Shown here piece after piece: positions 1-64,000 of a DNA stretch of 64,000 bases (position 1 is the first letter of the stretch; each line of letters opens with the position of its first letter). Source of the stretch: Calvatia gigantea (Eukaryota > Basidiomycota > Agaricomycetes > Agaricales > Lycoperdaceae). A model generated the notes under the pieces. The model saw only the letters and a list, made by a program, of their open reading frames with translations, had not been told where the DNA came from and did not search any database. Made by a program: the position numbers and the translations under genes. Location of the stretch: positions 1 through 64,000 of the forward strand of contig JACAAK010000023.1 of the NCBI GenBank assembly GCA_025093985.1, in the 5' to 3' direction.

Positions 1-190
1 TCTAGATGTGACGCAATTTCCGACAGTAGTTCAAGAGGCAGGTCGTGAACGCCCGACGGCCGGCGGACACATTTGCGGGAAAAAGCTAAAGGCTATGATG
101 AGCGATGTTTCTTCGTAGTTTATTGAATATCATACTGTAGAAAATTCCGACGATCCCACAGATTGCCAGAAGAAAAAAGTGGAACAGCAT
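1..190 (-). CDS. Predicted F-box protein, 5' part, runs off the left edge
   Basis: Host-type gene, incomplete. Proposed exon 1 is 190-136 and exon 2 is 85-1, with a 50-nt intron at 135-86 (donor GTATGA, acceptor TTTAG). Exon 1 starts at the ATG at 190 and encodes a strongly hydrophobic stretch (MLFHFFLLAICGIVGIFY), a possible signal anchor. Joining the exons keeps the frame and leads to LPLELLSEIASHL, which fits the start of an F-box (consensus LPxELLxxIxxxL). F-box proteins bring substrates to SCF ubiquitin ligases through Skp1. Only about 46 residues are visible, so substrate and family are unknown. The intron and the start are inferences; the F-box-like motif is directly readable. Unlike the rest of the window, this stretch keeps many CpG dinucleotides. 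Confidence 0.38.
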
Positions 191-1850
191 GAGAGGGTTG
201 GAATCTAAGGACGCGAGAACGGGTATGTCACACTTCTTGCACCGAGGTGTGTGACAACTATTTCTCCCATCTTTACCTTGTCGTACGTGTCACTCCTCCG
301 AGACTATGGGGTCGTTCGGACCTCGAGGTCAGCATCAATAGTCTTTATACTAAATATATTCCGATGCTGACGCCTTTGTCTGCGCTCGTAAATAAAAAAC
401 GTTGTAGTAGCAGCCTGGCAGGGAGGAAGGTTGGGCTTACGACCTGATTTTCCTTGTTTACCCCGATTTTCCTCATCCACCCATCGCGACCTCAGTCGGA
501 ACCAGGGCCCAGCTTCTCACCTTCTACTGTGGACTCATGCCGAGCTATTTTTTCTTGTGGTGCATTTAACCATTCAGTACCTTCATCGTCGAATGTGGGT
601 GATGGTTTTCAGATAAACTCTTCGGCACCCCCTCCTCGGCAGATCAGCGCCGAAATCCCAAATGAGGAGAGGTTCGTACCTGAGGAGGTCGTTCATAACA
701 GAGATGGAACTGGGTCGGGGCCGGCCGCATTGGACGCCAGCCAGCCATCATTGAATGCCCCATCCAAGAGTCCCCCTTCTCCTTATGTTGAAGGGGCAGG
801 GTTAGGGGAACAGGCGACCGTGACTATAATCACCGACCTCAGTGAAAAAGAGTGAACCTGGTTTGTATCCTCACGTTACCAAGTGTGGAGATTGCACGTC
901 GGCTGCCTTCGGAACGGCACCCAACGAGCATCTCACACTAATTAGTCCGCCCTCCGAAGATCTCGTCACCCCGACCATTCATCGATCCGTCGCCGATCCG
1001 CTCGTTCCTCGCTCATTACACAAACTGTCCATTTCGCCTACCATACGTCGTGTTTCAGACCAATACCCACTTTAATAAAATTTCACCGCACACCTTTCTC
1101 GTTATTGACATTTTTTCTCTAATTCAGACTCTTCGCCTCCGTAGTTGCACATTCACTCGTTGTGTTTCAAAAAATTCAACATTTTACCACAGCTCCCTAG
1201 TCTAACCTTCATTATACTAACTCAACACATTTGCTATACAGATTCAGTATTTGTAGATAACCGTAGAAATTGAACACCGGACAAGTTGTCTACAGTATAA
1301 ATACAGTTGAGCCAGTAGAGGCTTGACACCTAGTAATTGGATACCCACTCTCTCTCTCTCGAAGTTGCTAAAATTGAGTGTCTTGCCTCTCGTTCTTGCG
1401 TTGTCTCACAGTCTCTCGTCTCTCTTTCCTGGACTCGTTCTCGACGACATATCTGATGTCGTCACTCCCGCCCCTCGTTCTCTTGTGTTCCCAGCCTCTG
1501 TCTCTCTTTTCCTGGACCCGGTTTCGAAGCCTCGTGACTGATGGACGCAGTCACACCCTATTTTCATTGAACCGCCGCCTCATCTCTTCACAAGGTTGTG
1601 AATGTGTTGGCCAGTGCCAAGGTACTTCACTGGAACAAATCCTCAAGTCTCAGGTCATCCCTTCGTGCCCCCCAGCGCAGGGGTTTGTTCAGCCACTCCA
1701 ACGACTTTGTATTGAGTCAGCCGCAGACACCGGCGAAACCAAGGAGAAAGGGGTGAGAGTGTTCAGTATTCATGCGACATTCCCCAATGCATGGCTTTTC
1801 TCCACCAAATTTGATCGATTGTGAGTCGAGGCCAGATCCATTCACGAAGG
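191..1850. other. CpG-retaining region with no recognised gene
   Basis: I recognise no gene here. The stretch is rich in CpG, unlike the repeats to the right. Two Ser/Pro-rich plus-strand frames (454-855 and 842-1075) have no known domain; the second ends just before an AATAAA signal at about 1074. A TATA-like TATAAATA lies near 1296, followed by a pyrimidine-rich CT tract (1350-1520), as in many fungal promoters. A Ser/Arg/Pro-rich frame between about 1580 and 1755 is also unassigned. The part next to 190 probably holds the promoter of the minus-strand F-box gene. The rest could be a decayed host gene or part of an element with no second copy here. Confidence 0.3.
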
Positions 1851-1878
1851 TCATTGGTCAAAAGGGCATTGATGGTTC

Positions 1879-3060
1879 TGATAGAAGTTGCAGAAGCCCA
1901 TAAATTTGCAAATGCCATGAGTTGTTTTGGGTATGGGCCATTCATTTATTCCTTTTAGTTTCATGTTATCCATTTCAATGTGATTGGGGGTGATAATCAT
2001 GCCTAAGTATTCCAGGTGAGTCTTGTTGAACTTGCATTTTTCCAACTTCAAGAAGAGGTCATTATCCTCTAGAATTTGGAGAGCTTCTAGGGTTAGGGCA
2101 TCCAATTCTTCTTGTGTTTCTGCAAAGAGTGTTGAATCTCGATCTGTACCACTATGTTGGTTCATTCTAAATATAGATGAAACAGATCTAGAGAACGTCA
2201 CTCTCGGAGTGAGTAATATTAGCTATGAATTATTGCTACATTCTTGTAGGAAACAGCATCATACTGCACTACTTGTTGCTAGTTAGAACTATTAATTAGA
2301 TAGGTGCTGTAAACGCATTATGCTCTAGATATGCTATTGGTAGTAAATAGCTCTCCCTGAACCCAGGTCATAGGGTGTTTCACCAAGGACTCTTGTATAT
2401 AAGACTCCATGTATATACATTATTCCTTAGACTATTCAGCTCTTGCTTTACTTGTCTACACAACTTCTTAGCAACTCTTCTCCACTTCAAAGCTCTACTC
2501 TCAGTAAGTATGACTATCCTCCACCACTGTAACTATCTACTGTGGTCATTTGTATGCTTGTCTCAACAAAGAGTAGGATGTTGTCCATATAAATAATGAT
2601 TCCCCCTTTATGAAGCATTTTAGCAAAGATTGTATCCATTATTTTTTAAAATGTAGCAGGTGAATTGCATATGCCAAAGAACATTATATTGGGTTTGTAA
2701 AGTCCTAATGGTGTTTTGAAGGTGGCTTTCCATTGGTCTCCTTCTCAAATTCAAATGTTGTTGTATCCCAAGTAAATATCTATTTTGGTGAATAATTTGG
2801 CACTCTTAAGCTTATCCATGATAGTAGTGATCATGGGTATGGGGTAGGCATTCTTGACAGTGTGAGAGTTGAGATATCAGTAATTTTGACACAGTCGAAG
2901 TTTCCCATCTTTCTTTCTTATGAAGAAGAAAGAGGAAGCTATGGGTGATTTGGATTCTCTAATGTATCCTTTCTTCATGTTGTCATTCAGAAAGGATCAT
3001 AATTCCTCAGTTTCCTTGGGAGATAGGGGATAAGTTTTTCTGAGTTGTAGTTCAAAGGAT
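1879..3060 (-). pseudogene. Element C reverse transcriptase fragment
   Basis: Split by the Copia solo LTR at 2130-2568. Upstream part (3060-2574): matches the Chr2 RT around the finger and palm regions, with YMDN where YMDD is expected, a GAT/GAC-to-AAT/AAC type change that would kill the active site. Downstream part (2124-1879): TLEALQILEDNDL and KLEKCKFNKTHLEYLG, the thumb/connection region seen in gypsy RTs. Several stops and frame breaks are present, and the sequence loses similarity after about 1879. Non-functional. Confidence 0.75.
2130..2568 (+). repeat. Copia-family solo LTR in element C
   Basis: A 439-bp solo LTR starting TGTTGAATC and ending CTCAACA, flanked by the 5-bp TSD AAGAG (2125-2129 and 2569-2573). 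It matches both LTRs of Copia element J along its length, including the block GTAAATAGCTC and the TATATAA-like promoter part, but is more diverged. Removing it restores the RT similarity of element C across the junction. A solo LTR is what remains after recombination between the two LTRs of a full element. Confidence 0.93.
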
Positions 3061-3061
3061 G

Positions 3062-3960
3062 GTTTTAGATTGATTTTATGTTTATATAGTCAGTTTAGTG
3101 GGAATTGTTCTACCTTTTTTGCATCAAAAAGGTGTTTGTATTTGTGGAACCTCTTTGGAAGTTTGTATTGATCAGAGCATATTTACTACTTAATTTTGCA
3201 ACAATAGCAATTTTGGCATTTATTTCAAGTTCCTTTGGGAATTGGTTGAATATGAATTTGTTATCAACTGAGAATTCATCCATGTTGATATTTTCCAAAT
3301 AAAGTTGAAATTCTTCAAATAAAAAGTCTCTGTTATCTTTCATGATGGATGCTTCAAAGATTTTGAGGGCTATTTGGTCAATGTTTTGTTGATTGTGTTC
3401 ATTCATTATTTTTAGGGTGTCTAAGACAACTTTATTAATAGATATTGGTCTGTTTATGGATTTTGCAATAAGAGGTATGAGTTGTTCTTGGTTTCTCCAT
3501 TTGAATGATTTTTTGGTCCAATTGATATCCAGGTTGTGCATTTCCAACCAAGGATATCTGAGTATTAGGTCTTTTGATCCTGGTTCAGTAACATAAGCTT
3601 GAATGTTGCATTCTTTTCCATCAATGATGGCATTAAGTTCTACACATTTGTTGATTGATCCTTGCTTGTTTGGTGATCTGTCAACATTAGAGACTTTAAT
3701 TGGATGAGGAATCTGGCTTTGTTGAAGTCAATTTTGTAGAGTGAATTTTTCCAATATAAAGTTTCCTTGGGCTTCTGAGTCTAAGAGAGTGGTGACTGGA
3801 ATAATGCAATGGAAAGATTTTTGTTGAAGTTGAATTGGAAGAAAAATTGATGCTTTGTTCTTGGAAGTAGGGAATTGTACAAGGTTGATGTCAGAATGAA
3901 AAGGGGCTCCTGATTCATTGTTTGATCCACTAGGAGGTAAAATTAAAAATCTGACAGGGG
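3062..3960 (-). pseudogene. Element C protease and protease-RT linker
   Basis: The open stretch 3547-3110 aligns by eye with the same part of elements F and G: a segment like INWTKKSFKWRNQEQLIPLI, then YLENINMDEFSVDNKF, which are the conserved linker blocks between the aspartic protease and RT in this family. The protease itself lies further right (about 3550-3960) and is broken by stops. Proteases of this type cleave the Gag-Pol polyprotein inside the particle. Confidence 0.6.
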
Positions 3961-4149
3961 TTTCATTGTTTGTTCAGTGATGTATGCATTCTGAAAGGTG
4001 CTTGTTTCTCATGAGGAAGTTCTTTGATCATTGCTTGAATTTCCAATGCTGAGATTTTCTTGGGTTTTATTGGGGGTTATGCTAATTGGATAGGTTGGGA
4101 CAGGTAGTTTCATGGGGGCAGTCTTGTGGGTCCATGATTGAACTGTCTT

Positions 4150-5303
4150 TGAGGCTGGTTCATGAATTTCTTTTTTGAATGATAACTTTTTGAAAGGTTC
4201 TTATCTGGGTTGGGACAGCCCTTGATAAAGTGTTTGTCTGATCTGCATTCAATACATAGTTGACTTCTGTATCAGATGTATTGTGTTGGGGTGAAAATAA
4301 TGTTTAGCTGAATTTGTGCTTTTGGAGTTGGTTCTGGTTGCTCTGAATATTCAGGATAGTCATTTTGCTCATCTTTCTCTGCAGAAGAGTCATTGCTATC
4401 ATAGTAAAGATTGTTGGCATCCATTGCCCAGGGGTCTTGGACTGGAGCTCTTTGAGGTTGAAGTGGTTTTGTATAATTCCACCTATTTCTTTATGGGAGG
4501 AGGTATCTTTGTTTCTCCTTCTTGGATTTGCCAAACATGGCAGAGGCTTGTTTTTCTACATTGTCTCTGTGAATGGCCTCAGTGTACTATTTGACAATTG
4601 TTTGAAGTTCTCCTGCTTCTCAAACATAAATTGCTTTGGCCAGTTTCCTATTAAGTCCTTTTTTGTATTGATTAATTAATTCCTTGTCTTGAATTATACC
4701 AGCTTCTGTAGCTAGTCATTGGAATTGAGTGTTGAATTCTGTGGCTTTTCAAAGACCTTGTTGTAATTCTTTCTATTAGTCTAAGGCATTCATTTCTTCA
4801 TTGGTGGAAATAAAATATTCTCTAATTTGTTCTTCAAAGTTCTACTAGATATCATTCCTCCAGCCATTTTCTGCTGGGGTTCCATCTTCTTTGTAGGTTT
4901 TTTTGAACCAGTATTGGACAGCAAAATTTCCTGATAATCCTCCTGTGGGGATCATAGATAGGACAAGTCAAATTTGTACATTCTCATCAGGGTAGGCATT
5001 GGGGTTTAGACCAATGTAGTTTTTGACTGAGACCCACCAAATATTGAAGTCTTTAGCATTGCCCTTGAATAGTTCAGGAAGTCATCTGATTTCTCAGTTG
5101 TAGTTTAGGTTGGCTGCAATCATAGAGATTGGAGCATACTAGTGCCTAGGTGCTGGTTGCACTAGAGCAGGTGGTGCTACTGGAGGTACAGATGCTGCAG
5201 GTATGTTTGCCATTGGTGGTAGTAAAGGAGGGAGTGGTAGTTGAGGAGATCTTTGAAGAAGGGTGTTGAATATTTCTTCTGGTAATGGGTATTTTAAAGT
5301 ATC
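4150..5303 (-). pseudogene. Element C gag remnant with CCHC zinc knuckle
   Basis: Gag packages the element RNA. A zinc knuckle CIECRSDKHFIKGC (C-x2-C-x4-H-x4-C) is readable at about 4215-4260. The capsid-like part (about 4650-5140) includes LPELFKGNAKDFNIWW, comparable with the WW-containing gag block of the other chromoviruses here. A Pro/Ala-rich stretch at 5150-5230 precedes it. Several in-frame stops interrupt it. Element B is inserted at 5304; the more N-terminal codons continue at 18094-18128. Confidence 0.65.
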
Positions 5304-5436
5304 TGTTACAACCTTAGTCTGATAAGACCTCAGGTTGCAGCTTAGGCTAAGTCTTGAGGGCGAGTAAGGGGAGAGAACTAGGTGGTTAAGCATACCGAAT
5401 ACAGTGGATGTATGTATGCTTAAATACTGTAAGAAC
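5304..5436 (-). repeat. Element B 3' LTR, first piece
   Basis: First 133 bp of the left LTR of B. It is cut after AAGAAC by element A, whose TSD AGAAC is 5432-5436 and 11781-11785. The rest of this LTR is 11786-11957. Confidence 0.93.
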
Positions 5437-5743
5437 TGTTATGACCTTAGTCTGATAAGACCTCAGGTTGCTACTTAGGCTAAGTCTTGAGGGCGAGTAA
5501 GGGGAAAGAACCAGGTGGTTAAGTGTACTGAATACAGGAGTATGTATGTACACTTAAATACAGAAGGGAGCATCCAGTTGAATGGATGGAGATAACTACA
5601 TGAAACGTCTGATGACTATGGCATAGTAGTTATGAGTCAGGACTCGGAGATCATGCAGACAGGAATAACTGAAACAGGTACACGATGAGGGAGAATGCAG
5701 ATAAGTGCAGAGCTGGCATGAAAATAGATGAATGTTCACAACA
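5437..5743 (-). repeat. Element A 3' LTR
   Basis: 307 bp, TGTTATGACC to TTCACAACA on the plus strand. It contains the minus-strand TATTTAAG promoter motif and, about 33 nt downstream of it, the segment complementary to the primer site (see the Chr1 primer site entry). Confidence 0.95.
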
Positions 5744-5768
5744 ATACCCTCCGGTCAGGCTTCATGCC

Positions 5769-6752
5769 TCAGGAAGCTTTGTCAAAGTCTCTGTTTACCA
5801 TGGCAGCGGCGAGTGCCTTCTTGGTGGACGCAATGAGGAATTCTCCACTGTTGGATTTTGCGAAGAAAACTGGCAAGTGGCTGCGACCGTCTTGATGGAT
5901 AGGGACTGGGACACCGTTGAATGGGAACTCAGTGGTGGTGGAGCTCTCCCAGTAGTTCTTGACTATTGATTTCCAGTAACGTTGGTCTTTCTCTTGTCCT
6001 GGTAATACAGTGCGGAATCTTGCGGGAGGGAGAAAAACCGATGCGAGTTGCGGTGGGGTGATGGTTTTTATGAAGCGTCGGAGGGCGTTGACTTCCTCCT
6101 TCATGGAGACCGTAACTTCTTCGTCCATGGGGGTATTGGTACGAGATAGCGGGGAGGGATTAACTGTGTCATGTAGTTCTGAGAGGGTGATGTGAATTCT
6201 ATCTATGAGGGTGTTGATGTCGGGATCTTCGTTTGTCTTGTCTCATCTGAGGAGTTTCATGGCTACATCTGTGAGTTCAAGGAAGATGTTAGCGATGTCG
6301 AGGTGATTGAAGACCTCAAGGCCCAAGTCAATTTGGCTTTGGAGTCCTTGGACTCGATCTCGTTCATTGGAGGTAAGAGTGGGCTGGTCTAGGGCTCGGA
6401 AGATGGCGGGAATGTGTTGGTTGGTGGAAGACGATACGTTGGTGAACCCTGCATACATGTCGGCAAAGGTGATGCATGCTGTAGCAAGGGTGATGTGTCA
6501 GTTTACGACTAGTTGTCGGTTTTGAGTGGTGATGTTCTCAATTTTGCTGTTGGTCGCTTTGTCGATGTCCTTGAGCAGGGCTTCGAGGAGGCCTTGTGCT
6601 GGGGACGGTGTCTTCGCAAGGTTATAGCGGGTTCCTTGGGGAGCAGGTGCTCGGCTGCTGCCTGGTTTGGGGAATGGGAGAGAGGAGATTCTGGTGGGAG
6701 TGGGGTGGATGAGGGAGTCGATGGCAATGCGGTTGGGTTGGGAGGCAGGCAT
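5769..6752 (-). pseudogene. Element A ORF3, conserved post-pol protein of unknown function
   Basis: Starts with MPASQPNRIAIDSL at 6752 and would give 327 aa up to the stop at 5769. It lies two codons past the pol stop in the same frame (stop-Thr-Asn-Met). In-frame stops occur after the RQLVVN and KLLR segments; the latter TGA is also in B and K. Visible blocks are a Pro/Ser-rich N-terminus, a helical middle (THxxITLATACITFADMYAG type) and a C-terminal block FIKTITPPQLASVFLPPARF followed by TEFPFNGVPVPIHQDGR. It has almost no cysteines, no signal peptide and no membrane segment, so it is not an env-like protein. Four copies in this window share it, so it is part of the element. I do not recognise the family. 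Confidence 0.8.
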
Positions 6753-6758
6753 GTTTGT

Positions 6759-9700
6759 TTAATTGCTTTGTCTGGGTTGCTTGTGTGATGCTTTTTTGTG
6801 TTTCCTACCCCCTCTTTTATGGGTATCCTCTGGATGCCTCTTTTGGTAATCCCTTATGGCGTCTTTTGCGTTTTCTAGGTTGGACTCTACTGTCCACGTA
6901 TCTTCCTCGTTACTATATCCTTTCCAGTGGACCAGGAATTGATATCCCCTTCCTCGTTTTCGTCGTCCGCAGATCTCCTCTACTTCATATTCCTCTTCAT
7001 TGTTGATGATCACTGGATCAGGTGGTGAGGCCAGCTGTTGACTCGGGAACTCTGCCTCATGCACTGGTGACAGGAGCTGTTCGTTGAATACATCATGGAT
7101 GGCCCATCCATCCAGTAGTATCAGCCAATACACTGCTTCTCCTATCTTTTCCTTAATAAGGAAAGGTCCATACTGCTTTTGGCCTAGCTTCTTTGATGAT
7201 TGATTGGTATGGATATTGGTGTTCTCTAGCCATACTTTATCCCCTGTTTGATATGTGTTAGCATGGGTTCTGCTATGGTCGTGTTGTTGTTTCATCTTTT
7301 CTTGGTATGTCCGTAGTGTTGATGAGGCATTGTCTCGGGCACGCTGTAATTGTTCTAGGAACACTGTGATGGCAGGATTGTTCGTTATCAGCTCGTTTTT
7401 GCCTTTCTATGGATTCCTTCCATAGTTTAGGAAGAATGGTGTTTCTTGTGTTCCTCCATGTTGCTTGTCATTGTACTGGAACTCTGCAATGGGGGGCCAC
7501 TCCACCCAGTCATCTTGGTCATAGTTGTAGTACATGCGGATATAGGTCTCCACTTCTCTATTGATGCGTTCGGTTTGCCCATCCGTTTGGGGATGATATG
7601 CTGTTGATAGGTTTTGTTTGATGCTGAGTCTCTTGAACAGCTCCTTGGTGAATTCTGATGTGAATTGAGGTCCTCAGTCACTAAGCACTTTCCTCGGCAA
7701 TCCATGTAGCTTCCATATTTCATCTCGGTATATCCTTGCGACGTCTTTGGATGACACATCCGTGGTTGTCACTGAGAGTTGTATCATTTTTGTGAAACGG
7801 TCCACAATGACTAATACTGCATCTTTTCCTTTTGATTCTGGTAGTGGCCCGATCATATTGATGCTGATTTCCTCCCAAGGTCCATTTGGTATTGGGAGGG
7901 GATGTAGTGGCAATTTGAGCGGCGTCGTTCTTGCCTTGTTCCTTTGACAGGCTTGGCATCCTCAGATATATCTTTTTACATCCTTTCATATTGATGGCCA
8001 CCAATAGTCCCGGCTGATTAGTTCTGTCATCCTATACTGTCCTGGGTGCCCTGCATCTGGCGTGTCATGGTACTGCACCAGGATCTCTTCTCGTAACTTC
8101 TGGTCAGGTGGGACATATGCGCTGTTTTGCTTGTAGATGATTCCATTTTCTTCAGTGAGTTGCGATCCTTGTTTCTTTAGCTCAGCTAAGACTGTTGTTT
8201 CTCGTCAGGTTTGACTTTGAATCTGTCTGAGGAAGTTCGGTTCAATGAACAATTCCGCTCTTAAAAGTACTGTGTTGTCTGTGCCTTCCGTTTGTAACCA
8301 GCTTTCTCAGATCATAGTGACCAGCTTGCTTTCTTGTTCTTCTGGCATTTGATGGATTCGAGATAGCAAGTCAGCTTTTGTGTTTGTCTTTCCTGGCACA
8401 TGTCGTAGTGTGAAATCATAGTCTTGTAGCCGCAGATACCACCGTGCTTGTCATCCATTTAGTTTTTGTGGCTCCCGGTAGTACTTGAGGTTTTCGTGGT
8501 CAGTCCAGATTTCAAATTGTTCTTTGGCATCTAAAAGATAGTGTCTCCATTCCTTCAAGGTGTGGACAATGGCCAGTAATTCTTTGTCATATATTTCATA
8601 ATTTTGTTCTGCTGGTGACAGGGTTTGCGATGTGAAGGCGACGGGGTGCCATTTATCTTCTTGTAGCTGTGAGAGTACTCCTCCTAGTGCATAGTCTGAT
8701 GCATCAACTTCTACTCTGAACTGGCCATGTCTTTGTGGCAACGTCAGGACGGGCTCTTCAGTAATGCACTTCTTGAGTTGGTTAAAGGAGTCCTGATGTT
8801 CTTGCATCCATTCCCATGTGACTGCTCCTTTGAGTTTGTTTAAGGGTCCCGCAATCATACTGAAGTTCTTGATGAAACAATGATAGTAGTTTGTGAAACC
8901 CAAGAACCTTTCAACCCCTTTGGTGTTCTTGGGTTTGGGCCATTCCTGTACTGATTTTACTTTGTCCTTTTCCATTTTGATTCGTCCATGACCTACTCAG
9001 ACTCCTAGCATTGGGATTTCTTCTGCATCGAAGATGCACTTGGTTCGCTTGAAGCATAGATTGTATTGGGCCACTCATTCCAAAAATCACACCGTTCGTT
9101 CTTTTAGCTGTTCCTTAGTGTCCCCTGGGATGGCAAAGTCATCCATGTAGTTTACGATGTCTCTGTTTTGTAAAAGGTCACGGAAGATGCTTGTCATCAT
9201 TCTGGAGAATGTTCCTGGCAAGTTGCTTAGGCCAAAATACATGACCGTCGGCTCGAAGAGTCCTTCATTGGTGAGGAAGGCGGCTTTCCATTTGTCTCCC
9301 TCTTTGATCCTGACATTGTTATATCCCCAGATGATATCCAATTTGTTGAAGTATTTTGCTTTCCCGAGCTTGTCAATTACTTCTCCGATTCTTGGTAACG
9401 GAGTTTTGTCCTTGATGACCACATTGTTTAAACGTCTATAGTCCTGGATCAACCTTTTGGACCCATCTTTCTTCGGGATGAAGAATGTTGGTGCTGCATA
9501 TGGGGATTTTGACGGTCGTATTCGTCCCGATTCTAGGTTTTCCTTGATAAATGACTTGAGTTCATCCTGTTCCTTGACCGTCATGTTGTATGTTCCCGCA
9601 CTTATTTCCTTTGGGGCATCTTCTATTAGGACTATCTCGTGGTCCCATTCAGTTTGTTCCAGGAGCTTATCGAACGTCGTCTTGTTAAATAAGTGTGTGA

Positions 9701-10267
9701 ATGGTTGTACGTAGTTGGGCAGGTCCTCCAGTTTAGTCAGGTCTAGTTCGTCTTCTTCTTCCCATAAGTCTTCTTTGGTGACTGTACTTCATATTCTTTT
9801 GGTGATAGGGATATCCTGGTGGGGAAATTTGCAGCCTGGTGGGCATCGAGTGAACTTCACTTTTCCGTTGTCCCAATCTATTTCCGGGTTGTGCTTGACT
9901 AGCCAATCATGTCCTAGGAAGACTTCTGCTCTGTCTTGTAGTTGCATGACTGAGGCTTCGATTTGTTCTTTATGTCCTTGGATATCAATGTTGATTGTGG
10001 CGGTCTCCGTTACTTTACCACCTTGGTTAGGCGTTCCATCCACATTTAGTACCAAAACTTGTTGTTCCAATTTCTGGGTAGGGAGTCCTTCTTTATCCAC
10101 CAGCTTTTTGCTGATGCTGCTGGTTATGCATCCTGAGTCTATGATGGTGTCAATCATTATCTCCTTTTTTGTTGTTTGTATTTTTCCTTTTAGGTTTAGT
10201 TCACGCTTTCTTCTCTGAGGAATCGTGTAGAATTTGTTTGATATTCTAGATACAAGTTTTCTGACTC
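6759..10267 (-). pseudogene. Element A pol: protease, RT, RNase H, integrase, chromodomain
   Basis: All pol segments keep one frame, broken by scattered stops. Order from the right: aspartic protease with IIDSGC at about 10139; RT 9584-8980 with FIPKKDGSKRLIQDYR and the catalytic YMDD at 9150-9139; RNase H 8760-8451 (VEVDASDYALGG, DKELLAIVHTLKEW, TDHENLKYY); integrase with HHCC region near 8000-8100 and core around 7913-7400 (GPLPESKGKDAVLVIVDRFT, HPQTDGQTERINRE). The C-terminal chromodomain is at about 7000-6830 (YEVEEICGRRKRGRGYQFLV, HWKGYSNEEDTWTVESNL). Together these copy element RNA into cDNA and integrate it; chromodomains can direct integration to methylated histone H3. Pol is in the -1 frame relative to gag. 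Confidence 0.93.
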
Positions 10268-10279
10268 TCGAGGTAGCGC

Positions 10280-11394
10280 CTACTTGGAGTCTTCAGAAAA
10301 ATCCTTCCCTTCCTCGTTGGCAACTTCTTCCACTCCCCAGACTTGGATCTTCTTTGGTGCGGTGCAGGCTTTGGCTATGTGCCCCTTTTTTCCGCAGTTG
10401 TAGCATATTAGCCCCTTGGGTTTTTTGCAATCCTTGGCGATGTGGCCAAAAATGCCACAGTTGTAGCACTTGGGTTCTCCTTTGTGTTGAAGACATGACA
10501 TCTGCTTCCAATCTCCATGGGTTCACCCATTCCCCCATAAGTAGTGCCAGTGTTCGTTTTCCTGTCTCCTCGGTATTCGGATGCCTCGTATCCTTGTCCA
10601 ACGGACAATATGGCTTCTTTCCATTCTGCATATGTGTCTGGCCTAGCTGAGGGTGGATAGCCTGTGATTGTGTGTATAATGTCTTGTCGGGCATTCTTTC
10701 TGAGTAGGAACATAGCGTGTTTGCTGTCGGTCTTGGCCTTGCTTTTTAGCACCTTGAATTTGATCAAGTAGTCGGCGGTGTTTCGGTTTCCTTGTTTGAA
10801 TTTCTCAATTTGCCATTCAGCCTTGCTGTTTGAGGCATCGTCTGAGAAGGTTCTTCTAAATTCTTCGGAGAAGACCTTCCAGTCCACTGAATCTTCAGAT
10901 TCTAGGATGGCTGGTGCTCTCATAGCCGCATATGCTCCTGTGGTTCCTCCTCGCAATCTGGCTAAAACTGCTATGGCTTTGTCGTCTGCCAAGACTATTT
11001 TGTTGAATTTCATGAAGAGCGTCATTGCCCTCCACCAGTCATCGAACTTGGTGCGGGTGCCGTCAAAAAATCCTGGGTCTGGCACTAGGCCTTTCCCACT
11101 GGGTGTTGCTGCTGGCACTACTGCGTTATCGGTCATATCGGAGTCGGTTTCTGATTCTGTTTTGTCTGAACTTGATTCGTCTGATTTCTCCTGGTGTACT
11201 ATCTCTTCCTCTGCTAGGTCGAGTTTGTTTAGAAGTTCTGATAACACTTCTTCTTCTGCTGGGTTTGCTCCGGGTTCGTCATGTGTTTCTTCAGGTACTT
11301 CGGGGTTCCCTGTTTCTTCTTCATCTGATGTTTCTGATTCGTCGTCAGTGACTTTGAGGTTTGGTTCTCTGTATTCGTCCGGGTTTGAGCTCAT
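10280..11394 (-). pseudogene. Element A gag
   Basis: Starts MSSNPDEYREPNL at 11394. An acidic Ser/Glu-rich N-terminus is followed by the capsid block GFFDGTRTKFDDWWRAM and DWKVFSEEFRRTF, typical of chromovirus Gag. Two zinc knuckles follow in the next segment (CYNCGIFGHIAKDC and CYNCGKKGHIAKAC, about 10455-10360). The two parts are in different frames because A lacks one base near 10510 compared with B, so this Gag is frameshifted before the nucleocapsid. The RNA-binding knuckles otherwise look intact. Confidence 0.92.
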
Positions 11395-11473
11395 ATACTA
11401 GCTCCTGGGTTGCTTCTGTTCAGGCCTATTTCAGCCTACTCCTTGCAAGGTGAGGTAGGGACACTTAACCAAA

Positions 11474-11780
11474 TGTTACGACCTTAGTCTGATAAGACCT
11501 CAGGTTGCTACTTAGGCTAAGTCTTGAGGGCGAGTAAGGGGAAAGAACCAGGTGGTTAAGCATACCGAATACAGGAGTATGTATGTACACTTAAATACAG
11601 AAGGGAGCATCCAGTTGAATGGATGGAGATAACTACATGAAACGTCTGATGACTATGGCATAGTAGTTATGAGTCAGGACTTGGAGATTGCGCAGACAGG
11701 AATAACTGAAACAGGTACACGATGAGGGGGAATGCAGATAAGTGCGGAGCTGGCATGAAAATAGACGAATGTTCACAACA
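11474..11780 (-). repeat. Element A 5' LTR
   Basis: 307 bp, TGTTACGACC to TTCACAACA. On the minus strand it would hold the promoter (TATTTAAG) and RNA start. The primer site lies immediately left of 11474, after two spacer bases. Confidence 0.95.
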
Positions 11781-11785
11781 AGAAC

Positions 11786-11957
11786 ATCCAGTTGAACAGA
11801 TGGAGTAACTACATGAAACGTCCAATAAGTATGGCATAGTAGTTAACATGAGTCATGCTCGGAGATCGCTCAACAGAAATAGGTAAAACAGGTACACAGG
11901 AGGAACAGGAATGTAGATGAAAATAGAGCATGACTTGATTGGTGTAAAATTATAACA
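11786..11957 (-). repeat. Element B 3' LTR, second piece
   Basis: Continuation of the LTR begun at 5304. It starts with ATCCAGTTGAAC, as in the intact right LTR of B, and ends TATAACA. The purine tract TTGGGGGGTA (minus strand) directly to its right fits the polypurine tract that primes plus-strand DNA synthesis. Confidence 0.92.
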
Positions 11958-11975
11958 ATACCCCCCAATTAGGCT

Positions 11976-12965
11976 TCATGCCTCAGGAAGCTCGTTGAAG
12001 TCACCATTGACTACAGCTGCAGCGAGGGCTTTCTTGGTGGCCCTGATAAGGTACTTTCCTTCGTTTGAGCATGCAAAGAAGACGGGTAAATGGCTTCGTC
12101 TGTCTTGGTGGATAGGGACTGGGACACTGTTGAACAGGAAGTCGGTGGTGGTGGAGTTGTCCCAATAGTTCTTGACTATCACTTTCCAGTAGTGTTGGTC
12201 CTTCTCTTGGCCTGGTAGTACAGTGCAGAATCTTGCGGGTGGGAGAAAAACCAATATGAGCTGGGGTGGGGTGATTGTTTTTATGAAACGACAGAGCGAG
12301 TTAACCTTCTCTTTCATGGAGACAGTAGTTTCTTCATCCATGGGTGTATCAGCGCATGTCAGTGGTACCAGGTTAACAGTACTGTGGAGTTCGGAGAGTG
12401 TGGTGTTGATGCGGGCAATGAGGGAGTCAATTTCTGGATCTTCAGCAGATTTGTCTCATCTGAGTAAGGTCATAGTGACATCGGCTAGTTCCAGAAATAT
12501 GTCGGTGATGTCAAGATGCTTGAAGACCTTGAGGGCAAGGTCAATATGACTTTGGAGACTTTGGACATGATTCTGTTCACTAGGTGTGAGGGTGGATTGT
12601 TCTAGTGCTCGAAAGATGGTGGGAATGTGTTGATTGGTGGAGGAAGATGTGTTGGTGAACCCTGCATACATGTCTGCGAAGGTAATGCATGCGGTGGCAA
12701 GGGTGATGTGGCAGTTGACAACAAGTCACTTGTTCTGGGCGGTAATTGTTTTTATTTCGCTGTTTGTGGCTTTGTCGATGTCTCTCAGAAGGGTTTCTAG
12801 GAGTCCTTGTGCTGGGGATGGGGTGGTGGCAAGATTATAATGAGTGCCTTGGGGTGTGGGTGCTTGGCTGTTGCCTGGCTTGGGGAAGGGGACAGAGGAG
12901 ATTGTGGTTGGGGTAGGGTGGACAAGGGAGTTGATGGTGATGCGGTTGGCTTGGAAAAAAGGCAT
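11976..12965 (-). pseudogene. Element B ORF3
   Basis: Homologue of the ORF3 of A (329 aa, start MPFFQANRITINSL at 12965), in the same frame as pol and after the pol stop by stop-Pro-Asp-Met. It keeps the FIKTITPPQLILVFLPPARF and HQDRRSHLPVFFA blocks. In-frame stops follow TAQNK and TLLR. Coding shape survives despite age, which suggests that ORF3 was a real gene in the parent element. Confidence 0.8.
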
Positions 12966-12971
12966 GTCTGG

Positions 12972-15900
12972 CTAGTTTCTTTGTCTGGGTGGTGGTTTGG
13001 ATAATGACTTTTTGGTTTTTCTGCCCCTCTTTTTATGGGTATCCTCCGGATGCCTTTTATGGTATTCTGCTATTGTGTCTTGAGCATTTCCCAGGTTTGA
13101 CTCTACTGTCCATGTATCTTCTTTGTTGCTATACCCTTTCTAATGTACGAGAAATTGATATCCCCATTCCCATTTTCGTCATCCTCGGATCTCCTCCACT
13201 TTGTATTCTTCTTCCTTATTGATGATCACTGGCTCAGGCGCTGGCATCTTCTTCTGACTCGGGAACATCGCCTTTTGTACCAGGGTTAACAGCTGTTCAT
13301 TGAATACATTATAGATGGCCCATCCATCTGGCAGAGTAAGCCAATATGCTGCTTCTCCTATCTTTTCCTTTATTTGGAAAGGCCCATACCTTTTTTGGCC
13401 TAGCTTCTTTGATGGCTGATTGGTATGGATGTTGGTGTTCTCTAGCCATACTTCGTCACCGATTTGGTATGTCCTTGTGTTCATTTTGCTGTTGTCATGT
13501 GTCTGTTTCATCTTTTCTTGGTAAGATCATAATGTGGCTGTGGCATTGCTTCTTGCATTTTGGAGTTGTTTCAGGAATTCTGTGCTGTTGGGGTTGTTTG
13601 ACGTTCCGTGATCCTTTCCTTTCCAAGGATGTCTTCCATAATTGAGGTAGAAGGGCATTTCTTGTATACCACTGTATTTCTTGTTGTTGTACTGAAACTT
13701 GGCCATTGGTAACCACTGTGCCCAATCGTCTTGATTGTAATTGCAGTATAGTCGCAGGTATGTTTCAATTTCTCTGTTGATCCTCTCTGTCTGCCCATTG
13801 GTCTGTGGGTAGTAGGCTGTTGACAAGATCCGTTCTATTCCTAGTCCCTTGAACAGTTCGCCAGTGAATTCTGATGTGAATTGTGGTCTGCAGTCGCTAA
13901 GGACTTTCCTCGGTATTCCATGTAGCTTCCATATTTCGTTCCTGTAAAGTTGTGCTATTTCCTTTGAGGAAACATCCATTCTTGTCACTATAAGCCATAT
14001 CATTTTTGAGAACCAGTCAACGATGACCAGGATAGCGCCTTTCTTTTCTGATTCTGGCAGTGGTCCGATGAGGTCAATGCTTATTTCTTCCCATGGTCCA
14101 TTGGGAACAGAGAGCGGGTGTAGTGGCATTTTCAATAGTGTTATGCGCAGTTTGTTTCTCTGGCAGTTCTGGCATCCCTTGATGTATTTTTTGACATTGT
14201 TTCATATTGTTGGCCACCAATAGTCTCTGGTGATTAGTTCGACCATTCTGTGTTGTCCAGGGTGTCCTGCATCTGGTGTGTCATGGTGTTGTTGCAGTAT
14301 TTCTTCTTTGAGGACTGGGTCGGGTGGTACATATATGCTAGCTCCTTTATAGATTATTCCATTGTGTTCCGAGATGTCGGACCCCTTGTCATGTAGTTTC
14401 AGGGTGATACTTGTTTCTCTTCTTCAATTCTCCCTTATCCGGTTCATGAGTGTCAGTTGAAGGAACACCTCTGCATGGAGTAGGATAGTCTCTTCAGATT
14501 CTCCCTTACTCCTTGGTTTGTCCTATAGCCAGCTGTTTCATATCATGGTGACTAGTTTGTTGTCTTCTTGGTCTGGTTCTTGATAGATCCTGGACAAGAG
14601 ATCGGCTTTTGTGTTTGTCTTTCCTGGCACATGTTGTAGGGTGAAGTCATAGTCCTGTAACTATAGGTACCATCTTGCTTGTCGTCCGTTGAGCTTTTGC
14701 GGTTCTCTGTAGTATTTCAGGTTCTCGTGGTCTGTCCAAATCTTGAATTTCTCTTCTGCATCCAGCAGGTAGTGTTGCCACTCTTTTAGTGTGTGGATGA
14801 TGGCCAATAGTTCTTTGTCATAGATTTCATAATTTTGTTTGGCTGGGGAGAGAGTTCGTGATGTAAATGCAATTGGGTGCCACTTTTTGTTTTGTTCCTG
14901 TGATAGTACTCCTTCTAGTGCATAATTCGAGGCATCGACTTCTATATGGAACTGTCCTTTTCTTTGGGGCAATGTCAGGGTGGGTTCTTCGGTGATTCAT
15001 TGCTTTAGTTCATCAAATGCTAATTGATGTTCTTCTCTCCAATCCCATTCCGCAGACCCTTTGAGCTGGTTCAGGGGGTTTGCTATCTTGCTGAAGTTCT
15101 TTATGAACCAGTGATAATAGTTGGTGAAGCCAAGGAAGCATTCTACTCCTTTCTTGTTTTTTGGCTTAGGCCATTCTCATACTGACTTGACTTTTTCTTC
15201 CTCCATCTCGATGCGTCCATGTCCTATCTTTACTCCATCTCGATGTGTCTGTGTCCTATCTTTACTCCAAGCATTGGGATTTCTTCTGTGTCGAATATGC
15301 ATTTTGACCATTTAAAACACAGATTGTGTTTTGCTGCTCGTTCTAGAAATCATATGGTTCATTCTTTCAACTGCTCCTTGGTGTCTCCAGGAATTGCAAA
15401 ATTGTCCATGTAGTTTACAATGTCTCCATCTCATAATAGATCTCAGAAGATGCTTGCCATCATTCTTGAAAACATTCCAGGTGAGTTGCTGAGTCCAAAA
15501 TACATTATGGTTGGCTTGAACAGTCCTTCATTAGTTAAAAAGGCTGCTTTCCATTCATCTCCCTCCCTGATGTGAACATTGTTGTATCCCCAAATGATAT
15601 CGAGCTTGTTGAAGTATTTTGCTTTTCCCAGTTTGTCGATTACTTCTCCTATTCATGGTAGTGGTGTTTTGTCTTTTACAACCATGTTGTTCAATCATCG
15701 ATAATCTTGAATTAGTCTTTTTGAACTGTCCTTTTTTGGAATGAAGAAGGTGGGAGCTGCATATGGGGATTTTGATGGTTATATGCGTCCTGATTCAAGG
15801 TTTTCTTTGATGAAGGCCTTGAGTTCATCCTGTTCTTTGATTGTCATGTTGTACATTCCTGCGTTGATTTCTCTAGGTGCATCTTCTGTCAAGACTATTT

Positions 15901-16515
15901 CGTGATCCCATTCGGTTCATTCTGGTAGTTTGTCGAAGGTTGTTTTATTGAAGAGATGTGTGAATGGCTGGACATAGTCTGGTAAGTCAGATGGTTTGGT
16001 TGGGTCTGGCTCTTCTTCCTCTTCCCATATGTCTTCAGTGGTAGCCATGCTTTGGATTTTGTTCGTGACCTGGATGTCTCGGTGTGGAAATTGACAGTCC
16101 AGTGGGCATCAGTTAAACTTGATTTCTCCTGTCTTCCAGTTTACCTTGGGGTTATGTTTGATTAACCAGTCATGTCCTAGAAATATTTCCACTCTGTCTT
16201 GTAATTGTACCACTGATGCTTCGATCGTTTCCTTGTGACCTTTGATTTCCATCTCGATGGTTGCTGTTTCCATGACCTTTCCTCCTTGGTTTGTAGTACC
16301 GTCTGCGTTGAGTACTGTAATTTCCTGTTTTAGTTTCTTTGTGGGGATTCATTCTTCATCTACCAATCTTTTGCTGATGCTGCTGGTGGTGCATCCTGAG
16401 TCAACGATAGTGTTTACCACAATTTCTTTCTTTGGGGTTTGGATGTTCCCTTTCAGGTTTAGTTTGCGCTTTCGTTTCTGAGGAATTGTGTAATATTTTT
16501 CTGATATCCTAGATA
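12972..16515 (-). pseudogene. Element B pol
   Basis: Same domain order as in A: protease with VDSGC at about 16402, RT 15.9-15.2 kb (YMDN in place of YMDD, near 15410), RNase H 14972-14661 (IEVDASNYALEGV, TDHENLKYY), integrase 14135-13179 (GPLPESEKKGAILVIVDWFS, YPQTNGQTERINRE) and a C-terminal chromodomain near 13190-13030 with one Trp codon changed to a stop (LVH-stop-KGYSNKEDTW). Many stops, and one frame difference between the protease and RNase H segments. Inactive. Confidence 0.9.
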
Positions 16516-16542
16516 CAAGTTTCTTGACTCGCGAGGCAGCGC

Positions 16543-17697
16543 CTACTCGGAGTCTTCAGAAAAATCCTGCTGTTCTCTGGAGCTAGCTTCTTCTACTGCT
16601 TGGATTTGTACCTTCTTTGGTGTGGTGCATGCCCTGGTGATGTGACCTGTTTTGCCACAGTTATAGCAGGTCAGCCCCTTGGGCTTCTTGCAGTCTTTGG
16701 TGATATGTCCGAAGACGCCACAGTTGTAGCACTTCAGCTCTCCTTTAGCGTTAAAGATGTGATGTCTGCTGCCTATCTCCATGGGTTCTCCCATTCCCCC
16801 ATAAGTGGTTCCTGAGTTGGTCTTCTTGTCTCCTTGGTACTCGGATGCTTCGTATCCTTGTCCTACAGCCAATATGGCCTCCTTCCATTCAGGATAGGTG
16901 TCTGGTCAGGCACTGGGCAGATAGCCTGTGATGGTGTGAATGATATCCTGCCGGGTGTTCTTTTGTAACAAGAACATGGCATGTCTGTTGTCAGTGTTGG
17001 CTTTACTCTTGAGCACCCCGAATTCAATGAGGTAGTCGGCTGTGTTCTGATTCCCTTGTTTGAATTTTTCAATTTGCCATTCAGCTTTGGCATTCATTGC
17101 ATTGTCGGAAAATGTTCGTTTGAATTCCTCGGCAAAGGCTTTCCAGTCTACTGAGTCTTCTCCTTCTAGGATCTGTGGTGTCTTCATTGCTGCATATGCT
17201 CCTGCAGTTCCTTCTCGCAGTCTGGCTAGAACTGCTATTGCTTTGTCGTCGGCTGTCAAAATCTTGTTAAATTTCATGAAGAGCGTCATGGCTCTCCACC
17301 AGTCATCGAATTTGGTTCTGGTCCCATCGAAGAATCCGGGATCTGGTATGAGGCCCTTTATGTTGGATGCGGCAGTGGGTGCAGTGTTATTGGTCATGTC
17401 TGATTCTCCTGATTCTGATTCTGTCTCTGTTTCTGTGTCTTGGTTCTCCGGTTGTCTTAGCTCTTCCTCTGCTAGGTCGAGTTTGTTGAAGAGTTCTGAT
17501 ATAACTTCTTCTACTTCTGTTGGGTTTACTTCTTGTGTGGTGTCTCCGAGTTCATTGTCTATTACAACTGGTTCTGGTGCAGGTACTTCGGGGTTCTCTG
17601 CTTTTTTGTCTGATGTGTCGGTTTCGTTGTTTGTTTTGAGTTCATTGTCTGTGACTTCGAGCTGAGGTTCTCTGTATTCATTGGGGTTTGAGCTCAT
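16543..17697 (-). pseudogene. Element B gag with two intact zinc knuckles
   Basis: Starts MSSNPNEYREPQLEV at 17697 and stays in a single frame to 16543, with one TGA near 16906 where A has Arg (CGA to TGA). Capsid block GFFDGTRTKFDDWWRAM. Knuckles [14 protein letters not shown] and [14 protein letters not shown] at about 16730-16640. It ends [12 protein letters not shown]. Pol lies in the -1 frame; the overlap is short and no standard slippery heptamer is obvious. Confidence 0.92.
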
Positions 17698-17765
17698 GTA
17701 CTAGCTCCTAGGTTCGTCATAGTTTGAGTCTTTTTCAACTCTATCCTCTGCAAGGTGAGGTGGGG

Positions 17766-17778
17766 ATGCTTAACCAAA
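17766..17778 (-). promoter_or_regulatory. Chr1 primer site, predicted self-priming
   Basis: Next to the 5' LTR of B (LTR starts at 17779), after a 2-nt spacer, the minus strand reads TGGTTAAGCAT. The same LTR at 17858-17868 reads TGGTTAAGCGT on the plus strand. An RNA made from the minus strand would therefore carry a complementary stretch near its 5' end, about 33 nt after a TATTTAAG box (plus 17899-17906). There is one transition mismatch here. The matching sites in A, H and K fit one ancestral 11-nt pair. This is the arrangement known from Tf1 self-priming. Confidence 0.7.
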
Positions 17779-18088
17779 TGTTACGACCTTAGTCTGATAA
17801 GACCTCAGGTTGCAGCTTAGGCTAAGTCTTGAGGGTGAGTAAGGGGAGAGAACTAGGTGGTTAAGCGTACCGAATACAGTGGATGTACAGTATGTACGCT
17901 TAAATACTGTAAGAACATCCAGTTGAACGGATGGAGTAACTATGTGAAATGTCCAATAAGTATGGTGTAGTAGTTAACATGAGTCATGCTCGGAGATCGC
18001 TCAACAGAAATAGGTAAAACAGGTACACAGGAGGAACAGGAATGTAGACGAAAATGGAGCACGACTTGATCAGTGTAAAATCATAACA
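17779..18088 (-). repeat. Element B 5' LTR
   Basis: 310 bp, TGTTACGACC to ATCATAACA, followed by the TSD GTATC at 18089-18093. Confidence 0.95.
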
Positions 18089-18128
18089 GTATCAGGGGAA
18101 TAGATTACTATATCTTCATCTTTGTTTT

Positions 18129-18140
18129 TGTTATGACCTT
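18129..18140 (-). repeat. Element H 3' LTR, first 12 bases
   Basis: TGTTATGACCTT, the Chr1 LTR terminus, directly before the G insertion. The LTR continues after G at 44571-44874. Confidence 0.85.
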
Positions 18141-18743
18141 TGTTATGTGCATTACCTTACTTCGCAACCAGGCCCAGATCATCTCCACTCAGGGAGAGGT
18201 TCAACGCTATAGCCTAGGAGTATATAACAAGTCTTAATGACTTTTGTGCAGACTTCAGATTGCTCCCTCAAGTAGAAGCTCATGCTTGTCTGAGAAGTCT
18301 GAGTTAAATGTCACTGCAGTCCCCAAGGTTGTTAACCTTGTAGCAGACAAGCAAAGATAAGAAAGCTTGTTACTAGAATAACCTAAGGTAATATAGAGGT
18401 ACTACTTAAGGTTTATATACTAGCTATGCATAAGGGATGAGTAATTACATAGTAAAAGGGTATGAGTCAATGGGAGACTACTATGAGTTAATTGGTAAGC
18501 TAAGGAATTGTAGGGAATGGAAAAGAAGTGATATGAGTCATAGAAAGGCTAGAGATGAGTAGATAGAAGTCTGATAGTGAGAAAACAGAAATGATGACTA
18601 GGAATGAGTCATAAGAAGCAAAGGTAGAAGTACATGTGATAAATAAATAAAGAATGGACTGGGGTATAGAGGAAGAAAGTTAATACATTGGGAAAAGAAA
18701 AAGTAAGGTTAGTCTGCTATAGTCTGGAGGTAAGTTTGTAACA
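18141..18743 (-). repeat. Element G 3' LTR
   Basis: 603 bp, TGTTATGTGC to GTTTGTAACA. It pairs with the LTR at 43968-44570 rather than with the next LTR at 19532; for example both share AGTGAGAAAACAGAAATG. Confidence 0.95.
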
Positions 18744-18776
18744 TTAGCCTGTCTTTAGGTAAATTACTCTGAGGAT

Positions 18777-19130
18777 TTATGCAGACAGACACGAGTAGTC
18801 AAGGGAGACTCTATTGTCATAGTACTCATTGTTGAAGGCTTCATAGGGGTTGTCCAGAATTTGTTCTTGGAATTGTTGTTTCATATTTTCTACAGCTTGT
18901 ATGTAATTGGTATATTTCAGGCAGTCTTCAGGTTTATGTTGAGAGTTAAGGGTTTTGCAGAGTCAGCAGAAATACTGGGGGCAGGTCCATCAGTAATGAC
19001 TGGGGTGGGTTTTTCAGCAGATAGGGCAAGTGGTATGAGTACAGTTGCTGGCCCAATGGCCTATGGCAGGAAGGTGGAGTTTGGCACATTTTTCACAAAA
19101 GGCCTTCAAATCAAAATTTGGATTGCTCAT
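18777..19130 (-). pseudogene. Element G ORF5, Cys/His-rich zinc-finger-like protein
   Basis: 354 bp, start MSNPNFDLKAFCEKC at 19130, stop TAA at 18777. The ATG overlaps the TGA of the preceding frame (ATGA). Possible metal ligands, in order: FCEKC, GHWASNC, CPIC, then CPQYFC-x-LC; some codons between them are now stops. It has the same length, 354 bp, as the copy in F. Its place between the chromodomain gene and the 3' LTR means it is not the ordinary Gag nucleocapsid, which this element has separately near 41.9-42.0 kb. Function unknown; nucleic-acid binding is an inference from the ligand pattern. Confidence 0.7.
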
Positions 19131-19531
19131 TGCTCTGGGTTGGGTTGGGGTTCATCCTTGTCCAGAGTTGAGAGGTTTCCTTGTTGATTCTGGAATGCTA
19201 TTAGTCATTCTAGATGGGCTATCAGGTTGTATATGGCTGTTTCAAGTTGTTTGGGTGAGATTTGGTTGGTTGTGTAGAACAGATGGGGTTGAGGAAGGTA
19301 CGTTCAGTTTGGGGGGGGATTTCTCTTGGGGGAATGGATTTGCTGGTATAGTCTGACCTGAGCTGGGCCAGTTCATGGATTAGATGTGATAGGCTCAATG
19401 CAATTTTTGTGGAGGTATCGGGTATAAGCTTGAGGTAATCCAAGGCTTCATGATGTCTAGATAAATAAGGCTGCTCTATTGGCAGTATGCTCATAATCCC
19501 TAGAAAGATGTTTGAGCTGTGAAATAGTGTC
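19131..19531 (-). pseudogene. Element G ORF4, C-terminal part
   Basis: Continuation of the post-pol module left of the F insertion. Readable blocks such as LPIEQPYLSRHHEALDYL and IPPREIPPQTERTF match the same part of F (20659-20960). A run of eight G at 19312-19319 replaces a mixed sequence in F and changes the frame. Ends at the TGA overlapping the ORF5 start. Confidence 0.6.
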
Positions 19532-20135
19532 TGTTATGTGTGTTACCTTACTTTGCAACCAGGCCTGGATCATCTCCACTCAGGAAGAGGTTCAATGTTA
19601 TAGCCTAGGAGTATTGACAAGTCTCAATGACTTCTGTGCAGACTTCAAATTGCTCCCTTGAGTAGAAGCTTGCACTTGTCTAAGAAGTCCAAGTTAAGTG
19701 TCACTGCAGTCCCCAAGGTTGTTAACCTTGTAGCAGACAAGCAAAGATAAGAAAGCTTGTTACTAGAATAATCTAAGGTAATACAAAGTACTACTTAAGG
19801 TTTATATACTAGCTACACATAGGAGATGAGTAATTATGTAGTAAAGGGGTATGAGTCAGTGAGAGACTACTATGGGTTAATTGGTAATCTAATGAAATCA
19901 TAGGGAAGTAAAGAAGCAATACAAGTCATAGGAAGCTGGAGACAAGTAGATGGAAGTCTGATGGTGGGATAACAGGAACAATGACTTGGTACAAGTCATG
20001 AGAAGTGAAGATAGAAGTACATGTGGTAAATAAATAAAGAACGGACTGGGGTATAGGGAAGAGAAGGTTAATACAATGAGAACAAAGGAAAGAATAAAGT
20101 TAGTCCACAGTAGTCTGGGGGTTAAGTTTGTAACA
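19532..20135 (-). repeat. Element F 3' LTR
   Basis: 604 bp, TGTTATGTGT to AGTTTGTAACA. It shares ACAGGAACAATGACTTGG with the LTR at 35664, which confirms the pair. Confidence 0.95.
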
Positions 20136-20167
20136 TTAGCCTGTCTCTAGGTAAATTACTCCAAAAT

Positions 20168-20521
20168 TTATGCAGACATGCAGGAGTAGTCAAGGGAAAC
20201 TCTGTCATCATAGTATTTATCTTTGAAGGCATTGTGGGGATTATCCAGAACTTGTTCTTGGAAACATTGTTTCATAGCTTTGATGGCTTGTATGTGGTTG
20301 GTATACTTTGGACAGTCTTCAGGTTTGTGTTGAGGGTTGAGAGTTTCACAAAGTCAGCAGAAGTATTGGGGGCAGGTCTATTGGTAGTGACCAGGGCGGG
20401 TTTTTCGGCAAATAGGACAGATGGTATGGGTGCAATCACTGGCCCAGTGACCTATAGTGGGGAGATGGAGTTTGGCACATTTTTTGCAAAAGGCCTTCAG
20501 GTCAAAGTTTGGGTTGTTCAT
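20168..20521 (-). pseudogene. Element F ORF5, Cys/His-rich zinc-finger-like protein
   Basis: 354 bp; start MNNPNFDLKAFCKKC at 20521, stop at 20168 shortly before the 3' LTR. Possible ligands: CKKC (residues about 12-15), GHWASDC, CPIC, GHY, TCPQ-x2-C and LC. Two internal stops sit between them. It begins by an ATGA overlap with the preceding frame, exactly as in G. Because both copies have the same length and ligand spacing, it was probably translated in the parent element. It could bind element RNA or host nucleic acid. Confidence 0.72.
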
Positions 20522-21120
20522 TGCTTGGGGTTGGATTGGGGTTCGTCCTTGTCCTGGATTGGTTCAGAGGGGTTTTTGGGTTGAATCTGAAGTGTTATGA
20601 GTTGATCCAGATGGACCATTAGGTTGTAAATGGCTGTTTCAAGTCGTTTGGGAGGAATTTAGTTGTCTGGATGGGATAGATGAGGTTGGGGGAGGTACAT
20701 TTGGTTTGGGGAAGGGATTTCTCTTGGGGGAATTGGTTTGTTGGTGTGGTCTGACTGAAGATGGACCAGTTTGTGGGTTGGATGTGAGAGGCTCAATGCA
20801 ATTTTCACTGAGGTAGTGGGCATAAGCCTGAGGTAGTCCAAGGCTTCATAATGCCTGAATAAATAAGGCTGCTCTATCAGCAGTGTGCTCATAATCCCCA
20901 GAAAGATGTTTGAGCTGTGAAAGGGCATTACAGATAATGCACCAGTGGTTTTATTGAGTGGTATTATGTAGATATTTGGTGCAGAAGCGAGTTCTATGAT
21001 CTCTTCTGAGTGCCATTGCACAGAGGGATCCCTCAGATGAGAGATTAACTTGAGTCCATAACTCCATGAGCACAGATCTATTGTCTGGAGTGGTGTCTGG
21101 GCTAAACCAGGAGATGGCAT
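20522..21120 (-). pseudogene. Element F ORF4, middle of the 3' module
   Basis: Open frame from about 21120 (MPSPGLAQTPLQTIDL) with blocks WSYGLKLISHLRDPS, LLIEQPYLFRHYEALDYL and IPPREIPSPNQM, ending in QSNPKQ and the TGA that overlaps ORF5. In both F and G it is in the +1 frame relative to the upstream ORF3. It may be a separate ORF, a programmed shift or a shared old indel. No known domain recognised. Confidence 0.6.
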
Positions 21121-21892
21121 TGGGCTTTCAGTCGGAGGGGTTGGCTGTAACCCAGGTGAGGTGGGCAGCAGCAGGGGCGGCTGGGTCGGAGGGTCTGGGA
21201 GAAAGTTCCACTCTACAAGATTTTGGGATCCCAGCTTGCTCTGAGAGGAGTGCTGGGGTGGAGTTGTTAGTTCAGATCAGATGGATATATTTAGGCTTTG
21301 GTGACCAGAGGAGTTGTTGAGGGGTTGATTTCATATTGTAGGAGGGGGTATAGGGAGTGGTTCCAGTGATGACTTTGGAGAAGAAGACTGGGGGGTCTCG
21401 AGGTTCAGTGTTGCAGGGTGGGTTTCATGTATTTGTTCATTGGGAACTTGATTCAGGTGCAGGGAAGCTGCTTGCCATTCTGATGGAGTAGGTGAGTTTG
21501 TCCCAGGGACTATGGCTGGTTGATTTGGTGGTTGGGAGAATGTAGATGTAGTTGGGTCTGATGAAGATGTCGACCCAAAAGTACTTATTCTGGTCCACAA
21601 TTTGTTAGAGCTCATCTTTGGTAAAGACGGCATTCAGGAGGGTTAATATTGGTTTTTCCAGTAGTTTGTTTATTTGGACATTGGGAAGGATTGGGATGGG
21701 GGTTTCATAGTTTACCAGTGTGGTGGTAAGAGGGTTGGGAGTAGTAGTACAAGGAGAGGTAGGAAGGGATTGAGCTTTTCTTGTTGGAGAGTTGTTTTTT
21801 GTCAAGAGGGATGATACAGAAGAGAGTGAAGGGGATGAGGCTATGATAGCAGCTTTCTTTCCCTTCTTATAGTTTTTCTGGGTAGATGCCAT
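21121..21892 (-). pseudogene. Element F ORF3, N-terminal part of the 3' module
   Basis: Start MASTQKNYKKGKKAAI at 21892, about 60 bases after the pol stop at 21954. Lys-rich start, Ser/Pro/Thr-rich middle, then LEKPILTLLNAVFTKDEL and a frame with DQNKYFWVDIFI. A CAA-to-TAA type stop follows TKDEL. The G copy (37235 leftwards) lacks that stop and reads on through WVNVFIGPDCIYIPP. I do not recognise the family. Confidence 0.65.
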
Positions 21893-21953
21893 TGGTGATT
21901 TAGTTTGCAAGGTGCTGTTGTGGAGTGATGAAGAAGTTTGATAGTTTTCCTGT

Positions 21954-23366
21954 CTATTTATGTCCTTTCTGTTGTTTAGGTGGGACAGTAGTTAGTTGGT
22001 GTTCTTTTTGGTATTTTTGTAACAGTTCTTGAGCATGTAGTGATAGTTGTACTTCATTTTCCCAAGAGTTTTCTTCATGGTCATAACCTTTCCACTTAAT
22101 GTAATATTCCTTTTGTCTGTTTTTAGTTCAGTAGTTTAGAATTCCTTCAATTTCATATTCTTCTTCTCCTTCTATAATATCAGGGAGGGGTGGTTGTAGA
22201 TTTGGTCCATGGATATTATTTTCAGTGTATTTGGAGAGAAGGGTAGCATGGAATACATTGTGAATTTTCCATGTTTCAGGTAGATTAAGTCAGTAGGAGA
22301 GTGGCAATAGGACTTCTTTTATTGTGAATGGTCTGAGGCATTTCAGTGCTATTTTGTTTGATTTAAATGGGAGTTTCAGGTTTCTCCATTCTAGCCACAC
22401 TTGTTGTCCTAGGGTGAAAGGTTTGAATTTAGATTTGATTCTTTGTTCCATGTGTTCCATGGCTAGCTTATGGGCAGTGATGGCTTCTTTTTGTGTGTGA
22501 TCCAGGGATTTTATTCTTTCTTCAGTGGTGGTAAAGTTTGATTTCTCAAGGATCGTGGGTATTCCATGAGGTTTCATTCCATACATGAGTTCAAAAAGTG
22601 TTTGTTTATGGTCAGAATGTGTTCTTGAATTATGGGAGAATTTGAGGATGGAAAGTGTTTCAGACCAGGTAGAGGGGTTTTCTGTGCAGTAGATGGACAG
22701 GTAGACAGATATTTCCTGGTTGAATCGTTTGGTAGTTCCATCAGATTGAGGGTGGTGGGCTGATGAGAATGATTGAGTGATTCCTAAGCATTTCATAAGA
22801 GCTTGGCTGGAGTTTGCTTAGAATCTGGGGTCATGGTTGGAGATTATTTTGTTTGGTAGTCCAAATCTGGCATAGACCTTGTCTATAATTATGTCAGCAA
22901 TTCCTTTGGCAGTGATTTCTTTTGTACAGGGAGTGAGAATTACCCCCTTTGTAAGTCCATGGTCCACTATGGACAGAATTGCATCAAATCCATGGGATTT
23001 TGGTAAGTCCATTAATAGATCCATTGCAATGTGTGCAAATGGTCTAGTAGAGTTCAGTGGTGGGATTGGTTGTAATGGTGGATGAGCAGGGTTCTGATTA
23101 ATCTTGAATTGTTGGCAAGTGCTGCATTCTTGGATGTAATTTTGTACAAAGGTACTCATTTCTGGCCAGTATACTTCTGCTTTGGCCATTCAGTAGGTTT
23201 CTTGTTCTCCAGGGTGTCTGGCAGAGGGGTGATCATGGTATCATTGGATAATACATTGGCAGAGTTCCACATCTTCTGGGATAATGATTCTTTCTTCAAA
23301 TGTCATAAGTTGTCCTAGTGACATGGGAATAATTCTGTATTTTGGGTTGACTGCTTCTAGTGATTC
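21954..23366 (-). pseudogene. Element F pol, integrase and chromodomain part
   Basis: Left of the P insertion. Zinc-binding region near 23130-23110 (ECSTCQQFK), core AHIAMDLLMDLPKSHGFDAIL, HHPQSDGTTKRFNQE, then C-terminal FTLGQQVWLEWRNLKL. A chromodomain follows at about 22180-22000 ([26 protein letters not shown]). Pol ends at TAG 21954-21956. The catalytic second Asp lies in a segment reading SNHDPRF. Stops and changes make it inactive. The integrase inserts the cDNA; the chromodomain may target heterochromatin. Confidence 0.88.
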
Positions 23367-23913
23367 TGTCATGACCCGCGCACGTTCGCCTGCTCTCACC
23401 CGCTTCCCCCGCTCATAGTCATCATTACCTTAGTCCAGCTGCATTGGGTTACTCTTCATTCTTTCTGTCAGTCGGTCTGATATCCTGTTTTCTATATTAA
23501 TCTCTATCCCCTTCAACTTCTCCACTATCGCCTTATAGTTAAAACTTGATTCTGGTGTCTTGTTAGGCAGCCGCCCTTGGTGGCCATCCATTCTTCATTC
23601 ACCATTACTTTCGTACTTCCCACTTTCAGACTAGTATATAAACCTAGTCCCCACACTTGTAAATCCTTAGTCTGATTATCGACCACGATTATGCCCTCTG
23701 ATTCTGTTCCTCTCTGTCTCTGTTCCTCCGACCCTCTGACTCCACTCCCTCCTGAAATATGGACTTCAACAACAGCAGGAAGGCGCAACACATATGTTGA
23801 AGCTGCTGAGTCCAAATCTTGTACTCGTCCAAATTCATCCGCTCCGTATGTTCTCACCCGATGTCACCTGGCAGCTAACCTTGGCCAATATCCTGTGTAA
23901 CCCAATCGTAACA
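23367..23913 (+). repeat. Element P 5' LTR
   Basis: 547 bp, TGTCATGACC to AATCGTAACA. TATA box TATATAAA at 23635-23642; 34 nt from its start is AGTCTGATTAT (23669-23679), the proposed RNA 5' end, complementary to the primer site at 23916-23926. Confidence 0.94.
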
Positions 23914-23915
23914 GT

Positions 23916-23926
23916 ATAATCAGACT
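23916..23926 (+). promoter_or_regulatory. Chr3 primer site, predicted self-priming
   Basis: ATAATCAGACT lies two bases after the 5' LTR and is the exact 11-nt reverse complement of AGTCTGATTAT at 23669-23679 in the LTR, where transcription should start. Its first bases do not read TGG, so ordinary tRNA 3'-end priming is less likely. Confidence 0.75.
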
Positions 23927-23968
23927 CCACTCCTCTGTCGTTCCTTTGTCCCCTCACCACTGATTACT

Positions 23969-25366
23969 ATGCCTACTATGACCACCAGGTCACAAACCGC
24001 TTCCAAAGCCCAGAAGGTTTCTGTTGCCAGAAGCCGGAAGGCCACCACACCACTTTCCTATGTCACCCCTCAATGCAAAGCTTCTCCTGTAGTAGCACTC
24101 CAAAGAACCCCCGTCGAAGAGATCTTGCAGGAAGGGCCCGATCCTGATCATGAAAATGAGGAGGACTGGTTACCCGACCAAGGTGAGAACCAAAATCAGG
24201 ACCCTTTCAACAAGGGACCCCCAGATCCTGGTGATGGTGATGATGGTGGTGACGATGGTGAAGCCCCTCCTGACAGTAATGCCAGTGATGGTGGTGCCCC
24301 AAATCCACAACACCGAGGATTGACAATGGCGGATGCCATTGCGCTTTTGGCCGACAAGTTAGACGATTGGGCCTGTTCTCAGCTGCCCCAAGTACTCCGA
24401 ACCCCCCGCACCAAGGCCCATGAACCTAACATGTTCAGCAGTGCTAACTCTGAGGAACTCCATCAGTTCCTGTTCCAATGTCAGCTCTACTTTCGCTCCA
24501 ACCCCTCGCTCTTCCCGACTGACAATAATAAGGTGAACTTCACACTCGCCTACTTGACTGATACTGCTCTCCGATGGTTCGAAACAGCTATCAACCAAGA
24601 GAAGACTCTTGGCACTGTCCACCCATGGACCTCTGACTGGGACCTTTTCATCCTAGAGCTGAAAACCAATTTCGGGATTGCAGACCCGCATGGCAAATCC
24701 GCCGAGCTCCTAGACAACCTTTGGATGAAACACTCCGACAAAATCACCAACTACAACGTCGAGTTCGTGCGGCTGTCATCACAGCTCAATTGGAATGACG
24801 AGGTGCTCTGCCACTGATACTACAAAGGGCTCCCAGATCGTCTCCAGGACTCCCTGTCCAGTCGCCCCACTGGTAAGCCCACCACCTTCATCCTGATGCA
24901 GGAGATTACTCTCCTCTTCAATAACCGTTATTGGGAGCATCAGCACAAAAAGACTCGGGCAAAGTCGGCCGCCGAAACAGTGTCCGCTTCTATCAGCAGA
25001 AGGCCTGGCCAGAACCCATCCTCTTCCACCAACAACACCTACAACACCAGCAGCACCAGCAACAAGCCCAACAACACCAGCAACAAGGGCAACAACTCCA
25101 AACCCCCGACATCCACTGCTACCCCCTCTTCCGCCTTGAAGTCCACTTCATCGGCGAAGCCTGATTTGACCGACAAGCTCAGCAAGGATGGCAAGCTAAC
25201 CACCGATGAGTGCAAATGGCACTTGGACAACAACCTCTGTCTGTTCTGTGGAAACGCAGGACACAAGGTGAGTGAGTGCAGGAAGAAAGCTGCCTCAGCC
25301 ATGAAGGCTGTGGCCCGACTCACTGAGGCAGTTGATAGGAACTCTGATAAGAGTTCAGGAAACTAA
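23969..25366 (+). pseudogene. Element P gag
   Basis: Start MPTMTTRSQTASKAQ at 23969, one frame to TAA 25364-25366. Acidic Pro/Asp-rich region (residues about 50-110), capsid block TDTALRWFETAI and FILELKTNFGIADPHGKSAE, typical of retrotransposon Gag; then an Asn/Ser/Thr-rich linker and one zinc knuckle CLFCGNAGHKVSEC (about 25236-25277). A single TGA at 24817 (CGA-to-TGA type) interrupts it. Pol follows in the -1 frame. Confidence 0.92.
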
Positions 25367-25519
25367 GTAGCAGTCCTCGAGACTCTGCACTAGCTGAGGA
25401 CCGTGTTGTACTCACTTGTGCCACAGTGTGTTTCTGACTCAATGCGTCCGCTCTTTCTGATCCCAACTCCTTTCAACTATCTATCTCCTCCTCGCTCATC
25501 CGCTCCCCCTCCAATACCC

Positions 25520-28500
25520 ATTTCAAGGCCCTCATTGATAGTGGCTCTACACACTGCTTCATGGATATTGACTTTATCCGCTCTCATGACCTCCCGACCT
25601 CACCCATTCCTCCTGTTGAGCTCCATTTTTTTGACAGTTCTTCTAGTGCCTTTATTACTGAACTTGTGAAAATCCCTGTTACCTTTGGCTGTGGTGAATC
25701 TATGACTCTGGACTTCTTCGTTACTCGACTCGACTCTTCTTGCTCCGTGGTTCTGGGATACAACTGGCTCACCTGCTATAATCCATTGATTGACTGGGCC
25801 TTGGGCAGTATTACTTTCTGACCACCACAGCTCGAAATTCCTGTCACTCCTTCCTGTGTTGCGACTGCCTCTGCTGTGTCCACACATTCCTTGGTGCTCA
25901 TTTTGGCCGCACCCGCTCCCATAGATCCACAGTCCTCTCTGCCCTCTGGCTCCATGCATCCCCACATTTCCCTGGTGAACGCTGTTGCATTCCTGTGCGC
26001 CATGCGCATTCCTGGTTCAGTTCAATTCAGTCTTAACCTCAACAACCTGTCAATGTCAGCCACTTTGGCTGCCATCAATGAGGAACCTGATGATTGGTCT
26101 AACATCCCCGAAGTATATCATGAGTTTGCCGACATTTTCAGTAAAGCAAAGGCTGACATACTTGCCAAACATAGACCCTATGACTTCCAAATCAATCTGG
26201 AAGAAGGTGGCCAACCTCCTGTTGGTACCATCTACTCTCTGTCCTGGACTGAACTGGAGGCCCTCCATGAATTCATAGAGGAAAACCTTGCCATTGGCTT
26301 TATCCGCCCTTCCAACTCCCCTCATGGAGCTCTGGTCCTTTTTGTCAAGAAGAAGGATGGCTCCCTCCAACTCTGTGTCGACTTCCGAGGTCTCAACTGT
26401 ATCACAAAGAAGGATCACTATCCTCTTCTGCTCATATCTGACTTACTCAACTCTCCATGCAAAGCCTGCATTTACACCAAGATCGACCTCTGCCACACTT
26501 ACCATCTTGTTCGCATTGCAGCTGGTGACAAATGGAAGACGGCCTTTCAGACCCACTACAGCTCGTTCGAATGGCTTGTTATGCCCTTCGGCCTCACTAA
26601 TGCACCTGCTGCTTTCCAGCAGTTCATGAATGACATCTTCAAGGATCTCCTAGATGTTTGCGTTACAGTCTATCTTGACGATATTCTCATCTACTCCGAC
26701 AACCTCAGCAACCACCGCAAGCAGGTTAAGGATGTATTAAAGTGGCTCTGCAAACATGGCCTCTAAGCCCACGTGGATAAGTGTGAGTTCGAATCCAATA
26801 CCATTGAATACCTTGGATATGTCCTCTCCCCCAAAGGTCTCAGAATGTCTGAGGAAAAGGTCAAGATCATCCAGGACTGGCCTGAACCGAAGAAGGTCAA
26901 GGACATACAGTCTTTCCTCGGCTTCACCAACTTCTACCATTGCTTCATCTACAACTACTCTGACATTGTCATCCCACTGACCTGCCTCACCCGAAAGGGC
27001 ATGGTATGGAAGTTCAGCGATGACTGTTGAGAAGCTTTCAGATCATTGAAGGATGCCTTTATCTCAGCACTGGTCCTCACTCACTGGATACCTGATGCTC
27101 AGATTATTGTCGAGACCGACGCATCCGACTACACGCTAGCAGCCATCCTCTCCATCATTGCTGAGGATGGTGAAGTTCACCCCATGGCATTCCACTCCTG
27201 CACCTTCAGTCCAGCTGAGCTGAATTATGATACACTACTTCGAAGGTGCCCCTCTTGTGATCGATGTTGTTACTGATCACAAGAATCTAGAATACTTCTG
27301 TACCACGAAAATCCTCACCCACCGACAAGCCTGCTGGTCCGAGTTCCTCTCCCAGTTCAACCTCATGATTCACTTTCGCCCCGGCCGACTGGGGACAAAA
27401 CCCGATGCTCTTACTAGACGATGGGACGTCTACCCTAAAGGGAGGAATAATGACTATGCTACGGTCAATCCTCACAACTTCAGACCCATCTTTACTCATG
27501 AACAGCTTTCAGCCTCTGTCTGCGCTACATACCTATATGCCCCTTCCCTTCACACAGCCATGATCATTGACCTTGATCAACTCCACTCTGATATCCTCTC
27601 AGCTCTCCCACTTGACCCATCCACAGCCGCTCACATAGCTAAACCAGAAGGACGATGGTCTGTCGACTTAGCTGGTTTTCTCCACCTTGATGACAGGATT
27701 TACGTCCCTGATGCTAACAAGTTATGACTTCGAGTCTTACAGTACAAACATGATCACATCCTCTCTGGCCACTTTGGTTAGAACAAGACTCTTGAACTCG
27801 TCCGCAGAGACTACACTTGGCCCGACATCTGGTCAGCTGTCAAGGACTTCTGTAAGTCATGTGTCACTTGTATGTGATCTAAACCGCAGCACCACAGGCC
27901 ATACGGACTTCTCAAGCAACTCCCCATCCCTGAACAACCCTGGAACTCTATCTCTATGGACTTCATTGAGAAGCTCCCTACCTCCTCTGAGTTTGATACT
28001 ATCCTCATTATTGTCGACAGACTCACCAAACAATCCCTGTTCATTCCTACCCATGACACAATCACATCGGCTGAGTTGGCCCGACTATTCGTCATTCATG
28101 TATTCTCGAAGCATGGTGTTCCCAAATATGTCACGTCCGATCGCAGTTCTGAGTTTGTCTCGCACTTCTTCCAGTCGCTTGGAAAAGTACTGGACATGAA
28201 GTTGCATTTCACTTTGGGTTACCACCCAGAAGGCGATGGACAGACCGAACAGACCAACCAGACCCTCGAGCAATACATTCATGTCTACTGCAATTATCAG
28301 CAGGACAACTGGGCAGAATTACTTCCACTAGCTGAGTTTGCTTACAACAACGCTCCTAGTGCCACGACTGGTGTTTCTCCATTCTTCACTAACAAGGGTT
28401 ATTACCCGAACATCACAGTATACCCCGAGAGAGATTTAGCTTCTAGGTGGGCCCGACAATTCGTTGTTGACCTCGATGAACTCCACAACATGCTAAAGGC

Positions 28501-29035
28501 TGAGATCAAGCTTGCTCAAGGACGTTACCAGACATCTGCTGACGCTCGCCGACTTCCTTCGCCCAACTTCACTATCAGTCAGAAAGTCTTCGTCAAGGCC
28601 AAGTTCTTCCACATGACTCAGCCATCCAAAAAGCTCTCTGAGAAGTATCTCAGTCCTTATGAGATTATAGCACAACCTGGTTCCGTTTCATTCACTCTCA
28701 GACTCCCTGACTCACTTCATGCTGTTCACCCGGTTTTCCATATCTCTATGCTAGAACCTGCCACACCCAACACCTTCAACAGCCACTCTGAGCTGCCTCC
28801 CCCACCTGTCATGGTTGAAGGTGAACCGGAGTACAAAATTGCTCGTGTTGTTGACTCGAAGATCGACTGCCATCGAGCTTGCAAGCTTTTGTACAAAGTT
28901 ATCTGGTTAGATTATGAAGACACTGAAGAAGAGTCTTTCTGGTTACCTGCTACTGAGCTAGCACATGCAGCTGAACTTCTTGCAGACTTTCATTCCTCTT
29001 ATCCTTCTAAGCCTGGACCTTTGAACCCTCTATGA
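25520..29035 (+). pseudogene. Element P pol with C-terminal chromodomain
   Basis: Protease [11 protein letters not shown] near 25540; RT with FVKKKDGSLQLCVDFRGL and catalytic YLDD at about 26680; RNase H start VETDASDYTLAAILS at 27100. Near 27236 about 40 bp are missing where HDKELL-type residues are expected, which shifts the frame. From 27227 the frame continues: [14 protein letters not shown], integrase MDFIEKLPTSSEFDTILIIV, TSDR, YHPEGDGQTEQTNQT, and a chromodomain at about 28830-29010 (EYKIARVVDSK, LYKVIWLDYEDTEEESFWLP). Six or so stops occur (for example 25820, 26766, 27028, 27725). Integrase and chromodomain form a 359-codon open stretch (27956-29035). Confidence 0.93.
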
Positions 29036-29154
29036 TTTTTTCCTTACTTAAATTTCTTTCACACTTCATTTACACAGACAAATCAGTTTATTGCACATTA
29101 TCAACTATCAACAATTATGTAATGTCCAAAATATGAGGAGAAGATGGCCACAGA

Positions 29155-30305
29155 TCACTGGGCAGTTTCACCTGACTCAGCTGCTTCCTCCACTTCTTCC
29201 TCTTTTTCCTCTTCACTCTTGTTTCCATTGTCTTCCCCCATCTCCATTACTACCTCCATTTCCTCCTGGGTTTCACCCAGCATGCGGGCCTCCTCATTGT
29301 CATCCTCGTTGTCATTATCATCGTCAGCCAGTCCCAGGGCATCCATCACCTGCTGAACCATCAGTCCAATGCTGCACTGATACCCGCCATTCTTGATGAC
29401 TGCAGCCTCAACATTCCTCCTGAGCTCATTCGCCCGCTCCAGCCGCAGCAACTGCTCCTCTCCAATCTCAATCAGCCTATCCATCCTCACCCCCTGATCC
29501 TCCATAATGGACGTGATCCTCTCCAGGATATCGTTTTGGCAAGTAAGGAGAGCTGCAAGTTGATCATTGCTGACCTGAGATACTTGAGTGGCGACAGTGA
29601 TTGGCCAATGATGGGCAGATGGAAGGCGACAAGCCTTCTTCAACAGCGAACATTCGAGGCACTTTGTGACCTCGCAACTAGAATGGCCATTAACACAATC
29701 ACTGGGAAGCTAAGTGCCACTTACTTTGACATCGACTCCCTAATTGTGCAAGGATTGCCGTTGTCGAGACATCGCTCACACTTATTATGGCCACCCATCT
29801 TGACCTTCTTTCCATTGACTGCAGGTGGCTCATCCTCGCCCGATTCCCTTCAGTCCAGGTCTGGCTTGCCCCCGAAATCTGACTCTTCATCGACGCATCT
29901 CCTTTTCAACAATGGTGGCACCTTCCCAACCCACTCCTTCATGATCCTCCATTGACGTCACTTCTCGGCTGTTATCTTCTTATCTGCTTCATCAGCGGCC
30001 TTACGCTTTCCTTCGCGTCTGCTCGCCCACGCCAACTCCTCATGTTGCTCCTCCTCCCACACTGCTTGTTTCTCACATTCCTTCCTCTCCTACTCCTCTT
30101 GCTCCTCTTGCTCCTTCTTTTCCCGTGCTTCTCATTCCACCTGTTCTTGTCTCTCTTGCTCCTTGTTCTCCTCCAATTCGCACAGCTCGCGTTTGGCCTG
30201 CTGTTCCACCTCCTCCTGCCTTTCCAGTTCAAGTTGCTTGTATTCACACATGGCCTCTAGCTCGGCCCGTTTCTCCACAGCAGTTTTCTTGATAGGGCTG
30301 GACAT
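29155..30305 (-). pseudogene. Antisense intron-containing gene in P, Zn(II)2Cys6-like coiled-coil protein
   Basis: Lies between pol and the 3' LTR, on the strand opposite to the element genes. Exon 1 is 30305-29725 (start MSSPIKKTAVEKRAELEAM), intron 29724-29678 (47 nt; donor GTAAGT, TTAAT-type branch site, acceptor TTCTAG), exon 2 is 29677-29155; total 367 codons plus stop. Exon 1 encodes a long Glu/Lys/Arg-rich coiled coil, then CERCLDNGNPC; splicing joins it to KCLECSLLKKAC. The result is C-x2-C-x6-C, spacer, C-x2-C-x6-C, the Zn(II)2Cys6 pattern. The C-terminus has another helix and an acidic tail. Exon 1 has four in-frame stops (transition type), so this copy is dead. The intron could survive retrotransposition because it is antisense. 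Probably a captured host-type DNA-binding gene. Confidence 0.75.
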
Positions 30306-30467
30306 GGTAGTGGTCGAGGTGGTGGTGGTTAGAGTAAGAGAATGGGACCGTAAAATTTCCAAGGTGACGAAATTTACATGCACCATCAAAAGTCTAATTG
30401 GAGATTCCCACAGTCTGATTTCATGGCCTCGAGGGCTTGGCCCTAATGGGGGGATACTATCATGACC

Positions 30468-31005
30468 CACACACATTTGCCCGCTCTCACCCGCTTCCCC
30501 CACTCGTAGTCATCATTACCTTAGTCCGGCTGCATTGGGTTGCTCTTCATTCATTCTGTCAGTCGGTCTGATATCCTGTTTTCTATATTAATCTCTATCC
30601 CCTTCAACTTCTCCACTATCACCTTATAGTTAAAACTTGATTCTGGTGTCTTGTTAGGTGGCCGCCCTCGGCAGCTGTCCATTCTTTGTTCACCATTACT
30701 TTTGTACTTCCCACTTTTCAGACTAGTATATAAACCTAGTCCCCACACTTGTAAATCCTTAGTCTGATTATCGACCACGATTATGCCCTCTGATTCTGTT
30801 CCTCTCTGTCTCTGTTCCTCCGACCCTCTGACTCCACTCCCTCCTGAAATACGGACTTCAACAACAGCAGGAAGGCGCAACACATATGTTGAAGCCACTG
30901 AGTCCAAATCTTGTACTCATCTGAATTCACCCACTCCGTATGTTCTCACCCAACATCATCTGGCAGCTAACCTCGGCTGATATCCCACATAACCCGATTG
31001 TAACA
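30468..31005 (+). repeat. Element P 3' LTR
   Basis: 538 bp. Starts TATCATGACC (TG to TA change), ends GATTGTAACA. Differences from the 5' LTR are mostly transitions. Confidence 0.94.
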
Positions 31006-31010
31006 GATTC

Positions 31011-33500
31011 TGACAGAAGTCATTTCATGGCTTCCATAGTGGTTTCATCATATTTGGATAATTTTATGATTTTATCTTGTAATTCTTGGTTGACTAGGAA
31101 GATGAAGAGTTTGTCTGGTAATACAGTTATTCCATTAAGGAATACTTCTTCTGGAAGGACAATAACATTTTCATTGTTGTTGTCATTGTCAGGAGTGTGG
31201 TCTGGTCTTCATGAGAGTGCATCTGCTGCTGGTATTTTTGTTCCAGGAACATGTTCAATTACAAAGTCAAAGTATGCAAGGAATCTGAGCCATCGGGCTT
31301 GTCTTCTGGAGATATTTTGAGGTTTTCTCCAAAAGGTAAGATTCTTGTGGTCAGTCCATATGGTTACATGATGTTGGGCTCCTTCTAAGTAATGTCGCCA
31401 TTTTTCCAAGGCAGTGATTATAGCAAGGAGTTCTTGATCATGTATTTCATAGTTATGTTGGGTGGGATTAAATGCTTTAGATCGGAAAGCAACAGGGTGG
31501 TAGTTTCTGTTTGTGTCTTGCTGAGATAGGATGGCTCCTAAAGCATACTTTGGGGCATCAGTTTCAATAAAAAATGGTTTTGTTTGGTCCAGCATGAGTA
31601 AGACAGGTTTCTTCAAGAATTCTGCTTTTAGTTGTTTGAAGACTTCATTTGCTTTGATTTCCCATTTGAATTTCTTGGTTTTTGATAGTAAGGAGTTAAG
31701 CAGTCGAGAGATGTCAGCATAGTAATGTATAAATTTTCAGTAGAAGTTACAGAATTCCATAAATTTTCTGACATCATAGGTAATACAGGGTAGGGGCCAT
31801 TCTTCTATTCCATGGAGTTTGGTGTTGTCCATTTCGATTTTATCAGGGGAGATTATCATGCCAAGATACTCAAGATGAATCTTGTCAAATTTGCATTTTT
31901 CCAGTTTCAGATATAGGTCATTATCTTTTAGTATCTGGAGAGCTTCCATAGTAAGACAATCCATTTCTTCTTGTATTTTAGCATAGATTAGAATATTGTC
32001 CATGTAAATTATAATTCCTCCTTTGTCAAGCATTTTGGCAAAGATTGTGTCCATTATTTTCTGAAATGTAGCAGGGAAGTTGCACATTCCAAAGAACATG
32101 ATGTTCAGTTCATAGAGTCTGATGGGAGTTTTAAAAGCTGCCTTCCATTGGTTACCTTCTCAGATTCTGATGTTGTTATATCCGAGTTGGACATTCATTT
32201 TGGTAAAGAGTTTCACTCCTTGGAGTTTGTCCATAATAGTCATGATCATAAGGATAGGATAAGCATTCTTCTTCGCATGTTTGTTCAGATACTGGTAGTC
32301 TTGGCAAGGATGTAGTTTCCCATCCTTCTTTCCTACAAAGAAGAATGAAGAGGCTATCAGAGATTCAGATTCTTGGATGTATCCTTTTTGGAGGTTTTTG
32401 TGTATGAACTTTTTGAGTTCTTCAGTTTCTAGAGGGGATAGGGGATATGTTTTTCCTAGTTCTGGTTTGAACGTATCTAGGAGTTTGATTTTGTGATTGT
32501 AGGGACAAGTTGGTAGAAATCATTCAGATTTCTTGCTGTTGAATACAAAGGCAAACTTCTTGTATTTCCTGGGTAGTTTAGCTTGGGTTTTCAGAGTAGA
32601 TTTCTGTGCTAGCCTCATAGCTTGGGTAATCTTCATGTTGATTTCAAGTTCATGTGGGGTTTGGGTGATTCTGTAGAGTTCATGTTCTAAATGAAATTCA
32701 TCAAAATCAATATTTTCCAAGTAAAGTTTTAGTTCATCAATTGAGAGTTTGGGTTCATCAGAGTGGATGATTGCTTCAAAGACTTTTACAGCTAGTGAAT
32801 CAAAGTCTTCATCTAAGTAGGTATATCATTCAGTGTCATTCATTCTGTGGATGTCTAGAGCAATTTCATTGATGGCAGTGGGTCTGTTTGTGGATTTCAC
32901 AATGAGGGGTATGATGTGGTCATTGTTCCACCAACTGAACTCTTGGGTAGTCCAGTTTATGTCTGGATTCATTTGTTGTAGCCAGAGGTATCCAAGAATT
33001 AGATCTTTCGATTCTATTCCTGAGATATAGGCTGCAAAATGGCATTGCTTTCCATCAATTAGAGCATTTAGCTCTACACTTTCATAGATTGATCCATTTT
33101 CATTAGGAGTTCCATCAGTGTTAGATACTTTGATAGGTTGGTCAATAGTATGGGTGCATAGTCTGTAAGTATTGGTGAATGTGGAGGAGATGAAATTTTC
33201 TTGGGCTCCTGAATTGATTAATACAGTGACTGGGATATTCTGTAGATGGTTTTGGTTTAATTCAATAGGGAGAAAGATTGATGCTTTGTTGTTTGAGGTA
33301 GGGAGTTTGATTAAGTTAATTTGTAGGTCACCCAGCAATTCTTTTTCAAGATCAGGTGATGCTTTCAAAAATCCCCAAAGGGTTTGAGCATTGGATCTGT
33401 GATATAGGCTTCTCTGAATTCCATTTGTTTGTTGGTCAGGAGTTCTCTGATCATGGCTTGAATATCTAATGCAGAGATTTTTCAAGTTTGATTCATAGCA
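31011..33500 (-). pseudogene. Element F pol, protease to RNase H part
   Basis: Right of the P insertion, same frame as the integrase part (P plus TSD is a multiple of three). Protease VLINSGAQENF near 33220: the catalytic Asp is Asn (G-to-A). Linker blocks YLENIDFDEFHLEHEL. RT with [13 protein letters not shown] and MFFGMCNFPATFQKIMD; active site YMDN instead of YMDD near 32000, again Asp to Asn. RNase H 31616-31209 (IETDAPKYALGAIL, DQELLAIITALEKW, TDHKNLTFW). Several stops. Both catalytic losses are the same base-change type as the stops. Confidence 0.9.
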
Positions 33501-35365
33501 GTGCCAGAGTAGTTTTGTGAGGATTGTGGTTGTTGAGGTTGTGGATATCATGGTGGTTGCATGAATCTTTGTTGAGGAGGATTAGGTTGTTTGGGTGGTT
33601 TATTCTTGGATAGGTTTGGGTCAGGGTTTGGACAGTTGCTGATTAGGTGTCCAAATTTTCTGCATCCTATACATTTTCCTGCTTTATAGCAAGCAACTTG
33701 CTCAGCAGTGAATACTGCATTCAGTTGTAGTTCGGGATTGTCAGGGTCCATTACATCATAGGGGTTGTTGTGTTCTTGTTCAGGATAATATAGTTCTTCA
33801 TCTTCATAGAGTGTTTCATAGTGGTCTTGCAGTTCCATAGGTATTTCATGTATCATTTGTCTTTGTTGATTATTTAGTTGAAAACAAGTGTGGTAGTTCT
33901 GTTGAGGGAATCGTGGTGGTTGGTAAGGAGTTGAGTTTCTTGAGAAGTTTCATGGCCACATTGTGTCAGCTTGACAATTGACTGAATCTCATCATACTGT
34001 ATTGGTATACCATTCAGTGATGGTTTCAGGTAGTCCTTCTTTCCTTGTCCAGACTTCTCTGGCTAGGGAAGAGTTGAGTCCTCATTTATATTGCTCAATT
34101 AATGCTTCATTGTCTTGGATACCTCCAATGAATGTGAGACATTGGAATTCGAGGTTAAAGTCAGCAGCAGATGATTTATTTTGTTTGAGTTCATACTATT
34201 GTCTTTGTGCAGTGATCTGTTCGTCAACTGGAGTGAAGTGTTTTAGAATTTCTGTTTCAAATTCTTCAAATATAGAGTATCTCCAGGGAATGGGTCTTCC
34301 ACAGGCATTGGTGATTCAGCTTTTGTAATATTGTTCAGACTAAAATCCAGCTTTTCCTTTGACCATAAGGCCAAGGACAAATCTGATCTGTTGTTGATCA
34401 TCCATAAAGGCTCTTGGATTCATTTCTAGGTAGTTCTTGACTAGCATCCACCAAGTTTTGAATCTTGGGTTGATTCCATTGAAGTTTGGAGGTTTTTGTC
34501 TGATTTCCTTTGAGCTTCCATTGTTTCCTACAAATTGAATGGCTGGGGTTTGATGTCTTCATCTTCATCCTCCTCCTCCAAGTGAGAAAGAGGATGGAGT
34601 AAATGGAGCATTGCTGGAACTTCATGATGAGGGAGGGGAGGAAGAGGGCACTCTGTCTCTGTGGCCTCTGGATGGAGATCCTTCATTGGGAGGTCTTCAT
34701 ATTCTAAGTCCAAATATGGGTGTTTCTCTTCCTGATTGTAGTAGAGGTTGGTCTATGGGTTGAACATTCATTTCAGTTTGAGTTTGAGTTGAAGTAGCCA
34801 TTGCTTCAGTTTCTGGATATATTGGTTCTTGTGATTCAAAACCAGGGATGTCTGGGTATTTGAGGGTGTCTGAAGTGTATAAAAGGTGAATTCCTTCTCG
34901 GTTTTGAATGTCTTGAGTGATGTCTGGCTATTCAGGTAATTGGTGGTAAGTTTCGTCATCTAAGTCATCTTCGAGGATAGATGGTAGGGTTTGGAGGTTT
35001 TCAATTCCAAATTGGGATGGGGATATGGCTCTGGACAGGGTTTGTGGTGGTGATTCCTGTGATGGGCCTTGTTCAGGTGAATCAGATTGAAAATAGTCGA
35101 ATTTGCCACTTTGGAGTGGTTTTGGTTCTGGTTTGTTTGATTTTCTAGTTGGTGCAGGTAATTCTTGTAGTAGTTTAGGTTTTTGAGATCTTGTTTGTGA
35201 GGTGCAATAAATTCTTTCCAAGAATGGTGCTGAAGGTCCTTCTGGTTGGTAGGCACATTGGGGTGGTAGTGTGGTAGGTGATTCAGAGGATTGTTGAGTT
35301 GGTGTGTGGAATGATTGTTCTGGAGAGGAAAAAGGATGTATGGGACATTTCCCTTTTTGAGACAT
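33420..35365 (-). pseudogene. Element F gag
   Basis: Start MSQKGKCPIHPFSSP at 35365. Pro/Gln-rich N-terminus, Glu-rich middle, capsid-like block with WWMLVKNYLEMNPRA (near 34450), and a zinc knuckle CIGCRKFGHLISNC (about 33670-33625). An apparent stop at 33548 is TGA where G reads through, so gag probably ran on to about 33360 before the -1 overlap with pol. Many stops. Leader 35366-35663 between gag and LTR holds no gene. Confidence 0.85.
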
Positions 35366-35651
35366 AGTGAAAGACTAGGTAGCAGTAACCAGGCCTGCTT
35401 TACTTGATGCTACTGGGTAAAGGCTTCTCAATATGTCAATACACAGAGGATAACAGAGAGAATAGCAAACTAGTGGTGAACAGTCCCACTCTTCTTGACG
35501 CTTCTTGTAAAGAATGAAAACACAGTCAGTAGACCCAAAGTTCTACTCTTCTTTACCCTATTACTGGGAAGGCTTCTCGATATCAACTGGATGGAGGAAT
35601 AATTAGCAGAAGCTGGCTGTAAGAGTCATATAGAAATGAGAGAAGGGGTTG

Positions 35652-35663
35652 AGGTTATTCTTA
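35652..35663 (-). promoter_or_regulatory. Chr2 primer site in F, predicted self-priming
   Basis: On the minus strand, two bases after the 5' LTR (TA), comes AGAATAACCT (plus 35661-35652). The LTR carries the same AGAATAACCT on the plus strand at 35897-35906, so element RNA would contain AGGUUAUUCU about 34 nt after the TATATAAA box (plus 35933-35940). That is a perfect 10-nt match. The same pair is in G (43956-43965 with 44202-44211). Confidence 0.75.
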
Positions 35664-36267
35664 TGTTATATGCATTACTTTACTTCACAACCAGGCCTGG
35701 ATTGTCTCCACTCAGGAAGAGGTTCAATGTTATAGTCCAGGAGTATTGACAAGTCTCAATGACTTCTATGCAGACTTCAGATTGCTCCCTCAAGTAGAAG
35801 CTTGCACTTGTCTAAAAAGTCCAAGTTAAGTATCACTGCAGTCTCCAAGGTTGTTAACCTTGTAGCAGACAAGCAAAGATAAGAAAGCTTGTTACTAGAA
35901 TAACCTAAGGTAATACAAAGTACTACTTAAGGTTTATATACTAGCTACACATAGGAGATGAGTAATTATGTAGTAAAGGGGTATGAGTCAGTGAGAGACT
36001 ACTATGGGTTAATTGGTAATCTAATGAAATCATAGGGAAGTAAAGAAGCAATACAAGTCATAGGAAGCTGGAGACAAGTAGATGGAAGTCTGATGGTGGG
36101 ATAACAGGAACAATGACTTGGTACAAGTCATGAGAAGTGAAGATAGAAGTACATGTGGTAAATAAATAAAGAATGGACTGGAGTATAGGGAAGAGAAGGT
36201 TAATATAGTGAGAACAAAGGAAAGAATAAAGTTAGTCTACAGTAGTCCAGAAGTTAAGTTCATAACA
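35664..36267 (-). repeat. Element F 5' LTR
   Basis: 604 bp, TGTTATATGC to AGTTCATAACA. Contains the conserved hairpin AAGGTT-GTT-AACCTT (near 35847-35861) within the predicted RNA leader. Confidence 0.95.
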
Positions 36268-37235
36268 GCATCACAGATAATGTGCCAATAGTTTCATTGA
36301 TTGGCATTAGATAAATATTGGGAGTGGAAGTGAGTTTGATGGTCTCTCCTAAGTGCCATTGCATTGAGGGATCTCTTAGATGAGAAATCAGCTTAAGTCC
36401 ATAGCTCCACAAGTAAAAATCCATTGTTTGGAGTGATGTCCGGGCTAAACTGGAAGGTGGCATTGGAGTCTTGGTCAGTGGGGTTGGCAGTAACCCAGGT
36501 GAGGTAGGTGGCATTGGGGATGGCTGGGTCAGAGGGTTTGGGAGGAAGTTCCTTCCTACAAGATTTCGGGATCCCAGCTTGTTCTGAGGGGAGTGCTGGG
36601 GTGGGATTGTTAGTTCAGATTAGGTAGATATGCTCAGGTTTTGGGGACCAGAGGAATTGTTGGAAGGTTGAATTTGTATTGTAGGAGGGAGTATAGGGAG
36701 TGGTTCTAGTAATGACCTTGGAGAAAGAGACTGGTAGGTCTTGGGGTTCAGTGTTGTGGGGTGAGTTTCGTATTTCTGTTTGCTGGGGATGAAGTTCAGG
36801 TATAGTAGAGCTACTTTCCATTCTGACAGGGTAGGTGAGCTTGTTCCAGGGATTATGGCTGGTTGATTCAGTGGTTGGGGGAATATAGATGCAGTCAGGC
36901 CCAATGAAGACATTGACCCAGAAGTGTTTGTTTTGATCTATGATTTGTTGGAGCTTGTCTTTAGTAAAGACGGCATTCAGTAGGGTTAATATGGGTTTTT
37001 CCAGTAGTTCATTTATTTGGATGTTGGGAAGGATTGGGATGGGGGTTTCATAGTCTACAGGTGTAACAGTGGGAGGGTTGGATACAGGAATACGAGGGGA
37101 GGCAGAAAGGGATTGGACTTTTCTGGTTGGGGAGTTATTTTTTGTAGAAAGGAAAGATATAGAAGAGAGAGAGGGGGATGAGGCTACAATAGCAGCTTTC
37201 TTTCCCTTTCTATAGTTTTTCTGAGTGGGTGCCAT
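36268..37235 (-). pseudogene. Element G ORF3 and start of ORF4
   Basis: ORF3 starts MAPTQKNYRKGKKAAI at 37235 and stays open to about 36615 (LEKPILTLLNAVFTKDKLQQ, WVNVFIGPDCIYIPPTTES, HIYLI), longer than in F. The +1 frame from 36514 reads LQTMDFYLWSYGLKLISHL and IYLMPINETIGTLSVM. F interrupts at 36268 and the gene continues at 19531-18777. Both frames look coding over the same stretch, so the exact gene structure is open. Confidence 0.65.
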
Positions 37236-37296
37236 TGATAGTTTAGTTCACAAGGTGATGTTGTGGAGTGATGAGGAAGTTGGATAGTTTTCCTGT

Positions 37297-40200
37297 CTAT
37301 TTATGTCCTTTTCATTGTTTAGATGGGGTGGTGTTTAGCTGGTGTTCTTTTTGGTATTTTCATAACAGTTCTTGAGCATGTGGTAATAGTTGTGCTTCAT
37401 TTTTCCAAGAGTTTTCTTCATAGTCATAACCTTTCCACTTGATGTAATATTTTCTTTGTCTGTTTTTAGTTTAGTGGTTCAGAATTCCTTTGATTTCGTA
37501 TTCTTCTTCTCCTTCTATAATGTCAGGGAAGGGTGGTTGTAGATTTGGTCCATGGATATCATTTTCAGTGTATTTGGAGAGAAGGATGGCATGAAATATA
37601 TTGTGAATTTTCCATGTTTCAGGTAGATTAAGTCAGTAAGAGTGTGGTGATAGGACTTCTTTTATTGTGAATGGTCTGAGGCATTTCAGTGCTATTTTGT
37701 TTGATTTGAATGAGAGTTTCAGGTTTCTTCATTCAAGCCACACTCATTGTCCTAGGGTAAAGGGCTTGAATTTAGACTTGATTTGTTGTTCCATGTGTTC
37801 CATGGCTAGCTTGTGGGCAGTGATGGCTTCTCTTCATGCATGATCCAGGGATTCTATTCTTTCTTCAGTGGTGGTGTAGTTTGATTCCTCTAAGATAGTG
37901 GGTATTCCATCAGGTTTCATTCTGTACATGAGTTCAAAAAATGTTTGTTTTCAGTCAGAATGTGTTCTTGAGTTATGGGAGAACTTGAGAATAGGAAGTG
38001 TTTCAGACCAGATAAAGGGGTTTCCTGTGTAGTAGATGGACAGGTAAGCAGAGATTTCCTGGTTGAATCGTTCAGTAGTTCCATTAGATTGAGGGTGATA
38101 GGCTGATGAGAATGATTGAGTGATTCCTAAGTGTTTCATGAGAGCTTGGCTAGAGTTTACTCAGAATCTGGGGTTACAGTTGGAGATTATTTTGTCTGGT
38201 AGTCCAAATTGAGTGTAGACCTTGTCTATGATTATATTGGCGATTCCTTTGTCAGTGATTTCTTTTGTACAAGGAGTGAGAATTACCCTCTTTGTAAGTC
38301 CATGGTTGTTATGTGTGTTACCTTACTTCATAACTGGGCCCGGATCTTCTCCACTCAGGAAGAGGTTCAATGCTATAGCCCAGGAGTATATGACAAGTCT
38401 CAATGACTTCTGTGCAGACTTTGGATCGCTCCCTTGAGTAGAAGCTCATGCTTGTCTGAGAAGTCCGAGTTAAATGTCACTGTAGTCCCCAAGGTTGTTA
38501 ACCTTGTAGCAGATAAGCGAAGATAAGGAAGCTTGTTACTAGAATAACCTAAGGTAATATAGAGGTACTACTTAAGGTTTATATACTAGCTACACAAAGG
38601 AGATGTGTAATTATGTAGTAAAAGGGTATGAGTCAATGAGAGACTACTATGGGTTAATTGGTAATCTAAGGAGTCATAGGGATATAGTAAAAGAAGCAAT
38701 ATGAGTTACAGGAAGTAGGAGACAAGTAGATAGAAGTCCAATGGTGGGATAACAGAAATGATGACTTGGAACAAGTCATAGGAAGCATAGATAGAAGTAC
38801 ACAAAGTAAATAAATAAAGAACAGACCAGGGTATAAGGAAGAGAAGGTTAATATGATGGAAATAAGGGAAATAAAGTTAGTCCATGGTAATCCGGAGGTA
38901 AGTTTGTAACAATGGTCTACTATGGACAGAATTGAGTCAAATCTGTGGGATTTTGGCAGGTCTGTTAATAGATCTATTGCGATGTGTGCAAATGGTCTGG
39001 TAGAGTTTGGTGGTGGGATTGGTTGCAACAATGGGTGGGAAGGGTTTTGGTTAATTTTAAATTGTTGACATGCGCTGCATCCTTTGACATAATTTTATAT
39101 GAAGGTACTCATTCCTGGCCAATATACTTCCACTTTGGCCATTTGGTAAGTTTCTTGTTCTCCAGAGTGTCTGGCAGAAGGGTGGTCATGGTATCATTGG
39201 ATAACATGTCAGCGGAGTTTCATATTTTCTGGGATAATGATTTTCCCTTCAAATGTCATAAGCTGTCCTGATGTCATAGGAATGATTCCATATTTCAAGT
39301 TGATTGCTTCTGGTGATTCTGATAGAAGTCGTTTCATGGCTTCCATGGTAATTTCATCATATTTGGATAATTTTATGATTTTGTCTTGTAATTCTTGGTT
39401 GACCAGGGAGATGAATAGTTCATCAGGTAATACAATTATTGTATTAAGGAATACTTCTTCTGGAAGGACAACAACAGTTTCATTGTCATTGTCATCATTA
39501 GAGGTGTGATCTGGTCTTCATGAGAGTGTGTCTGCTGCTGGTATTTTTGTTCCAGGAACATGTTTGATTATGAAGTCAAAGTGTGTGAGGAATCCAAGCC
39601 ATCAGACTTGTCTTCTGGAGATATTTTGTGGTTTTCTCCAAAAGATAAGGTTCTTGTGATCAGTCCATATGGTTACATGATATTGAGCTCCTTCTAGGTA
39701 ATGTCACCATTCTTCTAAGGCAGTGATTATGGCAAGAAGTTCTTAATTGTGTATTTCGTAGTTGTACTGGGTAGGGTTGAATGCTTTGGATAGGAAAGCT
39801 ACAGGGTGGTAGTTTTCATTCATGTCCTGCTGAGATAGGATGGCTCCTAAGGTATATTTTGAGGCATTGGTTTCAATAAAGAACAGTTTTGTTTAGTCCG
39901 GCATGAGTAAGACAGGTTTCTTCAAGAATTCCACCTTTAGTCATTTGAAGGCTTTGTTGGCTTTGATTTCCCATTCAAATTTCTTGGTTTTTGATAATAG
40001 GGAGTTAAGCAGTTGGGAGATGTCAGCATAGCAATGTATGAATTTTCGGTAGAAGTTACAGAATCCCATAAATTTTCTGACATCATGGGTAGTGTAGAGT
40101 AAGGGCCATTCTTCTATTCTATGGAGTTTGGTATTGTCTATTTCAATTTTATTGGAGGAAATTATCATGCTGAGATATTTGAGATGAATCTTGTCAAATT

Positions 40201-41800
40201 TGCATTTCTCCAGTTTTAGGTATAGATCATTATCCTTTAGTATCTGGAGGGCTTCCATTGTGAGGCGATCCATTTCTTCTTGAGTTTTGGCATAGATTAG
40301 AATATCATCCATGTAGATTATAATTCCTTCTTTGTCAAGCATTTTGGTGAATATTGTATCCATCATTTTCTGAAATGTGGCAGGGGAATTGCACATTCCA
40401 AAGAACATAACATTCAGTTCATAGAGTCCGATGGGAGTTTTAAAGGTAGCTTTCCATTGGTTACCTTCTCAGATTCTGATATTGTTGTATCCAAGTTGGA
40501 TGTCCATTTTGGTAAAGAATTTCACTTCTTGGAACTTATCCATGATAGTTGTAATCATAGGAATAGGGTAAGTGTTCTTCTTCATGTGTTTGTTCAGGTA
40601 CCAGTAGTCTTGGCAAGGGCATAGTTTCCCATCCTTCTTTCCTACAAAGAAAAATGAAGAGGCCATTAGAGATTCAGATTCTCAGATGTACCCTTTTTGG
40701 AGGTTTTTGTGTATGAACTTTTTGAGTTCTTTGGTTTCTAGAGGGAATAGGGAATACATTTTTCCTAGTTCCAGTTTGAACATGTCTAGGAGTTCGATTT
40801 TGTGATTGTAGGGGCAAGTTGGTGGAAATCGTTCAGATTTCTTGCTATCAAATACTGATGCAAACTTCTTGTATTTCCTAAGTAGTTTGGCTTGGGTTTT
40901 CAAGGTAGATTTCTGTGCTAGTTTCATAGTTTGAGTAATCTTTGTGTTGATTTCAAGTTCATGTAGGGTTTGGGTAATTCCATAAAGTTCATGTTCTAGA
41001 TGAAATTCATCAAAATCGACATTTTCCAAGTAAAGCTTTAGTTCATTGATTGAGAGTTCCAGTTCATTGGAGTGAACAATTGCTTTGAAAACTTTTATAG
41101 CTAGTGGGTCAAAGTTTTCATCTAAGTAGGTATATCATTCAGTGTCATTCATTCTGTGAATGTCTAGAGTGATTTCATTGATGGTAGTAGGTCCATTTGT
41201 GGATTTTGTGATGAGGGGTATGATATGGTCATTATTTTGCCAGCTGAACTCTTGAGTAGTCCAGTTTATGTCCGGATTTGTTTGTTGTAGTCAGGGGTAT
41301 CTGAGAATTAGATCTTTTGATCCTATTCCTAAAACATAGGCTTTAAAATAACAGTGTTTTTCATTGATTAGAGTGTTTAGTTCTATGCTTTTGTAGATTG
41401 ATTCATTTTCATTGGGAGTTCCATCTGTATTGGACACATTGATAGGTTGGTTGATGATATTAGTTTGTAGTCCATAAGCATTGGTAAATGTGGAGGAGAT
41501 GAAATTTCCTTGAGCTCCTGAGTCAATCAATGCAGTGACTGTAGATGGTTTTGGTTTAGTTCAATAGGGAGAAAGATCAAGGCTTTGTTGTTTAAGGTAG
41601 GGAGTTTGATTAGATTAATTTGTGGGTCACCCAGCAATTCTTTTTCAAGATTGGATAATGCCTTCAAAAATCTCCAAAGGGTTTGAGCATTGGGTTGGTA
41701 ATATAGGCTTCTCTGAACTCCATTCATTCATCAGTTGGGAGTTCTCTGATCATAGCTTAAATATCCAGTGCAGAGATTTTCTGGGTTTGATTCATGGTGG
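37297..41800 (-). pseudogene. Element G pol, interrupted by solo LTR S1
   Basis: Protease MIDSGAQGNFISS at 41530 with the catalytic Asp kept; linker YLENVDFDEFHLEHEL (41030); RT 41030-39941 with [14 protein letters not shown] and intact YMDD near 40310; RNase H about 39890-39530; integrase 39300-38917 and 38306-37640 (HPQSNGTTERFNQE at about 38090), split by S1; chromodomain about 37520-37340; TAG at 37297-37299. Stops are common. The active sites of protease and RT are better preserved than in F although G is the older insertion. Confidence 0.9.
38307..38911 (-). repeat. Chr2 solo LTR S1 in the integrase of G
   Basis: 605 bp, TGTTATGTGT to AGTTTGTAACA, TSD ATGGT (38302-38306, 38912-38916). 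Integrase coding is continuous across it once removed. Confidence 0.95.
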
Positions 41801-43660
41801 AGCCAGAATAATTTTGTAAGAGTTGTGGTAGTTGAGGCTGTGAATATTGTAGTGGCTGCATAAATCTTTATTGAGGAGGATTAGGTCGTCTAGGTGGTTT
41901 GTCCTTGGATAGGTTTGGGTTGGGGTTTGGACAGTTGCTGATAAGGTGTCCAAATTTTCCACATTCTATACATTTTCCTGCTTTATAGCAAACAACTTGC
42001 TCAGCAGTGAATATGGCATTTAGTTGTAGTTTAGGATTGTCAGGATCTGGAACATTGTAAAGGTTGTCATGTTCTTGTTCAGGATAGTATGGTTCTTCAT
42101 CTTCATAAGGTATTTCATAGTGGTCTTGTGATTTTATTGGCATTTCATGTATTGTCTGTCTAGGTTGGTTATTTGGTTGAAAACAAGTGTGGTAGTTCTG
42201 TTGAGGGAATTATAGTGGTTAGTAGGGGGTTGGATTTCTTGGGAAGTTTCAAGGCCACATTGTGTCAGCTTGACGATTGACTGAATCTCATTGTACCACA
42301 TTGGTATACCATTCTACAATAGTTTCAGGTGGTCCTTCTTTCCTTGTCCAGACTTCTCTGGCTAGGGAAGGGTTGAGTCCTCATTTGTATTGTTCAATTA
42401 ATGCTTTGTTGTCTTAGATCCCTCCAATTGATGCAAGATGTTGAAATTTGAGGTTGAAGTCAGCTGCAATTGATTTGATTTGTTTTAGTTCATACTATTG
42501 TCTTCATGCAGTGATTTGTTCATCTACTGGAGTGAAGTGTTTTAGGATTTCCATTTCAAATTCTTTGAATGTAGAGTATTTCCATGGGATGGGTCTTCCA
42601 TAGGCATTGGTGATTCAGCTTTTGTAGTATTGCTCTGACCAGGATCCAGCTTTTCCTTTGACCATAAGGCCAAAGATGAATCTGATCTGTCATTGATCAT
42701 CTGTAAATGCTCTTGGGTTCATTTTGAGGTAGTTCTTGACTAGCATCCACCAAGTTTTGAATCTTGGGTTAGTTCTGTCAAAGTTTGGAGGTTTTTGTCT
42801 GATTTTTTTTGAGTTTCCATTATTTCCTACAAACTGAATGGCAGGGGTGTAATGTCTTCATCTTTGTCCTTCTCCTCCAAGTGAGAAAGTAGATGGAGTG
42901 AATGGAGTATTGCTGGAACTTCATGATGAGGGAGGGGAGGGAGAGGGCACTCTATCTCTATAGCCTCTGGATAAAGATCCTCTATTGGGAGGTCTTTGTA
43001 TTCTAATTCCAAATATGGGTGTGACTCTTTCTAATTGTGGTAGAGGTTGGTCTGTTGGTTGAATGTTTATTTCAGTTTGAGTTTGAGTTGAAGTAGCCAT
43101 TGCTTTAGTTTCTGGATATATCAGTTCTTGTGATTCGAAACCAGGGATATCTAGGTATTTGATGGTGTCCAGTGTGTATAGAAGGTGAATTCCTTCTTGG
43201 TTCTGAATGTCTTGAGTGATGTCTGGCTGTTCAGGTAGTTGGTGGTAGGTTTCGTCATCAGACTCATCTTCGAGGATAGATGGTAAGGTTTAGGGGTTTT
43301 TGATTCTGAATTGAGATAGGGATATGGCTCTGGACAGGGTTTGTGGTGGCAATTCCTGTGGTGGGTGTTGTTCAGGTGAATCAGGTTGAAAATAGTTGAA
43401 TTTGCCACTTTGAGATGGTTTAGGGGGTTCAGGTTTGTTGGATTTTCTTGTAGGTGCAGGTAGTTCTTGTAGTAGTTTAGGTTTTTGAGATCTCATTCAT
43501 GGAGTGTAATAGATTCTTTCCAAGAATGGTGCTGAAGGTCCTTCTGGTTGGTGGATATGTTGGGGTGGCAGTGTGGTAGGCAATTCAAAGAAGTGCTGAA
43601 TTGAGGTATAAAATGATTATTCTAGAGAGGAAGGAGGATATATGGGATATTTCCCTTTCT
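41801..43660 (-). pseudogene. Element G gag
   Basis: Same layout as in F. Zinc knuckle CIECGKFGHLISNC at about 41975-41930, preceded by the acidic YEIPYEDEEPYYPEQEHD stretch. The capsid part (about 42300-42800) is broken by stops; the Pro-rich N-terminus lies near 43000-43660. After the knuckle, gag continues through FMQPLQYSQPQLPQ with no stop where F has TGA. Leader 43661-43967 holds no gene. Confidence 0.83.
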
Positions 43661-43967
43661 AAGATGTAGTAAAAGAAAACAGATAGCAGTAGTCAGGCCT
43701 GCTTTACTTAACGCTACTAGGCAGAGGCTTCTTAACATGTCAATACATGGAGGATTATAGAGAAAATAGCAAACTAGTGGTGAACAGTCCCACTCTTCTC
43801 AATGCTATCTAGCAGAGGATGAAAACACAATCAGTAGACCCAAAGTTCTACTCTTCTTTACCCTATTACCAGAAAGGCTTCTTGACATCAACTAGATAGA
43901 GGAATAATCAGTAGAAGCTGGCTGTAAGAGTTGTATAGAAACAAGAGAAGGAATGAGGTTATTCTTA

Positions 43968-44570
43968 TGTTACATGTGTTACTTTACTTCGCAACCAGGC
44001 CCAGATCATCTCCACTCAGGGAGAGGTTCAACGCTATAGCCCAGGAGTATATGACAAGTCTCAATGACTTTTGTGCAGACTTTGGATCACTCCCTCAAGT
44101 AGAAGCTCATGCTTGTCTGAGAAGTCTGAGTTAAATGTCACTGCAGTCCCCAAGGTTGTTAACCTTGTAGCAGATGAGTGAAGATAAGGAAGCTTGTTAC
44201 TAGAATAACCTAAGGTAATACAGAGGTACTACTTAAGGTTTATATACTAGCTATGCATAAGGGATGAGTAATTACATAGTAAAAGGGTATGAGTCAATGG
44301 GAGACTACTACGAGTTAATTGGTAAGCTAAGGAATCATAGGGAATGGAAAAGAAGCGATATGAGTCATAGAAAGGCTGGAGACAAGTAGATAGAAGTCTA
44401 ATAGTGAGAAAACAGAAATGATGACTAGGAATGAGTCATAAGAAGCAAAGGTAGAAGTACATGTGATAAATAAATAAAGAATGGACTGGGGTATAGAGGA
44501 AGAAAGTTAATACGTTAGGAAAAGAAGAAGTAAGGTTAGTCCACTATAGTCTAGAGGTAAGTTTGTAACA
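43968..44570 (-). repeat. Element G 5' LTR
   Basis: 603 bp, TGTTACATGT to GTTTGTAACA, followed by TSD ACCTT (44571-44575). Confidence 0.95.
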
Positions 44571-44575
44571 ACCTT

Positions 44576-44874
44576 AGTTGGGTAGAACCTCAGATTGCAA
44601 CTTAGGCCAAGACTTGAGGCTGAGTAAGGGAATGAGAACTAGAGGTGGTTAAGCATACTGAATACAGGAAAGTGTATGTACACTTAAATACAGAGAAAGT
44701 CATCTAGTTGAATGGATGGAGATACTACATAAAATGTCTGATAACTATGGTATGGTAGTATATGAGTCAGTACTCAGAGATTACTGGCACTGGAATAAAT
44801 GAAACAGGTACATAGTGGATACAGAGTTAGATGACAGGCACAGTGATACAGTGAAGACAGTAAAATCCACAACA
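44576..44874 (-). repeat. Element H 3' LTR, main piece
   Basis: Continues the Chr1 LTR begun at 18129: AGTTGGGTAGAACCTCAG to TCCACAACA. With 18129-18140 it totals 311 bp, the family size. A purine tract (AGGGGGTAA on the minus strand) follows at once. Confidence 0.9.
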
Positions 44875-44889
44875 TTACCCCCTAGTCAA

Positions 44890-45887
44890 GCTTCATGCCT
44901 TAGGAAGCTCATCAAAGTTCCCATGGACTACTGCTGTGGCAAGCACCTTCTTGGTGGTGCCAATGAGGTATCTTCCACTGTTGGACTACATGAAAAAAAC
45001 AGGTAAGTGGCTTTGGCTATTTTGGCAGATAGGGACTGGGACTCCTTTGTATGGGAACTCAGTGATTGTGGAGTTCTCCCAGTAGTTTTTGACTATCAAG
45101 TTCCAATAGTGTGGGTTACATTCTTGGCCAGGTAATACAATATGATAGCAGGTGGGTGGCTGAAAAACTGAGACTATCTGTAGTGGGGTAATGGTTTTGA
45201 TGAAGTGTCATAGGGCATTGACTTCTTCTTTCATTGAGACTGTAGTCTTTTCATTTATGAGGGTACTGGCTCAGACATTGGAGACAGGTGGAGGTCTTAT
45301 GGTATTGTGTAGCTCCTTGAGGGTATTGTGAATTCTGTTGACAAGCTCTTCAGTACTGGAGTCATTGGGGGTAGTGTCTCTACCAAGCAGGCAGGAGGCA
45401 ATGTTTCCTAACTCTAGGAAGATTTTGGCAATATTAATGCCTTTGAATACTTCAATGGCAAGGTCAATTCTACTGTATAGGCTGTTGACATGGGTTTGTT
45501 TGGTTGGGGTGAGTGAGGATTGGCTGAGTGCATGGAAAATGGCAGGAATGTGTTAGCTGGTTAATGCTGAGGCATTTTCAAAACCAGCATATATATCTGT
45601 GAAGGTGATGCAAGCAGTAGTGAGTGTGATGAGACAGTTGGTGTTCAATCTCTGGTTTTGGATGGTGATCATGGCCAGTTCTTCATTGGTAGCATTGTTG
45701 ACATCCTTGAGCAGGTCCTCAAGGAGCCCCTGGGCTGGAAATGGGGTTGTGGCCATATTAAAGCGAGTGCCACTTGGTGCAGGGGCTTTGTTATTTTCTG
45801 GGGTGAGAAGGGCACAGACAAGATTCTGGTGGGGTTGGGGTGAATGAGAAAGGCAATGGTGATGTGGCTAGATTGAGAGACAGGCAT
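44890..45887 (-). pseudogene. Element H ORF3
   Basis: Most diverged of the four ORF3 copies. Start MPVSQSSHITIAFLIHP at 45887, after pol by stop-Thr-Asn-Met, as in A and K. A frame change occurs near 45780, then MATTPFPAQGLLEDLL, CITFTDIYAGFENAS and FLELGNIASCLLGRD. At the site where A, B and K have TGA, H has AGA (Arg). Shows that ORF3 predates the split of the Chr1 copies. Confidence 0.72.
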
Positions 45888-45893
45888 GTTTGT

Positions 45894-48800
45894 TTAGCTA
45901 GTTGAGTTATTGTGTGGTTTTCTGGGTTTTCTGGGTTTTCTGCTCCTCTTTTTATGGGTATCCTCTAGATGTCTGTTTAGGTAGTCCTGTATGGCTTCTC
46001 TCATGTTTTCTAGGTTGGACTCCACAGTCCATGTATCTTCTTTATTACTATATCCCTTCCAGTGCACCAGGAATTGGTACCTCTTTCCATACTTCTGTCA
46101 CCCTCAGATTTCTTCAACCTCATATTCTTCTTCATTGTTGATGATGACTGGGTCTGGTGCTGGCAGTTCTTTCTGGCTCAGGAACTCTGCTGGTTATGCT
46201 AGTGTTAGCAGTTGTTCATTGAAGACATTGTGGATGGCCCATCCATCTAGTAGGTCAAGCTGATATGCCACTTCTCCTATTTTTTCCTTAATTTGGAAAG
46301 GCCCATACTGTTTCTGGCCTAGCTTCTTTGACTTTTGATTGGTATGGATATTCATGTTCTTGAACCATACCCTATCTCTATTTTGATATGTCTTGGTAAA
46401 GAGCCTGTTATCGTCATGCTGTTGTATTATCTTCTTTTGATATGACTGTAGTACTGATAAGGCATTGTCTTGGGCAGTCTGTAGATGTTTCAGGAACTCC
46501 ATTGCCATAGGGTTGTTTGTTGTTCCACCATTCTTCCCTTTCCATGGATGCCTTCCATAGTTCAGGAAAAACAGTGTTTCTTCTGTTTTTCCATGTTGCT
46601 TGTCATTGTAGTGGAATTCTGCTATTGGGAGCCATTCAGCCCAGTCATCTTGATCATAGTTGCAGTACAGATGGATGTAGTTCTCTACTTCTCTGTTGAT
46701 GTGTTCAGTCTGCCCATCAGTCTGGGGGTGGTATGCCATTGACAGGTTGCATTTTATACTGAGCCCTTTGAACAGCTCTTTGGTGAATTCTGATGCAAAT
46801 TGGGGCCCACAGTCACTGAGTACCTTCCTCAGTAGCCCATGTAACTTCTATATTTCATTGCAATAGATTCATGTGACATCTTTAGATGAAACATCTGTTG
46901 TCATTGCTACAAGCCATATTATTTTTGTGAATCAGTCAACAACAACCAGTATTGCATTCTTCCCTTTTGATTCTGGCAGGGGTCTGATCATGTCAATACT
47001 GATCTCTTCCCATGGCCCATTTGGTATAGGAAGGGGGTATAGTGGCAACTTGAGTGGGGCTGTCCTTGGCTTGTTTCTTTGGCATGTCTGGCAGTCTCAG
47101 ATGTATTTCTTTGTGTCTTTTCATACAGTTAGCTACTAATAGTCTCAAGTGATTAATTCTATCATCCTGTGTTGTCCTGGGTATCCTACATCCAGTGCAT
47201 TGTGGTATTGTTGTAAGACTTCTTCCTGTAATTTTGGGTCTAGTGGTATGTATACACTATTTCTATTGTAAACTGCTCTGTCTTCCTTGGTGAAAATTGA
47301 GTCCTCCTTCCATAGTTGAGTGGTGACCAGTGTCTCATGTTGAGGGTTTCTTCATATCCTTTCTAGAAGTATTGGTTTCAGGAACAGCTCTACTTATAGT
47401 AGCACCACATTGTTCATGCTTTTGGTTTGTAGCCAGCTTTCTCTAATTATGGTGACTAGTTTGTCCTTTCCCTCTTCTGGTGCTTGGTGTATATGTGACA
47501 GCAGGTCAGCTTTTGTATTGGCCTTTCCTAGTATGTGTCACAAGATAAAGTCATAGTCTTGCAGACATAGGTACCATCAGGCCTGTCATCCATTCAATTT
47601 TTGTGGTTCCCTGTAATATTTTAGGTTTTCGTGATCTGTCCATATTTTAAACCTCTCCTCAGCATCCAGTAGACAATGTCTCCATTCTTTGAGGGCATGG
47701 ACAATGGCCAGTAATTCCTTATTGTAGATCTTGTAGTTGCATTCTGCTAGTGAAAGTGTATGTGATGTGAATGCAATTGGATGCCATTTGTTTTCCTGCA
47801 ATTGTGATAGCACACCTCCCAGTGTATAATTTGATGCATCAACTTCTACTCAGAATTGGCCTTGTCTCTGTGGCAGGATTAAGGTGGGTTCCTCAGTGAT
47901 GTGCCTTTTTAGCTTGTCAAACACTAACTGGTGTTCTGTGCTCCATTCCTATGTGGCTGTTCCCTTTAGTTTGTTCAGTGGTCCTGTGATTTTGCTAAAA
48001 TCCTTGATGAAGTGCCGGTAGTAGTTGGTGAAGTCTAGGAACTGTTCTACCCCTTTGGTGTTCTTGAATTTGGGCCAGTCTCATACTGATTTGACTTTCC
48101 CTTCTTCCATCCCAATTTACCTTCATCCTACTTTGATACCTAGCATTAGGATTTCTTCTGCATCAAATATACACTTGGTTTGTTTAAAACACAGGTTGTA
48201 TTGGCTTGCTCACTCTAAGTGTTACATGTGTTACCTTCTTTGCAACCAGACCAGGAACATCTCCACTCAGGGAGAGGATTGACTGGCCTAGGAGTATTTG
48301 ACAAGTCTCAATGACTTCTGTGCAGACTTTGGATCACTCTCTCAAGTAGAAGCTCACGCTTGTCTGAGAAGTCCAAGTTAAGTGCCACTGCAGTCCCCAA
48401 GGTTGTTAACCTTGTAGCAGATGAGCGAAGATAAGGAAGCTTGTTACTAGAATAACCTAAGGTAATACAAAAGTACTACTTAAGGTTTATATACTAGCTG
48501 CGCATAGAGAATGAGTAATTACATAGTAAAGGGGTATGAGTCAATGGGAGACTACTACAGGTTAATTGGTAAGCTAAGGAGTCATAGGGATGTGTAACAG
48601 AAGTGATACAAGTCATAGGAAGCAGGAGATGAGTAAATAAAAGTCTGATGGTGGAATAACAGGAACGATGACTTGGAACAAGTCATGAGAAGCGAAGGTA
48701 GAAGTACACAGGGTAAATAAATAAAGAATGGACCAGAGTATAAGGAAGAGAAGGTTAATACAGTGAGAATAAAGAAAATAAAGTTAGTCTGCAGTAATCC

Positions 48801-48990
48801 GGAGGTAAGTTCATAACACTAAGAATCATATGGTTCACTCTTTCAGTTGTTCCTTTGTGTTACCTGGAATTGCAAAGTCATCTATGTAGTTCACAATATC
48901 TTTATTTTGTAACAGGTCCTAGAAGATGCTTGTCATCATGTGAGAGAAGGTTCCTAGTGAATTGCTTAGCCCAAAATACATGACCATTGG
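45894..48990 (-). pseudogene. Element H pol (partial), split by solo LTR S2
   Basis: Chromodomain near 46135-45940, integrase 47140-46194 (HPQTDGQTEHINREVENYI, YNDKQHGKTEETLFFLNYGR), RNase H 47813-47586, RT from about 48150 rightwards, cut at 48219 by S2 and resumed 48824-48990. Copia I then cuts it inside RT. Protease, gag and 5' LTR are outside the window. Confidence 0.87.
48220..48818 (-). repeat. Chr2 solo LTR S2 in RT of H
   Basis: 599 bp, TGTTACATGT to GTTCATAACA, TSD CTAAG (48215-48219, 48819-48823). Confidence 0.95.
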
Positions 48991-49153
48991 TGTTAAATCT
49001 CAGATCCATACCACTACATTGGTTCAGTCTATTTATAGCTGAAATAGATCATTAGAGTTCACTCTTGGGATAAGAGACAATCTAGCTCATGCTTACTCAT
49101 CTACAAACATCTTTAGCAACTACCTCAACACTCAAGTCTTATATTCCCAGTAA
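48991..49153 (+). repeat. Element I 5' LTR, first piece
   Basis: TGTTAAATCTCAG and following, matching the J LTR, then a jump of about 200 bp between two short AGAC-containing sites, so this LTR is internally deleted. Cut by K; TSD AGTAA 49149-49153 and 54712-54716. Confidence 0.9.
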
Positions 49154-49461
49154 TGTTACGACCTTAGTCTGATAAGACCTCAGGTTGCAGCTTAGGCTAA
49201 GTCTTGAGGGCGAGTAAGGGAAAAGAGCTAGATGGTTAAGTGTACTGAATACAGGACTATGTATGTATGCTTAAATACAAAAGGGGGCATCCAGTTGAAT
49301 GGATGGAGATAACTACATGAAACGTCCAATGACTACAGAGTAGTAGTTATGAATCAGAGCTCGGGGATCGCACAGGCAGGAATAACTGAAACAGGTACAC
49401 AACAAGGAGGGAATGCAGATAAGCATGGAGCTGATACAAGAATAGACTAGTGTTCACAACA
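49154..49461 (-). repeat. Element K 3' LTR
   Basis: 308 bp; differs from the partner at 54404 by about ten positions, all transitions. Confidence 0.95.
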
Positions 49462-49486
49462 ATACCCTCTGGTCAGGCTTCATACC

Positions 49487-50470
49487 TCAGGAAGCTTCGT
49501 CGAAGTCCCCATTTACTACGGCAGCGGCGAGTGCCTTCTTGGTGGATGCGATGAGGAATTCTCCACTGTTGGATTTTGCAAAGAAGACTGGCAAGTGGCT
49601 GCGACCGTCTTGACGGATAGGGACTGGGACACCATTGAAGGGGAACTCGGTGGTGGTGGAATTCTCCCAGTAGTTCTTGACTATTGATTTCCAGTAGCGT
49701 TGGCCTTTCTCTTGTCCTGGTAGTACAGTATGGAATCTTGTGGGAGGGAGAAAAACCGATGCAAGTTGCAGGGGGGTGATGGTTTTTATGAAGCGTCGGA
49801 GGGCATTGACTTCCTCCTTCATGGAGACCATGACTTCCTCATCCATGGGGGTATTGGTACGAGATGGTGGGGAGGGATTAACTGTGTCATGTAGTTTAGA
49901 GAGGGTGATGTGAATCCTGTCCACTAAGGTGTTGATGTCAGGATCTTCATTTGTTTTGTCTCATCCGAGAAGTTTCATGGCTACATCTGCGAGTTCAAGG
50001 AAGATGTTGGCGATGTCGAGGTGATTGAAGACCTCGAGGCCCAAGTCAATTCAGCTTTGGAGTCCTTGGACTCGGTCTTGTTCATTGGAGGTAAGGGTGG
50101 ACTGGTCTAGGGCTTGGAAGATGGTGGGAATATGCTGGTTGGTAAAGGAAGATATGTTGGTGAACCCTGCATACATGTCGGCAAAGGTGATGCATGCTGT
50201 GGCAAGGGTGATGTGTCGGTTTACAACTAATTGTCGGTTTTGAGCAGAGATGTTTTCAATTTCGCTGTTGGTTGCTTTGTCGACATCCTTGAGTAGGGCT
50301 TCGAGAAGTCCTTGTACTGGGGATGGTGTCTTTGCAAGGTTGTAGCGGGTTCCTTGGAGAGCAGGTGCTCGGCTGTTACCTGGTTCGGGAAATGGGAGGG
50401 AGGAGATTCTGGTGGGAGTGGGGTGGATGAGGGAGTCAATGGCAATGCAGTTGGATTGGGAGGCAGGCAT
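49487..50470 (-). pseudogene. Element K ORF3
   Basis: Exactly as long as in A (984 bp, 327 aa), start MPASQSNCIAIDSLIHP at 50470, two codons after the pol stop. Only one early stop is visible (TGA after KLLG), the site shared with A and B. The C-terminal block (49924-49487) is open: FIKTITPLQLASVFLPPTRF, FPFNGVPVPIRQDGRSHLP, STKKALAAAVVNGDFDEAS. Best-preserved copy of this unknown protein. Confidence 0.82.
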
Positions 50471-50476
50471 GTTTGT

Positions 50477-53318
50477 TTAATTGCTTTGTCTGGGTTGCTT
50501 GTGTGATGCTTTTTTGTGTTTCTTGCCCCCTCTTTTATGGGTATCCTCCGAATGCCTCTTTTGGTACTCCCTTATGGCGTCTTTTGTATTTTCCAGGTTG
50601 GACTCCGCTGTCCACGTATCTTCCTCATTGCTATACCCTTTCCAGTGGACCAGGAATTGATATCCCCTTCCTCGTTTTCATCGTCTGCAGATCTCTTCTA
50701 CTTCATATTCCTCTTCATTGTTGATGATCACTGGATCAGGTGGTGAAGGCAGCTTTTGACTTGGGAACTCCACCTCGTGCACTGGTGACAGGAGTTGTTC
50801 GTTGAATATATCATGGATGGCCCATCCATCCAGTAGTATCAGCCAATACACTGCTTTTCCTATCTTTTTCTTAATAAGGAAAGGTCCATACCGCTTTTGG
50901 CCTAGCTTCTTTGATGATTGATTGGTATGGATATTGGTGTTCTCTAGCCATACTTTATCCCCTGTTTGATATGTGTTAGCATGGGTTCTGTTGCGGTTGT
51001 GTTGTTGTTTCATCTTTTCTTGGTATGTCCGTAGTGCTGATGAGGCATTGTCTCGGGCGCGCTGTAATTGTTCTAGGAATACTGTGACAGCAGGATTGTT
51101 CATTATCAGCTCGTTTTTGCCTTTCCATGGATTCCTTCCATAGTTTAGGAAGAATGGTGTCTCCTGTGTTCCTCCATGCTGCTTGTCATTGTACTGGAAC
51201 TCTGCGATGGGGAGCCATTCCACCCAGTCATCTTGGTCATAGTTGCAGTACAGGCGGATGTAGGTCTCTACTTCTCTATTGATGTGTTCAGTTTGTCCAT
51301 CCGTTTGGGGATAATATGCCATTGATAGGTTTTATTCAATGCCGAGTCCCTTGAACAGCTCCTTGGTGAATTCTGATGCGAATTGAGGTCCTCGGTCACT
51401 AAGCACTTTCCTCGGCAATCTATGCAGCTTCCATATTTCATCTCGGTATATCCTTGCAACGTCCTTGGATGACGCATCTGTGGTTGTCGCTGAGAGTCGT
51501 ATTATTTTTGTGAAGCAGTCCACAATGACTAATACTGCATCTTTTCCTTTCGATTCTGGTAGTGGCCCGATCATATCGATGCTGATTTCCTCCCAAGGTC
51601 CACTTGGTATCAGGAGGGGATGTAGTGGCGATTTGAGCAGTGTCATTCTTGCCTTGTTCCTTTGACAGGCTTGGCATCCTCAGATATATCTTTTTACATC
51701 CTTTCGTATTGATGGCCACCAATAGTCCTGGCTGATTAGTTCTGTCATCCTATGCTGTCCTGGGTGTCCTGCATCTGGCATGTCATGGTACTGTACTAGG
51801 ATCTCTTCCCATAGCTTCTGGTCAGGTGGGACATATGCGCTGTTTTGCTTGTAGATGACTCCATTTTCTTCGGTGAGCTGTGATTCTTGTTTCTTTAGCT
51901 CAGCTAAGACTGTTGTTTCTCGTCGGGTTTGACTTCGAATTTGTCTGAGGAAGTTTGGTTCAATGAACAATTCTGCTCATAAAAGTACTGTACTGTCTGC
52001 GCCTTCTGTCTGTAACCAGCTTTCTCAGATCATAGTGACCAGCTTGCTTTCTTGTTCTTCTGGCATTTGATGGATTCGGGATAGCAGGTCAGCTTTTGTG
52101 TTTGTCTTTCCTGGCACATGTCATAGTGTGAAGTCATAGTCTTGTAGCCGCAGATACCACTGCGCTTGTCATCCATTTAATTTTTGTGGCTCCTGGTAGT
52201 ACTTGAGGTTTTCATGGTCGGTCCAGATTTCGAATCATTCTTCGGCATCTAAAAGGTAGTGTCTCCATTCCTTCAAGGCATGGACAATGGCCAGCAATTC
52301 TTTGTCGTATATTTCATAATTACATTCTGCTGGTGACAGGGTTCGTGATGTGAAGGCAACAGGGTGCCATTTGTCTTCTTGTAACTGTGAGAGTACTCCC
52401 CCTAGTGCATAGTCTGATGCATCGACTTCTACTCTGAACTGGCCATGTCTTTGTGGCAATGTCAGGACAGGTTCTTCAATAATGCACTTCTTGAGTTGGT
52501 CGAAAGAGTTCTGATGTTCTTGTGTCCATTCCTATGTGGCTGCTCCTTTGAGTTTGTTTAGGGGCCCTGCGATCGTGCTGAAGTTCTTGATGAAGCAATG
52601 ATAGTAGTTTGTGAAACCCAGGAACCTTTCGACCCCTTTGGTGTTCTTGGATTCAGGCCATTCCTGTACTGATTTTACTTTATCCTTCTTCATTTCGATT
52701 TGTCCATGTCCCACTCAAACTCCTAGCATTGCGATTTCTTCTGCATTGAAAATACACTTGGTTCGCTTGAAGCATAGATTGTACTGGGCTGCTCATTCCA
52801 AAAATCATACTGTTCATTCTTTTAGCTGCTCTTTAGTATCCCCTGGGATGGCGAAGTCGTCCATGTAGTTTACAATGTCTCTATTTTGTAAAAGGTCATG
52901 GAAGATGCTTGTCATCATTCTGGAGAATGTTCCTGGCGAGTTGCTTAGGCCAAAATACATGACCATTGGCTCGAAGAGTCCTTCATTGGTGAGGAAGGCA
53001 GCTTTCCATTCGTCTCCCTCTTTGATCCTGACATTGTTATATCCCCAGATGATATCCAACTTGTTGAAGTATTTTGCTTTCCCAAGCTTGTCAATTACTT
53101 CTCCAATTCTTGGTAATGGTGTTTTATCTTTGACTACTATGCTGTTCAGTCGTCTGCAGTCTTGGATCAATCTTTTAGATCCATCTTTCTTTGGGATGAA
53201 GAATGTTGGTGCTGCATATGGAGATTTCGATGGCTGTATTCATCCTGATTCTAGGTTTTCCTTGATAAATGACTTGAGTTCGTCCTGTTCTTTAACTGTC
53301 ATATTGTATGTTCCTGCT
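50477..53318 (-). pseudogene. Element K pol, protease missing
   Basis: Starts by a junction to RT (YNMTVKEQDEL region). RT 53170-52814 with YMDD near 52865; RNase H 52459-52235; integrase 51970-50678 (YKQNSAYVPPDQKLWEEIL, IDMIGPLPESKGKDAVLVI, YPQTDGQTEHINREVETYI); C-terminal chromodomain about 50720-50550. Few stops, all transition type. Lacks protease, so it would need one in trans. Confidence 0.92.
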
Positions 53319-54324
53319 TTCCGCAGTTGTAGCATATTAACCCCTTGGGCTTTTTGCAATCCTTGGTGATGTGGCCAAAAATGCTGCAGTTGTAGTACTT
53401 TGGTTCTCCTTTGTCATTGAAGACGTGACGCCTGCTTCCTATCTCCATGGGCTCACCCATTCCTCCATAGGTAGTGCTGGTGTTTGTTTTCCTGTCTCCT
53501 TGGTATTTGGATGCCTCGTATCCTTGTCTGACAGACAGTATGGCTTCTTTCCATTCTGCATATGTGTCTGGCCTGGCTGAGGGTGGGTAGCCCATGATTG
53601 TATGTATGATGTCTTGTTGGGCATTCTTCCTAAGTAGGAACATAGCATGCTTGCTGTCAGTCTTGGCCTTGCTTTTCAGTACCTCGAATTCAATCAAGTA
53701 ATCAGTGGTGTTTCGGCTTCCTTGTTTGAATTTTTCAATCTGCCATTCCGCTTTGCTGTTTGAGGCGTCGTTGGAGAAGGTTCTCCTAAATTCCTCGGAG
53801 AAGACCTTTCAGTCCACTGAATCCTCAGATTCTAGGATAGCTGGTGCTCTCATAGCTGCATATGCTCCCACAGTTCCTCCTCACAGTCTGGCTAAGACTG
53901 CTATGGCTTTGTCGTCTGCTGAAACTATCTTGTTGAATTTCATGAAGAGCGTCATTGCTCTCCACCAGTCGTCAAACTTGGTGTGGGTGCCGTCGAAAAA
54001 TCCCAGATCTGGCACTAGGCCTTTCCCACTGGGCATTGCTGTGGGCACTACTGCGTTATTGGTCATGTCGGAGTCAGTTTCTGATTCTGTTTCATCTGAA
54101 CTTGATTCATCTGATTTCTCCTGGTGTACTATCTCTTCTTCTGCTAGGTCGAGTTCATTCAGAAGTTCTGATAACACTTCTTCTTCTGCTGGGTTTACTC
54201 CGGGTTCGTCATGTATTTCCTCAGGTACTTCGGGGTTCCCTGTTTCTTCTTCATCTGATGTTTCGGATTTGTCATTGGTGACTTCAAGATTTGGTTGTCT
54301 GTATTCATCTGGGTTCGAGCTCAT
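53319..54324 (-). pseudogene. Element K gag, truncated after the first zinc knuckle
   Basis: Start MSSNPDEYRQPNLEV at 54324; GFFDGTHTKFDDWWRAM; first knuckle partly lost ([14 protein letters not shown], Cys to Tyr), then CYNCGK and the deletion joint at about 53320. One frame, with a few stops. Confidence 0.88.
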
Positions 54325-54403
54325 ATACTAGCTCCTGAGTTGTTTCTGTTCAGGCCTGTTTCAGCTTACTCCTTGCAAGGTGAGGTGGGGACGCTTAACC
54401 AAA

Positions 54404-54711
54404 TGTTACGACCTTAGTCTGATAAGACCTCAGGTTGCAGCTTAGGCTAAGTCTTGAGGGCGAGTAAGGGAAAAGAGCTAGATGGTTAAGTGTACCGAAT
54501 ACAGGACTATGTATGTATGCTTAAATACAAAAGGGGGCATCCAGTTGAATGGATGGGGATAACTACATGAAACGTCCAATGACTATGGAGTAGTAGTTAT
54601 GAATTAGAGCTCGGGGATCGTGCAGGCAGGAATAACTGAAACAGGTACATGACAAGGAGAGAATGCAGATAAGCATGGAGCTGATACAAGAATAGACTAG
54701 TGTTCGCAACA
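54404..54711 (-). repeat. Element K 5' LTR
   Basis: 308 bp, TGTTACGACC to TTCGCAACA, followed by TSD AGTAA. The primer site left of it (plus ACGCTTAACCA) keeps the ancestral 11 nt. Confidence 0.95.
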
Positions 54712-54737
54712 AGTAAGTTACGACTACCCTCCACTAC

Positions 54738-55342
54738 TGTTATGTGCGTTACCTTACTTCACAACTGGGCCCGGATCTTCTCCACTCAGGAAGAGGTTCA
54801 ATGCTATAGCCCAGGAGTATATGACAAGTCTCAATGACTTCTGTGCAGACTTCGGATCGCTCCCTTGAGTAGAAGCTCGCACTTGTCTGAGAAGTCTGAG
54901 TTAAATGTCACTGTGGTCCCCAAGGTTGTTAACCTTGTAGCAGATGAGCAAAGATAAGGAAGCTTGTTACTAAAATAACCTAAGGTAATACAAAAGTACT
55001 ACTTAAGGTTTATATACTAGCTATGCAAAGGAGATGTGTAATTATGTAATAAAAGGGTATGAGTCAATGAGAGACTACTACGGGTTAATTGGTAATCTAA
55101 GGAGTCATAGGGATATAGTAAAAGAAGCAATATGAGTCACAGGAAGTAGGAGACAAGTAGATAGAAGTCCAATGGTGGGATAACAGAAATGATGACTTGG
55201 AACAAGTCATAGGAAGTGTAGATAGAAGTACACAAAGTAAATAAATAAAGAACAGACCAGGGTATAAGGAAGAGAAGGTTAATATGATGGGAATAAGGGA
55301 AATAAAGTTAGTCCACGGTAATCCAGAGGTAAGTTCATAATA
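54738..55342 (-). repeat. Chr2 solo LTR S3 in the LTR of Copia I
   Basis: 605 bp, TGTTATGTGC to TTCATAATA; the terminal CA is TA here. TSD ACTAC (54733-54737, 55343-55347). Confidence 0.94.
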
Positions 55343-55347
55343 ACTAC

Positions 55348-55386
55348 TGTAAAGCTACTGTGGTATTTTGTATGCTCATCTCAACA
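55348..55386 (+). repeat. Element I 5' LTR, last piece
   Basis: Ends CATCTCAACA, matching the J LTR end, directly followed by the primer site. Confidence 0.85.
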
Positions 55387-55399
55387 GGTTATGGGCCCC
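55387..55399 (+). promoter_or_regulatory. Copia primer site in I (initiator tRNA anticodon arm)
   Basis: GGTTATGGGCCCC, identical in J. Its reverse complement GGGGCCCATAACC fits the anticodon stem-loop of initiator Met tRNA (CAU flanked by CCC and AACC), the half-tRNA type known from Drosophila copia and yeast Ty5. Confidence 0.7.
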
Positions 55400-55583
55400 A
55401 ACTACTGCTCACTCAGACTGTGTTTAGCAATGCTGGTAGAGTTTGAGGAGGCTATGGTCATTTACAACCTGGGAGACAGTAGTGTCTTTGGTCCACTTGA
55501 TCCTTCAGTCCTATGTTGTTGATGCATACTTTTGTATATACTGTCGACTTCATGACACTGATTTGTTGTATTCATCCTTTTAG

Positions 55584-55932
55584 ATGTCTGGATCTAATGC
55601 AATTCCCTCTAGATTCATTCAGACCACTTTTAGGCAACTTCCTGTTTTACAGGGGGTTACTAACTATACTATCTGGTTGCTCTGTCTCTGCTCTGCCTTA
55701 ATGACTATTTTCTTGAATGACTGCGAATGGACTGGCTGGAATTTCTCTGGCACAGCTTTTAAACCAGTTGTTTATATTTAGTTCTTTGGACTGGACCATC
55801 CTACAGTCCCTGCTACCTCCATGCATACTGCTGTTCCCTCATGTCTGGGTTTTCTGATATTCATGACTGCTGAGGAGCAGAAGGCCAGTGGACAGGCTAA
55901 CAACCTGCAGACCCATGCTTTGGGGTTAATTG
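55584..55932 (+). pseudogene. Element I gag, N-terminal part
   Basis: Start MSGSNAIPSRFIQTT at 55584; QLPVLQGVTNYTIW and ALMTIFLNDCEWTGW, then a TAG after KPVVYI. Cut by J (TSD AATTG) and resumed at 62790. Confidence 0.88.
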
Positions 55933-56361
55933 TGTTAAATCACAGATCCATACCACTATGCTGGTTCAGTCTATTTATAGCTGAAACGGATCATGTTCGA
56001 TCACTCTTGGGATGAGAGACTTTAGCTATGGATTCCTGTACTTTGTACATAGGAAACAGCATTATACTGCATGTATTGTAGCTGGTAGGACTATTCTATT
56101 AGATAGTTGCTGTTTACGCATGTTACTCTGTTATTGCTATTGGTAGTAAATAGCTCACCCTGTTTCAGGTTGTAGGGCATTTCTACAGTATATAAACACC
56201 TAGAGTACGTATTGATTCCTCAGACAATCTAGCTTCTGCTTTACACATCTACTACTCTTCTTAGTACTTTCTTATCTCAAGCACTATATCTCTCAGTGAG
56301 TATACGACTACCCTCCACCACTGTGTCTACTGTGGTCTGTTTTAGTATGCTCGTCTCAACA
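55933..56361 (+). repeat. Element J 5' LTR
   Basis: 429 bp, TGTTAAATCA to TCTCAACA. TATA box TATATAAACA near 56190-56200. Confidence 0.96.
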
Positions 56362-56374
56362 GGTTATGGGCCCC
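56362..56374 (+). promoter_or_regulatory. Copia primer site in J
   Basis: GGTTATGGGCCCC directly after the LTR; same proposal as for I (half of initiator Met tRNA as primer). Confidence 0.72.
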
Positions 56375-56561
56375 AACCGCCACTTACCCGGACTGTGTTT
56401 AGTAACGCTGGTAGGGTTTGAGGAGGCTACGGTTGTTTATAACCTGGGAGACAGTGGTGCCTTCGGTCCACTTGATTCCTTCAGTCCCATGTTGTTGACG
56501 CATACTTTTGTATTCGCTGTCAACTTCATGACACTGATTTGTTGTGATCTGCCCTTTTTAG
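56375..56561 (+). other. Copia leader, possible 3' splice site before gag
   Basis: Untranslated leader. It ends CCTTTTTAG directly before the gag ATG; I has CCTTTTAG at the same place. This resembles a fungal 3' splice site, but no donor is certain. Confidence 0.25.
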
Positions 56562-59500
56562 ATGTCTGGACAAACTTCAGTTCCTACTGGTTTCATTCAT
56601 ACTGCTTATGGGCAGCTCCCAGTTCTCTGTGGAACTGCTAATTACACAATTTGGTCACTCCACCTTTGCTCTGCTTTAATGACTGTTTCCTTGAATGACT
56701 GTGAATGGACTGGCTGGGATTTCTCCAGCGTGTTCTTTGAACTGATCATCTACATTCAGTCCTACAATGAGGACCACCCTGCTGTCACTGCTACCACCAC
56801 TCGTGTTGCGCAACCCTCACATCTGGGGACCCCAATCCTTATGACAGCTGAGGAGCGAAAGGCCAATGGGCAGGCTAACAACCTGTGGACCTGCACTTTG
56901 GGGTTAATTGAGGCAACTTTGCCCAACTCCATGTTAAAGCACACTTCCTGGGATGCACACACCCTCTGGGCTCTGCTGGCAACCCAATACGGGTTGCCCA
57001 GACCTGCGCAGGTGTATAATGAGTTCATCCACACTATCAACTTCGAGCTCCCCTTTGGAGGTGATTCTTTGCTTAAGATCACCAAGCTACAGCAGATTTT
57101 CTCGCAGCTCAACTCCATGCAGGCTAGACTCACTCCAGAAATAGAGACCATGATCCTCCTCCACTCACTCCACCCCTCTATGGCACACGTCGCGCAAACC
57201 CTCCTCACATCCAACACCTCCATCCAGAAACTTACCTGGGATAAGGCCTGCAGTGGCATACTTGCAGCCTACACCTCTCAACAGACTGTTCATGTGCAAC
57301 GTATATGCTTTGCTCCCTGCCAGCAAGGCCAGGGACAGTAGCAGCAGCACGACTAGCAGCAAGGAGGAGGGCAGCAGCAACCTCAGCAGCAGGGCCAGGG
57401 GCAGAAGAAGCCCCAGCAGCAGCAGCAGCAACAGCAGAACCAGTCTGGGGAGGGTGGGGAGAAGAAGCGTTGCTGGTGCCCCTGTGGTAAGAGAAAAGGA
57501 AAGAAGGAGGCAGGTGGACAGGCCAACATGGCCACTACATCAGGATACATCAAGGACGTTGGGTATGCATTGCAGGCTATCCATGCACCTGCCCCTTCGT
57601 CCATGTGCTCTCTTGTCGAGGAGGCCCACCATTTGCAGTCGCCTCCTGCTACAGGTTCCAATGCAGTCCCACTCAGTGAGCACATTACTGCACTTGTCCC
57701 AGAGCACCGCCGTTGCCCTTCCATCAAAGCTAAAGTCAACGCCTTAAAGGCGTGGGATGAGTGCCTCCAGACGACATCCATGACCGGGGAGGCGGACCCA
57801 TGGAAGAAATTCAACTTGATGGAGATTGAGGCTAACGTCTCTCCACAAGTCTCTGTCACGAGGGAAGAGCAAGCATGGCTGGCGCTAGTGTATGATAAGC
57901 CAGCAACTATCAAGATCTCCAAGCTGCTCAAGAAGAAGCAGGCACCAAAGGACAAGGTCGATGATGTCCTTGCTCACTATTGCTCGGATAGCGATAGTGA
58001 GACCGACTACGGTTCTGATGGAGGGTGCAGGTCAGTACCTCTTTCACCTTTGTCTGTCCCTAATACTAAATGTGATGATCAGTCCTGTCTCCGGATGGAA
58101 TGGCACCATCCAAACTCAAGGCATGTCTGCTGGAGAGCTGGAGGTTCTGGAGGTGCCCAGGTTGGGCTGGGACAATATAGTGAGCGCAGACCAGGAGTTT
58201 GCTATGTAGATGTGCTCCTGAGTCCACTGCTGCTACTGCCACCTGTAAATACCGCATCATGTATTTTGTACCTGCATAATAAAAGCTGGCTTGCCGCTAC
58301 TGGTACTATGGGATTTGAGACAGCAATGCCTCCAAAAAAGACAATTCAACCAGAGCTGGTTAATCTGCCTAAGTTGAACCTCACTTACACTGAGGAGGTG
58401 AAGGCTAATAGCATTGGCAACGTGATTGAAACATATCACAGTTGTGACTTTTCCAACTGCCTCACTTGCCACCATAAGAGGAATAAGACAAGTACAGCTG
58501 ATTGGTTGCTCGATTCCGGAGCATCATACCATGTCACCAGGTATCTCTCTGACTTCGCGGATATAACAATGGGAGATTTTGGTACCATTGTCATGGCAGG
58601 AGACCGGGGTTACAAGATGATTGGACATGGCTCCGTTATCTTTGAGCACAATATCACGGACGGAGGAAAGACTCATTGTGCTACTTCGCATATTGCACTG
58701 GTCTTTTATATCAAGGAATTTTCTGAACAGCTCATGTCCTCAGGCCAGATCCTTAGGTCTGGTCATACCCTTGAGGCATCCATTGAAGGCACTACCATTC
58801 GCGACAAGTCGGGTTGAGCTGTATTGTCCACCTGGCCTCATCTTGTTTTTCATAACAACATTCATACAGTGCACACGTATATCTTGCACAAGTGCAAGGA
58901 TGAGCCAGTGGTGCTAGCATTATGCCACCCTTCTTATATCAACTGGCATTGTCAAATGGGACACCCCTCTGATCACATGCTTGCCGAGCTTCCAGCAAAC
59001 GCTGAAGGCATTGCACCGATTTCTCCATCTTGGGACAAGAAGCCCATATGTGAGGGCTGTGCAAAAGGGAAAATGCACAATAATCCCTTTCCTGTAGACC
59101 CGAAGCGAGCCACCTCAGTCTTTGAGCTCTGCCACTCAGACTTGATGGAAATGCTGATAATGTCTTACTCTAAATATAAATGGGTGATGACATTGCTCAA
59201 TGACTTCTCTTCTCATGTGCACGTTGTCCTCCTTTGAAAGAAGTCTGAGGCTCCGGAGAAGCTCATTGAGCTAATCAGTGCATTAGAAAACCTCACCGGT
59301 ATGTGGGTAAAACACTTCCACACCGATAATGGAGGAAAGTATGTCAATGAGCGTTTGATGGCATGGTTTGCGATGCGTGGAATCACCCACGAGACCACTG
59401 CACCCTATGCACATCAGCAAAATGGGTGTGCAGAGTGGCTGAACCACACCCTACTCGAGAAAGCCCAAGCTATATGGCTTCAGGCATGTCTACCTGACTC

Positions 59501-62297
59501 GTGGTGGGAGTTTGCAATGAATTGTGCTGTGCATTTATATAATCGCACACCAGTCCAGCATCTCAAGTGGAAGACACCATTTGAGTGTTATTCAAGGGTT
59601 AAACCTAATCTGTCCCATATCTGTGTTTTTGGTTGCAGCGTATACATGTTTTTGCCCAATGAAGTCCACACCAATAAATTGTCCGCAAAATCCGAGTTGA
59701 TGATATTCCTCAGTTATAAAGGATCCAAGAACTATGTGTTCATGCGGCACATGGCAGGCAACATGATCTTTGTATCACCAAATGCCTTATTTGACAAGGG
59801 ATTTTTCCCTAAATGTCCAGAATCGAAGCCGGATAGCAGTAACTGGCAACCACATCACGAAGAGCAGGGAGGAAACCTGCCACCTTCGAGGAGAAATGAT
59901 GAAGATGATATTCCACCTTTTCCGCCATCTCATGATGATGCAGGAAATGTTCCAGGAGGAGGCCCTCCTTCTCAACACTATAACAAGACTCCAGACCGAA
60001 AGGTCTCTCCACCTACACCGTCTAAACCACGGCAGCAGACTCCCCCATCTAGCACGCCCTCTAGGCATTCAATGCCTGGAGGAGCCTCACTACCACTACC
60101 ACATGTACCTTGTCCTCCCTTGCCACATCGGCCTGGAAGTGACTTTGAGGAGCATCCACGAGATGAACATAGCTGGCTGGTTGACCCAAGATGGTACGAA
60201 GATCATTGAGACCATGACAATACTGTCAAGGTTGAAGATGAACCCACTCAGGTCCCGAAGTGACACGCTGTTGATCCCAACCAGCTGGAAGAGCTGCACC
60301 ATTCTGAATGGCAGACTAGGCCTCCACTGAGACCGGGTAATACATATGGAGAACGCAGGTGACCCATCTCTATTGAATGTGAAGTCGATAGAGCTCACTG
60401 ATGAGAGCAGCAGAGGAGGCGGGAGTACATTCGTCAGAACACCCCACTGGACAAAGTAATATAGGAGAGGAGATTACACATGAACACACCAGAGTATGTT
60501 CGGAGAAAGGCTAGGCAGGAATTTCCGCCTTTCCCACCTGAATCTCTAGGTTTGCCGCCTTTTGTGCTTCCTCCACATCTGGAATTACCTCCAATGCTGC
60601 CTTTCCCTGAATCCTCTGATCCGGCATCCCGTGATCATGAAGGCATGGATATTGAAAGACTCGTCAGTAAGGGAGAAGTCAAGTTAATCAACTACTTGAT
60701 CGCGATAGTTCACAATACCATATACAGAGAGCCAGAAACTTTCCATGACATAATTAAGCTTCCAGCCAATATAAAGGCAAAGTGGATGGCTGCATGTATT
60801 GAGGAACTCGACGTGCTGAAGAAGCACAGTGTGTATGAGTTAGTAGATCTGCCAAAAGGCAGAAAAGCAATTAAAAATCACTGGGTCTTCCTTCAGAAGT
60901 CCGATGGCCGTCTGAGAGCCCACTTAGTAGCAAAGGGTTTCTCTCAAGTTGAAGGCATCGACTACAATGAATTGTTCTCTCCAGTTGTCTGCTATGAGTC
61001 CACATGAGTTGGCTTTGCCCTCACAGCTATCCATGATTGGGACATGCACAGCATCAACGTTAAAACTGCCTATTTTTATGGCAAACTGGATGAGGAGATT
61101 TATATGGAACAGCCCAAAGGGTTTCGACTTCCCAGGCAGGAAGGAAAAGTATGGAGGCTCTGGTGGGCCATTTATGGTCTTAAACAGGCTGGCCGACAGT
61201 GGTGGAAGGAATTGCATCAATCCATGATTGAGCTGGGTTTCACCCACTGCAAATCTGACTATGCTGTCTACTTTTACCAAGACAAAAAGACTAATGAGCT
61301 GGTTATCACTATTGTCTATGTCGATGACATAAATTTCATGGGTACTAAGGATTCCCCCCTCCTCAAAGAGTTGAAGGGAAAATTCACCAAAAAATGGGAG
61401 TGCAGAGACCATGGACCCTGCAAAGAATTTCTTGGGATGAAAATCCAGAGGAACCGTTCCAAGTATTGCATCTTTATCCAACAAGTTGTGTACCTGGACA
61501 GAATTCTAGCACACTTCCAGGTTCTACAGTCTGTAGCTGCCAAGACACTACTGCTGTCCGGTTTTCAATTTAAAACAAACTCGGACACTGCCACTGGCCC
61601 CTTCCATCAGCAATACCAACAATTAGTTGGATCCCTGATGTACTTGATGATCAGTACTAGGCCCAATATAGCCTTTGCCATTGTTAAGCTGGCACAACAT
61701 GCTGCTAACCCCGCTCCGGAACACTACTGTGCCAGTATCCATGTATTGAAGTACTTGTCTTTGACAAGGAATTATGCCTTACGATATGAGGGCAATACTG
61801 GTACACTGCAGGTGACGCTCGAATGTTTGAGTGATTCAGACTGGGCTCAAGATACTGAGACACAACGCTCTGTCTCTGGGAATGCCTGTTTGATTGCAAA
61901 CGGTGCTGTCACATGGAATTCACATCGACAGAAGATGGTTTCTCTTTCGTCCACCGAGGCAGAATACAAAGGGTTGTCTAACACTTCACATCAAGTGAAA
62001 TAGCTGTCACAACTTCTTACAGAGTTGGATATCAAACACCCCACTCCCATTCTTTTCGGTGACAACAACGGTTCTAAATTCTGGACCGAAAATCCTATCA
62101 TTGAAAAATGCTCAAAGCACATGGATATTCATTACCACTATGTGCGAGAATTGGTTGAGAATGGTATTATTGAGATTGGTGATGTGTCTTCACAAGACAA
62201 TCCTGCCGATATCTTTACAAAGAATCTTGGCATAACCAAAATCCACCTGTTCCGTCCTGAGTTAGGACTTATTTTTGATTCCAATGTCGAAGCTTGA
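56562..62297 (+). pseudogene. Element J Gag-Pol polyprotein, 1911 codons in one frame with about 12 stops
   Basis: Gag (residues 1-about 330): QLPVLCGTANYTIW, TLWALLATQYGLPRPAQV, a Gln-rich tract, then CWCPCGKRKGKK. Protease LLDSGASYHVT with Asp about 651. Integrase zinc domain WHCQMGHPS (795) and CEGC (830); core Asp 860, Asp 922, Glu 958, which is exact DD35E spacing. RT with AHLVAKGFSQVEGIDYNELF and YVDD at 1588. RNase H SLSSTEAEYKGL and DNPADIFTKNL. Stops at 57339 and 57354 (TAG), 58815, 59235, 60207, 60261, 60360 (TGA), a cluster near 60399-60459, 61005 (TGA) and 62001 (TAG) are all explained by C-to-T or G-to-A changes. No indel breaks the frame over 5.7 kb. Confidence 0.95.
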
Positions 62298-62355
62298 AAA
62301 GCTGCCACTTGATCATCGAAGAAGCTTAATCCCCCTTCTCTCAAGTGAGGAGGAG

Positions 62356-62784
62356 TGTTAAATCACAGATCCGTACCACTACGCTGGTTCAGTCTATTTA
62401 TAGCTGAAACGGATCATGTTCGATCACTCTTGGGATGAGAGACTTTAGCTATGGATTCCTGTACTTTGTACATAGGAAACAGCATTATACTGCATGTATT
62501 GTAGCTGGTAGGACTATTCTATTAGATAGTTGCTGTTTATGCATGTTACTCTGTTATTGCTATTGGTAGTAAATAGCTCACCCTGTTTCAGGTTGTAGGG
62601 CATTTCTACAGTATATAAACACCTAGAGTACATGTTGATTCCTCAGACAATCTAGCTTCTGCTTTACACGTCTACTACTCTTCTTAGCACTTTCTTACCT
62701 CAAGCACTATATCTCTCAGTGAGTATATGACTACCCTCCACCACTGTGTCTACTATGGTCTGTTTTAGTATGCTCATCTCAACA
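62356..62784 (+). repeat. Element J 3' LTR
   Basis: 429 bp, partner of 55933-56361. Followed by TSD AATTG. Confidence 0.96.
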
Positions 62785-62789
62785 AATTG

Positions 62790-64000
62790 AGGCAACCTTG
62801 CCCAATTTCATATTGAAGCATACATCCAGGGATGCACACACACTTTGGTTGCTGTTGGTGACCCAATACAGGTTGCCTAGGCCCATGCAGGTGTACAATG
62901 AGTTCATCTGCACTGTTAATTTCAAGCTCCCCCTTGGAGGTGATCCATCACTCAAGATCACTGAGCTGTAGCAGATATTTAGCCAGCTTAACTCCATGAA
63001 TACAGGACTCACTCCAGAGATTGAAACAATAATTCTCCTCTGCTCACTCCACCCCTCCATGGCATATGTTGTGCAGACCCTCTTAACCTCTAATACCTCC
63101 ATTAAGGAGCTTACCTGGGATAAGGCCCACAGTGGTATACTAGTGGCCTACACTTCCCAACAGACTCTTTATATGCAACATGCATGTTTTGCTCCCTGCC
63201 AGCAAGGCCAGGGTCAGCAGCAGCAGTATGGAGGATACTAGCAGGGTAGTCAGTGGCCACAAGGCCAGCAGCAACCCCAGCAGGGCCAAGGGCAGCAAAA
63301 GCCCAAGCCACAGCAGCAACAGCAGCAGCAGCAGAACCAGTCTGGGGAAGGTGGGGAAAAGAAGCACTACTGGCACCCCTACAGTAAGAGAAAGGGGAAA
63401 AAGGAGATGGATGGACAGGCCAACTTGGCCTCGTCATCCGGATATGTTGAAAATGTCAGCTACATGTCAAAGGCAGCTCACACACCTCTGCCTAGCTTGA
63501 TATGCTCTCTCATTGAGGAGGCCCGCCATTCACAGAGCCCTCCCACTTCTGGGTCCAATGCTACTCTACTTGCTGAGTACATCTCTGCACTGGAGCCTGA
63601 GCACCACTGCTGCCCCTCCATAAAGACAAAGGTCAATGTCCTTAAGGCATGGGATGAGCACAACCATGTGACATCCATGACCAGTGAAGCAGACCCCTAA
63701 AAGAAGTTTGACCTGATGGAGATTGATGTGGGTAACACTGCCACTCCACTGGTCCCTGTCATGAGGGAGGAGGAAGCATGGCTGGTACTGGTGTATAACA
63801 AGCCAGTAACTATTAGGATTCCCAAGCTGCTCAAGAAGAAGCCAGCACCAAAGGAAACTGATTTCTCTGCCATTGACTCTGATGATGAGACAGATTATAG
63901 TTCCAATGGAGGGTGTGGGTATATATCTTCTACTTCACTCTTGTCTTACAATGCTAAATGCAATGATCAGTCCTGTCTGCAGATGGGACAGCACTATCCA
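62790..64000 (+). pseudogene. Element I gag, continued
   Basis: Continues from 55932 after J: EATLPNFILKHTSRDAH, then ELTWDKAHSGILVAYTSQQ, Gln-rich tract (63210-63340), KRKGKKEMDGQANLAS and the CCPSIKTKVNVLKAWDEH block matching J. A TAG (about 62970), TAG (63239) and TAA (63698) interrupt it. Protease and pol lie beyond the window. Confidence 0.88.

Follow-up and report, generated by a model that had tools for sequence, protein, structure and literature searches.

Two related families of retrotransposons in the Calvatia gigantea genome, P and Q, appear to carry an additional gene between pol and the 3′ LTR on the strand opposite to pol, and comparison of their copies makes us nearly certain that this gene is real, antisense and spliced. 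The P/Q gene would be an antisense accessory gene that is spliced once, and its product is most likely a trans-acting nuclear DNA-binding self-regulator, probably working at an array of CCCGCT motifs in the LTR, a reading to which we give about half of our confidence.

The DNA under study is a 64,000-nt window (the whole stretch that was analysed) of C. gigantea contig JACAAK010000023.1, and the genome searched comprises 46 Mb in 77 contigs. Element P, a Ty3/gypsy retrotransposon probably of the chromovirus type, occupies positions 23367-31005 with LTRs of 547-548 nt and the TSD GATTC on both flanks; its host site, judged by eye, lies inside another Ty3/gypsy element on the minus strand. The element is composed as follows.

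23367-23913, plus strand: 5′ LTR of P, 547 nt, with the TSD GATTC at 23362-23366
23389-23414, plus strand: CCCGCT array with a period of ~9 bp near the start of the 5′ LTR, first unit decayed; candidate binding site
23969-25363, plus strand: gag region of P, broken in the window copy; DUF4939 and Ty3_capsid matches below cut-off
25876-29035, plus strand: pol region of P, from RT to integrase, SH3_Tf2-1 and a chromodomain-like end, broken; last ORF 27956-29035
30458-31005, plus strand: 3′ LTR of P, with the TSD GATTC at 31006-31010
30480-30505, plus strand: CCCGCT array within the 3′ LTR, with its last unit decayed; it lies upstream of the antisense ATG by 175-200 bp

RVT_1 and SH3_Tf2-1 are above the Pfam cut-off in the pol of the window; in this broken copy, rve (24.7 vs. 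a cut-off of 32.6, matched by a piece of the domain) and the chromodomain (22.1 vs. 25.1) are below it. Long gag and pol frames are also retained in some P copies. The stretch after the 5′ LTR (taatcagact, ~23917-23926) is the reverse complement of agtctgatta within the LTR (23669-23678), near the presumed transcript start, and this complementarity suggests Tf1-type self-priming of P.

The antisense gene, read directly and by three-frame translation, lies between pol and the 3′ LTR on the minus strand and extends in two exons from 30305 to 29155, with an ATG at 30305 and 368 codons including the stop.

30306-30457, minus strand: upstream/leader region of the antisense gene, 152 nt, with a putative promoter; includes the purine-rich tract of the sense element beside the 3′ LTR
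29725-30305, minus strand: exon 1, 581 nt, with a charged coil and the first C-x2-C-x6-C (29780-29748); four in-frame stops
29678-29724, minus strand: intron, 47 nt, phase 2, GTAAGT...TTCTAG
29155-29677, minus strand: exon 2, 523 nt with the stop, with the second C-x2-C-x6-C (29661-29629), probable helices and an acidic tail; no internal stop
29087-29092, minus strand: AATAAA, 63 nt past the antisense stop, present in 21 of the 21 P copies with flank

The antisense gene and its 47-nt GTAAGT...TTCTAG intron are thereby borne out at the coordinates given by the original prediction. As it also held, the two C-x2-C-x6-C halves of the window copy fall into one frame only once the intron is removed, a relation that is kept in the open P and Q copies. 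The 367-aa protein that the window was said to encode is a length and not an open frame: exon 1 of the window copy is interrupted by four in-frame stops, so that this copy is a pseudogene, unable to make the protein. It is also the only one of 35 P copies from which a CTRAY branch-type motif is absent at intron positions 21-42, and its extra cysteine in the linker (SCEVTKC) is found in some P copies and is Arg in others.

The genome contains 48 matches to P, of which 40 were taken as places; 34 were fetched and, together with the window, make up 35 of the 40, the five omitted ones being partial. The original prediction depended on other P copies having the frame and the splice sites. Indeed, the 47-nt intron with GTAAGT and a TAG acceptor is present in all 35 copies, and the frame is open throughout in five of them, the other 30 being broken or without an open frame. 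An ATG start is found in 33 copies and a CTRAY branch-like motif in the intron of 34. Each of the six cysteines is retained in 33-35 copies, so that the conserved pattern consists of six cysteines with a 13-residue linker, and the mean majority share across copies is 0.981 for cysteine codons vs. 0.834 for all codons. One young P copy, with LTRs identical at 546/547 positions, has a stop in the antisense gene, and therefore the gene is not needed in cis. The splice-site invariance within P alone should be taken as weak evidence because the sites are without CpG and the decay is transition-driven; the weight is carried by the comparison between P and Q.

Exon-2 length in 27 of the 35 P copies (among the window and L009-L042) falls into five classes of 523, 538, 541, 559, and 484 nt, which are multiples of three apart, as expected of a coding exon. 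In one pair that was examined, the length difference lies within the acidic tail.

A protein search of the genome revealed, below the close P copies, 17 places with 26-35% identity, each adjoining a pol match of a related family, namely Q. Twelve Q loci were fetched, eight of those 17 and four picked by pol alone, and the orthologue found in them has the same place, strand and intron phase as the antisense gene of P. The original prediction had also turned on whether related proteins exist anywhere, and this sister family provides a related gene. In all 12 copies the intron is 47 nt long and is inserted at the homologous phase-2 site between the half-clusters, with the donor GTAAGT in 10 copies (GTAAAT and GTGAGT in the others) and an acceptor ending in TTAG in every one. 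The frame is open in two Q copies and broken or not open in the other 10; both cysteine halves are intact in eight and one half in four. The spacing C-x2-C-x6-C-x13-C-x2-C-x6-C is identical in open copies of P and Q. AATAAA is located at +51 in eight of the 12 Q copies and at +73 in one further copy. Between the families, the intron ends match and the interiors are unrelated, with 6/36 positions identical (range 5-9 across P copies). Thus, the intron, first considered real from the cysteine pattern, is real by comparative evidence as well, being 47 nt long in 35/35 P and 12/12 Q copies, and an intron-less version was found in none of these 47 aligned copies. The intron establishes strand and frame of the gene by comparison alone.

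The antisense proteins of P and Q are ~31% identical, and for the C-terminal part of pol the identity between Q copies and the P element of the window is 72-84%. BLASTP of one P product against one Q product aligned 19 N-terminal residues only (E 0.017); the homology is instead argued from place, strand, intron phase and length, cysteine spacing and matches in the genome with E down to 1.4e-6, whose alignments span the charged coil and may in part reflect composition. Within the P/Q clade, 59 of 60 near-full pol matches, drawn from 115 pol matches with the partial ones and a 31-35% group left out, have the antisense gene on the opposite strand no more than 1.5 kb downstream (26 P-type, 33 Q-type). 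The sole exception is a rearranged copy with an inverted Q-type LTR after pol. This constant place beside pol supports the assignment of the gene to the element. In control families whose pol is 32-35% identical, an antisense C-x2-C-x6-C pair was found in none of five loci of 3.3 kb, and no comparable long antisense frame was present among those listed.

Furthermore, a more distant Ty3 family (pol ~32%) has a sense-strand extra frame directly after pol in three of three loci (L055-L057, nt ~180-1180). This frame is up to 330 aa long, starts with PNMSSQANRI... and is broken in two of the loci; a similar frame start is seen in L059 at nt 2669. Given this sense frame, the extra gene that occupies this site may vary from family to family in this genome.

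The antisense gene seems to be constrained while the element is active and to decay after insertion. NG86 dN/dS between P subfamilies is 0.24-0.31, values that overstate constraint because most changes are transitions. The synonymous share of six open-copy pairs across P subfamilies is 43-49% vs. a transition-based expectation of ~35% (p 0.03 to 0.0007), for pairs that are mutually dependent and copies picked for their open frame; within subfamilies three of four pairs look neutral. For the only pair in which pol was also counted, the synonymous shares of 0.479 and 0.480 are alike in both genes. Over all 35 P copies, the transition-variable fraction is 0.34, 0.25, and 0.37 at the three codon positions, with no strong third-position excess, as expected if most variation is post-insertion decay. 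A separate observation concerns L011 and L019, between which the antisense gene differs by ~10.6% (117 in ~1100 sites) and pol by ~4.7% (175 in ~3730); this contrast points either to accelerated evolution of the 3′ end or to a template switch from one subfamily to another close to it.

Zn(II)2Cys6 domains bind two zinc ions and CGG-type DNA and have the spacing C-x2-C-x6-C-x5-12-C-x2-C-x6-8-C, their first half being basic between Cys 2 and Cys 3. The proteins of P and Q have the right spacing in both halves and a linker of 13, outside this range. The first half reads CERCLDNGDPC or CKRCIDMGIRC and the second CLECSLSKKAC or CATCVKGKRKC, the basic half being, by eye, the second. In the Zn_clus alignment the first half-cluster falls onto profile positions 15-37 of 39, namely the second half of the profile, and the order of the half-motifs may be reversed relative to Zn(II)2Cys6. 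Zn_clus is the best sub-threshold Pfam match on cut-out cores (15.1 bits for Q and 13.8 bits for P vs. a cut-off of 21) and reaches 10.2 bits on the whole Q protein; two whole P proteins gave no Zn_clus match and no Pfam family at cut-off. The likeness to the fungal family (PF00172, GAL4) consists of two C-x2-C-x6-C halves followed by a probable helical stretch and an acidic region, whereas the sub-cut-off score, the 13-residue linker, the basic half in second place with an order that looks reversed, and the position of the cluster in mid-protein after a long charged coil set the P/Q protein apart, so that membership in Zn(II)2Cys6 is not supported. The cluster is Zn2Cys6-like; it suggests DNA binding, with putative metal binding and fold. 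Basic patches number one in P and five in Q. We consider it somewhat probable that the product binds DNA in the nucleus and regulates the element that encodes it.

When exon 2 of the window was folded alone from its single sequence, the model had helices at low confidence (mean pLDDT 49) and was set aside for fold comparison. GAL4 was tried as a PDB relative and abandoned: it appeared at E 0.3 with one P copy and was absent with a five-copy profile and with Q. A de novo repeat protein that tops the PDB list for the profile (E 0.0027), via a short helical stretch, was taken as no match. In a protein collection with apparently few fungal entries, no match was obtained with residues 110-325 of one P product (E <= 0.001, 664 candidates) or with residues 143-300 of one Q product (E <= 10, 107 candidates). 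With the profile of five P products, 7990 candidates scored in an apparently fungus-poor collection yielded a sole match, P0001 (E 0.15), which has charged stretches and no such cysteine cluster. In viral contigs, 0 of 526 pattern matches to profile A2 were confirmed. The "host-type" origin that had been proposed for the gene was not substantiated either: the matches listed by two protein searches of the genome are P/Q copies or fragments, with nothing resembling a host gene, and the collection, apparently with few fungal proteins, contributed none.

At a threshold of E 0.01, blastn-short aligns few stretches of one P with one Q LTR: a block of 30 nt that includes GCGCAACACATACGTTGAAGC, the CCCGCT array close to the LTR start, AATCCTCAGTCTGA and the CT-rich TCTCTGTCTCTGT. 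The TATA stretch GTATATAAACC is the next one at E 0.064. The longest common block, GCAGGARGGCGCAACACATACGTTGAAGCC (P 409-438, Q 488-517), contains CAAC-N6-GTTG and is a possible protein site or RNA structure.

CCCGCT occurs four times in a young P LTR and five times in a Q LTR, and never in reverse orientation, vs. 0.4 to 0.5 times in shuffles; for this motif, chosen after looking, the count was reached by 1/2000 shuffles in each LTR. The spacing of 8-11 bp is strongly regular in P (three units, 1/2000 shuffles) and weakly so in Q (two units, P 0.014). Six of eight delimited Q LTRs have three to five CCCGCT, L054 has one and L052 none. Genome-wide, the paired motif is found at 99 places and the reversed pattern at 26. 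Of the 99 places, 70 show the P/Q spacers and the remaining 29 are about background; in reading these counts it should be kept in mind that motifs within an LTR family are shared through common ancestry. An LTR block common to P and Q, such as the array, may also serve ordinary host factors. In the 5′ LTR the array precedes the sense promoter, and in the 3′ LTR it is upstream of the antisense gene; because of this position one protein could control both directions. As the target of the protein, the LTR array is a tentative candidate, toward which we lean with appreciably less than half of our confidence.

The gene would then operate as follows. The minus strand would be transcribed from its own or an LTR-borne promoter, and the antisense transcript, spliced once as comparison of copies indicates, would be polyadenylated before pol at the AATAAA. 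Splicing would bring the two C-x2-C-x6-C halves together as a Zn2Cys6-like cluster of six cysteines, presumed to bind metal and to fold; at the sequence level, the charged coil, the probable helical region and the acidic tail lie around it. The protein would act in trans in the nucleus, bind DNA and regulate its own element, be it by activation, repression or release from silencing, and its probable site of action would be the CCCGCT array near the LTR start.

Antisense splice sites are not readable in sense RNA. That the RNA which is reverse-transcribed is the sense one would explain why the intron persists, and an antisense intron is indeed compatible with passage through sense genomic RNA, as originally proposed. 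Antisense introns are otherwise known to survive in this way from retroviral antisense genes and vectors, and the P/Q intron, surviving retrotransposition, is a clean natural example of the principle. Because the gene has an intron, we infer that it entered as DNA or as an antisense copy and not from a spliced mRNA, with later intron gain as a further possibility.

A far more specific version would be a spliced antisense factor for anti-silencing or autoregulation, in which a zinc cluster of reversed half-motifs made by splicing reads a helically spaced CCCGCT array, protein and array having co-drifted between P and Q. We think this rather unlikely in its entirety; if it is true, each family has a control switch of its own, acting on the two strands alike.

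Among the other explanations, one leaves the protein as a DNA binder and changes its task: like Arabidopsis VANC, it would be an anti-silencing factor that binds short repeats in its own element and removes silencing marks, and not a promoter activator or repressor. The LTR pair of the window matches at 503/545 positions, and 41 of its 42 differences are transitions. Over 15 same-strand LTR pairs (the window and L010-L026; L018, with its pair on opposite strands, was left out), transitions make up 359 of 362 differences, and 223 of these transitions involve a CpG in one of the two copies, as under cytosine methylation; the other 136 are without CpG, so that repeat-induced mutation or other C-to-T causes are possible for a decay that looks methylation-like. 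This decay makes anti-silencing plausible. The protein also diverges fast, and the motif repeats lie in noncoding DNA, as VANC targets do in passages of PMC5735166, but VANC proteins belong to DNA transposons, and we hold this explanation to be improbable, though the least so of the alternatives.

More doubtful is that the antisense transcript acts and not the protein, forming dsRNA with the genomic RNA to limit copy number, with the frame as a remnant. Such a role has been put forward for plant elements, according to parts of PMC7264820, and would agree with a frame broken in 30/35 P and 10/12 Q copies; it is at odds with a frame, an intron, a cysteine spacing and mostly three-base steps of exon-2 length retained in two families, and with the synonymous excess between subfamilies. 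Slightly less credible still is a protein that tethers the cDNA/integrase complex to DNA or helps to import it into the nucleus, guiding the choice of insertion sites instead of transcription, as the basic patches (one in P, five in Q) and the coil might suggest, together with the nuclear location reported for the antisense protein of Grande in passages of PMC7264820 and PMC11963269. The integrase, however, already has a chromodomain-like end (below cut-off in the window copy). That the gene is a captured host gene, a passenger that does nothing for the element, is very improbable: the spliceosomal intron and the fungal-type cysteine pattern have the look of host DNA, and capture as antisense DNA would retain the intron, but the gene stands beside 59/60 pol matches in two families, its constraint is like that of pol in the single pair compared, and no host homologue emerged from the two protein searches of the genome. 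A chance open frame with chance splice sites, which the broken window copy and the readiness of charged repeats to yield long frames might suggest, is refuted by Q, where the intron is orthologous, with the same phase and length and an unrelated interior, and the cysteine spacing is conserved, and we give it almost no credence.

Antisense genes between pol and the 3′ LTR have been known from Grande, Retand and brtn of Boty, and a DNA-binding regulatory role has already been proposed for them in passages of PMC7264820, PMC11963269, PMC8365987, and PMC4227169; their function is stated as unknown in parts of PMC11963269 and PMC7264820. The P/Q gene corresponds to an antisense additional ORF (aORF-3R) in being an antisense frame between pol and the 3′ LTR (open in 5/35 P and 2/12 Q) that is present in most copies; the antisense promoter and transcript that also mark this class are putative in P/Q. 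With the cysteine cluster suggesting DNA binding and a conserved LTR block as a concrete candidate target, a binding assay can replace "function unknown".

The antisense additional ORFs of Retand, Grande and RIRE2, with a TRP28 domain in Retand, belong to plant elements, and Retand is a non-chromovirus; the Grande gene has its own promoter and a nuclear product, and DNA binding of TRP28 has been suggested (passages of PMC11963269 and PMC7264820). The word "intron" is absent from the main texts of these two papers, and their passages on the plant Retand and Grande antisense ORFs do not describe a cysteine cluster. For rotifer elements with extra ORFs, the passages of PMC5408684 contain no antisense gene. 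VANC of the VANDAL transposons is a comparable case, a DNA-binding protein that is encoded by its element and evolves fast, with short motifs repeated in the noncoding DNA of that element; VANC differs in belonging to a plant DNA transposon and in that anti-silencing is demonstrated for it and putative for the P/Q protein (in the sections of PMC5735166 concerned). HBZ of HTLV-1 is likewise an antisense retroviral gene encoding a nuclear regulator, as stated in part of PMC11963269. It differs in being a bZIP protein of a human retrovirus, and the likeness is drawn without any claim of sequence relation. HBZ is also spliced.

A close parallel is brtn of the Boty-like elements of Botrytis cinerea (Zhao et al., 2011, as cited in passages of PMC7264820, PMC8365987, and PMC4227169), which likewise lies antisense in the stretch from pol to the 3′ LTR of a fungal Ty3/gypsy element with a chromodomain, compared here by description. 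In the passages of the literature on antisense element genes, where brtn is represented through citing papers, none is described as spliced or as having a cysteine cluster, and a fungal spliced antisense element gene does not occur among the titles and abstract beginnings listed, in which subscription journals are thinly covered. As far as these partial descriptions go, the P/Q gene is set apart from the known antisense genes between pol and the 3′ LTR by its intron and by a cysteine cluster that is assembled through splicing.
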